A stretch of DNA of 64,000 nucleotides from Oscillospiraceae bacterium (GTDB lineage: Bacteria > Bacillota > Clostridia > Oscillospirales > Ruminococcaceae), in NCBI GenBank assembly GCA_031253495.1, contig JAIRWC010000002.1, forward strand, positions 29,308 to 93,307, read 5' to 3'. Both the position numbers and the translations under genes were made by a program. This document shows, in pieces, positions 1-64,000 of the stretch; within the stretch, counting starts at the first letter, position 1, and each line of letters starts with the position of its first letter. The notes under the pieces are model-generated. The model made no database searches. It had not been told where the DNA came from and worked only from the letters and a program-made list of their open reading frames with translations.

Positions 1-2376
1 GTCTTCGTAATTATAGCCTTCCCATGTCATAAAGCCGATTAACACGTTTTTCCCGAGGGAAATCTCGCCGCGGTTGGTGGCGGGTCCGTCGGCGATTACG
101 TCGCCTTTTTTTATCACGTCCCCTTTTTCGACAATCGGCTTTTGGTTTATGCAGGTTCCCTGGTTGGAACGCTTAAACTTTATCAGCTTATACACCGCTT
201 CTTGTTCTTCGCCGTTGGTAATTATAATCTCGTCCGCGGTAACGGAAGTCACCTCGCCGTCCTCCTCCGCCGTCAACACGACGCCGGAATCCATCGCCGC
301 CTTAAACTCCATACCCGTGCCGATTATGGGCGCTTCCGTCACCATAAGCGGCACTGCCTGACGCTGCATATTCGCGCCCATAAGCGCGCGGTTGGCGTCG
401 TCGTTTTCAAGGAAAGGTATCATAGCCGTCGCCACGGACACGACCATCTTCGGGGAAACGTCCATGTATTCCACGCGTTCCCGTTCGACCTCAAGGATTT
501 CGTCCTTATACCTGCCCGTAACGCGCGGCCGCGCGAAACGCCCTTCGCCGTCAAGCGGCTCGTTGGCTTGCGCGATTGTGTAAATATCCTCGACGTCGGC
601 GGTCATGTAGACCACTTCGTCAAGCACCACGCCGGTTTCCTTATCGACTTTTCTGTAAGGGGCCTCGATAAAGCCGTATTCGTTTATCCTCGCGAACGAC
701 GCCAAATAGGATATAAGCCCGATGTTCGGACCCTCCGGGGTTTCAATGGGGCACATCCTCCCGTAATGCGAATAATGCACGTCGCGCACCTCGAACCCCG
801 CGCGCTCGCGCGACAGCCCGCCGGGTCCGAGGGCGGAAAGCCTGCGCTTATGCGTCAGCTCGGCGAGCGGGTTGTTTTGGTCCATGAACTGCGACAGCGG
901 CGACGAACCGAAAAATTCTTTTATGGCCGCGACGACGGGACGTATGTTGATGAGGGAATTGGGGGAAACGTTCTCCATATCCTGCGCCTGTAACCCCATT
1001 CTCTCGCGAATTACGCGCTCCATCCTGGCGAAGCCGATGCGGAACTGGTTTTGGAGCAGCTCCCCCACCGAGCGTATACGGCGATTCCCGAGGTGGTCGA
1101 TGTCGTCGACCGTTCCCACGCCTTCGCAAAGATTGATAAAATAACTCACCGAAGCGAAAATATCCTCAAGGGTGATGTGCCTGGGAACCAACTTGTCCGC
1201 GTTTTCCTTAATCCCCTCTATGATATCCTCTTTCTTTCCGCCGGCGGTCTCAAGGATATTCCTCAAAACGTGAAAAGACACCTTTTCGTTAATTCCGTAA
1301 GCGGCGGGGTCAACCCCTTCGGGGATATAGGGGGCTATATCAACCATGCCGTTGCCGACGACCTTAACAATTTTCCCGTCAATGTCAAGCATAACCTCCG
1401 TTACCCCGGCCTGCTCTATCTCCCTCGCCGTGTCGGGCTTAACCGACGCGCCCGCCTCAAGAATAAGCTCGCCTGTCATGGGGTTCACCACCGGCGCGCC
1501 CGTCCTGTGCCCGACAATCCTTGAGGCGACACCGAGTTTTTTGTTGTATTTGTACCTGCCGAAGCGCGACAAATCATAGCGCCTCGCGTCAAAGAACAGC
1601 GTGTCAAGGTGGTTTTGCGCCGATTCAACCGTGGGCGGCTCGCCGGGGCGCAGCTTTCTGTAAACCTCCAGCAGCGCCTCCTCGGTATTCTTGGTCGCGT
1701 CTTTTTGCGAAATGGTTTGAACCAAGCGTTCGTCCTCGCCGAACAAATCGTAAAGGTCGTCGTCCGTTCCCTTGCCCAAAGCGCGGATTAAAGCCGTGGC
1801 GGGGATTTTTCTGTTTTTATCGATACGGACATAAAACACGTCGTTCGAGTCCATCTCATACTCCAGCCACGCGCCCCTGTTCGGAATCACCGTGGCCTTG
1901 AACAGCTTTTTCCCCGTTTTATCGTAGTCGAAGCCGTAGTACACCCCGGGGGAGCGCACAAGCTGCGAAACAATTACGCGCTCCGCCCCGTTGATTACGA
2001 ACGTGCCGGAGTCGGTCATCAGGGGAAAATCCCCCATGAAAATCTCATTTTCGACAACCTCGCCCGTTTCCTCGTTTTTGAGATGAACCGTAACCTTAAG
2101 CGGCGCGGCGTAGGTAACGTCGCGCTCTTTACATTCGCTGATAGTATACTTAGGTTTGTCGTCAAGCCGGTATTTGATAAAACTCAAGGACAGTTTCCCG
2201 TTTGAATCGGTGATTGGAGAAACGTCGGAAAAAACCTCTTTTATCCCTTCGCCGAGAAAACATTTGTACGAGTTTTTCTGTACTTCGATAAGGTTCGGTA
2301 CTTCCAGCACCTCGTTAATCCTCGAAAAGCTCATTCGCGTGGTTTTTCCCAGTTTTACCGGTTTAACGTTAACCAT
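1..2376 (-). CDS. rpoB: DNA-directed RNA polymerase subunit beta (partial; runs off left edge)
   Basis: Reverse-strand translation from ATG at 2376 ([40 protein letters not shown]...) includes [104 protein letters not shown]. Missing from the ORF track because it has no stop in the window. Confidence 0.97.
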
Positions 2377-2445
2377 AAGCCTTCTCCCCCTTACATAAAC
2401 GCGACCCTTTCGGCGCACATCTATCCATTATGAGTACAATACACC

Positions 2446-2474
2446 ATTATATTACTGTTTTTATGTTTTGTCAA
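2446..2474 (-). promoter_or_regulatory. sigma-A type promoter for rpoB (TTGACA-17-TATAAT)
   Basis: Reverse strand TTGACA (2474-2469), 17-nt spacer, TATAAT (2451-2446), upstream of rpoB. Confidence 0.8.
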
Positions 2475-2527
2475 GAGTTTTTTGAAATTTTTTGTCTTGA
2501 TTTTTAACGCCCCGTTTAAATAAATTA

Positions 2528-2556
2528 TTGACAACGCGCTTTTTTCGTGCTATAAT
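2528..2556 (+). promoter_or_regulatory. sigma-A type promoter for rpsF operon (TTGACA-17-TATAAT)
   Basis: TTGACA 2528-2533, 17-nt spacer, TATAAT 2551-2556. Confidence 0.85.
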
Positions 2557-2684
2557 GTGTCGGTCGATTGAAAAATTGGCAATATTATTTCCTTGCTCGC
2601 AAAACGTTTCAAAGCGGCGTTTTCGCCCGGGCGGAAAGCGCGGCTTTGCCGATTGCGGGACTAATGTCTGTAAGGGAGGTACAA

Positions 2685-3062
2685 ATGGCAAAATTAACCG
2701 AAAAGTATGAAACCATGGTGGTGTTCTCGCTGAAAAACGGCGAGGAGCAGGTCGAGGGGCTGAAAGCCAAGTTTTCGGAATTGCTCGGCTCCAACGCGGA
2801 GCTTGTCGGCGTTTCGGAATGGGGGAAAAGACGGCTCGCTTACCCGATTAACTACGAAACCGAGGGGTATTACGTCTTGTACGGATTTGATTCAAAACCC
2901 GATTTTCCGATGGAGTTTGAGCGCGTTTTGAATATCACGGACGGTATTCTGCGGTTTTTGACCGTGTTGAGAATCGAGCGCGCCGCCGCCGTTCCGAAGC
3001 CGGAACCCGACCCGAAGCCGGAACCGGTCGCCGCGCCGGATGGGAAAATCGGCGGAGAATAA
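2685..3062 (+). CDS. rpsF: 30S ribosomal protein S6
   Basis: MAKLTEKYETMVVFSLKNGEEQVEGL...WGKRRLAYPINYETEGYYVLYGFDSKPDFPMEFERVLNITDGILRFLTVL; preceded by AAGGGAGGT SD. The ORF-track start is upstream. Confidence 0.95.
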   Translation: MAKLTEKYETMVVFSLKNGEEQVEGLKAKFSELLGSNAELVGVSEWGKRRLAYPINYETEGYYVLYGFDSKPDFPMEFERVLNITDGILRFLTVLRIERAAAVPKPEPDPKPEPVAAPDGKIGGE

Positions 3063-3082
3063 GATGGGAAAGGAATTTTTGA

Positions 3083-3586
3083 ATGTTTAACAAAGTCATT
3101 TTAATGGGCAGGATTTGCCACGATTTGGAACTTAAGTCCACGCCGTCGGGCGTGTCCGTCCTGTCGTTCAGAATAGCGGTTGACAGGAATTATCAAGTAA
3201 AGGGCGAAGAACGGAAAGCGGATTTTTTTAACATAGTCGCGTGGCGTTCCACCGCCGAATTTGTGGCGAAGTATTTCGGTAAGGGGCGCATGATTATGGT
3301 TGACGGCGAGCTTCAAACGCGCCAATACATCGATAAAAACAATATCACCCAAAACATAGTCGAAATAGTGGCGGACTCCATTCATTTCACCGGGGAAAAG
3401 CCGCCGTTGCAGCAACAGCAGGCTTATCAGCCCGCGGGGGGGTATAACGCGTATTCCGGTTCCTATCAGAACGCCCCCGCCGCGCCGCACCCCGCCGAAA
3501 CCGTCAACTCCGCGCCCGACGCCTTGAACGGCGGTTCGTCCGGCGATTTCACCGAAAGCGGCGACGACGACGAATATCCGTTTTGA
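3083..3586 (+). CDS. ssb: single-stranded DNA-binding protein
   Basis: MFNKVILMGRICHDLELKSTPSGVSVLSFRIAVDRNYQ... OB fold plus acidic DDDEYPF tail; between rpsF and rpsR. Confidence 0.95.
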   Translation: MFNKVILMGRICHDLELKSTPSGVSVLSFRIAVDRNYQVKGEERKADFFNIVAWRSTAEFVAKYFGKGRMIMVDGELQTRQYIDKNNITQNIVEIVADSIHFTGEKPPLQQQQAYQPAGGYNAYSGSYQNAPAAPHPAETVNSAPDALNGGSSGDFTESGDDDEYPF

Positions 3587-3633
3587 ACGGCGGTTCGTCG
3601 GTTATGCCGACAACAAAACTAAGGAGAATTTAA

Positions 3634-3897
3634 ATGGCTGAAAGAAGAGATTTTAACGATAGGGGCGGGCGCCCCGTCAAGCGCGCCAGAAAAAAGGTTT
3701 GCCAGTTTTGCGCCGACAGAACCGCGTTCATCGACTACAAGGACGTGGCGAGGCTCAGAAACGGGAAGTGCCTCACCGAACGCTGTAAAATTCTGCCCCG
3801 CCGTATCACGGGCTGTTGCGCGTTCCACCAACGCGAACTGACGACCGCCGTCAAAAGGGCGAGGCATCTGGCTTTGATTCCGTATTCGTCGGATTAG
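3634..3897 (+). CDS. rpsR: 30S ribosomal protein S18
   Basis: [66 protein letters not shown]. Confidence 0.95.
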
Positions 3898-3952
3898 CGC
3901 GAAAATCCGAAGATTCGTATAAAACGAGCGCGCGGTAAAAAAACACACGGTT

Positions 3953-3976
3953 AAGGGCGGATAAAAATCCGCCCTT
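3953..3976. other. Intergenic hairpin downstream of rpsR (AAGGGCGGAT-AAAA-ATCCGCCCTT)
   Basis: Perfect 10-bp stem with 4-nt loop; no long U tract, so terminator function is unproven. Confidence 0.6.
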
Positions 3977-3993
3977 GCGGTTAAGGAGAATCC

Positions 3994-4389
3994 ATGCTGT
4001 ACGAATATAACCTGAACACGGGGAAAGAAGAATTTTACGATATTACGCGGCAGGTCGCCGAAGCCGTCTCGCAAAGCGGCGTGACGGACGGAACGTGCGT
4101 CGTGTTCTGCCCCCATACGACGGCGGGGATTACCGTCAACGAGAACGCGGACCCCGACGTCAGGTTCGATATGCTCCTCGCCCTGGAAGAAATCAGCCCG
4201 AACCTTGAAAAATTCCGCCACGGGGAGGGTAATTCCGCCGCGCACGTTAAAGCGAGTCTCTGCGGCAGTTCCGTCAACGTAATCATATCCGGCGGAAAAC
4301 CGCTTTTGGGAATGTGGCAGGCGATATATTTCTGCGAGTTCGACGGTCCGAGGAGAAGGAAATTTTATGTAAAAGCGACGGGCGGGTAA
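3994..4389 (+). CDS. YjbQ/UPF0047 family protein
   Basis: VVFCPHTTAGITVNENADPDVRFDML...FRHGEGNSAAHVKASLCGSSVNVIISGGKPLLGMWQAIYFCEFDGPRRRKFYVK. Confidence 0.9.
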   Translation: MLYEYNLNTGKEEFYDITRQVAEAVSQSGVTDGTCVVFCPHTTAGITVNENADPDVRFDMLLALEEISPNLEKFRHGEGNSAAHVKASLCGSSVNVIISGGKPLLGMWQAIYFCEFDGPRRRKFYVKATGG

Positions 4390-4420
4390 TACGATTCGCC
4401 GTTTTTAGGGGTGAGGATTT

Positions 4421-5623
4421 ATGGCGGAACGCAAAATTGACGAATTAATCAAGACCGTTTACGAGGCGTTGAATTACGCGAAAAGCAACCCTTCGGAAAA
4501 GGCGTATATGCTCGACGGGATAAACGAAGCCGTAAAAGCCGTTTTCGCGGGTCCGGAAACGGGCGGCTTCCCCCCTCCGCCGACGGTCCGCTCGGTTGAC
4601 GACGATTTTTCCGAATTGGAAGAGTGGCTGAACGCCGTCGCCGGAAAAACCGCGAAAAGCGAGCGTAAACCTCTTCCGGTTGACATATACTTCGGCGATG
4701 ATTTCATACGATTGTTCGGGCGGATAAAAGGTATGTCGGAAGGCGGGATATGCGCTCATATCCTTCAGAAATTCGATTTGCTGCCCGACAAATACCGGAA
4801 AACGCTTGAAAGTTATTTCAACGAATACCCGTTTTGGGGAACGCTGAACATCCGCGGGAAAGACTACGGCGTTTTTAAGAACCGCGCGGCGCAACTGTAT
4901 AACCGCGCCGACGGTTTCGTGCGGCTGTATAAGCGTTTGGCGGATTACCGCTCGCGTTTTGTCCTGCGCGCCTTTGTTGAGAACTGGCTCAATTTTGATT
5001 TCGACGGTTTGGAGAAAGCGAAGGAAACGGTTTTCAGCGATTATTTCGACCCGGATATAATGAAATGCGGTTTTGACGAGGTTTTGGTCGACCTCGGCGC
5101 GTATGTGGGCGATACGGTGCAGGATTATGTCCGAACCTACGGGCGGCGTTACAAAAAGATATACTGTTATGAAATATCGCCGAAAACAGTTGGCAAATTA
5201 AAGAAAAATCTTGAGGATTACCCCGACGTTGAAATAAGGCAAAAGGGCGTGGGCGAGAAAAAAGGGGTTATGTACATGAAAGCGAACCCCGCGCACGATT
5301 CCGCGAACGTCCTTTCGGCAAACGCGGAAAACGCTTCCGCCGAAGTGGAGGTCGCCGCGCTTGACGAGGACATAACCGAACCCGTTACCTTTATCAAAAT
5401 GGACGTCGAGGGGGCGGAACAGGCGGCTGTCCGCGGCTGCCGGAAGCATATCGCGAACGACAAGCCCAAGCTGGCGATATCGCTCTATCATAACAATGAG
5501 GATATTACGGAAATACCGCGAATGGTCGATGAAATCTGTCCGGGATACGACTTTTACCTGCGTTATCACGGCGACGGAATTTCGCCGACGGAATTGACTC
5601 TGCTCGCCGTTTATAAACGGTGA
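4421..5623 (+). CDS. FkbM family methyltransferase-like protein
   Basis: VDLGAYVGDTVQDYVRTYGRRYKKIYCYEISPKTVGKLKKNL ... VTFIKMDVEGAEQAAVRGCRKHI: SAM-binding and FkbM-type motifs. Confidence 0.85.
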   Translation: MAERKIDELIKTVYEALNYAKSNPSEKAYMLDGINEAVKAVFAGPETGGFPPPPTVRSVDDDFSELEEWLNAVAGKTAKSERKPLPVDIYFGDDFIRLFGRIKGMSEGGICAHILQKFDLLPDKYRKTLESYFNEYPFWGTLNIRGKDYGVFKNRAAQLYNRADGFVRLYKRLADYRSRFVLRAFVENWLNFDFDGLEKAKETVFSDYFDPDIMKCGFDEVLVDLGAYVGDTVQDYVRTYGRRYKKIYCYEISPKTVGKLKKNLEDYPDVEIRQKGVGEKKGVMYMKANPAHDSANVLSANAENASAEVEVAALDEDITEPVTFIKMDVEGAEQAAVRGCRKHIANDKPKLAISLYHNNEDITEIPRMVDEICPGYDFYLRYHGDGISPTELTLLAVYKR

Positions 5624-5652
5624 ACAGTATGACAATCGGGAGGACGCCGCCG

Positions 5653-6492
5653 ATGAATCCTATGAAAAAACTCAATGACTGCTATGAAAGCATAAGTGCC
5701 AAACTTAACGGATTTGCACCGAAAGTCGCGCTTGTCCTCGGGTCGGGGTTAGGTGCGCTCGCCGATGAAATCGCCGTTGAAACGACGGTAAACTATTCTG
5801 AAATCGAGGGGTTCCCGCAGTCCACCGTGCAGGGGCATAAGGGGCGGTTCGTGTTCGGGGATATCGGGGGGTGTCCCGTCGCGGTTATGCAGGGGCGGGT
5901 TCACTATTATGAGGGATACGCTATGAGCGACGTGGTTTTGCCCGTTCGGCTCATGCGCAAAATGGGGGCGGAAATCCTGTTCCTCACCAACGCTTCCGGC
6001 GGGATTAACGCGTCTTTTGCGGCGGGCGACTTTATGCTGATTACCGACCAGATAGCGAACTTCGCGCCGAACCCGCTCATCGGAGCCAATTTTGACGAAC
6101 TCGGCGTAAGATTCCCCGATATGAGCGAAATTTACGACGGAAAGCTGAACGCGCTAATCCGCGAAACGGCGTCTTCACTCGGCGTGCCTTTGAAAGAGGG
6201 CGTTTATATCCAACTGACCGGTCCTTGTTTTGAAAGCCCCGCCGAAATAAGGATGTGCCGCGTTCTCGGCGCGGACGCGGTGGGGATGAGCACCGCGTGC
6301 GAAGCGATAGCCGCCAACCACGCGGGGATGAGGGTTTGCGGAATTTCCTGCGTCGCCAACTTAGCCTGCGGTCTGACCGACAGCCCGCTCACCCACGCCG
6401 AGGTTATGGAAGCGGCGGACAAAGCCGCCCCGCTGTTCAAGAAGCTGATAAAGGGAGCCGTTGAAAACATTGGAAAAGCGGAATTTAACTAA
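5653..6492 (+). CDS. purine-nucleoside phosphorylase
   Basis: [18 protein letters not shown]...[64 protein letters not shown] 5653 has a GGGAGGA SD. Confidence 0.93.
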
Positions 6493-7465
6493 CATACGCC
6501 TTTCCGGCGATGAAAATTCGGTAATAATTTTAGACCAAAGGTTATTACCGAATAAAATCGAGTATATCGAATTAAGCGAAGCCGCGGATATGTACGCCGC
6601 GATTAAGGAATTAAAGGTGCGCGGCGCACCCGCGCTCGGGATATTCGCGGGGTTTGCCCTGTACGTTCTGTCAAAAAAGGCGCCCCCTCCGAAATTGAAA
6701 GAATACGCCGATTATCTCGTTTCCGCGCGCCCCACCGCCGTCAATCTTGAATGGGCGGTTTCACGCATGATGAAAGCCGATGATTTAAAGAAGGAATGTT
6801 ACGCAATCCGCGACGAAGACGCCGCCATGTGCGCGGCAATCGCCGAACGCGGGCTGGGGCTGCTCAAAGACGGCGACGGCGTCCTGACCCACTGTAACGC
6901 GGGCCCCTTGGCGACTTCGCGCTACGGAACGGGTTTGGGCGCGCTTATACTCGGCGCGGAGAAAGGGATGAACTTCAACGTCTTCGTGGGGGAAACCCGC
7001 CCGCTCCTGCAAGGGGCGCGCATAACCGCGCTTGAACTGATGAACGCGGGTCTGGACGTTACGCTGATTTGCGACGGCATGGCAAGCGCGGTTATGCGCG
7101 ACAAGAAAATCGACGCCGTTTTCGTCGGCGCCGACCGCGTCGCGGCGAACGGCGACGTCGCCAACAAAATAGGGACGTCGGGCTTGGCGGTATTGGCAAA
7201 GCATTACAAAATCCCGTTTTATGTGTTCTGCCCGTCCTCGACGGTGGACTTATCCCGTAAAAGCGGCGGCGACATAGTTATAGAGGAGCGCGACGGCTCT
7301 GAAATCTGCGAGCTTTATTTCAAGGAGCGGATGGCCCCGGAAGGGGTAAAATGTTTCAACCCCGCTTTCGACATAACCGACGGCAATCTGATTACCGCGA
7401 TTGTTACGGAAGAGGGGTTTTTCAAAAAAGTCCGCGCGAATGAAAAAAGGGGGAACCATGTTTGA
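6461..7465 (+). CDS. mtnA: S-methyl-5-thioribose-1-phosphate isomerase
   Basis: [21 protein letters not shown]...[75 protein letters not shown] start overlaps upstream gene. Confidence 0.93.
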
Positions 7466-8192
7466 CGCGAAAAGGATAAAAGAAGAGGCGGCGCTTTGGA
7501 TAAGGGGCTATTTCAAAGAGAACGGGGAAAACTGCCGCGCCGTCGTCGGGTTGAGCGGGGGGAAAGACAGCTCCGTCACCGCCGCGCTGTGCGTCGAAGC
7601 GTTGGGCGCGGACAGGGTTTACGGAGTTTTAATGCCGCAAGGGGTTCAAAAAGACATAGCCGTCGCCGAAAGGGTGGCGGATTTATTGGGGATAGAACGC
7701 CGCACCGTCAACATCGCCGAAAGCGTCGAAGCGGTGTTCGCCGCGATAAACGGCGGCGGCTTAACCCCGAACAGGCAGGCGCAAATCAACACCCCCGCCC
7801 GCGTGAGGATGGCGGTTCTCTACGCCGTGTCCGCCATTGTCGGCGGGCGCGTCGCCAATACCTGCAATTTAAGCGAGGATTGGGTGGGCTACGCCACGAA
7901 GTTCGGGGACGGCGCCGGCGATTTCAGCCCGCTGTCGCGTTTGACGGTTACGGAGGTAAAGGCGCTCGGCGCGCAATTGAACCTGCCCCCGGAAATCGTG
8001 GGCAAAACGCCGGAAGACGGGCTTTCGGGGCTTTCCGACGAGGAAAACTTAGGGTTCTCCTACGACGTTCTGGACAGATACATTCGCGAGGGGATATGCG
8101 AGGATGAAGCGGTCAAAGAAAAAATCCGCCGTTTGAATAAAGCCAACCTGCACAAATTAAACCCCATGCCGTGCTACGAACCGAATTTATAA
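7458..8192 (+). CDS. nadE: NAD(+) synthase (ammonia-dependent type)
   Basis: [70 protein letters not shown]-pyrophosphatase motif; overlaps mtnA end. Confidence 0.92.
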
Positions 8193-8230
8193 CTTTGCCG
8201 GAGCCGCAACCCCGTCCAAAAGTTTATCCC

Positions 8231-10048
8231 TTACGGTATCCTTTTGAACATCTTTTCAAAATCGCGCTTTGTTACCGTAACCGCAATCGGTCTTCCGTGC
8301 GGGCAGTATCGCGGTCCGCCGTCGTCCAACACCCGCCGCGCCAACTGTTCGAGGTCGCGGGGAACCGTCTTGTCCCCCGCCTTAATCGCGGCTTTGCACG
8401 CCACCGCGTGTAAAACCTCGTCAAACAAACCTAACCTGTCGGCGTCCGCGTTCGCGCCTTTTTTCAAAAGTTCGGCGATTTCGGAAACGATACCGGCGGT
8501 TTCCCCGGGGTTAAGCAAGGCGGGAAAAGCGGCGACGCCGACCGTGAAATCCGCGCCGTCGCCCCCGTTAATCTCAACGCCAACCTCCGCCAACTCGCCG
8601 GAAGCGTCCATCAAAGCGCTGTAACCCTCCGCGTCAAGCCGCACCTTGACGCTTTCGATAAGCAGCTGCGAATGGTTTGCCAACTCAAGTTTCATTTTAT
8701 CGAACCTCAAGCGCTCGTCCGCCGCGTGTTTGTCGATAAAAACGACGCCGTCCCCCCGCTCGCATATTATATAGGCGTCGAAGGCTTCGCCTATGACTTT
8801 CGTTCGTTCGTCCCCATACTCGATAAGCGCGTTCGCGTTGGCGGGCGGTTTTTCTTTTTTTACGAACGCCTCGCCCGTCAAATGCTTGAAACCGCTCGTG
8901 TCGGGGGCTTGCCGCCCCGTAACGGCGGGAGCGTACTCGGCTGCGGGCGAATTGAAGCCGTATGTCTTCCCCGCGCCGGCTGATTTGAAAATATCCCGGA
9001 ATTCCCCCGCGAACGCCGTTTCGCGGGGGAATTCCGGATTTTTCGCCTCCGGAACGTTTCGGCTTGAATTAAGCAGCGCGTTCCTCACGGAAAGGTATAC
9101 CGCGTCGAAAACCGCCCTGTCGTCGGCGAAGCGCACTTCCGTTTTCGCGGGGTGAACGTTCGCGTCCACGTCGGCGGGGAGGATTGATATGTTCAAAACG
9201 CAGGCGGGGAATTTCCCCGACATGACGCTGTTCCTGTAACCCTCTTCCAGCGCGGCGGCGCAGGTAAGCGAGCGGATATAGCGCGAGTTTACGTAAAAAT
9301 TTTGATAAGAGCGGTTGCTTCTGCAAAAAAGCGGCGCGGAGATATACCCGCTCACGCCCGCGCCGTTTTGCGAAAAGTCCGCCGGAACCATCCCGGTCGC
9401 GAACGATTTTCCGAATATCGCGTAAATCGAGGAATACAGCTTTCCGTCCCCGGGCGTTACTTTGATTATTTTGTTGTCCCTTATAAATTTAAACGAAACG
9501 CCCGGGTTAATCAACGCCGCTTTTTCCACGGCGCTTTGAACGTAATTCCCCTCGGAAACGTCTTTTTTAAGGAATTTCAGCCTTGCCGGGGTGTTGAAGA
9601 ACAAATCGCGTATGACGACCGTCGTTCCGTCGGGGCAGCCCGCGCCGGCGTATTCCGTTTCGGCGCCGCCCTCGATTTTATAAGAAGTTCCCGTTTCCTC
9701 GCCCCGCGTTTTCGTAATCAGGCTCACGCGGGAAACCGCCGCGACGGAAGCCAAAGCCTCCCCCCTGAAGCCCAGCGTGGATATCGCCGTCAAATCGTCG
9801 CCCGTCGAAACCTTGCTCGTGGCGTGGCGCAAAAAAGCGACGGGGCACTCTTCGAAAGGGATGCCCGTTCCGTCGTCGCTGACGCGCAAAAAGGTTATAC
9901 CGCCGTTTTTGATTTCAACGGTAACGGATTTCGCGCCCGCGTCTATCGAGTTTTCGATAAGCTCTTTCACGACGGAAGCGGGGCGTTCTATGACCTCGCC
10001 CGCCGCTATTAACTCCGCCACGCTTTTGTCAAGTACCCTTATAGGCAT
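8231..10048 (-). CDS. mutL: DNA mismatch repair endonuclease MutL
   Basis: MPIRVLDKSVAELIAAGEVIERPASVVKELIENSIDAGAKSVTVEIKNGG...; C-terminal DKHAADER and CPHGRP motifs. Confidence 0.97.
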   Translation of the reverse strand: MPIRVLDKSVAELIAAGEVIERPASVVKELIENSIDAGAKSVTVEIKNGGITFLRVSDDGTGIPFEECPVAFLRHATSKVSTGDDLTAISTLGFRGEALASVAAVSRVSLITKTRGEETGTSYKIEGGAETEYAGAGCPDGTTVVIRDLFFNTPARLKFLKKDVSEGNYVQSAVEKAALINPGVSFKFIRDNKIIKVTPGDGKLYSSIYAIFGKSFATGMVPADFSQNGAGVSGYISAPLFCRSNRSYQNFYVNSRYIRSLTCAAALEEGYRNSVMSGKFPACVLNISILPADVDANVHPAKTEVRFADDRAVFDAVYLSVRNALLNSSRNVPEAKNPEFPRETAFAGEFRDIFKSAGAGKTYGFNSPAAEYAPAVTGRQAPDTSGFKHLTGEAFVKKEKPPANANALIEYGDERTKVIGEAFDAYIICERGDGVVFIDKHAADERLRFDKMKLELANHSQLLIESVKVRLDAEGYSALMDASGELAEVGVEINGGDGADFTVGVAAFPALLNPGETAGIVSEIAELLKKGANADADRLGLFDEVLHAVACKAAIKAGDKTVPRDLEQLARRVLDDGGPRYCPHGRPIAVTVTKRDFEKMFKRIP

Positions 10049-10051
10049 AAA

Positions 10052-10684
10052 TTATTTCTCCCCGTTTCTGAACCTTTCCAAATATCCCGTCGACACGCCC
10101 CCGACGATGTTCCCCGCCGCCACGACCAAGAAAATCGGCGCGAACTCCGCCTTAAACCCTTTGACGGCGGAATAATACGAGAAAAAGAATGCGTCCGCCA
10201 CGATATGCTCAAATCCGCACGCGACAAACACGGCGATAAAAATTATCGTAAGCGACAGCGACACGGGCTTGTTATCGGGGAAAACTTTCGCGGCGAGACA
10301 GGCGCAGGCGACCAAAAACCCGCAGAACACCGCCAAAATAAACAGGCTTAAATAACTGTCGGAAAGCCTTAAATCGGTTATCCTTTCAAGTTTGGCGACG
10401 TTCGCGACGTTCCCGAACCGCGTCAAACTCAGCAAAGCGGCGTATATCACGCAGCCCGCCGTGTTTCCGGCCAAAGAGAGAATTATATCGAAAACCGAGT
10501 ATTCGCCATACGGGAACAGGGCGATTACCCGCGTCGCGAGCATTCCGTAGAACGCCGACACCATAAGTATTCCCGCCGTAAAAAAAAACGCCCCCGCCAC
10601 GGGATTTTCCAGCGCGATGAAAGCCGTCGCGCCTAACGAGATATACATTCCGCACATTAACGAGCTTACGGTTTTTTTAAGCAT
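10052..10684 (-). CDS. formate/nitrite transporter (FNT)-like membrane protein
   Basis: GMYISLGATAFIALENPVAGAFFFTAGILMVSAFYGMLATRV... hydrophobic helices with FNT-like motifs; C-term GNIVGGVSTGYLERFRN. Confidence 0.65.
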   Translation of the reverse strand: MLKKTVSSLMCGMYISLGATAFIALENPVAGAFFFTAGILMVSAFYGMLATRVIALFPYGEYSVFDIILSLAGNTAGCVIYAALLSLTRFGNVANVAKLERITDLRLSDSYLSLFILAVFCGFLVACACLAAKVFPDNKPVSLSLTIIFIAVFVACGFEHIVADAFFFSYYSAVKGFKAEFAPIFLVVAAGNIVGGVSTGYLERFRNGEK

Positions 10685-10729
10685 GTCGCGCGCCCCCTTT
10701 CGCGCCGAACGCGCGGAATTTCCCCAACC

Positions 10730-11491
10730 CTAACATATCGTAAGCTGGCCGTCGTCCGCCAAGGCGGCAAGCCTTTGCTTCAACTCGTCGCTCTCGCCCC
10801 TCGCGTCCTCAAGTTCCTTTTGCAGCCTGATTATCTCGTTTTCTTTCGTCTTAACATAGTTGTCAAAGGATTTTTCATAATTGTTCAAGGTGTCGCGGAG
10901 CTTTTCGTTTTCCGCGTTGCTCACGGCGGCGACCGCCTCCATTTCAGACGCCGCGCTCTTGTAAGTATCGTCTATATGCTTGTTCCACAGATTTTCATAC
11001 TCGACAAGTTTGTCCCTCAATTCGACGTTTTCCCTTTCCTTAATCGACGCGATTTCGGAAAGCTCGACCCCCGCGCTGTGATACGCCGACTTCGCGTGTT
11101 CGTCCCATAACTTTTCATATTCGAGGAGCTTGGCGCGCAACTCGCTGTTTTCCTGTTCCTTGACGACGGCGAGCTGCGCCATTTCGCTTTCGGCGCTGTT
11201 CATATTGTCGATGAGCAGCTTGCGGTTCTCCAATTCCGACCGTTTAATCCGCTCTTCCATTTCCTCCACGGTTTTTTCAAGCGCGGTCTTGTCCTTATCC
11301 AAACGGTCGAACGCGTCGAACGCGGCAAGCGTGATAACCTCCGCCTCCGACTTGCCCTTAAACCGCGCTTTGAACTCGTTTATCCTCTCCTCGAGGGCGG
11401 CGGCTATCCGCGCTATACGCTCCGGCTCCTCGTCCGTAAGCAGCGAATAAACTCGCTCGCAAATCGTGATTTGTAATTTATCCATAGCCAA
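10730..11491 (-). CDS. ZapA-like N-terminal domain with long coiled coil
   Basis: MDKLQITICERVYSLLTDEEPERIARIAAALEERINEFKA...VITLAAFDAFDRL resembles the ZapA N-domain; remainder is coiled coil. Confidence 0.7.
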   Translation of the reverse strand: MAMDKLQITICERVYSLLTDEEPERIARIAAALEERINEFKARFKGKSEAEVITLAAFDAFDRLDKDKTALEKTVEEMEERIKRSELENRKLLIDNMNSAESEMAQLAVVKEQENSELRAKLLEYEKLWDEHAKSAYHSAGVELSEIASIKERENVELRDKLVEYENLWNKHIDDTYKSAASEMEAVAAVSNAENEKLRDTLNNYEKSFDNYVKTKENEIIRLQKELEDARGESDELKQRLAALADDGQLTIC

Positions 11492-11517
11492 ACCGACCTT
11501 TCTTTATTATCGACGTT

Positions 11518-12822
11518 TTATTCTTCTTTTTCGATTTTAACCGTTTCAATATTGATTTTATACTCGCCTACGACCCAAGCCTCGGCGTCCGTCCCCGCTA
11601 TCCTGAAATTGACCCCGATTGCCCGCGTCCCTTCCGAAAGCTCTATGCCCAGCAAGTCCACCGTCGCCCTGAAGTCGGCCGCCGACATCGAGTGAACCAC
11701 GCTCGACGGCCCCGCCACCTTCACGGAAATTTGCCGGGTTATATATTTCACCTCGTATCCCGGCTGAGGGTTCCGCGTGCTGAAATTCTCGTCCGACACC
11801 TCGACCTCAAAAACCATGGAACCGTAATCGTCCACGTCGTCAAACGTCAACAAGGCATAGTTTTTTCCCGTCATGTTGGTATACGCGGGGGGCAGTTCAA
11901 ACTCTTTCACGACCCCCCCCTGCAAATCGGCCAAAGTCAACTCGTTCAAAGACAGTTCGACTATGTTGTCATAATAGTCGATGGACGAATCGGGCGCCGA
12001 AATCGTCAGCTCCTCCGGGTCCACGCGCAATCGGCTCAACAGCGAATCCAAATTGAAATTGGACGGCGCGTCGATTTGAACCTTCACCGGGATTGTCCGC
12101 TGCTTGAACACGGGCACCCTTACCTTAAAATCCCTGTTGTTGACGTAAATGTCGGTATGGCTCACAATTTTGTCGTTTTTGTCGTAAAGAACAAGCTCGC
12201 CGTTTATATCGTCCGCCGTCGCCGGCAAAACCTCGGCATAAACCGCCTTCGCCACCGCCCTTTCAACCTTGTCTATCAACGACTTCTCGCCGGATAAGCG
12301 GACGGTCCTCGGGTATACGTCAAGGTTGTCATAATCGATTTGCATCCCCTCGATAACCGCTATATCGTCCGCGACGGGAATAACGTCGAGCGTTATTTCC
12401 GCGGTTTGGATGACGTTTATTTTTTTTGTGATATTATCGTTGAGTATATCGTATTTCACCCCGTCGGCGACGGGTTCGACGACGACCTTCACCGTATGTT
12501 CGCCCGGCTCTTTCACGTCCGACAAATCAAGATAAGCGATAAAATCCTCGGGGCGGGGTTTTACCACGTCGTAACGCTTTCCCTGTATCCTCGCCGTAAC
12601 CATCGCGTTGAACTCGCCGGACAGCTCAAGGTTGTTTTCAATCATATCGGCGTAATCGGAAGGCGTCGCCGTAACGGGGACTTTCTCGACGTTCATAATC
12701 ACGTCGGGGAACAGTTGGAACGAAATCGCGAACCACGTTATAACCGATATTACGAGCGCGAGGACAATGGTTTTTATGTTCGTCGCCAAGGCGTCCAAGA
12801 AGTTTAAAATAACCTTTTTCAA
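11518..12822 (-). CDS. cdaR: YbbR-domain protein (CdaR, regulator of diadenylate cyclase)
   Basis: N-terminal TM then repeated YbbR-like segments; immediately downstream of and overlapping cdaA. Confidence 0.85.
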   Translation of the reverse strand: MKKVILNFLDALATNIKTIVLALVISVITWFAISFQLFPDVIMNVEKVPVTATPSDYADMIENNLELSGEFNAMVTARIQGKRYDVVKPRPEDFIAYLDLSDVKEPGEHTVKVVVEPVADGVKYDILNDNITKKINVIQTAEITLDVIPVADDIAVIEGMQIDYDNLDVYPRTVRLSGEKSLIDKVERAVAKAVYAEVLPATADDINGELVLYDKNDKIVSHTDIYVNNRDFKVRVPVFKQRTIPVKVQIDAPSNFNLDSLLSRLRVDPEELTISAPDSSIDYYDNIVELSLNELTLADLQGGVVKEFELPPAYTNMTGKNYALLTFDDVDDYGSMVFEVEVSDENFSTRNPQPGYEVKYITRQISVKVAGPSSVVHSMSAADFRATVDLLGIELSEGTRAIGVNFRIAGTDAEAWVVGEYKINIETVKIEKEE

Positions 12823-13721
12823 GCGTCGTCCTCCTTGATTTCAACCGGCTTTTTCCTCTTCTCGCGGCGCGTTTTGGGTTTGCTTTGCGGCGTCGGTATA
12901 ATCGCTTCCGTCAGGTATTCGTGCAGTTTGCGATAATCGTATCCGCGGCGCAAAACGCCGTTTTCCGCCGTCGAAATTATCCCCGTTTCCTCCGAAACTA
13001 TTATTACGACGGCGTCCGAAACCTCGCTCATCCCGATTGCCGCGCGATGGCGGGAACCCAAATCCTTCGAGATAAGCTCTTCTTTTTGCGGTTTGGGAAG
13101 AAAGCATCCCGCCGCCAAAACAAGCCCGTCCCGAACGATTACGGCCCCGTCGTGCAAAGGCGTGTTGGGATAAAAAATATTCCCGAACAATTCTTCCGAC
13201 GGGATGGCGTTTAAAATCGTTCCCGTGCTTATCTGCTCGCCGAGTTTGGTGTCGCGCTCCATTACTATGAGCGCGCCGGTAGCCGTCCTGGAAAGTTTTT
13301 CGCACGCCTGCGATATTTGGTCTATCGCCCCGCTTATGCGATAAGCGGAGTTATACGGCTGGTTTTCAAGGTTAAACGATATGGTTTTAACCAACTTGAC
13401 CCTGCCCATTTTTTCAAGAACGCGCCTCAATTCCGGCTGGAACATCACTATAACCGCTATGATACCCATATTTATAATCGTTTCGCTTAACAGCCCGAGA
13501 ACCTTAAAATCAAGCTGCTGCAAAAGCACGGAAACGATAAAAATAAAGAAAATGCCCTTCAAAAGCTGTTCGGCGCGGGTTTCCCTGACGAACCGTATCA
13601 GTATATACATAAACCACGTTAAAATGAGAATTTCAACATAATCCACAAGCGTCATCGTTTTAATGACGCTCAAGGTGTCCTCAAGTATGTCCAGCAGATA
13701 AACCCTCAAATTCGTAAACAA
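12819..13721 (-). CDS. cdaA: diadenylate cyclase CdaA
   Basis: GTILNAIPSEELFGNIFYPNTPLHDGAVIVRDGLVLAAGCFLP...LGSRHRAAIGMSEVSDAVVIIVSEETGIIS: DAC DGA and RHR motifs. Confidence 0.95.
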   Translation of the reverse strand: MFTNLRVYLLDILEDTLSVIKTMTLVDYVEILILTWFMYILIRFVRETRAEQLLKGIFFIFIVSVLLQQLDFKVLGLLSETIINMGIIAVIVMFQPELRRVLEKMGRVKLVKTISFNLENQPYNSAYRISGAIDQISQACEKLSRTATGALIVMERDTKLGEQISTGTILNAIPSEELFGNIFYPNTPLHDGAVIVRDGLVLAAGCFLPKPQKEELISKDLGSRHRAAIGMSEVSDAVVIIVSEETGIISTAENGVLRRGYDYRKLHEYLTEAIIPTPQSKPKTRREKRKKPVEIKEDDA

Positions 13722-13743
13722 ATCGGCACCCCGTGATTATAAT

Positions 13744-13784
13744 CTTTTGAAATGAAAACTTTGTAAGAGTTTTCGTTTCAAAAG
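13744..13784. other. Intergenic hairpin (CTTTTGAAATGAAAACT ... AGTTTTCGTTTCAAAAG)
   Basis: 17-bp stem with one G/T-type mismatch, 7-nt loop, upstream of cdaA. Confidence 0.6.
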
Positions 13785-13810
13785 GGTTTCCGCCGCGACG
13801 GCGCAACCCC

Positions 13811-13848
13811 GTCCAAATTCAAAACGCGAAGCATTTTGAATTTGAACG
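13811..13848. repeat. Dyad intergenic repeat family B, copy 1
   Basis: gcaaccccGTCCAAATTCAAAACGCGAAGCATTTTGAATTTGAACgac; shared with 37243-37281 and 56143-56187. Confidence 0.6.
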
Positions 13849-13852
13849 ACTA

Positions 13853-14788
13853 TTATCCTCTCATCATGTCGTATTCGGTCCGCATACGCGAAATCAGCCC
13901 GACAATCCGCGCCGACGGCCTTTCAAAATAAGCGTTGTCAACAACGATTATCCTTTCTTCGATAACCGCGTCAAGCTGCGAGAAAACCTCGTCCGCGAGC
14001 AAGTCCCCGGTCGTGTAGACGCCGTTTAAGATTATAACGTCGGGCTGGTTTAAAAGCAGCTTTTCCTTGTCGTAAACGTAACCCGCCCCGTCCTCCGCGA
14101 GATTGTTCCCGAAACAGGACAAAACCGAACTTTCAAGCGTGTCGCCCGTCGCCAAAGCCAAATTTTCGGTTATATAGACGAAGTTTTTTAAATCAACGGC
14201 GCCCGGGTTGTAAAGAGCGCGGGATATATCCGCGAACACCCGCTCGCCCTCTTCCGCGCCGACAAACGCGCCGTACAGAATCACCCCCATAATCCTGTAG
14301 ACGTCCTTGAACTCCTCGATGTTTTTCGGTGCGGGGACAATAACCGTTACAATACCCGCCCCTTCCAGTATTATTCTGTCCTTCGCCGTTACCGGGGCGG
14401 ACGACAGCAGCAAATCCGGCGAAGCGCCTATTATTTTTTCCGTGTCCAAGCCTATGCCCGTTCCCATATCGGGAACGCCCCTTATCTCCGCGGGATAGTC
14501 GCAGTACCCGCTCCTGCCCGTAAGCCTGCCGCCCTCGCCGAATTCATATAAAATTTCGCCCAGCGCGGGGGAAAGGCAGATAATTTCACCGGGGGAAGCG
14601 TCCAAAACGACGCCGTCGATAACCACCGGATAAGGTTCCGGTTCGTCCGTTTGCGGCTCGGTTTCGGCAGTTTCGGCGGTTTCGGCGGTTTCGGTTTTTT
14701 TTCCGAAAAGGTCCCCGAAAAAATCGAAATACCCGCACCCGCTTAAAAAAACGCTTATCGCCGCGAGCGACGCCAAAAACTTTTTCAC
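13853..14788 (-). CDS. BtuF/FepB-like periplasmic-binding lipoprotein (helical-backbone metal receptor family)
   Basis: Lipobox LSGCGYF; IICLSPALGEILYEFGEGGRLTGRSGYCDYPAEIRGVPDMGTGIGLDTEKIIGASPDLLLSS. Confidence 0.8.
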   Translation of the reverse strand: MKKFLASLAAISVFLSGCGYFDFFGDLFGKKTETAETAETAETEPQTDEPEPYPVVIDGVVLDASPGEIICLSPALGEILYEFGEGGRLTGRSGYCDYPAEIRGVPDMGTGIGLDTEKIIGASPDLLLSSAPVTAKDRIILEGAGIVTVIVPAPKNIEEFKDVYRIMGVILYGAFVGAEEGERVFADISRALYNPGAVDLKNFVYITENLALATGDTLESSVLSCFGNNLAEDGAGYVYDKEKLLLNQPDVIILNGVYTTGDLLADEVFSQLDAVIEERIIVVDNAYFERPSARIVGLISRMRTEYDMMRG

Positions 14789-14791
14789 CGG

Positions 14792-15829
14792 TTAACTCCC
14801 CGCGTCCGCCAGTATACGCCCGGCTAACTCATAGAAATCCTTCAACGAAACCAAACGCGCGCATTTTTCCCTGTAACCGGCGGCGTTGCGTATGCCTTTC
14901 AAGTACCAAGCCGCCTGCTTGCGCGCCTCCCTCATTCCGGCGCTTTCGCCCTTATCCCGGACAATCAGCTCGATATGCTCCCGCATAACCGCCAATATTT
15001 CCGTCAAATCCAAAGCCGAAGGCGGCTCGCCTGTTTCAACGTAACGCGCTATGTCGCGGAAAATCCACGGCCGCCCGCGCGCCGCCCTGCCGACCATAAC
15101 CAAATCGCACCCCGTCCGCTCGTACATTTGAACGCATTTCTCCGCGCCGTCAACGTCGCCGTTTCCGATTACGGGGATGTTCACCGCTTTTTTTACGGCG
15201 GCGATAACGCCCCAGTCCGCCGTTCCGGAATACGCCTGCCTTTTCGTGCGCCCGTGGACGGCGACCGCCAAGGCGCCGTAATATTCGGCGATTTTAGCCG
15301 TTTCGACGGCGTTTATACTGTTTTCGTCCCAACCGGAACGGATTTTCACGGTTACGGGAATATCGACGGCGGAAACGACGGCGTTTATTATCCCGCCGAA
15401 CAGCTTGGCGTTTTCGGGCTTTAACAGCGCGCTCCCCGCCCCGGTCTTAACCACCTTCGCGACAGGGCAGCCCGCGTTTACGTCAATTATATCCGGGCGT
15501 TCGCCCGCCGCGATAACCGCGGCTTTCGCCATAAATTCCGGTTCGCTCCCGAAAAGCTGCACCGCCCGCGGGCGCTCGAACCCGCTTTCAAAGTCGGCGG
15601 TTTTCAACAGCGCCGCCGTCTTTTTATCGCCGTAAACCAAGCCCTTCGCGCTTACCATTTCCCCGACGGTATAAGCCGCGCCGTACTTCTTCGCGACGGT
15701 TCTGAAAGCGCCGTCGGCGACGTCCGCCATCGGGGCGAGGGCGGCGGTTTTCGCGATTTTGACGTTTTTGATATAAACATATTCCATATATTCGCATATC
15801 ATTTTATCATTTTTCGTCGAAAATTGCAA
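14792..15829 (-). CDS. dusB: tRNA-dihydrouridine synthase
   Basis: LAPMADVADGAFRTVAKKYGAAYTVGEMVSAKG...DINAGCPVAKVVKTGAGSALLKPENAKL...VKIRSGWDE...VHGRTKRQAYSG...VIGNGDVDGAE. Confidence 0.9.
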   Translation of the reverse strand: MQFSTKNDKMICEYMEYVYIKNVKIAKTAALAPMADVADGAFRTVAKKYGAAYTVGEMVSAKGLVYGDKKTAALLKTADFESGFERPRAVQLFGSEPEFMAKAAVIAAGERPDIIDVNAGCPVAKVVKTGAGSALLKPENAKLFGGIINAVVSAVDIPVTVKIRSGWDENSINAVETAKIAEYYGALAVAVHGRTKRQAYSGTADWGVIAAVKKAVNIPVIGNGDVDGAEKCVQMYERTGCDLVMVGRAARGRPWIFRDIARYVETGEPPSALDLTEILAVMREHIELIVRDKGESAGMREARKQAAWYLKGIRNAAGYREKCARLVSLKDFYELAGRILADAGS

Positions 15830-15950
15830 TAGTTTTCAGAAAAAAAAGGAAGCGGCTGAAGTTGTGTTTTTAAAGATTTATCCCATAATTTTTCCGACCG
15901 GCATTATCCGTTGCCTGTGCAACGAAATTACATCTTTTTCACAAAAAATA

Positions 15951-15979
15951 TTTACAATCGGTGAATAATATGCTATTAT
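15951..15979 (+). promoter_or_regulatory. putative promoter of the Hsp70/AAA operon (TTTACA-17-TATTAT)
   Basis: TTTACA 15951-15956, 17 nt, TATTAT 15974-15979, just upstream of ATG 16006. Confidence 0.55.
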
Positions 15980-16005
15980 AATATGCGATAATAGGGGTAT
16001 TGTAT

Positions 16006-17463
16006 ATGAACGTGGGCATCGATTTGGGAACCGCCAACACGGCGGTGGCTTACATATCCGGCGAAGGGAGCCTTGAGCTTCTTGATATGAAGGGCGGTTT
16101 TCTTCTTCCGTCTTGCGTTTACGCGGCCCAAAACACCGTCATAACGGGGGAGGACGCTTTAAGACGCGGCGGCGTAAACCCCGAAAATTTTGTTTCCTCC
16201 GCGAAAACCCGAATGGGGCGGCCGGAGAAGAGTTATGTCGCGGGGGCGCTGGCGCTTAACCCGACGGACGTCGCCCGCCTTGTCCTTGAAGCGGCGCTCA
16301 GGCGTCTGCGCGAGGTTTTTCCCGAAGAAAAAGAGTTCAACGCTTTCATAACCGTTCCCGCCTCGTTTGAAAGCGGGCAAAGAGCGGAAACGCGCAAGGC
16401 GCTCGTCGCGGCGGGGTTCAAAATCGGCGATAACTGCGTTATAGACGAACCCGTGGCGGCGGCAATCGCCTACGGTCCGCGATTGGGCGGCGGCAGGGTT
16501 TTGGTGATAGATTTCGGCGGGGGGACTCTTGACGTTTCTTTGGTTGAAATCGACCGTATGGGCTCGACGACCGACCCCTCCCGCGTAAAGGTTCTTAAAT
16601 CCGGCGGCGACCGCGGTCTTGGCGGCGACGATTTCGATAAAGCGATAGCCGGCGCGGTTTACAGGCACATCCGCGACGAAAGCCCCGCGCATACGGATTT
16701 GAGTTTCCCTTCGCGCTCGCAGCTTAAGTACGCGAAAAAAGTGGAAGCGCTTTCCCGCGAGGCGAAAGAGAGTTTATCCGCGGACGGTATTTTCGCCGCG
16801 AACATATACGACCATGACTTTTTCGAGGACGGCAGCTTCGAGCTTGACTTCGACATTACCTATGAGGAATACGCCGCGCTCGCTTCCGATTTGATAAACA
16901 GGGTTAAAGGGGCTGTGATGTCGCCGTTCGGCGGGGAATACCGACCCGACGGCACGGATAAGGTTCTGCTCGTCGGCGGAATGGCGGGGGAGCGGTTCCT
17001 GCGGGAGTTCGCCGCCGAAACGTTCGGCGGGGATAAAGTCGTGTTACCGCCGGACAGGATGTACCTCGTCGCGAAGGGGGCGGCAATCTGCAATTCCGAT
17101 TTGCCGGTTCAAGTGTCCAATAAATCGTTTACCTCCATCGGCGCGCTTTGCGTCAACGAAAAGGGCGAAGACGACATATTTTACTTCATCAAGGCGGGGG
17201 AAGACGTCGACCCCGGCAGGAAAGTTTCCCGTTTGTTCAAAACCGGCCGCGATTTCGCGACGGCTATGGTGGTTGAAATAGCGGAATTTGTTTCCGAGGA
17301 AAAGAAAACCGTTTCAAGGTTGGAATTAAGCGGATTGACCCCTGATTTCGCGGAAAATCAAACGGTGAGGATAACCTTTTCGGTTAGCGAGGATAAGTAT
17401 ATATCCGTTTCGGCCGAAGAAGTATCGACGGGCAGGGAAATTTCCTGTAATATACGATTGTAA
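16006..17463 (+). CDS. Hsp70 family (DnaK-like) protein without SBD-alpha lid
   Basis: MNVGIDLGTANTAVAYISGEG...FITVPASFESGQRAETRKALVAAGF...VIDEPVAAAIAYG...VLVIDFGGGTLDVSLVEI...GGDRGLGGDDFDKAI...VLLVGGMAGERFL; 486 aa, ends after a beta-rich region. Confidence 0.88.
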   Translation: MNVGIDLGTANTAVAYISGEGSLELLDMKGGFLLPSCVYAAQNTVITGEDALRRGGVNPENFVSSAKTRMGRPEKSYVAGALALNPTDVARLVLEAALRRLREVFPEEKEFNAFITVPASFESGQRAETRKALVAAGFKIGDNCVIDEPVAAAIAYGPRLGGGRVLVIDFGGGTLDVSLVEIDRMGSTTDPSRVKVLKSGGDRGLGGDDFDKAIAGAVYRHIRDESPAHTDLSFPSRSQLKYAKKVEALSREAKESLSADGIFAANIYDHDFFEDGSFELDFDITYEEYAALASDLINRVKGAVMSPFGGEYRPDGTDKVLLVGGMAGERFLREFAAETFGGDKVVLPPDRMYLVAKGAAICNSDLPVQVSNKSFTSIGALCVNEKGEDDIFYFIKAGEDVDPGRKVSRLFKTGRDFATAMVVEIAEFVSEEKKTVSRLELSGLTPDFAENQTVRITFSVSEDKYISVSAEEVSTGREISCNIRL

Positions 17464-17470
17464 GGGGAAA

Positions 17471-17549
17471 GGTTGAAAAATAAGAAAGAACGAATCACCA
17501 TGCCGCAATTTTCATTGGGTTTTGTGCAGGGTGAGGCGGCATGGTCATA
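17471..17549 (+). repeat. uORF/inverted-repeat element, copy 1 (~80 bp)
   Basis: ggttgaaaaataagaaagaacgaatcACCATGCCGCaattttcattgggttttgtgcagggtgagGCGGCATGGTcata; uORF 17500-17550 MPQFSLGFVQGEAAWS*. Confidence 0.9.
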
Positions 17550-17555
17550 AATATG

Positions 17556-19103
17556 AAATTAACCGAATGGGTAAGGGAACGGCGCGAGGAAAACGAGATA
17601 CTCGACGTATTTTTACAGATAACCCGGCTTTTGTCGGACGGCAAGGGGCAGGGTGCCGTTTCACCCGCTTTGTACGAGGTTGACGAGCTTAATAACGTCC
17701 TCTTTAACGGGAACGAAACCGATTTGCCGAACCCCGCCTCGGATTTCCGCGCGCCCGAAAACGGCAGGAACGGCGAAAAAAGCGACGTGTTCTCGCTGGG
17801 GATGTTACTGTATCTCCTGTTGAATAAAGAAACCTATTATCAAAGCAGGAACGTTTCGCCCGCCCTGTTGCTGAAGGCGCGCCGCAGAAGCCCGGGGTTT
17901 TCCATGATTAAATCCGAGGACGGCAGACCGGTATCCCTGCTCATGGAAAAGATGACGTCGGTCGACGCCGATGAGCGCCCTTCCCTGAAAGACATTCTCG
18001 CGGTTTTGAGCGGGTATGTCTGCCGTTTTTCGGTATTGCCGCAAAACATACAAACGGGCGAGGTTTTCGGTGAAATAACCCGCTCGTTCACAGGTTCGCA
18101 AAGTTATAAGTTCATGCCCGAAAGCCGCTACGTTATCGACGGCGTAACGCTGGCGCCCGTATCGCAAACGCCGCTCCTGATACCTTTCAGACTGGTGAGG
18201 AAGCAATACGCCTTGGAGGTCGTCTACGCGAAAGAGGGACGCTGGTCTTACGCGGTAAAAAAGCCCGACGCGCCGGAAGTTCCGCCCGCTTCGGAGGAAG
18301 CCTTTTCAATCGTTCCGAAAGCGACCGCCGCCCTGTACTATTGCGACGCCTTTTACGGCGCGCGCGACAGCACGCTTTTATGCGGGACCGACGGCTATTC
18401 GTTCGAGCTGGGTTATTCCGAGGGCGGCGGCAAAAACGTCAAAATAAGCAGGGAGGGAACCTTGGTCGCCCCCGAAAGGATAGGAACGCGCATACTTTCC
18501 ATGTTGAAGCAAACGGGAAAGGCGCCGGGCGAAATCTCACGCGTCGCCGTCTACGGTTACGGCGTGTTCCCCGCGAAAGGGGCGAACGCCGCCAAGGTTA
18601 TGCCGGCGGTAACGAAAACAATCAACGACATATTCCCGGAAGACGTCAACATCTGCAGTTTAAGCGGGGAAGATATTTTGAGGGGCGCGGCGCTTTACAT
18701 ATCGGATAACGGGATTGTCCCGGGGAAAGCGTCGGAATATGCCGAATACGATTACGGGATAACCGTAAGCGACCCCGTATCGCAAAGATACGCGTTTCAG
18801 ACGCTCATTCCGGCGGGAACGCCCGTTAAGGGGGGGGTTGAGGTCAAAACCGTCTTTCGCCCGTCCGCAAGCGATATAAGGAACGGAATATGCGCGGTCA
18901 TGCTGTTTAGGCGCGAAAAGGGGTTTGAACACGTGAACAGCACGCTTGAGCCCGACGGCGACAAAATCAAACTCGCAAAAAAGATAAAGGTTCCCCTGCC
19001 GTCTGAAATTACCTCGCCCCGCCCCGTCGAGTTAACGCTCAGAATGGACGAGACGGGCGGAATGGACGCCGAAGCGCGCGCCGCCTTTTCCGGCGAAGAG
19101 TAA
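17556..19103 (+). CDS. Hybrid protein: pseudokinase-like C-lobe fused to Hsp70-like C-terminal region
   Basis: MKLTEWVRERREEN...; FRAPENGRNGEKSDVFSLGMLLYLLL and LLMEKMTSVDADERPSLKDILAVL match kinase APE/alphaF/alphaH-I motifs; later ISRVAVYGYGVFP...ILRGAALYI...GITVSDPVSQRYAFQTLIPAGTPV resembles Hsp70 lobe II/SBD-beta. Start could also be the element's ATG at 17541 (MVINM). Confidence 0.6.
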   Translation, partial: KLTEWVRERREENEILDVFLQITRLLSDGKGQGAVSPALYEVDELNNVLFNGNETDLPNPASDFRAPENGRNGEKSDVFSLGMLLYLLLNKETYYQSRNVSPALLLKARRRSPGFSMIKSEDGRPVSLLMEKMTSVDADERPSLKDILAVLSGYVCRFSVLPQNIQTGEVFGEITRSFTGSQSYKFMPESRYVIDGVTLAPVSQTPLLIPFRLVRKQYALEVVYAKEGRWSYAVKKPDAPEVPPASEEAFSIVPKATAALYYCDAFYGARDSTLLCGTDGYSFELGYSEGGGKNVKISREGTLVAPERIGTRILSMLKQTGKAPGEISRVAVYGYGVFPAKGANAAKVMPAVTKTINDIFPEDVNICSLSGEDILRGAALYISDNGIVPGKASEYAEYDYGITVSDPVSQRYAFQTLIPAGTPVKGGVEVKTVFRPSASDIRNGICAVMLFRREKGFEHVNSTLEPDGDKIKLAKKIKVPLPSEITSPRPVELTLRMDETGGMDAEARAAFSGEE

Positions 19104-19107
19104 AAGT

Positions 19108-19680
19108 ATGAGCGGAATTTTAAAAATCGCCTTTTATGTAAGACAAACGAGGGTTTTAGGACCGTATAACCGATTCGCCCTGTGGGTTCAGGGCTGCGAA
19201 AGGAACTGCGCGGGCTGTATCGCGCGGAGCATGAAGGACAGGCGCGGCGGCGAGGCGGTTGAAATACCACGGTTAACCGATATAATTCTCTCGGTTAAGG
19301 GCGTAGAGGGGATTACGGTCAGCGGCGGCGAACCGTTCCTGCAGGCGGAAGGGCTGTCGGCTCTTATCAAGGCCGTCCGCGAGGAGCGCGATTTCGGCGT
19401 AATCGTTTACACCGGCTACGCGCTTTCCGAGTTGTCCGGCGCGCTGCTGAACGAAACCGACACGCTGATTGACGGCGAATACGTTGAATCGCTCGACGAC
19501 GACAAAGGCTTCAGGGGTTCGTCGAACCAAAACGTGGTTCATCTGACCGAAAGGTACGGGAACTGCGGTTATTACGACGGAAACGAAGGCAGGAAAACCG
19601 AATTTTTTATAAGCGGCGGCAAGCGGGTGATGGTCGGCGTCCCCTCCCGAAGCGCGAAGAAGTTATGGAGGAATTTATAA
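19108..19680 (+). CDS. radical SAM 4Fe-4S protein, NrdG-like
   Basis: FALWVQGCERNCAGCIARSMKDRRGG (CxxxCxxC) and GVEGITVSGGEPFLQAEGLSALIKAV (GGEP). Confidence 0.88.
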   Translation: MSGILKIAFYVRQTRVLGPYNRFALWVQGCERNCAGCIARSMKDRRGGEAVEIPRLTDIILSVKGVEGITVSGGEPFLQAEGLSALIKAVREERDFGVIVYTGYALSELSGALLNETDTLIDGEYVESLDDDKGFRGSSNQNVVHLTERYGNCGYYDGNEGRKTEFFISGGKRVMVGVPSRSAKKLWRNL

Positions 19681-19683
19681 CGC

Positions 19684-20346
19684 ATGATTTTAGACAAAAG
19701 CGACTTCATAAAAATCGAAAACATTAAAACGGGGGACGACCCGCTTGATATTTGGGTGATTCAAGGCGGCGGAACGCGCGCTTTCAATCCCGACGACAAC
19801 TACGGGAGCTTTGATATTTTTATGGCCGACGGCTGCCTTTACATAAGGCACGACGGCTCGGACGAGGAAATGGGCGTTTATTTCGACAGCCCCGCGGTTT
19901 CAGACGCGATAGGCACTTTCGGGATAGTCGAATTGCTTGACGACAATTCTTTCGCCGATAAGGGCAGGTACGTCTTTCCGAGGGGGAAAAACCGCATAAT
20001 ACTGAAAAAAGCCGACGGGGGGATTTTGCTCGGATTTTCGGAGTACCGCCCGAACGCCCAAAGCACCCCGAACGCCCAAAGCGCCCCGATTACGCAAGAC
20101 AAAGAAATTCCCGCCGACAATCCGGAAAACGGCTTCGACGGCGATATAAAAAAAAGGCTGGAGAATTTAAAAGGCGACATAAAAGCGGATATCGGCATCC
20201 TCGGCGGAATAGACGGCGGCCGGTCGGCTATGGTCGCCGAAAGGCTTTCCGAATTGGAGGAAATAGCGGGGTTGCTGGAGAACGCCATGGCCGAACTGGT
20301 GGAGCGCAGGAACAAAACCATATCGGAGCATTTAAGCAATGGCTGA
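19684..20346 (+). CDS. uncharacterised protein with C-terminal coiled coil
   Basis: 220-aa ORF in operon, 3-nt gap from the upstream gene; overlaps the next gene by 8 nt; contains an 18-bp tandem duplication (NAQSTP/NAQSAP) at about 20049-20084. Confidence 0.75.
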   Translation: MILDKSDFIKIENIKTGDDPLDIWVIQGGGTRAFNPDDNYGSFDIFMADGCLYIRHDGSDEEMGVYFDSPAVSDAIGTFGIVELLDDNSFADKGRYVFPRGKNRIILKKADGGILLGFSEYRPNAQSTPNAQSAPITQDKEIPADNPENGFDGDIKKRLENLKGDIKADIGILGGIDGGRSAMVAERLSELEEIAGLLENAMAELVERRNKTISEHLSNG

Positions 20347-21622
20347 AATCAAGCGGTTGGAATCCGAGTTAAAAAAACTGCGGCGCGAGCTTGACGAATA
20401 CCGCGACGTTTCCAAAAAGCGGCTGAATTTGCTGGAAAGCGGCAATATTGCGGTAGCCGGCGACATAAAGACGGGGAACGGGTTTCAAGAACCGGGGTTC
20501 GGCGAAGAAGAGGCAAAGACCGAAATTCGGCGGCGAATGTCGGATATCAAGCAAAAATATTCCGCGCTGGAATCGGAATTAAAACGGCTTTACGAAGACG
20601 AGTCGCGTGAAAACGCCCTCGCGGTCGCGCGGGTCAGGGAAGACGCCCGCGCCTTGGCGGAAGAGCGCGAGCGCGAGCGCGTCCGGGCGGAGAACGCGCT
20701 GAACGATATTTTGGATTATTGCGACGCGATAAGCGGCAAATACCCTTTCGAAGAATTCGCGCCGGGCGCGGCGGCGCGTTATAAGAGCGGCGCGGAAGAA
20801 TTGAAGGGATTCTATAAGAACGGCTTATACCAATCGGTAATCGGCGCGGCGGCGGGGTTAAGGCTTCGGATTGATTTGGACGCGGAAGAAATTTCGCGGT
20901 TGAGCGAGCGGCATAAATCCTATTCCGACGTTCTTTTGGAAAACGCCCGGGAACTTGAGACGGTTATCGCGGAAATAAAGACGGTCGAAGGGTTAAGCGG
21001 CGCGTTTTACGAGGACGAGGGGCGGGCGTTCGCGGGCGCGGATTTGGATTATTGGACGGGCGGCGTTTATTCCGGGGTTTTGGGCGAAACGCGTGAAATC
21101 CTTGATTCCGTAAAATCAAGCAAACCCGAAAGCACCGCCGGCGTCTACCAAAAAAGCGAAATCCTGCGTAAGAACGCCGCCGAACTTTCAAAGGCGCGGG
21201 ATGATTTTATAAGCGCGGTAAAAGCCTATGACGAGCGGATGTATATAATCGCCCCCGACGTCGAAAGGGTTATGAACTCGCTGGGGTACGAATGCGAGGA
21301 CTGGTATTTTTTCCGCGACGGCGAAAACGGCGAAAAATCGGCGGGCAAGAAAGACGCTTTCAGAATGGTTTTCGGGGCGTTCGCCGTCGATATATTCCCG
21401 ATATTCAACAAAGCGGCCTCGCGGTACGAAAATCATATCGGGATTGAGGTTGACGAGGGAATTTACGGCGCGAACGCGGGTTCGGTCGCCGAATCGGTGA
21501 AAAAAGCCGTTAAGGGCGTTTTCAAGGGCAAGGTAATCGCCGATTACGCCGAAGAAACGTCGGCGGCGGAGAAGACGCGGGCGGTTCTTGTCAGGGCGGT
21601 TAACGGCGGGGGTGCGGTATGA
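20339..21622 (+). CDS. uncharacterised coiled-coil protein
   Basis: 427-aa Glu/Lys/Arg-rich ORF, overlaps neighbours at both ends. Confidence 0.75.
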   Translation: MAEIKRLESELKKLRRELDEYRDVSKKRLNLLESGNIAVAGDIKTGNGFQEPGFGEEEAKTEIRRRMSDIKQKYSALESELKRLYEDESRENALAVARVREDARALAEERERERVRAENALNDILDYCDAISGKYPFEEFAPGAAARYKSGAEELKGFYKNGLYQSVIGAAAGLRLRIDLDAEEISRLSERHKSYSDVLLENARELETVIAEIKTVEGLSGAFYEDEGRAFAGADLDYWTGGVYSGVLGETREILDSVKSSKPESTAGVYQKSEILRKNAAELSKARDDFISAVKAYDERMYIIAPDVERVMNSLGYECEDWYFFRDGENGEKSAGKKDAFRMVFGAFAVDIFPIFNKAASRYENHIGIEVDEGIYGANAGSVAESVKKAVKGVFKGKVIADYAEETSAAEKTRAVLVRAVNGGGAV

Positions 21623-23082
21623 GCGGTGAAATGAGGGGCGGTATATATTCGCTCGGCGCGGTGAGGTTGGCGCGTCTGTCGGGCGAGTTGGTCCTCGCTT
21701 TGCTGAAAGCGGACGGCGCTTCGGCGAAGGCGCTCGGCAAGTCTGTTTTAAACCTCGGAAAAGAGCGTAAGGAGCGCAGGCGCGGCAATCTTGACTTTGA
21801 AATAGCCGCCGAAGCCGCGAAGCTGTGGATTGTCGCAAACGAGGAAAGCCGCAGGATAAACGCGGTTATCGAGGAAATACAGGCGGAAAAACAAAAGCGG
21901 ACGTCCGCCGTTCGCGCGGAATTGAAAGACGACGGCGACCGTTTCGCTTACATGAAAGAACTGGGCAAATCGCGGGAAAAAATCAATATTTTCATAGCCG
22001 AAAAAGCCGAGGAAATTTCACGCGGGTTTATCGGGAAAATGAACGCCGAAGCGGATAAATTCAAATATAAAACAAGCGTTTGGCGGGAGGAACTGCTGTC
22101 CGAAGCAAAAAAACTGTCGGGCGATATCGCCGGGCGGGACGCTTTCGTTAAAGACGCCGCCGAAAAAACAATCGCGAAAGCGCGGATGTTTTGCGCCGAT
22201 TTGGAAAAACGCTACGGTTTCGCCGAACGCGGTTTATTGGAAGAACACCTTTGTTCGGCCGAGCGGCTGTTGGGTTCGGGGAACCGCGAGGCGGCGATAA
22301 TCGCGGCATTTGACGCGGTTAACGAAGCGGCTTCGCTGATTGCGCGGACGGAGGCGCGGTTAGCCCTTCCGGAGGCGATGTACGCGCTGTGCGTGAGTTC
22401 TCTGGCGGAATGTCGGGAATTATTAACCTCGGGGCGGAGTTTCGAGGTTAAAAACTCGCCGATAACAACCGCCGAAAAAATCGGCGGGGAAAGCGAAATT
22501 TACGATATTGACCTGGCGGAATTTACGGGGGACGAATACGGGCGGCTTACCGACAGAGTGAAAATGTTCGCCGAGCGGCTGGAAAAACCCGTTTACGCGT
22601 TCGCCGACGGGGAATTGGACGATATACGCTCGGGCATAGACGAACTGTACCGGGAAATCAACGGAATGCTGTTAAAAGGGATTGAATTGGTCAACAACGC
22701 GTTCTTGCGCGATTATATGCGCGAATGTGTCGCCGACGCGCTGGAAGGGTGCGGCTTGCGCGAGGAGGACGCCGGAGAGGAAGAAACCCCGAACGCGAGC
22801 GCGCAAAGGTTCGTCAACCCGAATACGGGCGAGGAAATAAGCGTTATGTTCGCCTCGCGGTTTGACGAACGCGACGCCTTGCAAACCGAAATGCGGGTGT
22901 TCGGCGAAGCGAAGGATTACGGAACCGCCGAATGTGGGCGCAGGTTAGACAAATACCGCGTTCGGATTCTGGAAAAAATGGGGAGCGACGAAACGCTTCG
23001 CGGCGAGGGCATGGAAGCGGAACTTCGTTGCGCGGAAGAAACGGGGAACCGAAACAGGCTGAGCGTAAGGGAAATGTCATGA
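21619..23082 (+). CDS. uncharacterised coiled-coil/helical protein
   Basis: 487-aa ORF; ATGA overlaps at both start and stop. Confidence 0.75.
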   Translation: MSGEMRGGIYSLGAVRLARLSGELVLALLKADGASAKALGKSVLNLGKERKERRRGNLDFEIAAEAAKLWIVANEESRRINAVIEEIQAEKQKRTSAVRAELKDDGDRFAYMKELGKSREKINIFIAEKAEEISRGFIGKMNAEADKFKYKTSVWREELLSEAKKLSGDIAGRDAFVKDAAEKTIAKARMFCADLEKRYGFAERGLLEEHLCSAERLLGSGNREAAIIAAFDAVNEAASLIARTEARLALPEAMYALCVSSLAECRELLTSGRSFEVKNSPITTAEKIGGESEIYDIDLAEFTGDEYGRLTDRVKMFAERLEKPVYAFADGELDDIRSGIDELYREINGMLLKGIELVNNAFLRDYMRECVADALEGCGLREEDAGEEETPNASAQRFVNPNTGEEISVMFASRFDERDALQTEMRVFGEAKDYGTAECGRRLDKYRVRILEKMGSDETLRGEGMEAELRCAEETGNRNRLSVREMS

Positions 23083-25754
23083 ATTCCATATTTGAACTGT
23101 CGTCAACGAGAATGTTCTGCATAATAGGCAATCTGCGCGACGTTTACTGTACGCGGGATTTAAAGCTGCTCGGTTTCGAGGAACTGTTGAGCGGTTATCT
23201 GCGTGACCGCGGCTTCGACGCGGTAATATTCTTTTCGGGGGCGCTCGGCAGGCTGAAAACCGTCGATAAGGCGAGCCGCGATTTTCTTAACGGCAAGGCG
23301 GCGAAATCCGCGAAAAAGGCGGGAATGAGCAAATTCAAACGCGCCGGCGAACCGCGGGGGGCGGGCGGCGACGACGGCGACCGCGACGGGAAACTTCCTT
23401 ACGAGCGCGCGGGATTGGAGGACAGTCTGGCCGTCGCCGAATTGAACCGTTTTATGACTCAGACCGAAAAGCGCGTCGCCGTTATTTTCACCAGTCTCGA
23501 CGATTTTGTGAACAAGACCTCGCCCGAAAACAGGCGGGTGTTCAACGCCTGTTTCGACGACTGGAAAAGTCTCGGCACGGAAAACCGCAACATATGCGTG
23601 TTCTTGTCGAAAAACCTTGACGCGGGGAACATTCAGCAGATTTTTACGGCGCGCGGCGAAATGTCAATGGCGTCGCTTTTCGTAAGCGAGAACGCCGGCG
23701 CGGGCGCGAGCTTCAATAAAAATTCCTGCTTGATTGTGCGTAACCCGCGCAACGACGAAATCGCTTCCTTGCTGGAATATCTGCGCGTCGTCGGGATAAG
23801 GCGCGTTTCATCGGGGAAAGAGACCCGCGTAAGGCTGACCTTTAACCGTTTTGATTTTGAAACGTTAACCCGCGAAACGGCTTTTTACGGCAGGGAGTCG
23901 GATATAACCGACCTAAAGCCAATCAAGGAAAAATTCGAGAAATACATGGCGTCGTCGGAAGGGGACAAGGTTTTTGTCGACCCGAAAATATTAAGGCGCG
24001 AGTTGTTCCCCGAGTGTGCCGGCGACTATAACCGCGACGACCCCATGGAACTGCTGAAAACCACCCGGGGGTGGGAAACGGCGGCGCGCGCCCTGGAACA
24101 GGCGCTGACGGCAATCCCGAAACCCGAGGAAAACGAGGCCGCGCAACCCGCCGCCGGCAATTCGGAGTTTTTTGTTCAGCGTCTCGGAACAAGGCGGGAA
24201 ACAGGAGGGGAAGCCCCCGTCCCGAACTTCGTTTTGCAAGGACCGCCCGGCGTGGGTAAAAGCGAGATTGCGGGCTTGATAGGGAGGATACTGTCCGGGC
24301 GGGGCATACTTAAATCGGGGCATACCGTCGTCGCGAACCGTTCCGGTCTTGTGGGGCAGTATGTGGGTTCGTCGGCGATTAACACCGCGAACATGATTGA
24401 ACAGGCGCAGGAAGGCGTTTTGTTAATCGACGAGGTGTATTCGCTCGTCAACAAAGGCGGCGGCTCGTCTTCCGGCGAGAATTACTGCGCCGAAGTGTTC
24501 AACACGCTCGTCGCGGCGATGACGGACAAATCCAAGCGCTTTTGCGTAATCTTCTCCGGTTACGAATCGAAAATGGACGACGTGTGGCAAATGAACGAGG
24601 GGCTGTATTCGCGGTTCGGCGAAGGCAACGTAATCGACCTTGACGATTTTCCGCCGCCCGTTCTCATGGAAATATTCGCGGCCGATATAAAAAAATCGGG
24701 GATAAGCCTTGACGGCGAGGTCGCGCGCGACTTGCCGGTATTCTTTCAAAATTACTACAACGACAGGGACAGGCTGAAATTCGCCAACGCCCGCGACATA
24801 AAGAACTTGGCGAGAACGGTTATACGGGCGGCTTTCGCGAGGAGCGGCGGCCGCGTTTCGGAATGTACCGTTACCAAAGCCGATTTCGGGAGATATGAAA
24901 AGAGTTTTATAAAACGCGGCTCTTTTGATGAAAACGACGTTTACAGGCAGTTGAGGCGGTATACGGGGCTGGGTTTTTTAGAAGAAATGTTCGACGACCA
25001 AAGCGCGCTTTTTCAAGAATGTGCCGACAAAAAGCTGCCTTATCCCGGTCCCATACACATGATATGGTGCGGCAATCCCGGAACCGGAAAATCCACGGCG
25101 GCGAAACTCACGGCGGAACTGTACCATTTCCACGGAATACTCGGGGGAACCAACCCCGTTTACGTCGACGCGGGAACCCTGCTCGGCCAGTATGTGGGTC
25201 AGGCGCAGCAGTTAATCAACGAGAAAATGGACGAGGCGGTGCGGCACAATACGGTGCTGGTAATCGAAGAGGCGTATCAGCTCCTGCCCGAGAACTGCTC
25301 TTTCGGGCGGAGCGTGGTAAACGCCATGCTTAACCGCATGGAGGAAGACCGCCCCCGTTTCAACGTGATATTCATACTGTACGGGGAATATTACGACGCG
25401 TTTTTGAAAATCAACCCGGGTCTTGAATCGCGGACGGCCACCTATTGGTTTCCGGACTACACGTCGCCGCAACTGCGGAAAATCCTGCGGAAAATGCTCG
25501 GCGACGGCGGCGACGCGATAACCGCGCCCGCTTACAGAAAAGCGGCGCTTAAGCTCCGCGAACTTTACAAGAGCGGGGATTCAAGAAAAGGCAACGCGAG
25601 GATTGTGCGGAAAATGCTCGAGGATATGCGGCAAAAACGGTTCAAACGCATGCGGGCGGAAAAAAGCGGCGACAAGTATTTGTTTGTCGAAAGCGACGTC
25701 GCGGTCGAAAAATACGTCCCGAAAAAGCAGTTGACGGTATTCAGTTTAAATTAG
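23079..25754 (+). CDS. AAA ATPase with degenerate N-terminal module and two CbxX/SpoVK-like AAA modules
   Basis: AAA-1: GPPGVGKSEIAGLIGRIL, GVLLIDEVYSLV; AAA-2: GNPGTGKSTAAKLTAELY, TVLVIEEAYQLL; N-terminal region has Walker-B-like RVAVIFTSLDDF but no P-loop. True start MNSIFELSS at 23079 (ATGA overlap); the ORF-track start at 22932 is upstream. Confidence 0.85.
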   Translation: MNSIFELSSTRMFCIIGNLRDVYCTRDLKLLGFEELLSGYLRDRGFDAVIFFSGALGRLKTVDKASRDFLNGKAAKSAKKAGMSKFKRAGEPRGAGGDDGDRDGKLPYERAGLEDSLAVAELNRFMTQTEKRVAVIFTSLDDFVNKTSPENRRVFNACFDDWKSLGTENRNICVFLSKNLDAGNIQQIFTARGEMSMASLFVSENAGAGASFNKNSCLIVRNPRNDEIASLLEYLRVVGIRRVSSGKETRVRLTFNRFDFETLTRETAFYGRESDITDLKPIKEKFEKYMASSEGDKVFVDPKILRRELFPECAGDYNRDDPMELLKTTRGWETAARALEQALTAIPKPEENEAAQPAAGNSEFFVQRLGTRRETGGEAPVPNFVLQGPPGVGKSEIAGLIGRILSGRGILKSGHTVVANRSGLVGQYVGSSAINTANMIEQAQEGVLLIDEVYSLVNKGGGSSSGENYCAEVFNTLVAAMTDKSKRFCVIFSGYESKMDDVWQMNEGLYSRFGEGNVIDLDDFPPPVLMEIFAADIKKSGISLDGEVARDLPVFFQNYYNDRDRLKFANARDIKNLARTVIRAAFARSGGRVSECTVTKADFGRYEKSFIKRGSFDENDVYRQLRRYTGLGFLEEMFDDQSALFQECADKKLPYPGPIHMIWCGNPGTGKSTAAKLTAELYHFHGILGGTNPVYVDAGTLLGQYVGQAQQLINEKMDEAVRHNTVLVIEEAYQLLPENCSFGRSVVNAMLNRMEEDRPRFNVIFILYGEYYDAFLKINPGLESRTATYWFPDYTSPQLRKILRKMLGDGGDAITAPAYRKAALKLRELYKSGDSRKGNARIVRKMLEDMRQKRFKRMRAEKSGDKYLFVESDVAVEKYVPKKQLTVFSLN

Positions 25755-25771
25755 ACATACGGGGGTGGATT

Positions 25772-26728
25772 ATGAAATACGGCGTTTTTATGCGGACCAG
25801 AACCTACGGCGGGGATTACACATGGATTAACAAGCCCGATTATATGCCCGCCGACATCTACAAAACCTGCCAGAGTATAATCGCGTTAAGGGAAAAGCAG
25901 ACCTTCGACGCCTTAAGCGAAGAGGACTGGTACGGGAACTTTTTCTATATCAAAGCGGGCGGGTGCTGTATGCTGGCGAGAATGGCGAAAACCAAGTATT
26001 CCGATTCATACGGGAGGAGCATATTTTCGTTCGAGGGCGTTTCGGTTAAGAGCGAAAACGAAAAACGGTTCTTCCTCGACATACCGAATTTGATTAACGC
26101 CATGCTCCCCCCGACGAAGAGTTTCCGCGCGCGCTTTGAGGAGGAGGAGAGCGTTCCGGACGTTTTCACGGCGGAGTCGCCCATAAACCCGTTAAGGAGC
26201 GCGTCTGTCCCTCGCGAGGTTCACCCCGCCGTGAAAAACAACGCGGCGTTCAAAAATTTGATGAACTTCATAGCTTATTCGGAAGCTCCGTCGGGGTTTA
26301 TATTCGGCGCCCGCGCGAAGGATTTTTCAAGCTACGTCAATAAAACCGCGCTGGGGATAAAAAACATTTTTGATTACGAGCGCCCCGAACCCGCGTCGGT
26401 TCGGGAAAACGCTTTCGCGGAAAAATACAGGCCCGTTTCCTGCGATTATAAAAAACCCGCCGCGACGGGCACGGAAAAAACGGCGGTCTATATCGTCGTC
26501 CGCGAAAGAGGGAGAGAGGTTTACGAATACTGCTGGCAGGTGTGTTCCCTTGAAAACGGCGGGGCGAAATTCACGACAAAGTATTATCAGGTGAACGACA
26601 GGCTTTTGCTGCCCGCCCTGGAACTGCAAAAGGAAAGCATTGTGAACTTTCTGGTTGAAAGCGGTTGGAAAAAGCAGCAATACGGGCTTAGATTCGAGAA
26701 GGAAACGTTCGCGCGGGAGGGAAAATAA
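25772..26728 (+). CDS. uncharacterised protein
   Basis: 318-aa ORF MKYGVFMRTRTYGGDYTWINKPDY... in operon. Confidence 0.7.
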   Translation: MKYGVFMRTRTYGGDYTWINKPDYMPADIYKTCQSIIALREKQTFDALSEEDWYGNFFYIKAGGCCMLARMAKTKYSDSYGRSIFSFEGVSVKSENEKRFFLDIPNLINAMLPPTKSFRARFEEEESVPDVFTAESPINPLRSASVPREVHPAVKNNAAFKNLMNFIAYSEAPSGFIFGARAKDFSSYVNKTALGIKNIFDYERPEPASVRENAFAEKYRPVSCDYKKPAATGTEKTAVYIVVRERGREVYEYCWQVCSLENGGAKFTTKYYQVNDRLLLPALELQKESIVNFLVESGWKKQQYGLRFEKETFAREGK

Positions 26729-26729
26729 C

Positions 26730-28766
26730 ATGAGCTTCGATATTAACCGCGAGATAATTTACTTTAAGTATTCGCCGCAAAAATCAGTCTCCGCCGCCTC
26801 AAAAGAACCGGAATACGAAGGGTTGGATTTGTACGCGATTTCACGCCCGGAAGGGATTGACGAAGCGGACTTCGCCACCCTGCTCAACTTTTTCCGCCGT
26901 ATCGACGGCGAGTATAAATTCGACGGCGCAAGATACGCGAACGAAACGCTCACAAGCAACAACCTGCATTTCTTCTGTTTGAACAGCGGGGCGGCGATGT
27001 TCAAAATAACGGAAAGCGCGGGGACGCCGGGGAACGGGCAGGCGGAGCTTTTCGGCTTTTTTATCGCGCTTTCCGACGTAAGGACGGCGTGGCTTTATAT
27101 CGATAAGCTCTGTTATATGCTCGCGGGGGAAGAACCCGGAAAAGCCCAAAGCGGAACGATTGAGGAAGACATGGTTTCAGGGTTGGACGCGAACTCGGTT
27201 AAGGAACTGCCGCCCGTGTTCAGGTCGTCGCTCATGGAACTGGCGGGGCGTTTGGCGGTTGTTAATTTTCCGGAAAGTTTCGCGCTGACTTGTCTGCCGG
27301 AAAGTTTTTTCCCCGACGGCGTAAAGGTGTACGAAAACGGTTTTATGCCGGTGAAAACCGACGGCTCGGCTAAAGAAAAAACGATTGAATTTGACGACGC
27401 TTTGCTGGCGAGATTATCCGGCGAGTGTAAGGAGCCGCTTAAAAGCGCGGTCATAATAAGCGTTTCAAACGACGACGAGGAAAACGTCGCGGAGGTAAAA
27501 AAAGGCGGATTTTTCGGCAAATTCAAAAAAAATCAGCAGTCTCAGCGGGAGGTTAAGGCGGTTAATCAGTGGCGGTATGATTTTATCAGCAATTTACAGC
27601 GTCAAAGCGAAAATTGCGATTTTATACGCTTGAACGCCCCCGTCGAATATTCCCCGATAATGGATACGTTCAAGGCGTACGTCGGAATTGTCCCGGGTTC
27701 AAAAGAGGACAAGCTGATTCCGGTTTCAAAAATACCGAGCGCGAATATATTCATCCCCGGAGCGAGGCGGAGACCGTCCGTCGCGTCTATGGAAGCGCCG
27801 CCGTCCGTCGCGTCTATGGAAGCGCCGCCGCCCGTCGCGTCTATGGAAGCGCCGCCGTCCGTCGCGCCGATGGAAGCGCCGCCGTCCGTCGCGCCGATGG
27901 AAACGCCGCCGTCCGTCGCGCCGAAGAAAGAGGCGAAACCGTCCGTTACGCCCATGAAAGCGGGGAGAAAGCCGTCCGCCGTTTCCGAGACCGTACCGCC
28001 CTCCCATTCACCGAAAGCGGCGGTTATAGATATGGTGGCGACGGGTTCGTCGCCGTCCGCGAATACGGCGTCGCCGTCCCATTCGCCGAACGCGCTGTCG
28101 CTGGATATGACGCCGCGCGGGAAAAGCGCGTGGGACAGCGAGCCCGAAACGCGCTACGGCAGTTTGGTCGTGAGCGGCGCGAACGAACTTTACGGAGACG
28201 ACGGGGAACCGACCCGCCCGAAATTCGGGCGGTCGCAGATTGACAAGTCGGCGGTGGAGGATATGATGCCGCACTCCATTTACATGAACTCCCCGAAAGC
28301 CGCCCCGGTCAAACCGCCGGTTACGCCGCCGCCGCCGCCGATTTTTGAAGTTAAGCCGATTGTGGAAGAGGACGAATCCGACGACGACGACGTCGCTCCC
28401 GCTATCGAGATTGCGCCGTTTGTCCAAGAACCCGAACCCGCGACCGCGTCGCCGCCGTTTGTCCAAGAACCCGAACCCGCGACCGCGTCGCCGTTTGTCC
28501 GGGAACCCGAAGCGCCGCCCGTTTTGGAGACCGTGCCGGCTTACCCGTCCGAATGGGAGATAAAGCCGATGACGAACCCTTCGTCTTTGCCGCCTCCGCC
28601 GGTTCCGGTAACAATCGCGCCGTCTTCCGTTTGGAACGCTTCTTCGGCGGAAACCGAAGAAGACGGGGAAACGTCGGGCGAAATGGAGGCGGTTACGTTG
28701 AAGCCCAAATCGTCGGGTAATTCCGTCATGGATTTGTATTATCAGAATTTAAAGAACAAGAAATAA
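26730..28766 (+). CDS. uncharacterised protein with N-terminal globular region and Pro-rich tandem repeats
   Basis: MSFDINREIIYFKYSPQKSVSAASKEPEYEGLDLYAISRPEGIDEADF...; ATG 26730, 1 nt after the upstream stop. Confidence 0.7.
   Translation: MSFDINREIIYFKYSPQKSVSAASKEPEYEGLDLYAISRPEGIDEADFATLLNFFRRIDGEYKFDGARYANETLTSNNLHFFCLNSGAAMFKITESAGTPGNGQAELFGFFIALSDVRTAWLYIDKLCYMLAGEEPGKAQSGTIEEDMVSGLDANSVKELPPVFRSSLMELAGRLAVVNFPESFALTCLPESFFPDGVKVYENGFMPVKTDGSAKEKTIEFDDALLARLSGECKEPLKSAVIISVSNDDEENVAEVKKGGFFGKFKKNQQSQREVKAVNQWRYDFISNLQRQSENCDFIRLNAPVEYSPIMDTFKAYVGIVPGSKEDKLIPVSKIPSANIFIPGARRRPSVASMEAPPSVASMEAPPPVASMEAPPSVAPMEAPPSVAPMETPPSVAPKKEAKPSVTPMKAGRKPSAVSETVPPSHSPKAAVIDMVATGSSPSANTASPSHSPNALSLDMTPRGKSAWDSEPETRYGSLVVSGANELYGDDGEPTRPKFGRSQIDKSAVEDMMPHSIYMNSPKAAPVKPPVTPPPPPIFEVKPIVEEDESDDDDVAPAIEIAPFVQEPEPATASPPFVQEPEPATASPFVREPEAPPVLETVPAYPSEWEIKPMTNPSSLPPPPVPVTIAPSSVWNASSAETEEDGETSGEMEAVTLKPKSSGNSVMDLYYQNLKNKK
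27774..27935 (+). repeat. 27-bp in-frame tandem repeat (PSVASMEAP type), five full units plus a partial one
   Basis: ccgtccgtcgcgtctatggaagcgccg repeated; translation PSVASMEAP PSVASMEAP PPVASMEAP PSVAPMEAP PSVAPMETP PSVAPKKEA. Confidence 0.9.
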
Positions 28767-28782
28767 CACAGGAGGAACGTAT

Positions 28783-29310
28783 ATGAACGTTACCATCTCA
28801 GCGAAGAAAATGAATTTGGGCGAATCTTTCGCCGATTACGCGGACAAAAAACTGTCCAACAAACTCAACCGTTTTTTCGGCGAGGGAACCGAAGCGAAAA
28901 TCACCATTTCGGCAATTCGGGACATTATAACGCTGGAGCTTACCGTTAAGCACGACAATCTTATTTTCCGGGCGGAACAGACGGCCGCCGAAAAGACCGA
29001 CGCGCTCGACGCCTGCATCGACAGGATTGTGCGCCAAATCAGAAAAAACAAGACAAAGGTGGAAAAGCGGCTCCATTCCTCCGCGTTCAACGAGGCGTAC
29101 GGCGATGAAATCGAGGAACAGACCGAGTTTCGCGTCGTCAGGAAAAAGCAGTTCGTTCTGCGCCCGATGACGGTTGAAGAGGCTATTTTACAGATGAATA
29201 TGCTGGGGCACACGTTTTTTATGTTCAAGAACGGCGGTACCGGCGAAACCAACGTCGTTTACAAACGCGACGACGGAAACTATTCGCTTTTGGAACCCGT
29301 GAAAGACTGA
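28783..29310 (+). CDS. hpf: long-form ribosome hibernation-promoting factor
   Basis: MNVTISAKKMNLGESFADYADKKLSNKLNRFF...VVRKKQFVLRPMTVEEAILQMNMLGHTFFMFKNGGTGETNVVYKRDDGNYSLLEP. Confidence 0.95.
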   Translation: MNVTISAKKMNLGESFADYADKKLSNKLNRFFGEGTEAKITISAIRDIITLELTVKHDNLIFRAEQTAAEKTDALDACIDRIVRQIRKNKTKVEKRLHSSAFNEAYGDEIEEQTEFRVVRKKQFVLRPMTVEEAILQMNMLGHTFFMFKNGGTGETNVVYKRDDGNYSLLEPVKD

Positions 29311-29316
29311 AGTTAA

Positions 29317-29913
29317 ATGGATTTTATAAATATTCGCGTGTTTTTTTCAAAAACCGGGCGGGCGAAGTATATTTCGCATTTGGATTTGTACCGCGCGATG
29401 ACGCGCGCCGTTAAGCGCGCCGCGCTACCCGTATGGCTTACGGAAGGTTTCAACCCGCGTGTTTATATGACCTTCGCCCTGCCTTTGGCTCTCGGAATCG
29501 AAGGGGCGAACGAGTCTTTCGATATGCGCCTGACAAGGGAGCTGCCCTTTCGCGAGATTGCCGAAAGGCTTGATTTCGCGTTAAAAGGGGCGGAGGGGTT
29601 AAAGGTAAATTCGGCGGTCGCCCCCGTTCGCGACGCCGATGAAATTGAAAAGGCGGAGTACGAGATAACGTCCCCGCACCCGAAAGAATTGGCGGATTTT
29701 TTTTCTCGCCCGGAAATTATCGTTGAAAAGAAAACAAAAAAAGGAACGCGGGTTATCGACGCCAAACCCCTGCTTAAATGGGAAAACGGTTTTTTGACGC
29801 TCCCAGCCGGAAACAGGCTTAACATAAACCCGTGGAACGTGTTGGGCGGCGTTGAAACCGTCAACGTCATGAGAACGGCCGTCTTGTGCGCGGACGGCGG
29901 GGAATTTGCGTAG
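29317..29913 (+). CDS. DUF2344 / TIGR03936 family protein
   Basis: VFFSKTGRAKYISHLDLYRAMTRAVKRAALPVWLTEGFNPRVYMTFALPLALGIEGANESFDMRL. Confidence 0.88.
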   Translation: MDFINIRVFFSKTGRAKYISHLDLYRAMTRAVKRAALPVWLTEGFNPRVYMTFALPLALGIEGANESFDMRLTRELPFREIAERLDFALKGAEGLKVNSAVAPVRDADEIEKAEYEITSPHPKELADFFSRPEIIVEKKTKKGTRVIDAKPLLKWENGFLTLPAGNRLNINPWNVLGGVETVNVMRTAVLCADGGEFA

Positions 29914-29935
29914 ACGCGGACGTATAAGGTATAAA

Positions 29936-30015
29936 GGTTGAAAAACAAAAAAGGACGAATCACCATGCCGCAATTTTCATTGAGTTTTGCGCAGGGTGAG
30001 GCGGCATGGTCATAA
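29936..30015 (+). repeat. uORF/inverted-repeat element, copy 2
   Basis: ggttgaaaaacaaaaaaggacgaatcACCATGCCGC...GCGGCATGGTcataa; uORF 29965-30015 MPQFSLSFAQGEAAWS*. Confidence 0.9.
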
Positions 30016-30017
30016 TT

Positions 30018-31586
30018 ATGATAAAACTTTCCCCGCTCTTTTCGGACGGAATGGTTCTCCAAAGGAACGCGGACATAAAAATCTCGGGGCTTTCCGCCCC
30101 GGGCGATATCGTCGGGATAACCTTTCGCGGCGAACGCTTCACGGCGGAAGCCGACGAAGGCGGGGCGTGGGCTTGCCGAACGGGCAAATTCCCCGAAACC
30201 GCCGAGCCTTGCGAAATGACGGTCGTTTCAAAAGAAGGCGAGGTTGTTATCCGCGACGTCCTTGTGGGCGACGTTTGGCTCTGTTCGGGTCAGTCGAACA
30301 TGGAGCTGACTTTGGATCGCGTCCGCCACAACTACCCCCGCGAGTTGACCGCGACCGACCCGCTCATCCGGCAGTTAAAAGTCCCGCAGGTTTACAATTT
30401 CGACGCGCCCGTCGCCGAACGCGGGCTGTCGGATTGCGCGTGGGAGAGTTTTAATCCGGCGACGGCGCCGGGTTTTACGGCGGCGGGCTATTTTTTCGCG
30501 AAAAATCTGCGCGGGCGTTATAAAATCCCGATTGGCCTGTTCGCCTGCGCGGTGGGCGGAACGCCTGTCGCCGCTTGGATGAGCCGCGATATGCTGGAAA
30601 GTTTGAATTTAAGCGGCGACCTTGACGAAGCGGTCGAATGTCAAAGTCCCGGATACGTCGAAAAAATCTTAAGCGACTACGATTTATACGAGCGGGATTA
30701 TCACAAACGGCTGAACGAGGCGGACGAGGGGTTAAGGCAAGGGTTTATGAACGCTAAATACGACTGTTCGGGCTGGGAAGAGGTTTCGCTTTGCGCCCCC
30801 GTCGAAAAGTCCGGCTCTTACTGGTACCGCAAAACCGTCGAAATCCCCGAAAGCCTTTCCGGGAAAGAGGCGGCAATTTTCCTCGGAACCGCCGTCGATA
30901 TGGACGAGGTATTTATAAACGGCGGAAAAATCGGCGCGACCCATTACCGTTACCCCCCGCGGGAATATAAGTTCGTATTGCCGGAGGGGAAAATGACAAT
31001 AGCGGTAAGGTTGCTTTGCTTTAACGGTTCGGGCGGCTTTACGGCGGGGAAGAATTATTTTATCGCCGCCGAAACAAAGACGATAAACGTCGGCGGCGCG
31101 TGGAAACGCCGATTGGGCGCGCCGTTCGAGCCCAAAAAACCGCAGACGTTTTTCGCGTATAAGCCGACGGGGCTGTTTAACGGCATGATTTCCCCGTTGT
31201 CGAATTACGCCGTAAAAGGCGTAATCTGGTACCAAGGCGAATCCGACGCGGGCGAACCCTCGCGTTACGGCGAAAAGCTGACGGCCGTGATAAAGGGCTG
31301 GCGCGAGTTATGGGGGATTGAAGATATGCCGTTTTTAATCACGCAACCCGCGTATTACGGTTATACCGGAAACGCGGACTGGGAAATACTCCGCGAACGG
31401 CAAAAATTATGCTTATCCCTCCCGAACACGGGTCTTGCCGCCGCGTATGATTTGGGCGAACACAACGACCTCCACCCGCAAAACAAGCGCGATATAGGCG
31501 AACGCTTAGCGCGGCTCGCCTCGCGCGTAGCCTACGGCGAAAGACTCCCGCCGAATATGTTTGAGATGTACAACCTTTTAAAATGA
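30018..31586 (+). CDS. sialate O-acetylesterase-like SGNH protein
   Basis: MIKLSPLFSDGMVLQRNADIKISG...GDVWLCSGQSNMELTL...VIWYQGESDAGEPSRY. Confidence 0.88.
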   Translation: MIKLSPLFSDGMVLQRNADIKISGLSAPGDIVGITFRGERFTAEADEGGAWACRTGKFPETAEPCEMTVVSKEGEVVIRDVLVGDVWLCSGQSNMELTLDRVRHNYPRELTATDPLIRQLKVPQVYNFDAPVAERGLSDCAWESFNPATAPGFTAAGYFFAKNLRGRYKIPIGLFACAVGGTPVAAWMSRDMLESLNLSGDLDEAVECQSPGYVEKILSDYDLYERDYHKRLNEADEGLRQGFMNAKYDCSGWEEVSLCAPVEKSGSYWYRKTVEIPESLSGKEAAIFLGTAVDMDEVFINGGKIGATHYRYPPREYKFVLPEGKMTIAVRLLCFNGSGGFTAGKNYFIAAETKTINVGGAWKRRLGAPFEPKKPQTFFAYKPTGLFNGMISPLSNYAVKGVIWYQGESDAGEPSRYGEKLTAVIKGWRELWGIEDMPFLITQPAYYGYTGNADWEILRERQKLCLSLPNTGLAAAYDLGEHNDLHPQNKRDIGERLARLASRVAYGERLPPNMFEMYNLLK

Positions 31587-32992
31587 AAACTTCAATGAAA
31601 AAACTTGTCGTCCCCGCCGTTTTTCTCGCCGCCGCCTTAACCGCGTTTTCCCCCGGTCTTTATCGGACGGCGGTTGACGCGGATTATCAAAGCGGGCTTT
31701 CGCGCCGTAACACCCTCGCCACGACGGGGGACCCGGCGCGTTATTCGGTTTTCACCGCCGACGGGAATAAAATCACCGCCAAGGGGTTCTACGGCGGCGA
31801 CGTCGTTTCAAACTTTGAAATCGTCGCGGATTTCAGAAAGGTTTCCCTTGAGTTCAAACCGCTTTCAGACGGCGCGTACACCGCCGTTTTCGAAGGGATT
31901 CCGAGTTACGCGAGCCATGCGTATATAAGGCTTACGATGAAATCGGGGTTTGTGTACAATTACCGCGTCGAATACGGCGACGGTTGGTTTTTCGGCGATA
32001 ACGGCTTAGCCGACAAAAACGGCGAAATCGTGGAGAACCATACCGACGTCGGCGAATTTTTATCGGCGCTGTACCTCGTCAACGTCGACGGAACGGCGGA
32101 GACCGCCGACGAAACCCTTTTCCGCATAAAGTCGCTTACCGACGGGATAATCGCGGGACTGGAAAACGATTACGATAAAGCGCGCGCCATTTCCGGCTGG
32201 GTCGCCGATAATATCTACTACGATTCCGACGCCCGCGAAAACGACGTAAGCCTTGACGTAATCGCGCTTAACCGCGTACTTGACGTTTCCCGAACCACCT
32301 GCGCCGGTTACGCCAACCTAACCGCGGCCATGCTTGAGGCGGCGGGAATAAAAGCGGTAACCGTCATAGGGAACGCGGTTAACATCAGCGAATACGAAAC
32401 CCTCCTCACCGCGAACCGCCATCACGAATGGACGGCGTTTTGGCACGGCGCGGAAAATCGTTGGGTAATGCTCGATTCCGGCTGGGACAGCGGGAACGTC
32501 TATAAAAACGGCAAGTATAACGCCAAGAGCAACCCGCGGAAATATTTCGACATATCGCCGCTTGCTTTCTCGCAAAACCACCGCGCCGAAAAAGCCGAAT
32601 ACCGCTCCTATTTCAGCGCGCCCCTCTACTACGCCTCCCTTGAGGAAACCGTTCCGGAAACGACGACCGGCGAACCGCCGCAACCGACGGCGGCGGACGA
32701 ACCGTCCCCGCCGCAATCCCATTCTTCCGAAACGGAAAAGACAAGCGGGCTTCCCGCGTTTTCGCAATCCGAAACCGTTGAAGAGCCGACGTCGGGAGAC
32801 TCCGCCGACAAAGAACTCCCGACGTTGGTTCCGCCCGCCGAACCGGCAAAAACGAGCGAACCGAGCCGGACCGATTATCCCGAACCCGCGTTCGCCTCCG
32901 ATTTGCCCCTGCTTATAACGGTCGGGGCGCTTTCGGCGGGCGCGGCGATTACCGGAGCGGCGTTACTGTTTAAGATAAACAAAAGGAAATAG
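31583..32992 (+). CDS. transglutaminase-like domain protein with N-terminal signal and C-terminal TM
   Basis: TTCAGYANLTAAMLEAAGIKAVTVIG...HHEWTAFWHGAENRWVMLDSGWDSGN; C-term LPLLITVGALSAGAAITGAALLFKINKRK. Confidence 0.82.
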   Translation: MKTSMKKLVVPAVFLAAALTAFSPGLYRTAVDADYQSGLSRRNTLATTGDPARYSVFTADGNKITAKGFYGGDVVSNFEIVADFRKVSLEFKPLSDGAYTAVFEGIPSYASHAYIRLTMKSGFVYNYRVEYGDGWFFGDNGLADKNGEIVENHTDVGEFLSALYLVNVDGTAETADETLFRIKSLTDGIIAGLENDYDKARAISGWVADNIYYDSDARENDVSLDVIALNRVLDVSRTTCAGYANLTAAMLEAAGIKAVTVIGNAVNISEYETLLTANRHHEWTAFWHGAENRWVMLDSGWDSGNVYKNGKYNAKSNPRKYFDISPLAFSQNHRAEKAEYRSYFSAPLYYASLEETVPETTTGEPPQPTAADEPSPPQSHSSETEKTSGLPAFSQSETVEEPTSGDSADKELPTLVPPAEPAKTSEPSRTDYPEPAFASDLPLLITVGALSAGAAITGAALLFKINKRK

Positions 32993-33087
32993 CGCCGCAT
33001 ATAACGAACCCGCGCTCCGTCTTTACCGGAACGCGGGCGTCGACATTAAAACGTTCATATCGTGATTTTTTATGAAATCCCCTCCCG

Positions 33088-33336
33088 TTAATCCGCCAAA
33101 TAGCTTTTAACGAGCATCTGCAAAAGTTCGTCGCGGTCAACGTGCCTGATAAGGCTCCTCGCGTTGTTGTATGTGGTGATATAGGTGGGGTCTTCCGACA
33201 GAATATAGCCCACGAGCTGGTTTATGGGGTTGTAACCTTTTTCCCGCAGGGCCTCGTACACGGTAATAAGTATTTCCCTCATTTCGTTTTCGCGTTCATT
33301 GTGAACCGAGCCGAAAGCGATAGTCTTATCAATCAT
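33088..33336 (-). CDS. ireB: IreB family regulatory phosphoprotein (UPF0297)
   Basis: [62 protein letters not shown]. Confidence 0.92.
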
Positions 33337-33495
33337 AACAATCTCCTTTGCTTGTTACAGCTTATACATTGTAATTATATACTAAAATGACGAATTATAC
33401 AAGCCTTTTTTATTTATTTTTTTATTTTTTTGTCTAAAAGGTACGTTTTTTATATTTTTTTCAAAAATTTATGTATAATTTATAAATAATTACCA

Positions 33496-33524
33496 TTGAA
33501 TTATTAAATAAAAAATGTTATAAT
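33496..33524 (+). promoter_or_regulatory. sigma-A type promoter (TTGAAT-17-TATAAT)
   Basis: TTGAAT 33496-33501, 17 nt, TATAAT 33519-33524, upstream of the 33558 CDS. Confidence 0.75.
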
Positions 33525-33557
33525 ACCTATGACTTATATTTTTAAGGGGGATTTCCA

Positions 33558-34940
33558 ATGGCCGAGAAACAACAAAAGCAGAGCGCGCAGAGCGGGGTTT
33601 TCAAAACCGTTCCGATGGGTTTTGATAAGAGAGAAGTCAACCTTTATATAAAAGACTTGATAAAAAAGAAGGATGAGGAAGCCGAGGAGCGTATTTCCAA
33701 GGAAATTCTCAAGCATCAAAACTCAAGCGGCGGCGGGGACGGTTCCGGGAAAATCGCCGAACTGACCAAAGAGCTTGAGGCCGCGCGCGAAAAATGCTCA
33801 AAACTTGAAACGCGCTGCTCAAATATGCAAACCAATTTGGACCGCGTTTCCGACGAGCTTGAAAAAGCGAAGAGCCAAGGCGGCGGCGGGGGCGGGGGCG
33901 GCGGCGCGAAAACGGTTAAAGCGGCGAAAGCCGAAGCCGATAAAATCATTAACGACGCCAAAAGCCAAGCGGCGGAAATCATCGGGAACGCCAAGAAAAA
34001 ATCCAAATCCGCGAAATCGGGCGCGGGCGGCGGAAATCCGGAATCGTTCAAAACCGTTATCGCCAAGTTGGACGAAGGGAAAAAACAGCTTGACGGCGCT
34101 TATTTCGCCATTTCCGCTTTGTTTGAGGCCGCCGCCGCCGCCGCGAAGAGCGGCGCGGATTCGGCGGGCGCCGCATCCGTTTCCGAAAGTTACGCCGAAC
34201 CGGCGGTCGCGGCTAACGTCCCCGAAAAAAGCGATGAATTCGGCGAATTTGCCGACTTCGCCGTCGGCGATTCCGCGAACGTTTCGTCAAGCGGCGGCAT
34301 GAGCGACGAATTCAGCGAATTTGCCGACTTCGCCGTCGATGATTCCGCGAACGCTTCGTCAAGCGGCGGCATGAGCGACGAATTCAGCGAATTCGCGGAT
34401 TTGGCGATTGACGGCGATTCCGCCGGGGGCGACGAATTCAGCGAGTTCGCGGCTTTCACGGTTGACGGCGATTCCGCCGAGGGCGAAACCGCTCCCCCGC
34501 TTGTCAAAAAAGATAACACCGGCGAATTTTCGGAAGAGTTTCAGGAGTTAATGCTTTCCCCCACCGCGAAATCCGTTAAGGGCGAGAACCTGACCGAGAA
34601 GGACGTGGTTAAAACTCAGGATAAAGGCGCCGACCTTGACGAAAGCCTGTTTGAGATGATGCTTTCCCACGACGTCGGCGCGCTTAAAGCGACGCGAAAC
34701 GACGACGGCGGGTTTTCTATCTCCGGCGCGGGCGGGACGTTTAGGAACGCGGGGGACGTTACGCTTGACGCGCCGCCCAAAAGAACGTCGAGACCGCCCG
34801 CGGCGGCGAGCGAAAAAACAATCGTCGGTATTCCGCCCGACCCGCAGGATTTGATGTGGAACTTCGATATTGACGAAGACGCGGAAGAAGACGAGGATAT
34901 GGTTTCCGACAATATTGAAATTTCGGATTTGCTGATGTAA
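33558..34940 (+). CDS. DivIVA-like N-terminus/coiled-coil protein with acidic repeat tail
   Basis: VFKTVPMGFDKREVNLYIKDLIKKKDEEAEERISKEI, coiled coil, poly-Gly linker, then SDEFSEFADFAV repeats. Confidence 0.65.
   Translation: MAEKQQKQSAQSGVFKTVPMGFDKREVNLYIKDLIKKKDEEAEERISKEILKHQNSSGGGDGSGKIAELTKELEAAREKCSKLETRCSNMQTNLDRVSDELEKAKSQGGGGGGGGGAKTVKAAKAEADKIINDAKSQAAEIIGNAKKKSKSAKSGAGGGNPESFKTVIAKLDEGKKQLDGAYFAISALFEAAAAAAKSGADSAGAASVSESYAEPAVAANVPEKSDEFGEFADFAVGDSANVSSSGGMSDEFSEFADFAVDDSANASSSGGMSDEFSEFADLAIDGDSAGGDEFSEFAAFTVDGDSAEGETAPPLVKKDNTGEFSEEFQELMLSPTAKSVKGENLTEKDVVKTQDKGADLDESLFEMMLSHDVGALKATRNDDGGFSISGAGGTFRNAGDVTLDAPPKRTSRPPAAASEKTIVGIPPDPQDLMWNFDIDEDAEEDEDMVSDNIEISDLLM
34230..34480 (+). 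repeat. 72-bp in-frame tandem repeats (SDEFSEFADFAVDDSANASSSGGM)
   Basis: Two near-identical 72-nt units (34230-34301, 34302-34373) followed by two degenerate partial units. Confidence 0.85.
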
Positions 34941-34945
34941 ATTCC

Positions 34946-35503
34946 ATGAAAATAACCGTTGACCAACTCAAAGAAATCGCGCCGTCCCTTAAAATGGGCG
35001 ACAGGGTGTCGCTTTTCGGATACGTTTACACCGCGAGGGACGCGGCGCATCGGCGGATGGCGCGGCTTGCCGAGAACGGCGAGCCGCTGCCGTTCCCGAT
35101 TGCGGGGGCGGTGATTTATTACGCCGGACCCACCGACGCCCCGCCCGGCGCGATAATCGGTTCCTGCGGTCCGACGACGTCGGGCAGAATGGACGCTTTC
35201 ACACCCGCTTTGCTTGATATGGGGCTAATCGCGACCATCGGAAAAGGACAGAGAAGCCCCGAGGTAATCGAAGCGGTCAAACGCAATAATGCCGTTTATC
35301 TGTGCGCGATAGGGGGGGCCGGCGCACTTGCCGCCCGGTACGTGAAATCGTGTGAGACCGTCGCGTTCGACGACCTCGGTTGTGAAAGCGTCAAGAAGTT
35401 AGGGTTTGAAAATTTTCCGCTGATTGTCGCCGTCGACTCGGAAGGTCGTGATATTTTTACATTTGGCAGGGAAAAATATGGCGGAATTTTTGTGCAAAAT
35501 TAA
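34946..35503 (+). CDS. Fe-S type fumarate/tartrate hydro-lyase beta subunit (fumarase C-terminal domain)
   Basis: GAVIYYAGPTDAPPGAIIGSCGPTTSGRMDAFTPALLDMGLIATIGKGQRSPEVIEAVKRNNAVYLCAIGGAGALAARYV. Confidence 0.92.
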   Translation: MKITVDQLKEIAPSLKMGDRVSLFGYVYTARDAAHRRMARLAENGEPLPFPIAGAVIYYAGPTDAPPGAIIGSCGPTTSGRMDAFTPALLDMGLIATIGKGQRSPEVIEAVKRNNAVYLCAIGGAGALAARYVKSCETVAFDDLGCESVKKLGFENFPLIVAVDSEGRDIFTFGREKYGGIFVQN

Positions 35504-35573
35504 CATTTTTTTTCATATAAAAACCGATATTGTGCGAAAAAGTTAGAATTTTTATTTTTTTTTTGTAATTTCA

Positions 35574-35602
35574 TTGACAATGAAAAGGCATAATGTTACA
35601 AT
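35574..35602 (+). promoter_or_regulatory. sigma-A type promoter (TTGACA-17-TACAAT)
   Basis: TTGACA 35574-35579, 17 nt, TACAAT 35597-35602. Confidence 0.75.
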
Positions 35603-35619
35603 TTTCTTGGGTTAGGTAG

Positions 35620-36264
35620 GTGAGAACCGTGGCCGAGCTTGACGTCAGCGGGTTGTCCGACGAGCGGTTACCGACGGAAGGACTGTCCGACGAACAGTTA
35701 CTGGCGAAAGGGTTGTCCGGCGAACAGTTGTCGGCGGAAAGCCGCGAGACTTCCGCCCTGTTTCTCCGCTATGCCGAACTTGTTAAAATCAAGGCGTTCA
35801 AAGCGGGGAAATTGTTCAAAGCGTCGGCGTCGGATACGGAAGATTTTGTTTCGGAGGGTTTTTTGGGGTTGCTTTCGGCGGTCAGGACGTATGATGAAGA
35901 AAAGGGGAAATTTTTTTCATACGCGAACGCCTGCATCAATAACCGAATAAGGGCTGCCGTTTCGGCGTGCAAGAGCAAAATAACGGCGAACGACGGTTTT
36001 GACGTTTCCGTAATTCCCGACGTGCGGTTTACCGAAGAACTTGTCATTGACAAAATTGACGGGGCTGAAATTTCAAAGCGGCTTAACGGGGTTCTTTCGG
36101 GGACGGAATTAAAGGTGTTCAACCTTTATTTACGTTCTTACAGTTACGGCGAGATAGCCTCCCGCCTTTCGCTGAGCGTGAAAGCCGTTGACAACGCCCT
36201 TTCCCGCGCCCGTGTGAAGCTTCGCAGACTATACTCCCCGAATAACCGCCAACAGCCAAATTGA
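35620..36264 (+). CDS. sigma-70 family RNA polymerase sigma factor
   Basis: DTEDFVSEGFLGLLSAVRTYDEEKGKFFSYANACINNRIRAAV (region 2) and GTELKVFNLYLRSYSYGEIASRLSLSVKAVDNALSRARVKLRRLY (region 4); GTG start. Confidence 0.87.
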   Translation: MRTVAELDVSGLSDERLPTEGLSDEQLLAKGLSGEQLSAESRETSALFLRYAELVKIKAFKAGKLFKASASDTEDFVSEGFLGLLSAVRTYDEEKGKFFSYANACINNRIRAAVSACKSKITANDGFDVSVIPDVRFTEELVIDKIDGAEISKRLNGVLSGTELKVFNLYLRSYSYGEIASRLSLSVKAVDNALSRARVKLRRLYSPNNRQQPN

Positions 36265-36331
36265 CCATGGTAGCTTAATTTCCAGAGCGTTGTTTTTTAC
36301 AAAGGTGTCGGTGCAAATCCGTCCGAGGTCT
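36263..36331 (+). other. degenerate tRNA-like sequence
   Basis: D-arm-like TAGCTTAATTTCCAGAGC, T-arm-like GTCGGTGCAAATCCGTC, and terminal GACC...GGTC pairing; anticodon arm too short (TTGTTTTTTACAA) and D-loop GG absent. Confidence 0.3.
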
Positions 36332-36358
36332 TAAAAATCCAAAGTTGAGGTAAAACAA

Positions 36359-36634
36359 ATGTACGAAGACAAGACCCTCCAGTGCAAGGACTGCGGCGCG
36401 GATTTCGTGTTCACCGCCGGAGAGCAGGAATTTTACGCGGAAAAAGGTTTCGTAAACGAACCGCAACGCTGTAAAAATTGCCGCGACGCGAAGAAGAACA
36501 TGATGAGAAGCAGAGAGCCGTTCATCGCGGTTTGCGCGGAATGTGGCGGCGAAGCGAAACTGCCTTTTAAACCGCGCGACGAAAGGCCGGTTTACTGCAG
36601 CGAATGTTTCGCGAACAAAAGAGAAAGCGTTTAA
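36359..36634 (+). CDS. zinc-ribbon protein (CxxC-x17-CxxC type)
   Basis: LQCKDCGADFVFTAGEQEFYAEKGFVNEPQRCKNCRDAKK...CAECGGEAKLPFKPRDERPVYCSECF. Confidence 0.87.
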   Translation: MYEDKTLQCKDCGADFVFTAGEQEFYAEKGFVNEPQRCKNCRDAKKNMMRSREPFIAVCAECGGEAKLPFKPRDERPVYCSECFANKRESV

Positions 36635-36671
36635 TCCCGTTTAACGGTTTGATAAAGCGGTTTCAAAAATC

Positions 36672-36698
36672 ACCTCCCGTTAAGGGAGGTTTTTTTTA
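36672..36698 (+). terminator. Rho-independent terminator (ACCTCCC-GTTAA-GGGAGGT + T8)
   Basis: Perfect 7-bp stem followed by a T run. Confidence 0.85.
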
Positions 36699-37214
36699 TT
36701 TATAAACGATTTTATCCATGCTCAATTTGTCGTTTACGCCCAGATAAAACCCCAGCCAACAACTTACGGCGGTCAGCCCGTAGAAACCCGCGAACACGAA
36801 CGGCGCGAACGCGAAAAGCTCTCTGTCGCTCCCCGATAAGAGCAAGGACAGCGGATAAACCGCTCCGTTCACAAGACGATAAACGCCGACGTTCATAACG
36901 CCGGTCAAAAGCAAAACGAAAGGAATCAGCATGATTGCCCATAAAATCAGCCCTATTACCGCCCAGCGGTACTTGGGGACCGTTTCGACGCGCTTGTTGT
37001 GAAGCAGCGCCCGTTCCCGAACACCGTCCTTATACGCGGGGGTGAACACGAGCGAAAGGTATATGACCGCCGCGAAAACGGCGGCGACGCCCATTATCGC
37101 CCTGACCTGCGCGAAAGAGGCGAGCGACAATGTCATAATCGTCGCCAAGAGGTTCCCCATTATCATATAACCCAACGCGGGCATAAACAGTTGCGCGAAC
37201 GATTTTCTCCGCAT
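36696..37214 (-). CDS. multi-pass membrane protein of unknown function
   Basis: 172-aa ORF with four to five hydrophobic segments. Confidence 0.6.
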   Translation of the reverse strand: MRRKSFAQLFMPALGYMIMGNLLATIMTLSLASFAQVRAIMGVAAVFAAVIYLSLVFTPAYKDGVRERALLHNKRVETVPKYRWAVIGLILWAIMLIPFVLLLTGVMNVGVYRLVNGAVYPLSLLLSGSDRELFAFAPFVFAGFYGLTAVSCWLGFYLGVNDKLSMDKIVYK

Positions 37215-37242
37215 AATGCCGTTTCCTGTCTGTTTTTATGGT

Positions 37243-37281
37243 CGTTTAAACTCAAAACGCCTCGCGTTTCGGATTTAAACG
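37243..37281. repeat. Dyad intergenic repeat family B, copy 2
   Basis: Reverse strand gcaaccccgtTTAAATCCGAAACGCGAGGCGTTTTGAGTTTAAacgac matches copy 1. Confidence 0.6.
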
Positions 37282-37292
37282 GGGTTGCGATT

Positions 37293-38039
37293 TTACGGCG
37301 GGTTGATTTTATTGTCGTTAACGACGTTATCGACGACCGCAAGGGCGCGCGCCCTGTTTTCCTCTTTCCCGCGGGGATTCTTCCGAACGGCGATATACAA
37401 ATCCTCGGGGCATGAGGCGAACATATTCGCCTCGGCGGCGAGCGGCGTGCCCTTCACCTTGTAAAAAAAGCCGTCGATATTCGGGTTGTCGGGATAAATC
37501 TCCCCAAGGTTGACGAAGAACGACTCAAGCGTCGTTTCACGCGTGATTTCCTCAAAGATTTCCATGTCGCCCACGAGTATGTAAGCCGTGCCGTCTTGTA
37601 TTTCGCTGATAAGTTTGACCGAGTTCCCATAATAGGCGTTGCCGTCCCGCCCTTCCTTAGTCAAATCAATGTAAAAATTTTCCGCGTGGACATATTTGTT
37701 TCCGTCAAAATCGGGAATATAAATCTCGAAGGCTTCTTCCAACGCCTGTTTTTTATAAGCGAGGGCCACCGCCGTTTCGTCCGCGGAGGCGAGCGTCAGT
37801 ATCCTTATATCCCCTTTTTCTTTGGTGAGGACGTCATAAACCAAAAAAGCGATAACGACCGTGAAAAAAAGTGCGACGACCAAATGTATTTTATAATGGT
37901 AGAAGAAATTCGCGGCGGCGGCTTTGCCGCGCGGCTTCTCGAAAACGCGTTTCTCAACGTTCGCGATTTCGCTTTCCCCTTCCCCGATTATACCTTGCTT
38001 GAGTTTTAACAGTTCCCTTTTGTCGTCGGAATAAGACAT
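37293..38039 (-). CDS. uncharacterised single-TM protein
   Basis: MSYSDDKRELLKLKQGIIGEGESEIANVEKRVF...HLVVALFFTVVIAFLVYDVL...; start adjoins element copy 3 (ATG at 38051 in the element gives MVINM). Confidence 0.6.
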   Translation of the reverse strand: MSYSDDKRELLKLKQGIIGEGESEIANVEKRVFEKPRGKAAAANFFYHYKIHLVVALFFTVVIAFLVYDVLTKEKGDIRILTLASADETAVALAYKKQALEEAFEIYIPDFDGNKYVHAENFYIDLTKEGRDGNAYYGNSVKLISEIQDGTAYILVGDMEIFEEITRETTLESFFVNLGEIYPDNPNIDGFFYKVKGTPLAAEANMFASCPEDLYIAVRKNPRGKEENRARALAVVDNVVNDNKINPP

Positions 38040-38041
38040 AT

Positions 38042-38121
38042 TTATGACCATGCCGCCTCACTCTGCACAAAACTCAATGAAAATTGCGGCATGGTGATTC
38101 GTCCTTTCTTATTTTTCAACC
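38042..38121 (-). repeat. uORF/inverted-repeat element, copy 3
   Basis: Reverse strand ggttgaaaaataagaaaggacgaatcACCATGCCGC...GCGGCATGGTcataa; uORF 38092-38042 MPQFSLSFVQSEAAWS*. Confidence 0.9.
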
Positions 38122-38123
38122 TT

Positions 38124-39569
38124 TTAATCCTTTTGGGGTCTCATGGTCGGAAACAGCAACACGTCGCGTATCGACGCGCTGTCCGTCAGCAGCATGACAA
38201 GCCTGTCAAGCCCCAAGCCTAAGCCCCCCGCGGGCGGTAAGCCGTGTTCCAAAGCGGTTATGTAATCCTCGTCCACCTCCGCGCTGTCGTCCGGGTTTTG
38301 CGCCTTGCGCGCCCGCACCTGCTCCGCGAAACGTTCCCGCTGGTCTTGCGGGTCGTTTAATTCCGAAAAGGCGTTGGCGTACTCGCAAGCGTTTATAAAA
38401 AGCTCGAAGCGCTCGGTAAATTCCGGCTCGCCGGCTTTGCGCTTCGCCAAAGGCGAAACTTCCGCGGGATAATCAAAGACAATCGTGGGTTGAATCAAGT
38501 CGGGCTCCACAAATTCCTCAAACAAAGCAATCAACTCGTTTCCGGACACGCCGGTTTTCCCCGTGCGCCGTTCCACGGCGTCCCTCATGGTTACGCGCTC
38601 CCACGGTTTGCCCAAAGCGATTTCGACGCCTTTGTGGGTTATCGTGTCCGAACCGTGAATTTTCTCGCATAAACGGCGGCACATATCCTCAAGCAAATCC
38701 ATCATTCCGTAATAGTCGGCGTAAGCCTGATATATCTCAATCGTGGTAAACTCCGGGTTATGGGTTGAATCCATTCCCTCGTTGCGGAAAATCCTCCCGA
38801 TTTCATACACCTTGTCGAAGCCGCCCGCCAGAAGCCTTTTTAAATAAAGCTCGGTTTCAATCCGTAAAAACATCCGTATATCCAAAGCGTTATGCCGCGT
38901 TATGAAAGGGCGCGCCGCCGCGCCGATTTCCAGCGTGTGCAAAACGGGCGTATCCACCTCGAGAAAACCGCGCCCGTCCAAATAAGCGCGTATTTCCCGC
39001 AAAATCATCGAACGCTTTACAAAAACATCCTTTACATCCGGATTGGCGATTAAATCAAGGTACCGCTTGCGATAACGCTCTTCCTTATCGCGCAGGCCGT
39101 GATATTTTTCGGGCAGCGGGCGAAGCGATTTCGCCAAGAGCGTCAGCTCGCCGGCGTGAACCGATATTTCCCCGCGCTTAGTTTTGAAAACGAACCCCGT
39201 AACGCCCGCTATATCGCCCAAATCCCACGCCTTAAACTCCGCGAAAGCCTGTTCCCCCACGTCGTCGATTTTTACGTAAACCTGTATCCTCCCCGAACCG
39301 TCGCGAACGTCGATAAAATTCGCCTTGCCCATGTCGCGCCGGCTGACAATCCTCCCCGCGATTGAAACGGTTTGGTTTTCCAGCTTTTCAAAGTCGGCGC
39401 GTATTTCCGCCGCCGTGATTGACACGGGATACTTCGTTCGGGCATAAGGGTCTTTCCCCGCCGATTTAAGCGCGTTCAGCTTCTCCGTCCTTAACCTGTT
39501 CTGCTCCTTTAACCCCGCAAGGTATTCCTCTTCGGTAAGCTCGGCGGTTAAATTTTCGTTGACGTCCAT
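38124..39569 (-). CDS. lysS: lysyl-tRNA synthetase (class II)
   Basis: VSIAGRIVSRRDMGKANFIDVRDGSGRIQVYV...FLEVDTPVLHTLEIGAAARPFITRHNALDIRMFLRIETELYLKRLLAGGFDKVYEIGRIFRNEGMDSTHNPEFTTIEIYQAYADY...GGLGLGLDRLVMLLTDSASIRDVLLFPTMRP. Confidence 0.97.
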   Translation of the reverse strand: MDVNENLTAELTEEEYLAGLKEQNRLRTEKLNALKSAGKDPYARTKYPVSITAAEIRADFEKLENQTVSIAGRIVSRRDMGKANFIDVRDGSGRIQVYVKIDDVGEQAFAEFKAWDLGDIAGVTGFVFKTKRGEISVHAGELTLLAKSLRPLPEKYHGLRDKEERYRKRYLDLIANPDVKDVFVKRSMILREIRAYLDGRGFLEVDTPVLHTLEIGAAARPFITRHNALDIRMFLRIETELYLKRLLAGGFDKVYEIGRIFRNEGMDSTHNPEFTTIEIYQAYADYYGMMDLLEDMCRRLCEKIHGSDTITHKGVEIALGKPWERVTMRDAVERRTGKTGVSGNELIALFEEFVEPDLIQPTIVFDYPAEVSPLAKRKAGEPEFTERFELFINACEYANAFSELNDPQDQRERFAEQVRARKAQNPDDSAEVDEDYITALEHGLPPAGGLGLGLDRLVMLLTDSASIRDVLLFPTMRPQKD

Positions 39570-39590
39570 TGCCGCTCCTCAAGATATGCG

Positions 39591-40064
39591 CTATTTCGAT
39601 ATTTCCAAAATCTCGTACCTAACCGTTCCGGCGGGAGCTTCCGCCTCGACCGTATCGCCCGCCTTATGACCCATGCAGGCTTTGCCTATGGGGGATTCGT
39701 CGCTGATTTTCGCGGCTTTCATATCCACTTCTTTCGAGCCGACGAGCCGCAGGTCGAGAACCGCGCCGGTATCGAGGTTCTTGATTTTGATTTTATTCCC
39801 GATTTGAACTTCCTCGGTCGTGAGGCTGTCGGCGTCGAGGATTTCCACGTTCATGAGCGACGCTTCTATTTCGGCTATCCGCGCCTCGACAATCCCTTGC
39901 TCGTTTTTCGCCTCGTCGTATTCGGAATTTTCAGAAAGGTCGCCGAAAGACAGCGCGATTTTGATTTTTTCGGCGATTTCGCGCCTTTTAACGGTTTTAA
40001 GCGTTTCAAGCTCTTCCTCCAACTTGCGAAGACCCTCTTGGGTAAGAATGATTTGTTTTGACAT
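39591..40064 (-). CDS. greA: transcription elongation factor GreA
   Basis: ILTQEGLRKLEEELETLKTVKRREIAEKIKIALSFGDLSENSEYDEAKNEQGIVEARIAEIEASL. Confidence 0.96.
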   Translation of the reverse strand: MSKQIILTQEGLRKLEEELETLKTVKRREIAEKIKIALSFGDLSENSEYDEAKNEQGIVEARIAEIEASLMNVEILDADSLTTEEVQIGNKIKIKNLDTGAVLDLRLVGSKEVDMKAAKISDESPIGKACMGHKAGDTVEAEAPAGTVRYEILEISK

Positions 40065-40090
40065 TGCCGGTTCCTCCCTGACGTGTGAAT

Positions 40091-41293
40091 TTAGTTTGAG
40101 GTTTCGATTATCTCAAGCGCCTTTTTTATCTGCGGGTCGGTAATCGCCGAAATATCGCCGAGACCGTTTATGTCATAAGCGACGTCCGCGCTCATATCCA
40201 CCGCGTAATCCGGCGTCAGCCCCGCGCCCTCGTAATCGAACCCCGACGTGAGCCTTATTCGCGCGACGGTTACCCGAACCGCGCTGCCGTCCTTCAGCTG
40301 CTGCGTGCTTTGCATCGTAGCTTTCCCGGCGGTGGCGCTCCCGACCAACTGCGCGCCCAAATGGCTTTTTAACGCAGCCGCCATCAGTTCGCCCGCCCCC
40401 GCCGTCGAGCCGTCCACAAGGACAATCATGGGAACCGAAACCCTTTCGGAGGAGTCGGCGACGACAAAATCCCGCCTTATGCCGTTTTTGTATTCGGTAT
40501 AGGCGATTGTTCCCGCGCCGACCAAACCGTTGAGCATCTTTTTCAGCGGCTCGTAATAATCGCTTGAGTTTTGCCTTAAATCCACCACGAGCGCTTTCGG
40601 CTCCGCCTTGAGAACGCTTTGTATTACCGCCGCGAACTGAGCCGCCGTAAGCTCGTTAAAATCCGTTATGCGGATAAAGCCCACGCCGTTGCCCGCCGCG
40701 CCCTCGACCGAGATAATATCAAGCGACTGCCGCCTTACCTGAAAAGTGTGAACCTCCCCGCGGCGCTGCGCGGTTAAACTGAAGCGCGTGCCGTCCTCGC
40801 CCTCAAGCAGCTTAACCGCCGCGTCCGCGCCGGCTTCGAGAACGTTTGTCCCGTCTATCGAGATAATTACGTCGCCTTTCTGAACGCCCGCGCCCTCCGC
40901 CGACGAACCGGAATAAACGCCCTCGACCTTGATATATCCGCCCACCTCTTTCGCGGGGATAATGCCGCAAGTTACGATTTTTCCGCTCTCCCCGCGAACC
41001 GATTTGGCGTATTCGTCGGCGGTCATATAAACCGTGTTCTTGTCGTCCACGCCGGAAATATACCCGTTGAATATGCCGGAGGCGATTTTTTCATCATCGA
41101 CGACGCCGTAATAGTTATTGCGGACGAAAGAATCTATTTCCTGCAATTTGGCGCTTATATCGTCGCGAACCGCGACCCCCGCGAATCTGTCGTTGTACAT
41201 ATTCAGCGAAACGGTCCAGGTTATGACGAACGTAACCGCGCAGGCTATGGCAATCAGGCTGACGCATACGCCCGCCGAAATTTTTTTGTTCAT
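40091..41293 (-). CDS. S41 family C-terminal processing peptidase (PDZ domain)
   Basis: MNKKISAGVCVSLIAIACAVTFVIT...GVQKGDVIISIDGTNVLEAG...VPMIVLVDGSTAGAGELMAAALKSHLGAQLVGSATAGKATMQ. Confidence 0.92.
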   Translation of the reverse strand: MNKKISAGVCVSLIAIACAVTFVITWTVSLNMYNDRFAGVAVRDDISAKLQEIDSFVRNNYYGVVDDEKIASGIFNGYISGVDDKNTVYMTADEYAKSVRGESGKIVTCGIIPAKEVGGYIKVEGVYSGSSAEGAGVQKGDVIISIDGTNVLEAGADAAVKLLEGEDGTRFSLTAQRRGEVHTFQVRRQSLDIISVEGAAGNGVGFIRITDFNELTAAQFAAVIQSVLKAEPKALVVDLRQNSSDYYEPLKKMLNGLVGAGTIAYTEYKNGIRRDFVVADSSERVSVPMIVLVDGSTAGAGELMAAALKSHLGAQLVGSATAGKATMQSTQQLKDGSAVRVTVARIRLTSGFDYEGAGLTPDYAVDMSADVAYDINGLGDISAITDPQIKKALEIIETSN

Positions 41294-41370
41294 ATGACCA
41301 TGCCGCCTCACCCTGCACAAAACTCAATGAAAATTGCGGCATGGTGATTCGTCCTTTCTTGTTTTTCGAA
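41293..41370 (-). repeat. uORF/inverted-repeat element, copy 4
   Basis: Reverse strand gttcgaaaaacaagaaaggacgaatcACCATGCCGC...GCGGCATGGTcat; uORF from 41342 MPQFSLSFVQGEAAWS-Y..., stop replaced by TAT and open into the gene. Confidence 0.9.
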
Positions 41371-41409
41371 CTTATATATATTCTTCGTTTTCGGGCTCAC
41401 GCCGCGCCG

Positions 41410-42327
41410 TTACACTTTCAGGTGCCTGCCCATGCTCATAACCGTCCCCGCCGAGCTTAAAACCGCTCCCGCCGCGCAGTCGGCCGCGAGCACGAACAGC
41501 GAAATATCGCCGAACGCCATCGTATTCGCCAGCCCGAGCGCGCGCCAAAGCGTCATCCCTTCCCCGAACACGGACATAACGGCCTCGTAAGCGAACTTCG
41601 TCAGTCCCCACGCGGCCGCGCCCGCAAGCGCCCCTATGAATATCCCCTCTATGAAAAACGGGATTTTCACGAAAGAATTGGTCGCGCCCACGTATTTCAT
41701 AATATTTATTTCCTGACGGCGCGAAAAAACGCTCGCCTGCGCCGAGTTATAGACGATAATGAGGCAAACGACCACCAAAGCCGCAATGACGGCTCCGCCG
41801 ATAATCGTCAAAGTCGCCCTCATATTCACCAAAAATTCCGCAAAATCATACGGGGCTTTCACCGCGTCGACGCCCTCGATATTTTCAAACTCATCTTCCG
41901 CCGCCGAAATCTTCGTCAAGTCGTTAATCGTTACGCGGAAAGCGTTCGGCATGGGGTTAAAATCCATGTCCGCCATATAGTCATAAATCTTCGCGCGGTC
42001 GGGGTCGGCGGCCTGCCAATCCGCCCACGACGCTTCCTTAGAATAAAACCTCACCCCGCCCGAAGCGGTATACGGGCTTTTCCTCAGGGCGTCGGATATC
42101 CGCGTGGTTTCGCTTTCCGTGAGGTCGCCGTTTGTAAAAACCATAATCTCATTTCGGTTTTCGATGTGGCTTAGGATTCGGCCGACGTTCAACGCGGTCA
42201 GCAGCGCGAGCCCCACGAGGAGCAGACTGACCATTAAAACGCAAAAACTCGCGAAAGACATCATGCGGTTATACCAAACCGAAGCGACGCCCTGCCTGAC
42301 AAGAAAGGTGAAGTTATTCCATCTCAT
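41410..42327 (-). CDS. ftsX: cell division ABC transporter permease FtsX
   Basis: VRQGVASVWYNRMMSFASFCVLMVSLLLVGLALLTALNV...FSRRQEINIMKYVGATNSFVKIPFFIEGIFIGALAG. Confidence 0.95.
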   Translation of the reverse strand: MRWNNFTFLVRQGVASVWYNRMMSFASFCVLMVSLLLVGLALLTALNVGRILSHIENRNEIMVFTNGDLTESETTRISDALRKSPYTASGGVRFYSKEASWADWQAADPDRAKIYDYMADMDFNPMPNAFRVTINDLTKISAAEDEFENIEGVDAVKAPYDFAEFLVNMRATLTIIGGAVIAALVVVCLIIVYNSAQASVFSRRQEINIMKYVGATNSFVKIPFFIEGIFIGALAGAAAWGLTKFAYEAVMSVFGEGMTLWRALGLANTMAFGDISLFVLAADCAAGAVLSSAGTVMSMGRHLKV

Positions 42328-43009
42328 CTTCTCCGCCTCCGTTTACAAAATCGTCGAAGGCGACGTACCCGTCTTTCAGGTTAACTACCCTCCCGCCGAA
42401 ATACTTGACCAAATCATGCTCGTGCGTTACCATTATAACCGTCGCGCCGCACTTGTTTATATCCATAAGCAGTTCGACTATCTCATAGGAAAGGCGCGGG
42501 TCGATGTTCCCCGTCGGTTCGTCCGCGATAATCAGACCGGGGTCCGACGCGAAAGCGCGCGCTATGCCCACCCTCTGCCGCTCTCCGCCGGAAAGCTGCG
42601 AGGGATAGGCTTTGGCCTTGTCGGCAAGTCTTACCAAATTAAGCACGTAGGGCACGCGCTGACGGATGAATTTCTTGCTTTTGTCGGTTACGCGGAGTAC
42701 GAAAGCGACGTTCTCGAAAACCGTCATATTCGGGATGAGACGGAAATCCTGAAAAATCATGCCGAGCGAACGGCGGAATTTCGGGATTTTGCCTTTCTTC
42801 AGCTTGGTTAAATTGTATCCGTTTACGAAAACGCGCCCTTTCGTCGGGAGGATTTCACGCGTTAACAGCTTTAACATGGTGCTTTTGCCCGCCCCGCTGT
42901 CGCCCACGATAAAAACAAACTCGCCGTCGTTAATGCGCACGTTCACGTCGTTAAGCGCGTCAATTCCCCCGTCTTTGTAGTGCACGTCAACGTTTTTCAA
43001 TTCCACCAT
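42314..43009 (-). CDS. ftsE: cell division ATP-binding protein FtsE
   Basis: FIVGDSGAGKSTMLKLLTREILPTKGRVFVNG...LSGGERQRVGIARAFASDPGLIIADEPTGNIDP. Confidence 0.96.
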   Translation of the reverse strand: MVELKNVDVHYKDGGIDALNDVNVRINDGEFVFIVGDSGAGKSTMLKLLTREILPTKGRVFVNGYNLTKLKKGKIPKFRRSLGMIFQDFRLIPNMTVFENVAFVLRVTDKSKKFIRQRVPYVLNLVRLADKAKAYPSQLSGGERQRVGIARAFASDPGLIIADEPTGNIDPRLSYEIVELLMDINKCGATVIMVTHEHDLVKYFGGRVVNLKDGYVAFDDFVNGGGEDEME

Positions 43010-43097
43010 TGTAAAAAGATACTCCTTTTTCCGGAAAAACAGTTTTAAAGCCTCAAGGCAAAAGCGGGGGGGAATGAGCCGCCGGGCGGTTCGCCGG

Positions 43098-44183
43098 TTA
43101 AAATTTCACCAAGTCCGTGGACAGATATTTTTTCACCATAAGGGCGATTTTAAATATAATCGCGTGGTCAAATTCACGCAGGTCAAGACCGGTCAGCTTT
43201 TTGATTTTGTCTAACCTGTACACGAGCGTATTCCTATGGACGAACAGCTTCCGCGAGGTTTCGGAAACGTTTAGGTTGTTTTCAAAAAAGCGTTGAATCG
43301 TAAACAGCGTTTCATGGTCAAGCGACTCGATGGAGCCTTTTTTGAACACTTCTCTCAAGAAAGTGTCGCACAGCGTCGTCGGAAGATGGTAAATAAGGCG
43401 GGCTATCCCCAAGTTGTTGTAACTGACAATGTTTTTGTCCGTATCGAAAACCTTGCCGACCTCAATCGCCATCTGCGCTTCTTTAAACGAGCGGGCCAAT
43501 TCCTTGATTCCGGTGATGGGGGTTCCTATGCCGACGTTCACGCGGGTGAAAAACTCGCCCGAAAGGGTGTCGGAAATGGAACGCGCCAGTTTTTCAAGGT
43601 CCCTTATATCGGTGCTGCTTTTGATTTCCTTAACGAGGACGATATCGTTCTCGGTGATATTGAAGACGAAATCCTTGTTTTTGTCCGGGAAAAGGTTCTG
43701 TATAACCTCATAGGCGGAAACGTCGGCGGCCGAAACGATATTGATAAGGAAAACCACGCGGTCGATGTCGGCGTTAAAATGCAGTTCCCTCGATTTTATG
43801 CCTATGTCGCCGGGCAGAACGTTATCGAGGATAATATTTTTTATAAAGTTGTTGCGGTCGTATTTTTCGTCATAATACTGCTTTATGCCCGTTAAGGAAA
43901 TCGCCAGAACAGACGCGTATTTGCTCGCGGTATCGTCCGCGCCCTCCACAAAAACGGCAAAATCGGGGTTTACGTGCACGCCGAACGGTTTGTACGTAAA
44001 ACCGTCGCGTATAAAAATGTCGTGCGACTCGCCCAATTCAATGGAAAAGAAATCGCAGCTTGCGCCTACCTGCGTTTCCTCGCTGCACGCGATGATTGTC
44101 GCATTCTCGTCAATGACCCCGACGGCGCGCCCTATCGCTTCATACATTTGGCACACCACGCCCTGGAACAATCTGTTTGACAT
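43098..44183 (-). CDS. PucR/CdaR-type (sugar diacid) transcriptional regulator with C-terminal HTH
   Basis: RFFENNLNVSETSRKLFVHRNTLVYRLDKIKKLTGLDLREFDHAIIFKIALMV. Confidence 0.9.
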   Translation of the reverse strand: MSNRLFQGVVCQMYEAIGRAVGVIDENATIIACSEETQVGASCDFFSIELGESHDIFIRDGFTYKPFGVHVNPDFAVFVEGADDTASKYASVLAISLTGIKQYYDEKYDRNNFIKNIILDNVLPGDIGIKSRELHFNADIDRVVFLINIVSAADVSAYEVIQNLFPDKNKDFVFNITENDIVLVKEIKSSTDIRDLEKLARSISDTLSGEFFTRVNVGIGTPITGIKELARSFKEAQMAIEVGKVFDTDKNIVSYNNLGIARLIYHLPTTLCDTFLREVFKKGSIESLDHETLFTIQRFFENNLNVSETSRKLFVHRNTLVYRLDKIKKLTGLDLREFDHAIIFKIALMVKKYLSTDLVKF

Positions 44184-44342
44184 AATCTCCGCCGCTCCTT
44201 AATAAAATATTCCCCGGTGCTCTCTTTCATTTATGAAAGCGCGAAAGGGCTTATAGGATATAAATATTTTAATGGAAAATCGCGAAAAAAGCAATAGGTT
44301 TTTATGAAAAATGTAAAATTTTTATAATTTTTTTTCGTTATA

Positions 44343-44371
44343 TTGATTAAAATGACGTTTAGTGATATAAT
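44343..44371 (+). promoter_or_regulatory. sigma-A type promoter for metG (TTGATT-17-TATAAT)
   Basis: TTGATT 44343-44348, 17 nt, TATAAT 44366-44371. Confidence 0.75.
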
Positions 44372-44407
44372 GGGTATTCAATTATCGGTATAGTAAGGAG
44401 AAGCCCC

Positions 44408-45988
44408 ATGAAAAAAATTTTTTATATAACCACGCCGATTTATTACCCGTCGGGCAACCCGCACATAGGGCATTGCTACACGACGGTGGCGTGCGACGCG
44501 ATTGCCCGCTATAAGCGGTGGCAAGGCTGCGACGTGATGTTTTCCACCGGAACCGACGAACACGGCATGAAAATTGAGGAAAGCGCGAAAAACGCGGGGA
44601 AGTCCCCGCAGGAATACGTGGACGAAATAGCCGAGCGGTTCAAAAGGTTGTGGGGGTTTATGAACGTCAGCTACGACCGTTTCATAAGAACCACCGACGA
44701 TTATCATAAAGAAGCGGTTCAGAAGATATTCAAGGCGATTTATGACAAGGGATACATTTATAAAGGCGAATACGCGGGGAAATACTGCGTCCCCGACGAG
44801 AGTTTCTGGACGGAATCGCAACTTGTCGGCGGAAAATGCCCCGAATGCGGGCGCGACGTTATCGACGCCAAAGAAGAAGCCTATTTTATGAAAATGAGCC
44901 CGTTCGCCGAACGCATAGAAAAACTGCTGACCGAAACCGATTACCTTCAGCCGCGCGCCCGCGTGAACGAAATGGTGAACAATTTTATCAAGCCCGGTTT
45001 GGAGGATTTGTGCGTGTCGCGGACGACGTTCAAGTGGGGGATTCCCGTGCCGTTCGACCCGAAACACGTGGTTTACGTCTGGATTGACGCGTTATCGAAC
45101 TATATAACCCTGCTCGGTTACGAAAACTCGGAGCACGACGATATGCGGTTTTGGTCGGCGGACGCCGAAATTACGCACATGACGGCGAAGGATATAGTGC
45201 GGTTCCACTCGATAATTTGGATAGCCATACTGCTGGCGCTGGATTTACCGCTGCCGAAGCGCCTTTATTCCCACGGTTGGTTCAACTTCGAGGGGAAGAA
45301 GATGAGCAAAAGTTTAGGCAACGTCGTAGACCCGTTTGTATTGGGGAAACGTTACGGCGTCGACAGTATACGCTATCAAATTTTACGGGATATGCCGTTT
45401 GGCGGGGACGTGGATTTTTCCGACGAGCTTATGCTTACCCGGATAAACGCCGACCTCGCGAACGATTTGGGCAACCTCGTTTCCCGAACCGTGGCGATGG
45501 TCGTGAAATACTTCGGCGGAACCCTGCCGCGAGACCGGCGGCCGGACGAACCCGCCGACAGCGAGCTTATCGGCTTGGCTTCCGGATTGAGCGCGAAAAC
45601 GGACGGGCTTATCGAAATTCCGCATCTGTCGCAGGCGCTTGCGGAAATATTCGCCGTCGTTTCCCGCGCCAATAAGTATATAGACGAAACCGCGCCGTGG
45701 ATATTGGCCAAAGACGAAGGCAATAAGCCGCGCCTCGCCTCCGTTTTGTATAATTTGCTTGAAACCGTCCGTATCTGCTCGTCGCTGCTCGCCCCGTTCA
45801 TGCCGGAAACCATGGTTAAGGTTTGGGGGCAAATCGGCGCGAACGCCGAAGAAACCGCTTACGGCAAAGCGGGAGCGTGGGGAACGCTCCCGAAAGACGT
45901 TTCGGTGAAAAAAGGCGATATAATCTTCCCGCGTTTCGATATCGAGAAGGAACTCGCGGAACTGGAAAGCATTTATAATCTTCCGTAA
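44408..45988 (+). CDS. metG: methionyl-tRNA synthetase
   Basis: FYITTPIYYPSGNPHIGHCYTTVACDAIARYKRWQGCDVMFSTGTDEHGMKI...GWFNFEGKKMSKSLGNVVDP. Confidence 0.97.
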   Translation: MKKIFYITTPIYYPSGNPHIGHCYTTVACDAIARYKRWQGCDVMFSTGTDEHGMKIEESAKNAGKSPQEYVDEIAERFKRLWGFMNVSYDRFIRTTDDYHKEAVQKIFKAIYDKGYIYKGEYAGKYCVPDESFWTESQLVGGKCPECGRDVIDAKEEAYFMKMSPFAERIEKLLTETDYLQPRARVNEMVNNFIKPGLEDLCVSRTTFKWGIPVPFDPKHVVYVWIDALSNYITLLGYENSEHDDMRFWSADAEITHMTAKDIVRFHSIIWIAILLALDLPLPKRLYSHGWFNFEGKKMSKSLGNVVDPFVLGKRYGVDSIRYQILRDMPFGGDVDFSDELMLTRINADLANDLGNLVSRTVAMVVKYFGGTLPRDRRPDEPADSELIGLASGLSAKTDGLIEIPHLSQALAEIFAVVSRANKYIDETAPWILAKDEGNKPRLASVLYNLLETVRICSSLLAPFMPETMVKVWGQIGANAEETAYGKAGAWGTLPKDVSVKKGDIIFPRFDIEKELAELESIYNLP

Positions 45989-46025
45989 CGACGGTCGCCG
46001 CCGGCGGCGGCGGACTTTTTGAAGG

Positions 46026-46395
46026 GCGTGACTCCTTCTGTAAGCCGGATTTTGTCGCGTATAATCATTTATCTTGCCGTATTGTCGCCAATACGGTCGT
46101 TTCACTTTAAAGTGAGGTTGCCGCCTTTTGTCGGGCGCGCCGAGCAGACGCGTTTCCCCGACGTTAAATCGGCGTTGCATCGGATAGGGTTTACACGGCG
46201 GCGACGTCTCCGTCGCCCCGGTGGGCTCTTACCCCGCCTTTCCACCCTTGCCCCGCGTTTTCCGAAAAACGCGGGGCGGTTTATTTCTGTTGCACTCGCC
46301 CTGGAGTCGCCTCCGGCTGCCGTTAGCAGTTATCCCGCTCTGCGATGCCCGGACTTTCCTCGCGTTTCCGCGCGATTATACAAAGAAGTCACGCG
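46026..46395 (-). ncRNA. rnpB: RNase P RNA (bacterial)
   Basis: Reverse strand has GAGGAAAGTCCGGGC, GGCGACTCCAGGGCGAGTGCAACAGAAA, AAGGGTGGAAAGGCGGGGTAAGAGCCCACC, GTAAACCCTATCCGATGCAA, ATAAATGATT, ACAAAATCCGGCTTACAG; P1 GCGTGACTTCTTTGT pairs with ACAGAAGGAGTCACGC. Confidence 0.95.
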
Positions 46396-46400
46396 ATACC

Positions 46401-46429
46401 ATTATAGCACGGATTTTATAAAAATTCAA
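46401..46429 (-). promoter_or_regulatory. sigma-A type promoter for rnpB (TTGAAT-17-TATAAT)
   Basis: Reverse strand TTGAAT (46429-46424), 17 nt, TATAAT (46406-46401); places the TSS near the rnpB 5' end. Confidence 0.8.
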
Positions 46430-46456
46430 ATATTCCTAATTTTTTTTTAAAAACTA

Positions 46457-46485
46457 TTGACATAACGCGAAAAACGTGATAAATT
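46457..46485 (+). promoter_or_regulatory. promoter of hrcA operon (TTGACA-17-TAAATT)
   Basis: TTGACA 46457-46462, 17 nt, TAAATT 46480-46485, immediately 5' of CIRCE. Confidence 0.7.
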
Positions 46486-46489
46486 ATAG

Positions 46490-46516
46490 TTAGCACTCAG
46501 CGGGTAAGAGTGCTAA
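46490..46516 (+). promoter_or_regulatory. CIRCE operator (HrcA binding site)
   Basis: TTAGCACTC-AGCGGGTAA-GAGTGCTAA: perfect 9-9-9 CIRCE. Confidence 0.97.
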
Positions 46517-46598
46517 CAGAGTTGATACGATTCACCCTGTTCCTCGTTTGACGCGATTATAACGAGAAACAGTATGAGAGGGGAGCGCCGAACGTATT

Positions 46599-47654
46599 AT
46601 GAGCGAACGAGGCTTTAAAATCCTTGAAGCAATCATAGACGAGTACATTCGCACGGGCGAACCCATAGGTTCTAAGTTCCTTGCCGAAAGGCTCTGTTTT
46701 CCGGTGTCGTCCGCCACCGTGCGTAACGAAATGGCTTCCCTCGAACAGCAGGGCTATCTCGACCACCCGCACACTTCGGCGGGGAGAATCCCCACCGTCA
46801 AGGGCTATCGGCTCTATATAGAAAGGCTCGCCCTGGAAAATCCCGAAAAGCGGCCGCTTTTGTCGGACGAGGACAAATACGTCATAGATTCGGCTCTGGA
46901 GGGCGTGAACGCGGATTCCGACGAGGTGATTATCGAAAGCGCGTCCCGCGCGCTTGCGGAACTTACGAAGTGCGCGGTGGTTTCCACAAGCAACTTAAGC
47001 CGTTTTTCGGTGATAACAAAGGTGGAGGTCATACCCACGGGGAAAAGGATGTACGTTCTTTTGCTCATCACTTCGGGGGGGAATATCAAGAACCGCGTCT
47101 GCCGCCTGTCTTTCGATTTAACGCACGAACAGCTTGATTTTTTCACCAAGTTCGCGAATGAAAACCTCGCGGGGCAAAATCCGGAAAACATTTCCGAGGA
47201 ATACATCAAAAAGATTGGTTCGGCGCTCGGGAGCTATATGATTTCGCTGTCGCCGCTGCTGAAAGCCGTCGCCGACCTGTCGGGGGAAATGACCGGCAGC
47301 CGCGTTAATTTCGAAGGGGAATCCAATCTAATCGCCTTTGAGGATTTCCGAAAAAACGAGATACTTTCAATCTTGGAAAGCCGCGACGCGTTTACGGGGC
47401 TTTTGGATAACGCCTTTTCGGGGATAAGCGTGTTGTTCGGCGGAGAAAGCGAAGGGAGAGGCGACACTTTCGCGGTGTCCAATTCGGGGCTGATAGCCGG
47501 CAGCTTTTTAAAGCACGGGAAAACGGCGGGCAGCTTCGGCGTTATCGGACCCATGAGGCTTGATTATAAAAAGCTGATACCCTATATAGAATATTTCGCC
47601 GTCAAGGTAACGGGCTTGCTGTCGGAGGACGACGAGGAAGAAGGAGGTGGCTGA
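46599..47654 (+). CDS. hrcA: heat-inducible transcription repressor HrcA
   Basis: RGFKILEAIIDEYIRTGEPIGSKFLAERLCFPVSSATVRNEMASLEQQGYLDHPHTSAGRIPTVKGYRLYIE. Confidence 0.96.
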   Translation: MSERGFKILEAIIDEYIRTGEPIGSKFLAERLCFPVSSATVRNEMASLEQQGYLDHPHTSAGRIPTVKGYRLYIERLALENPEKRPLLSDEDKYVIDSALEGVNADSDEVIIESASRALAELTKCAVVSTSNLSRFSVITKVEVIPTGKRMYVLLLITSGGNIKNRVCRLSFDLTHEQLDFFTKFANENLAGQNPENISEEYIKKIGSALGSYMISLSPLLKAVADLSGEMTGSRVNFEGESNLIAFEDFRKNEILSILESRDAFTGLLDNAFSGISVLFGGESEGRGDTFAVSNSGLIAGSFLKHGKTAGSFGVIGPMRLDYKKLIPYIEYFAVKVTGLLSEDDEEEGGG

Positions 47655-47657
47655 GAA

Positions 47658-48182
47658 TTGGGCAAAAAAAGCGAAAACGCGAAAAACCCGCGTTCGGACG
47701 TTCCCGAAGACCAAACGCTGGAAAGCTCCCCGCCCGAGGTTGGGGGCGAAGGGAACGCCGAACCCCAAGCCGACGAATTATCGCGGCTGAAAGACCAACT
47801 GCTCCGCCAAGCCGCGGAATACGACAATTACCGTAAGCGCACCGCCAAAGAACGCATGGAGCTGGTTCCCGGGGCAATCGCGAAGACCGTCGCGGAGTTT
47901 CTGCCGGTCATCGACAACATCGAAAGGGCGTTCGCCGCGGAATGTTCCGACGCGAATTATAAAAAAGGCATTGAAATGATTTACGCGAGTTTTCTCGAAA
48001 CGCTGAAAAATTTGGGCGTGGAGGAAATTGTCGAGGAGGATTTCAACCCCGCCGTTCATCAGGCGGTTCAACACGTGGAAAGCGAGGATTTGGAAAGCGG
48101 AAAGGTGGCGCGGATTTTTCAAAAGGGATACAAAATCGGGAACAGGGTCATACGGTTCGCCATGGTGGCGATAGTTAAATGA
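47658..48182 (+). CDS. grpE: nucleotide exchange factor GrpE
   Basis: [49 protein letters not shown]...[42 protein letters not shown] start with GGAGGT SD. Confidence 0.95.
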
Positions 48183-48201
48183 AAGAAAGGGGACTGACAC
48201 A

Positions 48202-50019
48202 ATGGCAAAAATTATAGGGATTGATTTGGGAACGACAAATTCGTGCGTTTCCGTAATAGAGGGCGGCGAGGCCGTCGTCATCGCCAACGCGGAAGGTTCG
48301 CGCACCACGCCCTCAATCGTGGCTTTCACGAAAGACGGGGAAAGGTTGGTGGGGCAGTTAGCCAAAAATCAGGCGGTTACCAACCCCGATAAGACGATTA
48401 TCTCGATTAAAAGGAAAATGGGTTCCGACCACAAGGTAAACATCGACGGGAAGAAATACACCCCGCAGGAAATTTCCGCCATGATTTTGCAAAAGCTGAA
48501 AGCCGACGCCGAAGCCTATCTTAACGACAAGGTTACGGACGCGGTCATTACCGTCCCGGCGTATTTTACGGACTCGCAAAGGCAGGCGACGAAAGACGCG
48601 GGGCAAATCGCGGGTATGAACGTCAAGCGGATTATCAACGAGCCGACGGCGGCGGCTTTGGCTTACGGGATAGACAAGGGCGAAGAGCAGAATATCGTCG
48701 TTTACGACCTCGGCGGCGGCACGTTCGACGTTTCGGTGATTGAAATGGGCGACGGCATACAAAAGGTGCTGGCGACGGCGGGGAACAACCATTTGGGCGG
48801 CGACGACTTCGACCAGCGTATTATCGAGTATCTGACGGCGGAATTTAAAAAGTCCGACGGCATCGACTTGACGAAAGACAAATTCGCCATGCAAAGGCTT
48901 AAGGATGAGGCGGAAAAAGCGAAAATCACCCTTTCCGGCTCCGCTTCCGTGGATATCAATATCCCTTATATAACCGCCGACTCTTCCGGTCCGCGCCATT
49001 TGCAGGTTCCGCTCACCCGGGCGAAGTTCAACGAGTTGACCGCCGATTTGGTGGAAAAAACCATGGGACCGCTCAAGCAGGCGCTTAAGGACAGCGGGCT
49101 TTCCCAAAGCGATATAAGCAAGGTGCTTTTGGTGGGCGGCTCGACGAGAATCCCCGCGGTTCAAGACGCGGTCAAGAATTACCTCGGGAAAGAGCCGTTC
49201 AAGGGCATTAACCCGGACGAGTGCGTGGCAATGGGCGCGGCTTTGCAAGGCGGCGTGCTTAACAAAGAGGTTACGAATTTACTCTTGCTCGACGTTACCC
49301 CGCTTTCCCTCGGCATCGAAACGGCGGGCGGCGTATGCACGCGCATGATTGAGCGCAACACCACAATCCCCACCAAAAAGGCGCAGGTTTTCTCAACCTA
49401 TTCGGATAATCAGCCCAGCGTTGACATTAACGTGCTTCAAGGCGAGCGCGAATTTGCGAAGGACAACAAATCCATCGGCAATTTCCGGCTTGACGGAATA
49501 GCGCCCGCGCCCCGCGGAATCCCGCAAATCGAGGTTACGTTCGATATAGACGCGAACGGTATAGTAAACGTTTCCGCCATGGATAAAGGCACGGGAAAAT
49601 CGCAGCATATTTCGATAACCGCGTCCACCAATATGAGCAAGGACGATATCGACAAGGCGGTTAAGGAAGCGGAGGCGTTCGCGGAGGAGGACAAGAAGCG
49701 CAAGGAAGAGGTCGAGGCGCGCAACGACGCCGACCAGGCGGTTTATCAGATTGAAAAGTCGATAAGCGATTTCGGGGATAAGATTACCGGCGACGACAAA
49801 TCGAGGTTAGAACCCAAAATCAACGAGCTGAAAGAAGCGTTAAAGGGGGATAATATCGACAAAATCAAATCGTTGAAGGAAGAACTGATGAAAGAGGCGC
49901 AGACGGTTTTCGGGAGGATTTACCAAGAACAGGCGTCGCAGGGCGCGCCGGACGGCGAACCCGCCGAGCCCGGCGTTTCCGGCGGCGACAACGTCGTGGA
50001 CGCCGATTTTACGGAATAA
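48202..50019 (+). CDS. dnaK: molecular chaperone DnaK
   Basis: [62 protein letters not shown]... Confidence 0.98.
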
Positions 50020-50025
50020 CGACCA

Positions 50026-50052
50026 TTCCCCCTGCCCGAACGGCAGGGGGAA
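50026..50052. other. dnaK-dnaJ intergenic hairpin (TTCCCCCTGCC-CGAAC-GGCAGGGGGAA)
   Basis: Perfect 11-bp stem, 5-nt loop, no U tract. Confidence 0.75.
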
Positions 50053-50067
50053 TAAACGGAGACGATT

Positions 50068-51225
50068 ATGGCAGATAAGCGCGATTATTACGAAGTCCTC
50101 GGATTACGCAAAGGCGCGTCCGACGACGAAATAAAAAAGGCGTACAGGAACTTGGCCAAAAAGTATCATCCCGATTTAAACCCCGACGACCCGAAATCCG
50201 CCGAAGCGAAATTTAAAGAAGTCAACGAGGCGAACGACGTGTTGTCCGACCCCGAAAAGCGTAAACGCTACGACCAATTCGGGCACGCGGGGGTGGACCC
50301 GTCATACGGCGGCGGAGGAGGCGGAGGTTTCGGGGGCTTTGGGGGGTTCGGCGGGTTTGACGGGGGAATCGACCTCGGCGATATATTCGACTCGCTTTTC
50401 GGGGGGAACGGCAGAAGGGGCGCCAACCCCAACGCGCCCCGTCAGGGCGGCGATATTTCCATGTCGTTGAACCTTGATTTTATGGAAGCCTGCAAAGGGC
50501 TCAAGCGGGAAGTCGACGTTTCCCGGCATGAGGTCTGCGATGTTTGCAACGGCTCCGGCGCCAAGCCCGGAACCGCGCCCAAAACCTGCTCCGAGTGCAA
50601 CGGAAACGGCAAAATCCATTATCAGCAACGCTCGATGTTCGGCATGATTCAAAACACCAAAACCTGCCCGAACTGCGGAGGCAGGGGAAAAATTATCGAA
50701 CAGGGCTGTTCGGGGTGCGCGGGGCACGGGCGCGTTCAAAAAAAGCGCAAAATCCCCGTGAATATTCCCGCCGGGATTGACGACGGGCAGATTTTGAGCG
50801 TTCGCGGGGAGGGGAACGTCGGCGCGAACGGCGGCGGAAAAGGCGACCTCAACATAAGAATAAACGTGAAACGCGACCCTTTATTCGAGAGGAACGGTTT
50901 TGACGTTAACTGTGAAGTTCCGCTTACTTACGCGCAGGCGGCCTTGGGCGCGGAGGTGGAGGTTCCGACCATTGACGGCCCCGTTAAGCTGACGGTTCCG
51001 GAGGGGACGCAGCCCGACACGGTTTTCAGGCTGAAAGGGAAAGGCGTCCGGCATCTCAAACGGGAAGGCAGGGGCGACGAGCTTGTAAAGGTCGTAATCG
51101 AGGTTCCGAAAAACCTTACGAAAAGCCAAAAAGACCTGCTTCGCCGGCTTGACGGCGAGTTGACAAGCAAGAATTTCGCGAAGAGGGAGAGCTTTTTTGA
51201 AAAGCTGAAAAAGGCGTTCGGATGA
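50068..51225 (+). CDS. dnaJ: molecular chaperone DnaJ
   Basis: [38 protein letters not shown]...; Gly-rich region; four CxxCxGxG-type zinc motifs. Confidence 0.97.
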
Positions 51226-51276
51226 CCGCCTGTTCTCCGGGCGGCAAAGAATATATATAAAAAATTCGCGCCGCGC

Positions 51277-51305
51277 TTTACAAAACGCCAAATAAGTGAT
51301 ATAAT
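51277..51305 (+). promoter_or_regulatory. sigma-A type promoter (TTTACA-17-TATAAT)
   Basis: TTTACA 51277-51282, 17 nt, TATAAT 51300-51305. Confidence 0.7.
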
Positions 51306-51340
51306 GTCAAGTAACCGATTATGAAAGGAAATATTATCGC

Positions 51341-51985
51341 ATGAGGATTTTTTTGATAGATTTTGAAAACGTCCATTCCGAGGGGATGACGGGGGTGGAT
51401 AACCTTACCGAAGACGACGAGGTGGTTATATTTTACAGCATCAACGCCGATTCGGTTTCGTTTGAGCTTTTGCACAGGCTGATGTTCTGTAAGGCGAAGC
51501 TGAGTTATTTCAAAATCAGGCGCGGCGGCAGGAACGCGCTGGACTTCCAGCTCGCCACATATTTGGGGTATCTGATAAGCGCCCGTTCCGACGCGGAGTT
51601 TTACCTTATCAGCAAGGATAACGGGTTCGATTTCGCCGTGGATTTTTGGGAGACCGGCTATATAGACGTAAAACCGTCAATCAAACGCTTCATTAACGTG
51701 AAAGGCGTCCTCGCCCATTTCGCCGCCGAAGCCAAGAAAACGGCCGCGGAAACCAAGAAAACGGCGGTCGCGCCGAAAACGGCGGAGCGTGGCGACCCCG
51801 TCGAACCGTCCGCGCCGTCGGTCGTAACCGACGAGGACGAAGCCGACGTGAACAGACTGCTGTCCGATTCAAAATCGTCGCACGAGCTTTACATAAGCAC
51901 GGTTAAGTGGTTCGGGCAGAAAAAGGGCGTCGAGATTTACCGCAATATAAAATCAAGGTTCTTCACGAAAAAGACGGTCGTTTAA
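51341..51985 (+). CDS. PIN/NYN-like domain protein (putative RNase)
   Basis: MRIFLIDFENVHSEGMTGVDNLTEDDEVVIFYSINADSVSFELL...NALDFQLATYLGYLISARSDAEFYLISKDNGFDFAVDFW: spaced acidic residues. Confidence 0.75.
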   Translation: MRIFLIDFENVHSEGMTGVDNLTEDDEVVIFYSINADSVSFELLHRLMFCKAKLSYFKIRRGGRNALDFQLATYLGYLISARSDAEFYLISKDNGFDFAVDFWETGYIDVKPSIKRFINVKGVLAHFAAEAKKTAAETKKTAVAPKTAERGDPVEPSAPSVVTDEDEADVNRLLSDSKSSHELYISTVKWFGQKKGVEIYRNIKSRFFTKKTVV

Positions 51986-52008
51986 TCGTGAAGCTTATGA
52001 CCGTTTAA

Positions 52009-52320
52009 ATTCATATCGCCCGCGCGATTGACAGCGGCGAAATTGAGGTTACTCGCAAGGACTTGCTCCGTAAAGAGAGTTGGAAGCAGAATAAACAAAA
52101 ACCGTGCAAAGCCGCGAATAATCTCAAAGGCGAGAGCATTGACAACCGACCGACGGAAGCCAATGAACGGCTTGAATACGGGCATTGGGAGATGGATTTG
52201 ATTGTAAGCGGCAAGGGCGCGTTGCTGACGCTGACCGAGCGAAAATTTCGGCAGGAAACCATCATTCGGTTGCCCGACAAAACGCAAAGAGCCGTGAAAC
52301 GCACGAAGCGGCGCAGGACT
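52009..52320 (+). pseudogene. IS30 family transposase remnant
   Basis: IHIARAIDSGEIEVTRKDLLRKESWKQNKQKPCKAANNLKGESIDNRPTEANERLEYGHWEMDLIVSGKGALLTLTERKFRQETIIRLPDKT; truncated at both ends. Confidence 0.75.
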
Positions 52321-52441
52321 GAAAACCTGATGCTTGTGGGTGCTATATTACCCTGTAGATTTGGCGCTGTTGTTCTTGAACAGCAACCGTGGACTGAAAA
52401 CCCACCTTTACTTGCAAGGTTATTTTTTATGGGGGCATATT

Positions 52442-53386
52442 ATGTATACGATTGAAAAATTGGAACAAACATTAGACTTATTCACTGCAAAAGATGTAAA
52501 ATGGGATTTAACTTATGATGAAGTAAAATGCGTGATTGATTTGCTCGGTCTTTCGCTTTTAAAAGAGAGAGGCGATTATATGTCTTCCCGTTCAAATGCA
52601 CAAGTCACCGAGATTTGGGGCTATTCGGGCGAAAACAATGCGTGGATAATCCATGTAGATTATGACAGAGATGCTCTTGACGCTTGGAATGATGAACAAT
52701 TCCCCGGTGCAGTTCATTATTTCGAGGTCAACAGGCATAAATTAATCGAAAAAGGCTACAAAATCAGTAATAACGGAACTTACGACCCCTATTTATGGGC
52801 AAGTCTGCAGAATGACGGGATTTACACATACAAAAATGAAAGTGGTTTAGAACTCCAATATCGTAAAGCAATGTATTCCCATGACCTTGTTATTTGTGAT
52901 TGTATAGGAGAACCGACTTTTATTGAAATACCTAACACAATTGACGGAAAAAGTGTAATTAGAATCGGCAAAAAAGCATTTGAGGGTAAGAAAAATCTTA
53001 AAACCGTAATTATTCCCGAAAGCGTAACGGCTATTTCCAAATATGCCTTTACGGACTGTAAAAATTTAGAACAGATTACTTTACCGCAAACACTTGTATC
53101 AATAGGAGCGGGGGCTTTTTTAAGATGTTTAAATCTACATGAAATAATTAATCTTGATTGTGCAGAAAATTTGCTACTCATTGACGAAAAAGCTTTTTTA
53201 CAATGTCCAAAGCTTGAAATGGTTAGCTTACCACGTTCCTTAGAAAAACTTGGATTTGCGGCGTTTGGGTGTGGTTCTAAACTATATTTAGAGAAATATA
53301 ACTATTTTGAAATTAAAGGTTATTTGGATTCAGTTGCTCAAAAATATGCCGAAGAAGTCGGTTTTAAGTTTATTGAAATTAATTAA
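52442..53386 (+). CDS. BspA-like leucine-rich-repeat (LRR_5) protein
   Basis: VIRIGKKAFEGKKNLKTVIIPESVTAISKYAFTDCKNLEQITLPQTLVSIGAGAFLRCLNLHEI...IDEKAFLQCPKLEMVSLPRSLEKLGFAAF; AT-rich. Confidence 0.8.
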   Translation: MYTIEKLEQTLDLFTAKDVKWDLTYDEVKCVIDLLGLSLLKERGDYMSSRSNAQVTEIWGYSGENNAWIIHVDYDRDALDAWNDEQFPGAVHYFEVNRHKLIEKGYKISNNGTYDPYLWASLQNDGIYTYKNESGLELQYRKAMYSHDLVICDCIGEPTFIEIPNTIDGKSVIRIGKKAFEGKKNLKTVIIPESVTAISKYAFTDCKNLEQITLPQTLVSIGAGAFLRCLNLHEIINLDCAENLLLIDEKAFLQCPKLEMVSLPRSLEKLGFAAFGCGSKLYLEKYNYFEIKGYLDSVAQKYAEEVGFKFIEIN

Positions 53387-53540
53387 TTTTTTGTTCAACT
53401 TTTGTTCAACTCGTTTACTTGAAATAGCTAAATCTGACTAAGTTTTGTTTAATGATAGAATTAACAAAACCGCTTGTAATGCGGATTGTTAGAGAAAGCT
53501 ATAGTCTGCCAAAAGTATGTAACGCCGTTGGGGTGGTAGA

Positions 53541-53570
53541 GGCCGCTGGTTCAAGTCCAGTCACTCAGAT
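53541..53570 (+). other. tRNA 3'-end-like fragment (T-arm and acceptor-like)
   Basis: GCTGG-TTCAAGT-CCAGT T-arm followed by CACTCAGA; a TTGTAAT loop on a CCGC/GCGG stem lies upstream at about 53470-53484, but spacing is too long for an intact tRNA. Confidence 0.35.
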
Positions 53571-53604
53571 ATTACAGGCGGTCGATTATTTAAAATGCGA
53601 GAGA

Positions 53605-53628
53605 AGCCCGGCTTTCCCGGGCTTTTTC
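53605..53628 (+). terminator. Rho-independent terminator (AGCCCGG-CTTT-CCCGGGCT + T5)
   Basis: GC-rich stem-loop followed by T run. Confidence 0.8.
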
Positions 53629-53747
53629 GCTGTCGATATAACATACGGTTCGCCGACACCCCGCCGTCTGCGCCGCCTCGTCGGCGAAATTTTGATTAAA
53701 AACGTAAAGTCAGTCACAGAGAACATCGCGCCTGTCAGGGTGCTAAG

Positions 53748-53766
53748 TTTTTTTTTTTTTTTTTTT
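53748..53766. repeat. poly-T tract (19 T)
   Basis: Uninterrupted T run read directly. Confidence 0.9.
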
Positions 53767-53828
53767 CAAACATTTTGAGCGGCTCAATCGTATTACATAT
53801 GTAACGTTACGGAAAGGAACCCAATCTT

Positions 53829-54326
53829 ATGTGGGATAAAGACGAGCTTTCCCGAATATATTCAAGGCAAGCCGAAACCGTTTACCGCGTCTGCTATATG
53901 TTCGTGAAGAACCCGCACGACGCGGAAGACATGACGCACAACGCGTTCGTGAAGCTGATGAACGGTTCAAGCGTCGCTTTCGAGAACGCGGAACACGAGA
54001 AGGCGTGGCTAATCCGGGCGGCGGCGAATATATGCAAGGATTTCCTTAAATCCGCGTGGGCGAAAAGAACGGATATTCCCGAAACGCACCCCGCGCCCCA
54101 AAAACCGGAAAACGAGGCTTTGAGGCAGGTTTTGGCGATGCCGGACAGGTATAAAATCCCGATTTATCTGTTTTATTACGAGGGCTATAAAACCGATGAA
54201 ATCGCCAAAATGCTGGGCAAACCGGCGTCCACGGTTCGCGGGCTTTTACACAGGGGGAGAAAAATATTAAAAATCGAAATGGAGGAAAAATATAATGGAA
54301 AAGAGAGAGCTGATATCGGCGTTTGA
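53829..54326 (+). CDS. ECF-type RNA polymerase sigma factor
   Basis: YRVCYMFVKNPHDAEDMTHNAFVKLM...LAMPDRYKIPIYLFYYEGYKTDEIAKMLGKPASTVRGLLHRGRKILKIEME. Confidence 0.92.
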   Translation: MWDKDELSRIYSRQAETVYRVCYMFVKNPHDAEDMTHNAFVKLMNGSSVAFENAEHEKAWLIRAAANICKDFLKSAWAKRTDIPETHPAPQKPENEALRQVLAMPDRYKIPIYLFYYEGYKTDEIAKMLGKPASTVRGLLHRGRKILKIEMEEKYNGKERADIGV

Positions 54327-56073
54327 TGAAATTACGCCAAGCGAAAGAACGCTTGAAAAAACGCTTAACAAAGCGCTTGACGCGCCGCCGAACGCCGCGC
54401 GGGAACCGTTATGGGAAAAACCCCCGTTAAGGAATTTAATCGCCATCGGAGCCGCCGCGCTTGTGCTTGCGGCGGGGAGCGCGGTCGCTTACAACGCGCT
54501 CGTCACGGACGGCGCGGTCGTCGGGGACGGCGCGGTCGTCGGAATATCGGGCGCGGCGACGGGCGATAGAGACGCCGCGGGCGTTTCAACGTCGGCGAAT
54601 TGGGGAAACACGGCGGGCAATCTCGCCAACTGCGGTTGGATAGCCAAGGACGGCGACGGGGTTTATCGCGCGGAATACGAAATGGGCGTCGACTTTGAGG
54701 GGCGCGGCATTGTCGAAAGCGTCGGGCTGGCGAAGTACGGCGACGAGTCCGGGGCGCGGCTTTTAGACAGGGCCGCGGACATTCAAAGCCTTAACGCGCC
54801 CGGCGACGGATGGATATATTATTGTCGGCGTACCGAAACCCCCGCGGAAGACGGCGTGTATAAAATCCGCGCGGACGGAACGGGGCTGACCCGACTCGCG
54901 GGCGGTTTTGTCAGGCAGCAAAAAATTTATGTCATAGACGGTTGGGTGTATTACGCGCTGATGGACGGAATTTATAAAACGAGCGCCGACGGCGGGGAAA
55001 CCGTCTTTCTCGCGGAGTTGACGGAACCTTGGGGTTCAGGGGGGATAACGGGCGTTTACGACGGATGGATTTATTACGGCGACTATGACCTTTATAAGCA
55101 CATGGCGGAAAATCCCGGCAACTACACCCCGCATGAAGACGGTTTCGGATATTCGTATGACGGATTATGCGGGGACATACACTGGGATTTAAACAAGGTG
55201 CGGCTCGACGGTTCCGGGGGAACGAAAATAAAGCCGGTCGACGGGGCGTATAACGGCGAGCTTTTTAATCCCGTTTTCATTGACGGCTGGTGTTATTTTG
55301 CGGCGAGGGACGATTACGGCTACGCCCTTTTCAGAATGAGGGAGGACGGTTCGGAGTTTGCCCGCGTATTGGACCAATCCGAAAGGACGGACGCGTTTTT
55401 TAACGAGCGTTATGACGAAATAACGGCGGCGGAGAGAAACATCGGTTCTTTCGCAAGGTTTAACAATTTGAAAAGTTATATCGTTGACGGGGGATATATT
55501 TACGCGGCTTTTGACGACGGGTCTTTCTACCGTCGGCTTGAAACCGACGGAAGCGACATTATCGAAATGGCGGGTCCCGACGCTTACGTTGACGACCGCG
55601 TCGGTATCGAATCCTTGAATATCATAGACGGGGAACTGTTCTACAGGGTGATTGACAATAACGTCAATGAAGCCCGCGTAGAGTCCCTTCCCGTAAACGC
55701 GGCGGATAAGTTGGCTTGGCCCGCAAACGGCGGCGTAATCCGGGGATTTGGCGGCTCCCGCTCCCATAACGGAATTGACATATCCGCCGATTACGGGGCG
55801 GCGATATTCGCGGCGCAGGACGGCGTGGTGGTGCTTGCGGAATACAATTATTACAATTACGGGCACACCGTGATAATCAAGCACGACGAAACAATCGAGA
55901 CGCTGTACGCCCATTGCGGCGAGTTGCTCGTAAACAGCGGGGATTACGTTACGCGAGGGCAAAAAATAGCGGAAGTCGGGGCGACGGGGTATACGGAGTC
56001 GGAGGAACCATGTTTGCATTTTGAAGTGAAGCACGGCGAAACGCGCCTTAATCCCATGGACTATTTAAGTTAA
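54295..56073 (+). CDS. membrane protein: anti-sigma-like N-terminus, DUF5050-like propeller repeats, C-terminal M23/LytM-like domain
   Basis: ELISAFDEITPSERTLEKTL...PLRNLIAIGAAALVLAAGSAVAYNAL (TM); repeated DGWIYYG..LYK units; C-term SRSHNGIDISADYGAAIFAAQDGVVVLAEYNYYNYGHTVIIKHDETIETLYAHCGELL...EPCLHFEVKHGETRLNPMDYL. Overlaps the sigma gene by 32 nt. Confidence 0.8.
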   Translation: MEKRELISAFDEITPSERTLEKTLNKALDAPPNAAREPLWEKPPLRNLIAIGAAALVLAAGSAVAYNALVTDGAVVGDGAVVGISGAATGDRDAAGVSTSANWGNTAGNLANCGWIAKDGDGVYRAEYEMGVDFEGRGIVESVGLAKYGDESGARLLDRAADIQSLNAPGDGWIYYCRRTETPAEDGVYKIRADGTGLTRLAGGFVRQQKIYVIDGWVYYALMDGIYKTSADGGETVFLAELTEPWGSGGITGVYDGWIYYGDYDLYKHMAENPGNYTPHEDGFGYSYDGLCGDIHWDLNKVRLDGSGGTKIKPVDGAYNGELFNPVFIDGWCYFAARDDYGYALFRMREDGSEFARVLDQSERTDAFFNERYDEITAAERNIGSFARFNNLKSYIVDGGYIYAAFDDGSFYRRLETDGSDIIEMAGPDAYVDDRVGIESLNIIDGELFYRVIDNNVNEARVESLPVNAADKLAWPANGGVIRGFGGSRSHNGIDISADYGAAIFAAQDGVVVLAEYNYYNYGHTVIIKHDETIETLYAHCGELLVNSGDYVTRGQKIAEVGATGYTESEEPCLHFEVKHGETRLNPMDYLS

Positions 56074-56142
56074 TTTTACGTCGTCCGCGCGGCGCGTAAC
56101 CCAACCGTGCCCCGCGCCTTTAAAGGTTGCGGGACGGCGCGG

Positions 56143-56187
56143 CCCCGTATAAATTCAAAACGCGAAGCGTCTTGGATTTATACGGGG
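56143..56187. repeat. Dyad intergenic repeat family B, copy 3 (hairpin at convergent gene ends)
   Basis: CCCCGTATAAATTCAAAACGCGAAGCGTCTTGGATTTATACGGGG. Confidence 0.65.
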
Positions 56188-57350
56188 CTTTGGTTTTCAA
56201 TCGCTTTCAGGCACATCCTGCCGTTGTGGTAAGGGCACTTCCATTCGTCGACGACGGGCATTTCCGCCGGAACGCCGTTCGCGCCGACCTGCGGGAGCCA
56301 TTCCCCGCCTTCGCGGGGGTCGATAATCTCCGACTTGATATATTCCCATAAAGCCTTTGCCCTTTCCAAAAAACGCCGCTCACCGTAAAGGCGGTACGCG
56401 TCGAGGAAGCCGACGAGCGCCTCCGCCTCGACCCACCAAACCCGCGCCGTATTAACGACGCCGTCGTCATTTTCATAATTCATCGCGACGCCGTCAAAAG
56501 CCGTTTCGTATATGTTTTCGGCGAGGGCGCGGTTCATCGCCCGAACGTTCTCCGCCAGCCCGCCCGGCAAAACGCCCCCCGCTACGTCCAACGCCCTGCC
56601 GGCGAGCCAAGCCGCTTCGATATCATGCCCATAAGAGTGGATGTTCCCCTTGGCGTTCATACGCTTATCGAAAAACACCCGCAGCCGGCGGTTCGCTTTA
56701 TCATAAATCTTGTCGTAAGTCAGCGACAGAAGGAACTCAAGGCGCCCGGCCACGCGGGCGTCTTTGCAAACGCGGTACAGCTCCGTATACGCCTCGATAA
56801 GATGCAAAACCGTGTTCATGGTCTTTTCGGCCGTTATGCCGTTTTCCGAAAGCTCGTCGTTTTCGCGGTCGCGCCAATCCCGCTCGCAGGCCTCGCGGTA
56901 AGAAACGCCGTCCGCCAATTTCTCCTCGACGACGCCGAACAGCTCCATAGCCAAGTCCAAAGCGGCTTGAACGCCGGACGCGTCGTAATAACTCGCGAGG
57001 GCGTAAATAAAAAACGCGTGGCAATACCCGTGCTTCATCGTTTCGGCGGGCTTTCCGTCGAATTTTACGGACCAGTAAACGCCGCCGTATTCGCGGTCAA
57101 GATAACTCCTCGCCGCGAAATCGTAACAATGCCGCGCCATTTCAAGGCACGCGGGAATTTTCAGGGCGAGGTAACAGTTTGAGTAAAACCACAAAATCCG
57201 CGAATGGAGGACGGCGCCCTTATCGTATTTCTTGTCGGGCTTCAAATCGCGGCCCACGTACCCGTAAAAACCGCCGTTTTCATAATCGGCGAGACCGTTC
57301 CAAAACGGGATGATACGGTTTATCAGTTCGCTTTTTATCTCATCGTACAT
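56178..57350 (-). CDS. AGE family epimerase/isomerase (N-acylglucosamine 2-epimerase / cellobiose 2-epimerase-like)
   Basis: IPFWNGLADYENGGFYGYVGRDL...KGAVLHSRILWFYSNCYLAL...KTMNTVLHLIEAYTELYRVCKD...HSYGHDIEAAWLAGRALDV...ARVWWVEAEALVGFLDAY. Confidence 0.92.
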   Translation of the reverse strand: MYDEIKSELINRIIPFWNGLADYENGGFYGYVGRDLKPDKKYDKGAVLHSRILWFYSNCYLALKIPACLEMARHCYDFAARSYLDREYGGVYWSVKFDGKPAETMKHGYCHAFFIYALASYYDASGVQAALDLAMELFGVVEEKLADGVSYREACERDWRDRENDELSENGITAEKTMNTVLHLIEAYTELYRVCKDARVAGRLEFLLSLTYDKIYDKANRRLRVFFDKRMNAKGNIHSYGHDIEAAWLAGRALDVAGGVLPGGLAENVRAMNRALAENIYETAFDGVAMNYENDDGVVNTARVWWVEAEALVGFLDAYRLYGERRFLERAKALWEYIKSEIIDPREGGEWLPQVGANGVPAEMPVVDEWKCPYHNGRMCLKAIENQSPV

Positions 57351-57365
57351 ATCTTTTCCTTAAAG

Positions 57366-58661
57366 TCATTTGAAAATTCTGTTCATTACCAGCCCCGTCG
57401 CCGGTTTCGGGTAAAAATACGTGGATTTTTGCGGCATTTTCCCCCCCGTAAGCGCGACGTTACGGATTTCGCTCACGCGGGTGGGGTTAAGCAGGAAACA
57501 GCAGTCCGCCCGTTTGCCGTCCACCGCCGAAACGGCCTCCTCCGCGTTCCCCGTATAAGTCAGGTTAATCTGCGCCGCCATATTTTCTTTATCTATCCCG
57601 AGTATATTTTCCAAAATCAGCGAATGTAAGACGCTGACGTCAAGATTGCGAAGACAGTCGTGCGCGCCGGGCAAAAGCGCCGCCATTATGTCCGGGTTTT
57701 TCAACACCATAAGGGTGTGGCCGCCGTCCCCCCCGAACAAAACGAAGGCGTTTTTCCCGCTTTTACAGGCTTCATACGAGCTTGCCGCGGCTTGAACGCC
57801 GTTAAGGCCGGGTGTAACGTCGAAATATTCGGAACACCTCGCGATAAATTCCCCGCGGTTATAGTGCGGCAAATCCCGGACTATCCTGTGCGTCGGAAGC
57901 ACGACCAGCCCCGGGTTCTCAAGATTTACCAGCATCATGGGGATAAAACCGGACGTGCCTATGTCAACCTTGTTTTCCCTGACGAAGTTCAGGTATTCCA
58001 GGGCGGTTTCATAACGGTGATGCCCGTCGGCGATAAACAGTTTTTTGTTGGCCATTTTCGCGGTAACGGCGGCGAGCGTTTTCTCGTCCCAGACCCGCCA
58101 CAGCTTATGCGTTACCCCGCCTTTGTCGGTGAACGCGCCGTCCGGCTCCCCCGAGCTCGCTTGGTCTATCAGGGCGTAAACGCCGCCGTCCTCGTCGGAG
58201 TACAGCGAGTATACGTGGCTGAAATTACAGCCCGTCGCCGTCATAAGGTTAAACCTGTCGGTCTTATCCTTTGAAAGCGTTTCCTCGTGCGGCAAAATAA
58301 CCCCCTTTTCAAATTTTTCCAGTTTGACGAGCGCGATAAAGCCTTTCAGGCGGTACCACCCGCCGTCATGTTTGAAAGTCATCTCATAAACATAGAAATT
58401 TTCCCCGCGGTCTTCCGCCAGCACGCCTTTTGCCAGCCAGTTGTTCAAACAGGTTCGCGCCGCGCCGTAAGCGTCGTAATTCTCGGGGCTCGCGCTCGGG
58501 GGGTTCGGCAGCTCCAGCCGGATAATATTATTCGGGTTCATGTCGAGGAACGCCCGCCTTTCCGCGTCGCTGACAATGTCGTAGGGAGGGCAGCACAACT
58601 GTGCCAAATCCCCCGCCGCCGCCGAATAGCGCAACCCCTTAAACGCCTTTACATCCGCCAT
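57366..58661 (-). CDS. DUF1015 family protein
   Basis: MADVKAFKGLRYSAAAGDLAQLCCPPYDIVSDAERRAFLDMNPNNIIRLELP...FIADGHHRYETALEYLNF...MMLVNLENPGLVVLPTHRIVRDL. Confidence 0.9.
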   Translation of the reverse strand: MADVKAFKGLRYSAAAGDLAQLCCPPYDIVSDAERRAFLDMNPNNIIRLELPNPPSASPENYDAYGAARTCLNNWLAKGVLAEDRGENFYVYEMTFKHDGGWYRLKGFIALVKLEKFEKGVILPHEETLSKDKTDRFNLMTATGCNFSHVYSLYSDEDGGVYALIDQASSGEPDGAFTDKGGVTHKLWRVWDEKTLAAVTAKMANKKLFIADGHHRYETALEYLNFVRENKVDIGTSGFIPMMLVNLENPGLVVLPTHRIVRDLPHYNRGEFIARCSEYFDVTPGLNGVQAAASSYEACKSGKNAFVLFGGDGGHTLMVLKNPDIMAALLPGAHDCLRNLDVSVLHSLILENILGIDKENMAAQINLTYTGNAEEAVSAVDGKRADCCFLLNPTRVSEIRNVALTGGKMPQKSTYFYPKPATGLVMNRIFK

Positions 58662-58683
58662 GATTTTTCTCCTTTCGGTATTC

Positions 58684-58717
58684 ACCCTGTTCACCGTTTA
58701 AAAACGGAGAACAGGGT
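58684..58717. other. Hairpin ACCCTGTTCaCCGTTT-..-AACGGaGAACAGGGT in DUF1015 leader
   Basis: Near-perfect stem, between DUF1015 start and the larger palindrome. Confidence 0.75.
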
Positions 58718-58722
58718 TTGCC

Positions 58723-58764
58723 GCGATACTGTTTTTGCGCCCGCGGGCGCAAAAACAGTATCGC
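58723..58764. other. Perfect 42-bp palindrome GCGATACTGTTTTTGCGCCCGCGGGCGCAAAAACAGTATCGC
   Basis: 20-bp arms with 2-nt centre, read directly. Confidence 0.9.
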
Positions 58765-58850
58765 ATATACGGCAATTATAACATATTTTGTTTCATTTGT
58801 TAATGTTTTTTGAAAAATTATTAAGATTTTTTTAATTTTCGCCGCCATTG

Positions 58851-58879
58851 TTGCGGTACGGTTAAAAACGTGGTATAAT
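58851..58879 (+). promoter_or_regulatory. putative promoter (TTGCGG-17-TATAAT)
   Basis: TTGCGG 58851-58856, 17 nt, TATAAT 58874-58879. Confidence 0.65.
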
Positions 58880-58935
58880 GGGTTACGAGATGTTCGCCGG
58901 CGTCCGTCGGCGGGAAGACAATCGCGAGGTACGGT

Positions 58936-60693
58936 ATGAAACCGATTGCGGCAATCAAAAAAATAAGAGCCGATAACGCCAATCGCCACATCCGCTTGAA
59001 AATAGCGCTGTTGGCGCTGTTTCCGCTGTTTTTGACCCTGACGACGGAGGCGGCCCATTTGAACAGCTTTTTCGCTTTGCTGAAATTTATGGCGGGCAAG
59101 CCGAGCGTGATATTTTTTGACGTGCTCATAATATCCTTGATGTACGCCGCTTTCCTTTTGCTTTCGAGGAGCGCGTTCGTTTCGGTCGCCGTTTGTTCGT
59201 GTATGTTCTATATATTCTCGTTTGTCGAGTTTTTCAAGTACGAGTCGAACGGGATGCATTTCAACATCTCCGATATGATGATGACCGCCAATGTCGGCGA
59301 CATCGCGAAATTTACCAGCTTTCGCTTTACGGCGGGGCTTGTCTTGACTTTCCTCGCGCTTTTCGCGTACGCGGCGGTCGTGTTTCTGCTTAACGTGAAA
59401 TTATCCGTGAGGAAGAGGACCGGCGTTGTTTCGGGGGTTTGCGCGTTATCCGCCTTTATGTCGTTTTTCGCGTTGAAGCCTGTTTGCGACAGGGTTTACG
59501 CCTTTTTTGAGGTAAACGCGGGGGAGGATTATAACCTGTTCGTGTCGGACGAAAAGTTTAAAGACAACATGTTAATCGCCGACATAGCCGTGTCCGTTTC
59601 AAAGCAGTTCGAGCATATATTGAGCGCGCCCGAGGAATACGGTATGGAAACCATTGACGCCATTTTGGGGAGCGGCGCGGAATACGCCCCCGAAATCGGC
59701 GAAAAACCCGACGTTATAGTCATAATGTGCGAAAGTTATTCCGATTTGCGCCTCGTCGACGGGGTAAGCGTCCCCGGCGGCGTTTATGCCTCGTTTGACG
59801 CGGTGGCCGAAAAGAGCTTTTCGGGCAGGGCGATTGTCCCCACGCTCGGAAACGGAACGGTGCGAACCGAATTCGAGCTGATGTTCGGGCTTCCGGTAAA
59901 GTCGCTTAACAACAGCTTTCTTCCGCATTATCTGCTTAAAGCGGACGGCGTGACGGAAGAAACCTTCGCGAAACACTATAAGGACGCGGGGTATTCCGCC
60001 TATTATCTGCACCCGTACAAACCGTATTTCTACGGCCGCGAAAAGATTTATTCCGAATACGGGTTCGACCGGCTTTTGTTCTTGGACGATTTTGACGTCG
60101 AACCGTCGTATTTCTTCAATTATTACGACGACGCGACCGTCTTTAACCAAATTCTCTCGCTGCTTGACGAAAGCGACTCGCCTTCTTATATACACGCCAC
60201 GACCATCCAAAACCACAAGCCTTACGCGCACGAGGACTTTGACGGAACGGACATGGATTATTATTACGCGGGGATAGAGAAAACCGGCGACGCCCTTTTG
60301 GACTTTTACGACGCGATAAGCGAACGCGAAAGACCCGCGATTGTCCTGTTTATGGGGGACCATTTCCCGTTTTTCGGGATTGAGAGCGACATATACAGGG
60401 AGGCGGGGATTAACGCCGGGAACTGCGCGGTTTTATACGAACAGACTTATCTCGTTTTCTCCAATTTTGACGCGGACCTCGGCGTTATGCCGGACGGGGT
60501 CGTTTCGGCGTTCTATCTGCCCCATCTGTTAAGCGCCGCGATTAACGGCGCGAACGGCGACTTTATTCCGGCGATGTTGGCGAAGATGCTTGAAACCCCC
60601 GTTTACACCGATGCGGGAGCGTATGCGAAGGAGGACGGGGAATTGGATATGCTCGCTTATGACAGAACCGTCGGGGACAGATATTCGGAATAG
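58936..60693 (+). CDS. LTA synthase family / sulfatase-type membrane phosphotransferase
   Basis: N-terminal TM helices; KPDVIVIMCESYSDLRLV...IVPTLGNGTVRTEFELMFGLP...YHTMHPY-like AYYLHPYKPYFYGREKIYSEYGFDRLLFLDDF...PAIVLFMGDHFPFFG. Confidence 0.9.
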   Translation: MKPIAAIKKIRADNANRHIRLKIALLALFPLFLTLTTEAAHLNSFFALLKFMAGKPSVIFFDVLIISLMYAAFLLLSRSAFVSVAVCSCMFYIFSFVEFFKYESNGMHFNISDMMMTANVGDIAKFTSFRFTAGLVLTFLALFAYAAVVFLLNVKLSVRKRTGVVSGVCALSAFMSFFALKPVCDRVYAFFEVNAGEDYNLFVSDEKFKDNMLIADIAVSVSKQFEHILSAPEEYGMETIDAILGSGAEYAPEIGEKPDVIVIMCESYSDLRLVDGVSVPGGVYASFDAVAEKSFSGRAIVPTLGNGTVRTEFELMFGLPVKSLNNSFLPHYLLKADGVTEETFAKHYKDAGYSAYYLHPYKPYFYGREKIYSEYGFDRLLFLDDFDVEPSYFFNYYDDATVFNQILSLLDESDSPSYIHATTIQNHKPYAHEDFDGTDMDYYYAGIEKTGDALLDFYDAISERERPAIVLFMGDHFPFFGIESDIYREAGINAGNCAVLYEQTYLVFSNFDADLGVMPDGVVSAFYLPHLLSAAINGANGDFIPAMLAKMLETPVYTDAGAYAKEDGELDMLAYDRTVGDRYSE

Positions 60694-60698
60694 TTTAA

Positions 60699-63092
60699 AT
60701 GAAAAAAGATTATATAAAACTGGAGCTCGACAAGGTTTTGAAAATGCTTGCCGACGAGGCTTACAGCGGCGTTTGCCGCGATAAAATCGCGCGGTTGGCG
60801 CCGCTTTCCGGCGTTCGGGAAGTAAGGGGGGAAATGCTTAAAACCGCCGACGCCTTCCGCCTTTCAAGCCGGTTCGGAACCCCCCGCTTTTCCGGTATAA
60901 AGGACACGCGCGGGGCGGTTAAACGGGCAAAACAGGGCGGTTCGCTCTCGTTGGGCGAACTTTTGGACGTCGCCGCCGTTCTGCGGGAAATCTCCGCCCT
61001 TGTAAACTGGAGCCGCCAATATGAAGAGAAGAACAGCCTTTCATACCTGTTTGCGCGGCTCACCCCGAATAAGGCGCTGCTCGACAAAATCACGAACGCC
61101 GTCGTTTCCGAGGACGAGGTTTCGGACGACGCCAGCCCCGAGCTTTCCCGCATACGCGGGCGCATAGAACGGCAGGGCGAGCTTATCCGCGAAAAATTAA
61201 GCAAGCTGATAAAAAACGCCGAAACCAAAAAATTTTTGCAAGAAAGCCTTGTTACGACGCGTGACGGGCGTTTTGTCGTCCCCGTGAAAACCGAGTTTAA
61301 AAACGAAATCCAAGGCTTGGTTCACGACGCGTCCGGGAGCGGCGCGACGCTGTTCATAGAACCCATGGGCGTGGTTGAGGCGAACAACGAAATACGCGTT
61401 TTGAAATCCATGGAGAAAGACGAAATTGAGCGGATTGTCGCGGAACTGTCGGCTGAGACGGGCGGCTTTTCCGAAGAGTTGAACGACGGTTTCGACGCGG
61501 CGGTCAAGCTGGAATTTTGCTTCGCCAAAGCGAATTTAGGCGCGAGGATGAAAGGCGTCGTCCCCGAAATCGCCGACACGCCCCTGCTTTATCTGAAAAA
61601 CGCGCGGCATCCGCTTATTCCGCAAGGCGACGTCGTTCCCGTAACTATCGAGGTCGGGGAAAAATTCACCTGTTTAATCGTAACGGGACCCAACACGGGC
61701 GGTAAAACGGCGGCGGTCAAGACGGCGGGGTTATTGGCGCTGATGGCGCGGTGCGGTTTGATGATTCCGGCGGGGGACGGGAGCAAGACGGGCGTTTTCG
61801 GTGAAATATACGCCGACATAGGCGACGAGCAGAGCATCGAGCAAAGTCTTTCGACGTTTTCGTCGCATATGAACAATATTATAAGGATAACCGAAACCGC
61901 CGGGAGCGATTCCCTCGTTTTGCTGGACGAGTTGGGTTCGGGGACAGACCCGTCGGAAGGCGGCGCGCTGGCGGTTTCCATACTGGATTATCTGAAAGGG
62001 AAAGGCTGCCTTGTCATAGCCACGACGCATTATCAAGAGGTAAAGCTGTACGCCCTGCAGACCGACGGCGTTGAAAACGCCTGCTGCGAATTTGACATTG
62101 ACACGCTTCGCCCCACATACAAGCTGACTATCGGCGCCCCGGGAAAGTCAAACGCTTTCGCCATCGCGCGGCGGCTGGGGCTGGACGGCGCGATTATAGA
62201 GCGTTCCCGCGGGTTGATAAGCGGGGTGAACAGGCGTTTTGAAGAGGCGCTCGAGGCGCTCGAGGCTTCCCGCAGGGAAGTTGACGGACTGAAAGAAAGC
62301 CTTTTCGCGGCGGAGAGGGAAGCCCGCCTGTCATCGGAGGAAGCGGAGAGGGAAAAGCGGCGCGCGAGCGCCCAACGGGAAAAAGAGGCGGAAGCGGCAA
62401 GGCGGCGCGCCCTGTCCATAATAGAAGAAGTCAAAAGCGGCGCGTACGCCTTGATAGACGAGCTTGAGGACTTACGGCGGGAAAAGGACAAGTCCGATTT
62501 TTCCGAAAAGGTGCGCGGTATACGTTCGAGGGTCAATTCCTCGCTGAACCGCTTGCACGATTCCGCGAACCCGCTCGACGAAACCGCGGGCGGGAAAGAC
62601 TGTTCTTACGTTTTGCCGAGACCGTTGAAGCCGTACGACGCGGTTTTGCTCTCCGACATAGAAAAAAAGGGGACGCTGATTTCACTGCCCGATTCGTCCG
62701 GGAACTGCTTCGTTCAAGTGGGGTTAATCAAGACAAAAACAAACGCCTCCAACCTTCGCTTAATCGAGGAGGGGCGCGTTTCGCTGAACGGGGAACCGTT
62801 GGGCAAGGGCGGCGTTACGGTTGTAAGGCGAGAGAGCCCGGCGCGTTCGGGCGTTATGGAGATAGATATACGCGGCATGACGTCCGAAGAGGGGGTGTCG
62901 GAAACCGACCTGTTCATCGACGAAAGCCTGATGAAAGGCGCGCGCCTAATCACGGTTATCCACGGGAAAGGCACCGGCGCGTTAAGGCGGGCGGTTCACG
63001 CGTTTTTGCGCGGGCATAAGCGGGTGAAGGATTTCAGACTCGGAAAGTTCGGCGAGGGCGAAGACGGGGTTACGGTCGTCGAGTTGAAATAG
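60699..63092 (+). CDS. mutS2: endonuclease MutS2 (with C-terminal Smr domain)
   Basis: CLIVTGPNTGGKTAAVKTAGLLALMARCGLMIPA...STFSSHMNNIIRITETAGSDSLVLLDELGSGTDPSEGGALAVSIL; C-term MEIDIRGMTSEEG...LITVIHGKGTGALRRAVHAFL. Confidence 0.97.
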   Translation: MKKDYIKLELDKVLKMLADEAYSGVCRDKIARLAPLSGVREVRGEMLKTADAFRLSSRFGTPRFSGIKDTRGAVKRAKQGGSLSLGELLDVAAVLREISALVNWSRQYEEKNSLSYLFARLTPNKALLDKITNAVVSEDEVSDDASPELSRIRGRIERQGELIREKLSKLIKNAETKKFLQESLVTTRDGRFVVPVKTEFKNEIQGLVHDASGSGATLFIEPMGVVEANNEIRVLKSMEKDEIERIVAELSAETGGFSEELNDGFDAAVKLEFCFAKANLGARMKGVVPEIADTPLLYLKNARHPLIPQGDVVPVTIEVGEKFTCLIVTGPNTGGKTAAVKTAGLLALMARCGLMIPAGDGSKTGVFGEIYADIGDEQSIEQSLSTFSSHMNNIIRITETAGSDSLVLLDELGSGTDPSEGGALAVSILDYLKGKGCLVIATTHYQEVKLYALQTDGVENACCEFDIDTLRPTYKLTIGAPGKSNAFAIARRLGLDGAIIERSRGLISGVNRRFEEALEALEASRREVDGLKESLFAAEREARLSSEEAEREKRRASAQREKEAEAARRRALSIIEEVKSGAYALIDELEDLRREKDKSDFSEKVRGIRSRVNSSLNRLHDSANPLDETAGGKDCSYVLPRPLKPYDAVLLSDIEKKGTLISLPDSSGNCFVQVGLIKTKTNASNLRLIEEGRVSLNGEPLGKGGVTVVRRESPARSGVMEIDIRGMTSEEGVSETDLFIDESLMKGARLITVIHGKGTGALRRAVHAFLRGHKRVKDFRLGKFGEGEDGVTVVELK

Positions 63093-63098
63093 CTTGGC

Positions 63099-63278
63099 TC
63101 AATCCCCTTTTTTCTCGAAGCCGAAACAGGCGGCCCCCGAAGATTCATGCACGGTTACGGACGGCAGCCGCGCGGACTTAAAGCCGAACAGCTTGCAGGC
63201 TTTGGGAAATTTATAATCCCATGAAACGCCAAAGTGCTTGCATTGATAGCAATTCGCCTTTTCAGAATCGTCTTTCAC
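63099..63278 (-). CDS. small cysteine-rich (zinc-ribbon-like) protein, 59 aa, GTG start
   Basis: Reverse translation VKDDSEKANCYQCKHFGVSWDYKFPKACKLFGFKSARLPSVTVHESSGAACFGFEKKGD*; below the ORF-track length cutoff. Confidence 0.75.
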   Translation of the reverse strand: MKDDSEKANCYQCKHFGVSWDYKFPKACKLFGFKSARLPSVTVHESSGAACFGFEKKGD

Positions 63279-63301
63279 GGTAAAAACACCCCCGCGACCT
63301 A

Positions 63302-63601
63302 TTATTTAACGGTCAATATTTTCGATAACCCCGCGATGTCCAGCGTGTTCTTTACCGCGTTCCCGGCGTTCCGCAATTCCATGGAACCGCCCTTTGAAGC
63401 GGCGAGGCTGATTCCGCCCTGAAGAACCTTTACCCCTTCCTCGTCGATGGAAAACACGTCCGAAAAATCCAGCATTAGAAATTTTTTCATTTTTAACGCC
63501 CTGAAAATTTCATTTTGCAGCTGACCGCACGAAGTCGTGTCGACGCGCCCCGAAACGAACAAGACTATCCCGTTTTTTTCCCTGCTTTCCGTGATTTGCA
63601 T
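63302..63601 (-). CDS. STAS domain protein (anti-sigma factor antagonist-like)
   Basis: VLFVSGRVDTTSCGQLQNEIFRALKMKKFLMLDFSDVFSIDEEGVKVLQGGISLAASKGGSMELRNAGNAVKNTLDIAGLSKIL. Confidence 0.9.
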   Translation of the reverse strand: MQITESREKNGIVLFVSGRVDTTSCGQLQNEIFRALKMKKFLMLDFSDVFSIDEEGVKVLQGGISLAASKGGSMELRNAGNAVKNTLDIAGLSKILTVK

Positions 63602-63879
63602 ACATACGCTCCTTTGATCGGAAATCTACCCCACAATTATATCACATTTATTTCAATAATGCAATTCCCGGGGGATATAATCTTTCGTGCTGAATTGAAA
63701 CTTTAGTTGAGCCTGTTGCATATCTCGTAAAAACATTGCAAAATCACGCAACGAAACAAAAACGCGATAAATCACGGCGAAAAACACGTAAAACCACACA
63801 AAAACACGGGTATTACCGCTTTTAGGGATGGCTGTCCCGTAAATTATGTCATGCAAAGTTTTCGGCGTTCTGATATAGT

Positions 63880-64000
63880 ACAATGAAGAATCCCGACCCA
63901 AGGGTCGGGGTATCTGGGCTAACCTTTCAGCCTATCACTTCGCCGCGATGTACCAGCTTGTAAACTTTACCTTGATTCTTTACGTAATTTTCGATTGTCT
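63880..64000 (-). mobile_element. putative IS200/IS605-like element end (TnpA C-terminus plus terminal hairpin), partial
   Basis: Reverse strand ...TIENYVKNQGKVYKLVHRGEVIG* (stop 63929-63927) followed by hairpin CCCGACCC-TT-GGGTCGGG (about 63893-63910). Family assigned from resemblance only. Confidence 0.4.

Follow-up and report, generated by a model that had tools for sequence, protein, structure and literature searches.

The window analysed here, a stretch of 64,000 nucleotides, contains four copies of a repeat of about 80 bp that runs from a left AAG to a right GGTCAT(AA). All four of the copies described in the initial annotation are present, each directly 5′ of a start codon and in sense orientation to the downstream gene (start codons at 17553, 30018, 38039 (-) and 41293 (-) for copies 1 to 4, respectively). 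The sites given there stand, and the spans of the element have been reset to the coordinates below; SD denotes a Shine-Dalgarno sequence, and G041 is a sister genome.

17469-17550 (+): element copy 1, from the left end AAGGTTG to the right end GGTCATAA, between an Hsp70 gene and a 517-codon ORF, followed by AT and then ATG
17497-17545 (+): hairpin of copy 1, with arms ACCATGCCGC and GCGGCATGGT
17500 (+): start, inside the hairpin, of the 16-codon frame of copy 1 (MPQFSLGFVQGEAAWS), with its TAA at 17548-17550
17553-19103 (+): host gene of copy 1, start codon at 17553, with a weak kinase-like match below the Pfam cut-off
29934-30015 (+): element copy 2, after a DUF2344 gene, with the in-element SD AAAGGA
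30018-31586 (+): host gene of copy 2, a SASA-type carbohydrate (sialate) esterase
38042-38123 (-): element copy 3, immediately following the stop codon of a gene for a class II (D,K,N) tRNA synthetase; the G041 site is empty (AAAAGGATTAgttgccATG)
37293-38039 (-): host gene of copy 3, a predicted membrane protein without a Pfam match
41294-41373 (-): element copy 4, after an ftsX-like gene; the right end is joined directly to the ATG (GGTCAT-ATGAAC), the left TTG is changed to TCG, and the uORF has no stop
40091-41293 (-): host gene of copy 4, an S41 peptidase with a PDZ domain

The arms of the inverted repeat are exact in all four copies, as had been reported. The short upstream reading frame (uORF) that starts within the hairpin was described as stopping close to the ATG of the gene, and it does so in copies 1 to 3, in which the stop lies 2 nt before the ATG; copy 4 (GGTCATATGAAC) lacks such a stop, and its frame continues out of frame into the host gene. 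What had been taken for a kinase-like/Hsp70-like hybrid at copy 1 is two genes, an Hsp70 gene upstream of the element (PF00012, E-value 9e-48) and a gene downstream of it whose match to PF00069 falls below the cutoff (23.6 vs 31.7 bits). Pfam searches agree with the identities assigned to the SASA esterase and the S41 protease, and give no match for the transmembrane host protein of copy 3.

In an Rfam search of the window at the gathering threshold the only match is RNase P—a complete bacterial class A RNA at 46025-46391 (-)—and the element matches no curated family. The window also contains other REP-like palindromic families (e.g. CGGCGCAACCCCGTTTAAATTCAAAACGCGAAGCATTTTGAATTTAAACG) at 13794-13850 and 37239-37289, which are intergenic, occur in all orientations, and have no start-codon bias.

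Copies, host genes and insertion sites

The genome to which the window belongs (G000; a 1.67 Mb assembly of 45 contigs) has 24 full copies identified by BLAST of the whole assembly, which are 85–99% identical to the query with E-values down to 1e-38, and four diverged ones were added with a covariance model made from 34 copies, giving 28 significant copies. The number of copies first given, four, is thus superseded; searched genome-wide by both methods, copies come in the dozens and at gene starts, the outcome that the initial annotation had named as support. Gene calls throughout are simple ORF calls, and all of the data derive from MAG assemblies, nearly all of the genomes being drafts.

Matches to the element were found in 10 of the 71 genomes of the genus, with at least 61 in G019, 31 in G006, 28 in G000, 11 in G101, seven in G016, and one or two in each of five others. 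The remainder of a 298-genome sample of the order contains no element match, and the exact core pattern has none in viral contigs. One carrier record, WRMK01000086.1, is the termite-gut Oscillospiraceae MAG Th196P3bin75, and the label Th196 also occurs in a study of MAGs from higher-termite guts (PMC7024585). Two matches to the left end only (L025 and L027) were left out of the copy counts: L025 is the 3′ end of a methyltransferase-like gene, and L027 sits at a contig end (G000:C45) in a different palindromic repeat of about 150 bp, with ends AGAACCTGTATTCAG and CTGAATACAGGTTCT and an 18-nt left end in common with the element.

Host genes were named from their N-termini by our own reading of the sequences. 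They include ruvA, hisC, dnaN, rpsI, rplF, pyrG, accD, xseB, hpt, an addA-like gene, and genes for a HIT protein and dCMP deaminase in G000; rplN, purD, carB, pfkA and rsmD in G006; secY, dnaA, rplK, yebC, aroK and argH in G019; and metK in G101. These genes are unrelated and often essential, so that the lack of relationship noted among the downstream genes in the window extends to functionally unrelated core genes of G000 and its relatives. Six of the 24 full G000 copies supply the stop codon of the upstream ORF—xseA ends ...RVEEKVEK* inside the element—and the left end quickly stops read-through from the upstream gene in two of the three frames. The last XseA residues are encoded by the element's left end in both G000 and G041 (L007, L059).

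The position of the element was determined for 129 copies from the genus by locating the right arm of the hairpin and seeking the next start codon. A strict script passes 114 of the 129, and the 15 failures were read by eye; nine had mis-set offsets (L031, L033, L034, L039, L040, L049, L083, L125 and L131), and in L030 a second, incomplete copy comes behind the first, the ATG being counted after the incomplete one. About 124 of the 129 have an ATG opening a long ORF 2–13 nt downstream; among the others, L188 has a GTG start, L181 probably a TTG, and L018, L048 and L142 are unclear. The same test is passed by 5.3% of random positions and 5.5% of noncoding positions, and the orientation is sense in every copy. 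Neither position nor orientation is random, as they might have been had the link to gene starts noted initially been fortuitous, and the frequency of sense copies abutting a start codon relative to these controls, together with the BLAST E-values, excludes chance.

The placement is precise. The stem-to-ATG spacing is the same in 20 of the 24 full G000 copies (GGTC(A/G)T(A/G)A-NN-ATG), with three reading GGTCAT-ATG, and the left end takes the place expected for the native start codon, immediately 3′ of the native SD. None of the 28 significant G000 copies occupies any other intergenic or an antisense position. The bias to start sites is therefore as first described, but the wording that the element was "selected at 5′ ends" probably understates it: no copy was found away from a start, whereas other palindromic repeats of G000 are dispersed through intergenic regions in every orientation.

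Start sites were compared with those of orthologues for 12 genes. In G041, the nearest relative by RplF identity (86%), the orthologues of nine G000 host genes have the same ATG after a short, mostly SD-like leader without the element, and orthologues in G041, G020, G003, G101 and others have the same ATG after a plain SD and a short spacer. The G041 rplF start without the element reads gagggggagagtATG, and at the site of window copy 3 the G041 sequence ...CCCCAAAAGGATTAgttgccATGTCTTATTCC corresponds to ...CCCCAAAAGGATTAA-(AAGGTTG...GGTCATAA)-AT-ATGTCTTATTCC in G000. These empty sites come from sister species, so that no single insertion is seen base by base. AA flanks both ends of the element, and longer flanking repeats are present only at L011 (AAGTATG) and L018 (AAAGCTG); in this comparison between species there is no clear target-site duplication.

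An SD signal of −5 kcal/mol or better with the anti-SD precedes the left end in 80% of the G000 copies, the corresponding figures being 82% in ordinary genes and 50% in a control region. In G019, whose copies are older and more diverse, the signal has faded (41% vs 39%), as would be expected if insertion had made the native SD redundant. A single, clearly decayed copy is present in G041, ahead of xseB, and the G000 xseB copy is young; the two could represent two insertions at one site, or an old shared insertion renewed by gene conversion.

Hairpin structure and related families

Pairing in the 10-bp stem is preserved in 97.5% of cells. At the start codon of the uORF, G-C takes the place of A-U in three copies (changing ATG to GTG), and four have an A-C mismatch; there are 3 compensated cells, and 5 of 500 shuffles reach the score. 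An RNA structure is suggested mainly by the near-perfect complementarity, the covariation being weak. The stem is present in the predicted RNA fold of each of the four window copies, with z-scores of -2.4, -0.2, -4.0 and -3.0.

The consensus differs from species to species: MPQFSLSF... in G000, ...CAAATTTCATTGGG... together with a variant with a 138-nt loop in G006, a different loop in G016, and a GGTATTGAAA right end in G019. Judged by these sequences, the copies are the products of separate and recent amplification in each species. Nested copies lie directly behind older ends (...ATGGTCAT followed by AAGTTTG) at L019, L048 and L096, and L116 (G019:C30:1-299), at a contig end, consists of four copies in tandem. 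Many near-identical copies at unrelated genes, amplification by species, empty sites in sisters, and nested and tandem copies all uphold the original suggestion of a mobile MITE/REP-like element.

G006 carries a second family (AAGGTTGGAATCAAATCTGCG...GCAGAAAGGACAAGGGTAA-AAAA-ATG) that has the same address and is also a landing site for the first. Members of this second family (L053/L037, L150 and L301) are about 77 nt, have the hairpin before their SD, and are also found in tandem and nested with the first family. A third family (L223 at G006 ruvA, L228 at G101 ruvA, and L050) has a short hairpin GAGGCTTTGTGCCTC, then AGAAAGGCATGGTCATAA, then the ATG, and the left end of L050 again resembles AAGTTTGAA.

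Other hairpin families in the genus have the same address and the right end of the element (ATGGTCATAA-NN-ATG), in many cases together with its left end (AAGTTTGAAA). Exact matches to the right end ATGGTCATAANNATG number 48 in G006, 26 in G101, 20 in G014, 18 in G011, 17 in G046 and 10 in G000, with 0–1 for a reversed-pattern control; some of the single matches from other genomes fall inside genes by chance. In G032, G015 and G006, ATGGTCATAANNATG closes families with different hairpins, and the left end AAGTTTGAAA stands behind SD-like or older element sequence. This arrangement suggests one machinery recognising ends that are common to unrelated interiors.

No candidate for that machinery tracks carriers versus non-carriers among the Y1 transposases, reverse transcriptases, serine recombinases and IS110 transposases. 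The Y1 transposase (PF01797) is absent from G000, G006 and G101, with one weak match in G019, and reverse transcriptase (PF00078) is absent from G000, G006 and G019. IS110 transposases are present in G006, G019, G016, G045 and G100, broken in G041, and absent from G000 and G101; a start-adjacent element beside an IS110 transposase gene in G045 (AAGTTTGAAAGCAATGCC...CAAAGGACATGGGTCATAAAAATG; L267, G045:C34) is the only hint of an IS110 link. The only resolvase match in G000 sits on a phage-like contig without element ends. Contig G000:C38 (L342) is phage-like; it encodes terminase, portal and capsid-like proteins as well as large serine recombinases in tandem. A longer (autonomous) element with the same ends is absent from 823 kb of G000, and the inverted repeat is internal; the ends AAGTTTGAAA and GGTCATAA are not complementary, and there are no clear terminal inverted repeats.

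Proposed insertion mechanism and alternative explanations

We propose, with a probability of about 70%, that this roughly 80-bp repeat is mobile but non-autonomous, that it represents one of several related families in the genus, and that it is targeted to translation start sites when it inserts. The proposal takes up the position, orientation, empty sites, copy numbers, nested copies and common ends observed above, and adds a trans-acting recombinase that we infer. The element would enter the spacer between the native SD and the ATG, 2–4 nt before the start codon and in the sense direction, with the recombinase recognising both its ends (AAGTTTGAAA ... ATGGTCATAA) and the start site. It carries a GAAAGGA SD followed, in this family, by the 10-bp hairpin, with 8–9 nt from this SD to the ATG in the left arm.

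Expression of the host gene could then be kept by either of two routes, going by the anatomy of the element and known biology. In one, the hairpin would form and loop out, leaving about 13 nt (6 + 7) between SD and gene ATG across the stem; the corresponding distance is 12 nt in sister families with the hairpin before the SD (GAAAGGA-ATGGTCATAANN-ATG) and 11 nt in a hairpin-less derivative in G020 (L035). In the other, ribosomes would start at the hairpin ATG, read the short frame, and re-initiate at the gene ATG. The stop of this frame is usually 2–7 nt before the ATG (2 nt in most G000 copies, a few nt in many of G019), and coupling is most efficient at small spacings (PMC12548453); translational coupling is thus a plausible way for host gene expression to persist. 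Insertion would be tolerated, apparently without silencing the host gene, because the element carries an SD of its own together with a hairpin or a short frame that delivers ribosomes to that gene.

A similar distribution might be produced by a mobile element of low specificity under strong purifying selection, if only copies between SD and ATG, restoring translation with their own SD, survived. The SD and open frame would make start-site insertions unusually harmless, and the G000 genome is 91% coding; but insertions at other intergenic or antisense sites should be harmless too, yet the G000 copies avoid these places, which other palindromic repeats in the same genome do occupy, and the spacing to the ATG is nearly fixed. 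We consider this explanation unlikely. It is quite improbable, in our view, that the repeat is a regulatory RNA module, a 5′ hairpin bound by a protein or small RNA that makes the scattered genes a translational regulon. The conserved stem, the sense orientation, the location over the translation start and the weak covariation would all fit, but the hosts share no function and are not the same from one species to the next, the hairpin loop varies freely in G019, the amplification is recent and species-specific, and families with different hairpins have only their ends in common.

The initial annotation also raised a conserved 16-codon uORF or leader peptide, in which case the peptide might act in cis as a sensor or stalling peptide. 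The frame is indeed open in 21 of the 24 full G000 copies, and in G019 stop codons are at about half their expected frequency (6 vs 12.6) and are rarer in the uORF frame (8/47) than in the other frames (18 and 20), so some pressure to keep the frame open may exist. The peptide itself is not conserved at the level of the sequences compared: substitutions in G019 are spread evenly over the codon positions (79/79/81), synonymous and nonsynonymous changes are near the no-selection expectation with no synonymous excess, the start is lost (GCG) in two of the 24 G000 copies and an early TAG is present in three, and the frame is shifted or fused to the gene in G016 and many G019 copies. A leader-peptide cassette is accordingly largely refuted.

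Insertion directed to start sites can be set beside several known systems. REP/REPIN sequences with RAYT (TnpA-REP) are similarly short hairpin repeats with many copies and no long target duplication, but REPs are extragenic without a start-codon address, whereas the present element lies at starts and the Y1 transposase is lacking in three of its carriers. IS200/IS605, IS607 and IS110 elements insert without long duplications and can have subterminal hairpins or a common core dinucleotide; none of these families links consistently with the carriers, and G000 has only its one phage-associated resolvase. Like a MITE, the element is short and non-coding, with 24 + 4 near-identical copies at unrelated loci, but it lacks terminal inverted repeats matching an autonomous transposon. 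The Correia elements (NEMIS) of Neisseria have terminal inverted repeats. They too are MITE-type and lie mostly immediately upstream of genes (PMC10969869). They act through promoters, whereas the element described here has an internal hairpin, no clear terminal inverted repeats or target-site duplication, a fixed ATG position and one orientation. Rickettsia palindromic elements are also short, palindromic, translation-compatible and found in unrelated genes, with a mobiliser that is likewise not known (PMC10969869), but they are located within coding frames and end up in the protein product, whereas insertion between SD and start leaves the protein start intact. Translationally coupled uORFs, such as that upstream of iraD, resemble the short frame in ending a few nt before the next start (PMC12548453); here, however, the frame is on a dispersed repeat, the peptide is not conserved, and some copies have no start or stop.

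Literature searches found no mobile element between an SD and a start codon. Mobile elements spare their hosts through safe addresses such as tRNA genes, attTn7 and terminators, and a start-codon address, if true, would be a new safe haven present at every gene. The chances are about even that these families constitute a new class of mobile DNA, in which short hairpin elements are placed between SD and start codon by a recombinase or RNA-guided machinery, every gene offers a safe site, and the families share the recognised ends. A start-codon address would also pose the question of how the point at which translation begins is recognised by an enzyme that joins DNA, and a start-site-directed recombinase, if found, would be a useful tool. 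The copies also provide a natural experiment, with one translation module standing in front of well over a hundred genes, among them those for ribosomal proteins, and empty orthologues with which to compare them.

Follow-up and report, generated by a model that had tools for sequence, protein, structure and literature searches.

An operon with two Hsp70-related genes

An Hsp70 gene followed by a gene that appears to join part of a protein kinase to part of another Hsp70 raises the question of what the second product, protein B, is kept for. The window, i.e., the whole stretch of 64,000 nucleotides of Oscillospiraceae DNA analyzed here, contains this pair in an operon together with genes for a radical SAM protein, a tandem AAA+ ATPase and five further proteins (Table 1). 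The distance from the Hsp70A stop to the ATG at 17541 of the B gene is 77 bases. A motif scan found intact nucleotide-binding domain (NBD) motifs in Hsp70A (IDLGTAN, DFGGGTLD, and LLVGGM) and two Walker A motifs in the tandem AAA+ ATPase. The radical SAM protein also matched TIGR02491 (6.8e-26), under the cut-off. An HrcA-GrpE-DnaK-DnaJ heat-shock operon of the ordinary type lies at 46599–51225 of the window, and thus the operon of Hsp70A and B is additional to the housekeeping DnaK.

Table 1. Features of the operon and of protein B, in window coordinates.
Feature	Coordinates	Strand	Remarks
Hsp70A	16006–17463	+	485 aa; Pfam HSP70 8.5e-48; short C-terminus
Protein B	17541–19103	+	Kinase C-lobe, beta domain, degenerate Hsp70 IIA and Hsp70-derived tail
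B, kinase C-lobe-like domain	17553–18011	+	Residues 1–153, alpha-E onward; Pfam, Foldseek, motifs
B, all-beta linker domain	18018–18227	+	Residues 156–225; AlphaFold; conserved in relatives
B, degenerate Hsp70/ASKHA subdomain IIA	18318–18707	+	Residues 256–385; AlphaFold, Foldseek, hhalign
B, tail	18708–19100	+	Residues 386–516; homologous to the post-NBD (SBD-position) tail of the G074 Hsp70
Radical SAM activase-like protein (NrdG-like)	19108–19680	+	Fer4_12 1.4e-29; CxxxCxxC present
Protein D	19684–20346	+	Positional equivalents after the radical SAM gene in G074, G088, G023, G090
Protein E, probably coiled-coil	20339–21622	+	Matches in G074, G023, G090
Protein F, probably coiled-coil	21619–23082	+	Matches in G074, G088, G023, G090
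Tandem CbbX/SpoVK-like AAA+ ATPase	23076–25754	+	TIGR02881 2.8e-71, two stretches; AAA 2.3e-30
Protein H	25772–26728	+	Same 10/71 genus genomes as B
Protein I	26727–28766	+	C-terminal half proline-rich

Proteins B, D, E, F, H, and I had no match in PHROGs. Neither H nor I matched Pfam GAP1, though both may be divergent forms, and a GAP1 identity for H was set aside for want of Pfam support. The proline-rich region of protein I (26727–28766) carries a run of near-identical APPSVASME-type repeats.

Protein B begins with the C-lobe of a dead kinase

Protein B measures 520 aa from the ATG at 17541 and 516 aa from the ATG at 17553, with the ORF ending at 19103. The second ATG is the start common to B and its relatives (MKLTEW / MRLAEW), and residues are numbered from it. 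An earlier note on this DNA had placed the start at 17556, one codon late. The AlphaFold model of B was built from nine sequences and had a mean pLDDT of 70; values were mostly 80–90 in the kinase lobe and mostly 83–91 over residues 156–215 of the all-beta linker.

The Pfam Pkinase profile matched residues 67–153 with its positions 161–258 (E 4.1e-5, under the Pfam gathering score). Pkinase matches were found in eight of the nine B family members (best E 4.2e-7), and Foldseek of the AlphaFold model returned protein kinases, KSR and MLKL among them, with a probability of 1.00 across about 165 columns, which together place the kinase match well beyond chance. The motif scan located APE at residue 67 and the alpha-F motif DVFSLG at residue 78, so that B has the APE plus alpha-F D-x-[WFY]-S-x-G combination taken to mark the C-lobe of a eukaryotic-like kinase fold. 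Neither HRD nor DFG was found by the same scan. The N-lobe, with its Gly-rich loop and VAIK lysine, is absent, as the protein starts at alpha-E and the Pfam match covers the later profile positions only. With the N-lobe and the catalytic motifs missing, the lobe is predicted to be incapable of phosphorylation. These results agree with the earlier note, which had recognized the APE and alpha-F regions and the lack of catalytic kinase motifs and had proposed the AlphaFold and Foldseek check that returned kinases.

The C-terminal half of B derives from an Hsp70

The decisive comparison for the rest of B was with its counterpart in the congener G074, a protein of 800 aa in which the same N-terminal domain is followed by an HSP70 domain (Pfam E 1.1e-29). 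Aligned by hhalign, B residues 1–149 paired with 1–167 of the G074 protein (E 8e-9) and B residues 347–471 with 597–726 (E 8e-8); the tails are about 31% identical. The G074 protein itself combines an N-lobe-less, catalytically dead kinase C-lobe with an Hsp70 in which the nucleotide motifs are still visible.

Independently of G074, hhalign against an Hsp70 set aligned the stretch VAVYGYG...ILRGAALYI of B with the end of Hsp70 lobe IIA (E 0.0026). In the AlphaFold model, strands and helices of residues 256–385 follow the order b1-b2-b3-a-b4-a-b5-a of the ASKHA core. The best PDB fold match of the C-terminal half alone was the Hsp70 Ssz1 (E 3e-4), with DnaK and other ASKHA proteins slightly lower. 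Ssz1 acts as a partner subunit and has a complete NBD and SBD-beta, whereas B retains only IIA and the tail, plus the kinase lobe. Since the global superposition on Hsp70 was poor (TM 0.27, rmsd about 17), the fold evidence alone is moderate. Pfam did not call HSP70 in B, and a PDB sequence search with the C-terminal half gave no useful match. At the level of sequence, the Hsp70 assignment is nevertheless confirmed, mainly by the G074 relative together with the topology, and the sequence evidence is stronger than the fold evidence.

The motif scan matched none of the three nucleotide motifs (phosphate-1, phosphate-2, and adenosine) in B and all three in Hsp70A. The adenosine position of B reads VAVYG and the phosphate-2 position reads LLCGTDGYSFELGY, which MAFFT aligned at the phosphate-2 motif LVLDIGGGTTDICML of the G074 protein; this middle part of the alignment is inferred and is not significant by hhalign alone. 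Lobe I and the IIB region are missing from B in the MAFFT alignment, and lobe I was likewise not aligned by hhalign against the G074 protein. Having lost lobe I, IIB and the phosphate-2 motif, B should neither bind nor hydrolyze ATP in the manner of an Hsp70.

In the tail, strands were predicted at low pLDDT (about 26–60 over residues 390–474, mostly below 60–70). Of the degenerate B proteins, only those of the window and G081 have the tail, which is absent from seven reduced loci; a search beside the reduced genes and in the window for hidden traces of tail or lobe I sequence found none. The architecture claimed in the earlier note, a dead kinase fold joined to a partial Hsp70, is thus borne out by profile, fold and relative, and so is its lobe-II-like stretch. 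Its SBD-beta-like end stands as a homologue of the SBD-position tail of G074, with the SBD-beta fold itself unconfirmed at this pLDDT.

Related loci and their distribution

The count of genus genomes carrying both B and H includes the G074 fusion as a B; H was found in none of the other 391 genomes of the class-wide sample. A contig search with B alone as the query gave no relatives, and an alignment-based B query gave eight loci. With the G074 fusion as the query in 292 class genomes, the result was swamped by DnaK, and the N-terminal 255 aa of the G074 protein had no match in 298 order genomes, a set from which the positive control was absent. The named copies of the B locus are labeled as Oscillospiraceae MAGs, with isolate names that may point to termite guts.

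The fullest operon is that of G074 (Hsp70A, kinase-Hsp70, radical SAM, D, E, F, tandem AAA+, DO-GTPase2, H, and I). Its order is that of the window, with a probable membrane protein, the DO-GTPase2 and a GTPase-like protein added between the AAA+ gene and H and I; a tblastn search of the window with the G074 GTPases gave no match at E 0.1. In G081, Hsp70A, B, radical SAM, E, F, and AAA+ (about 65–86% identity) are spread over several contigs, with H and I on a separate contig, apart from this module. Seven further congeners have a tail-less B, then H, then an I-like gene, mostly after polC; in G006 the contig ends after H, and the ORF that takes the place of I in G067 is not matched to it by BLAST. 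A core of radical SAM, D–F and a triple AAA+ is present in G088, G023, and G090, with no Hsp70 in view.

Several neighboring arrangements were seen alongside. In G023, a TerD-like gene lies directly upstream of the radical SAM-D-E-F-AAA+ cluster (L056, 3496–4086). A variant module in G410 has one Hsp70 and a tandem AAA+ with a C-terminal trypsin-like peptidase (Trypsin_2 6.8e-22; L106, 10423–13755). In G300 (L089, 4324–16803), three Hsp70 genes come after a TerD/TerC/vWA cluster, two of them side by side and the third one ORF further on.

Orthologues of Hsp70A were seen in three genomes only, those of the window, G081 and G074 (35%). The only Hsp70 proteins of the seven reduced genomes are DnaK and a separate Hsp70 of about 500 aa, with no orthologue of the Hsp70A, radical SAM protein or AAA+ ATPase of the window; because several of these genomes are incomplete, absences are provisional. 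The separate Hsp70 occurs at 72–86% identity in exactly the nine genomes with a degenerate B, and at 44–45% in two others. One copy is at G000:C15 (L124, 6655–8151, minus strand), with equivalents in L125, L126, and L127; a flotillin-like gene is near it in L125–L127, and a conserved protein of about 500 aa adjoins it in all four.

Origin of protein B

We tentatively read B as the remnant of a fusion of a kinase lobe with a complete Hsp70, derived by erosion and retained as a non-catalytic adaptor, and give this reading somewhat less than an even chance. Gene fusion at module insertion, suggested at first by the tail-less B of the reduced loci, gave way to the erosion reading in the light of the G074 protein.

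Alternatively, the G000/G081 lineage could have regained the module (Hsp70A, radical SAM to AAA+, and the B tail) via recombination at B, which would make the B of the window a secondary chimera. The H tree joins this lineage to the reduced genome G020 (81/84 support), and H and I of G081 are on a different contig from the module. However, the B tree does not resolve, gene order and tail identity to G074 fit vertical descent equally well, and base composition is uniform along the window operon. The trees do not decide between a single regain of the module and its loss on two occasions; overall, we consider a regain rather unlikely.

A probable binding role for protein B

Returning to the eroded adaptor, no catalytic or nucleotide motif is left in B, so it would work by binding, most likely as a nucleotide-free scaffold or adaptor. 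The kinase lobe and the beta domain would dock one partner, most likely the constant neighbors H and I. The Hsp70 remnant and the tail would dock a second partner, in the window Hsp70A or a client of Hsp70A, in a way comparable to Ssz1 as the partner subunit of the ribosome-associated complex. The persistence of B in genomes that lack Hsp70A makes H and I the likelier core partners, and in the window a docking of B to Hsp70A is a plausible but secondary interaction. Since seven genomes keep B and H without Hsp70A, radical SAM or AAA+, the conserved role of B need not involve any of the three. The other Hsp70 of about 500 aa, present in all nine genomes with a degenerate B, could be a partner, or its co-occurrence may simply mark a subclade.

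The operon as a whole (Hsp70A, radical SAM activase, D–F, and tandem AAA+) would then constitute an ATP-driven assembly or remodelling machine with a role, by analogy, plausibly in stress or conflict response. The company of Hsp70A, radical SAM and AAA+ in the operon, the DO-GTPase2 of the G074 version and the trypsin-AAA+ fusion of the G410 variant count in favor of this overall reading. PADLOC gave no strong match to a defense family; its weak matches were to common kinase, AAA or coiled-coil types, such as mad6 (2.9e-7), which matched the kinase stretch.

The earlier note had proposed that B could scaffold or regulate the upstream Hsp70. In a specific form of this proposal, B would serve Hsp70A, for instance in nucleotide exchange or as its partner subunit. 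The two genes are adjacent and collinear in the window, G081 and G074, and the Hsp70 remnant of B resembles a partner-type Hsp70, Ssz1. H is present in every genome with B, but the Hsp70A orthologue is missing in seven of the nine genomes with a degenerate B, which weakens the proposal to the point that we find it unlikely. The dead kinase and partial Hsp70 of that note hold; the remnant status of B and the fuller operon with GTPases and AAA+ lay beyond its view.

A chance or convergent resemblance of the Hsp70-like half, leaving the kinase lobe alone as real, is very improbable: the absence of a Pfam HSP70 call and the low TM-scores of the C-terminal half would suit it, but both ends of B are collinear with a protein whose HSP70 domain Pfam does recognize, and the topology and the list of fold matches are rich in ASKHA features. 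That B is a decaying gene without function is barely credible: domains and motifs have indeed been lost progressively across relatives, but an intact ORF is kept in several genomes and dN/dS between the window and G081 was 0.14–0.22 in every segment measured, the tail among them, which rules out a pseudogene and indicates that all parts are kept.

Comparison with known systems

The nearest described systems are the GTPase/Hsp70/AAA+ conflict systems and Type III-A CoCoNuT, and defining parts of both, searched for with Pfam and tblastn, were not found in the window. GTPase-centric conflict systems with HSP70 (Kaur, Burroughs, Iyer & Aravind 2020, eLife, PMC7159879) share the chaperone/NTPase machinery and, in the operon version of G074, the DO-GTPase2. 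Some GAP1-N2 loci have a second, reduced HSP70, and the related MoxR-vWA systems commonly contain kinase domains that are inactive (PMC7159879). In contrast to these systems, the window has no DO-GTPase, its operon genes encode no Pfam-recognized GAP1, GASH, GrpE or FNIII protein, and its kinase lobe lacks the N-lobe and is fused to Hsp70. A radical SAM gene and a tandem CbbX/SpoVK AAA+ were not found described in that paper.

Type III-A CoCoNuT (eLife 2024, PMC11090510) includes CnuD, an Hsp70-like protein with a degenerate ATPase, coiled coils and a TerY-P Ser/Thr kinase, and one extension has a tandem AAA+ of the SpoVK type. Unlike it, the window operon has no Pfam McrB-like GTPase, McrC, HEPN RNase, vWA or PP2C; more broadly, no Pfam domain for TerY-P/CoCoNuT parts (vWA, PP2C, STK-zinc ribbon, and McrB/McrC) was found in the genes from 16006 to 28766. 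Bacterial Ser/Thr pseudokinases such as EssB, MviN, and DYD use the kinase fold for binding, without catalysis (PMC12599244); B differs from them in lacking the whole N-lobe. Searched by term, that review mentions neither Hsp nor domain fusion. A bacterial fusion of a kinase lobe with Hsp70 was not found in the literature searched, which covered few subscription journals.

It is possible, if on balance doubtful, that the locus belongs to an undescribed ATP-driven system of Oscillospirales in which a nucleotide-free pseudokinase/pseudo-Hsp70 adaptor links a dedicated Hsp70, a CbbX/SpoVK-type AAA+ remodeller and a radical SAM activase, and that in this lineage the adaptor outlived the machine and acts alone with H and I. 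No description of the operon (Hsp70, radical SAM, coiled-coil proteins, and tandem AAA+, in some versions joined by a DO-GTPase, TerD or trypsin domain) was found in the literature searched. Protein B itself is a clear case of two dead enzymes in one polypeptide, and because forms from the fusion to the stripped adaptor are available in one genus, the role of each domain can be tested.
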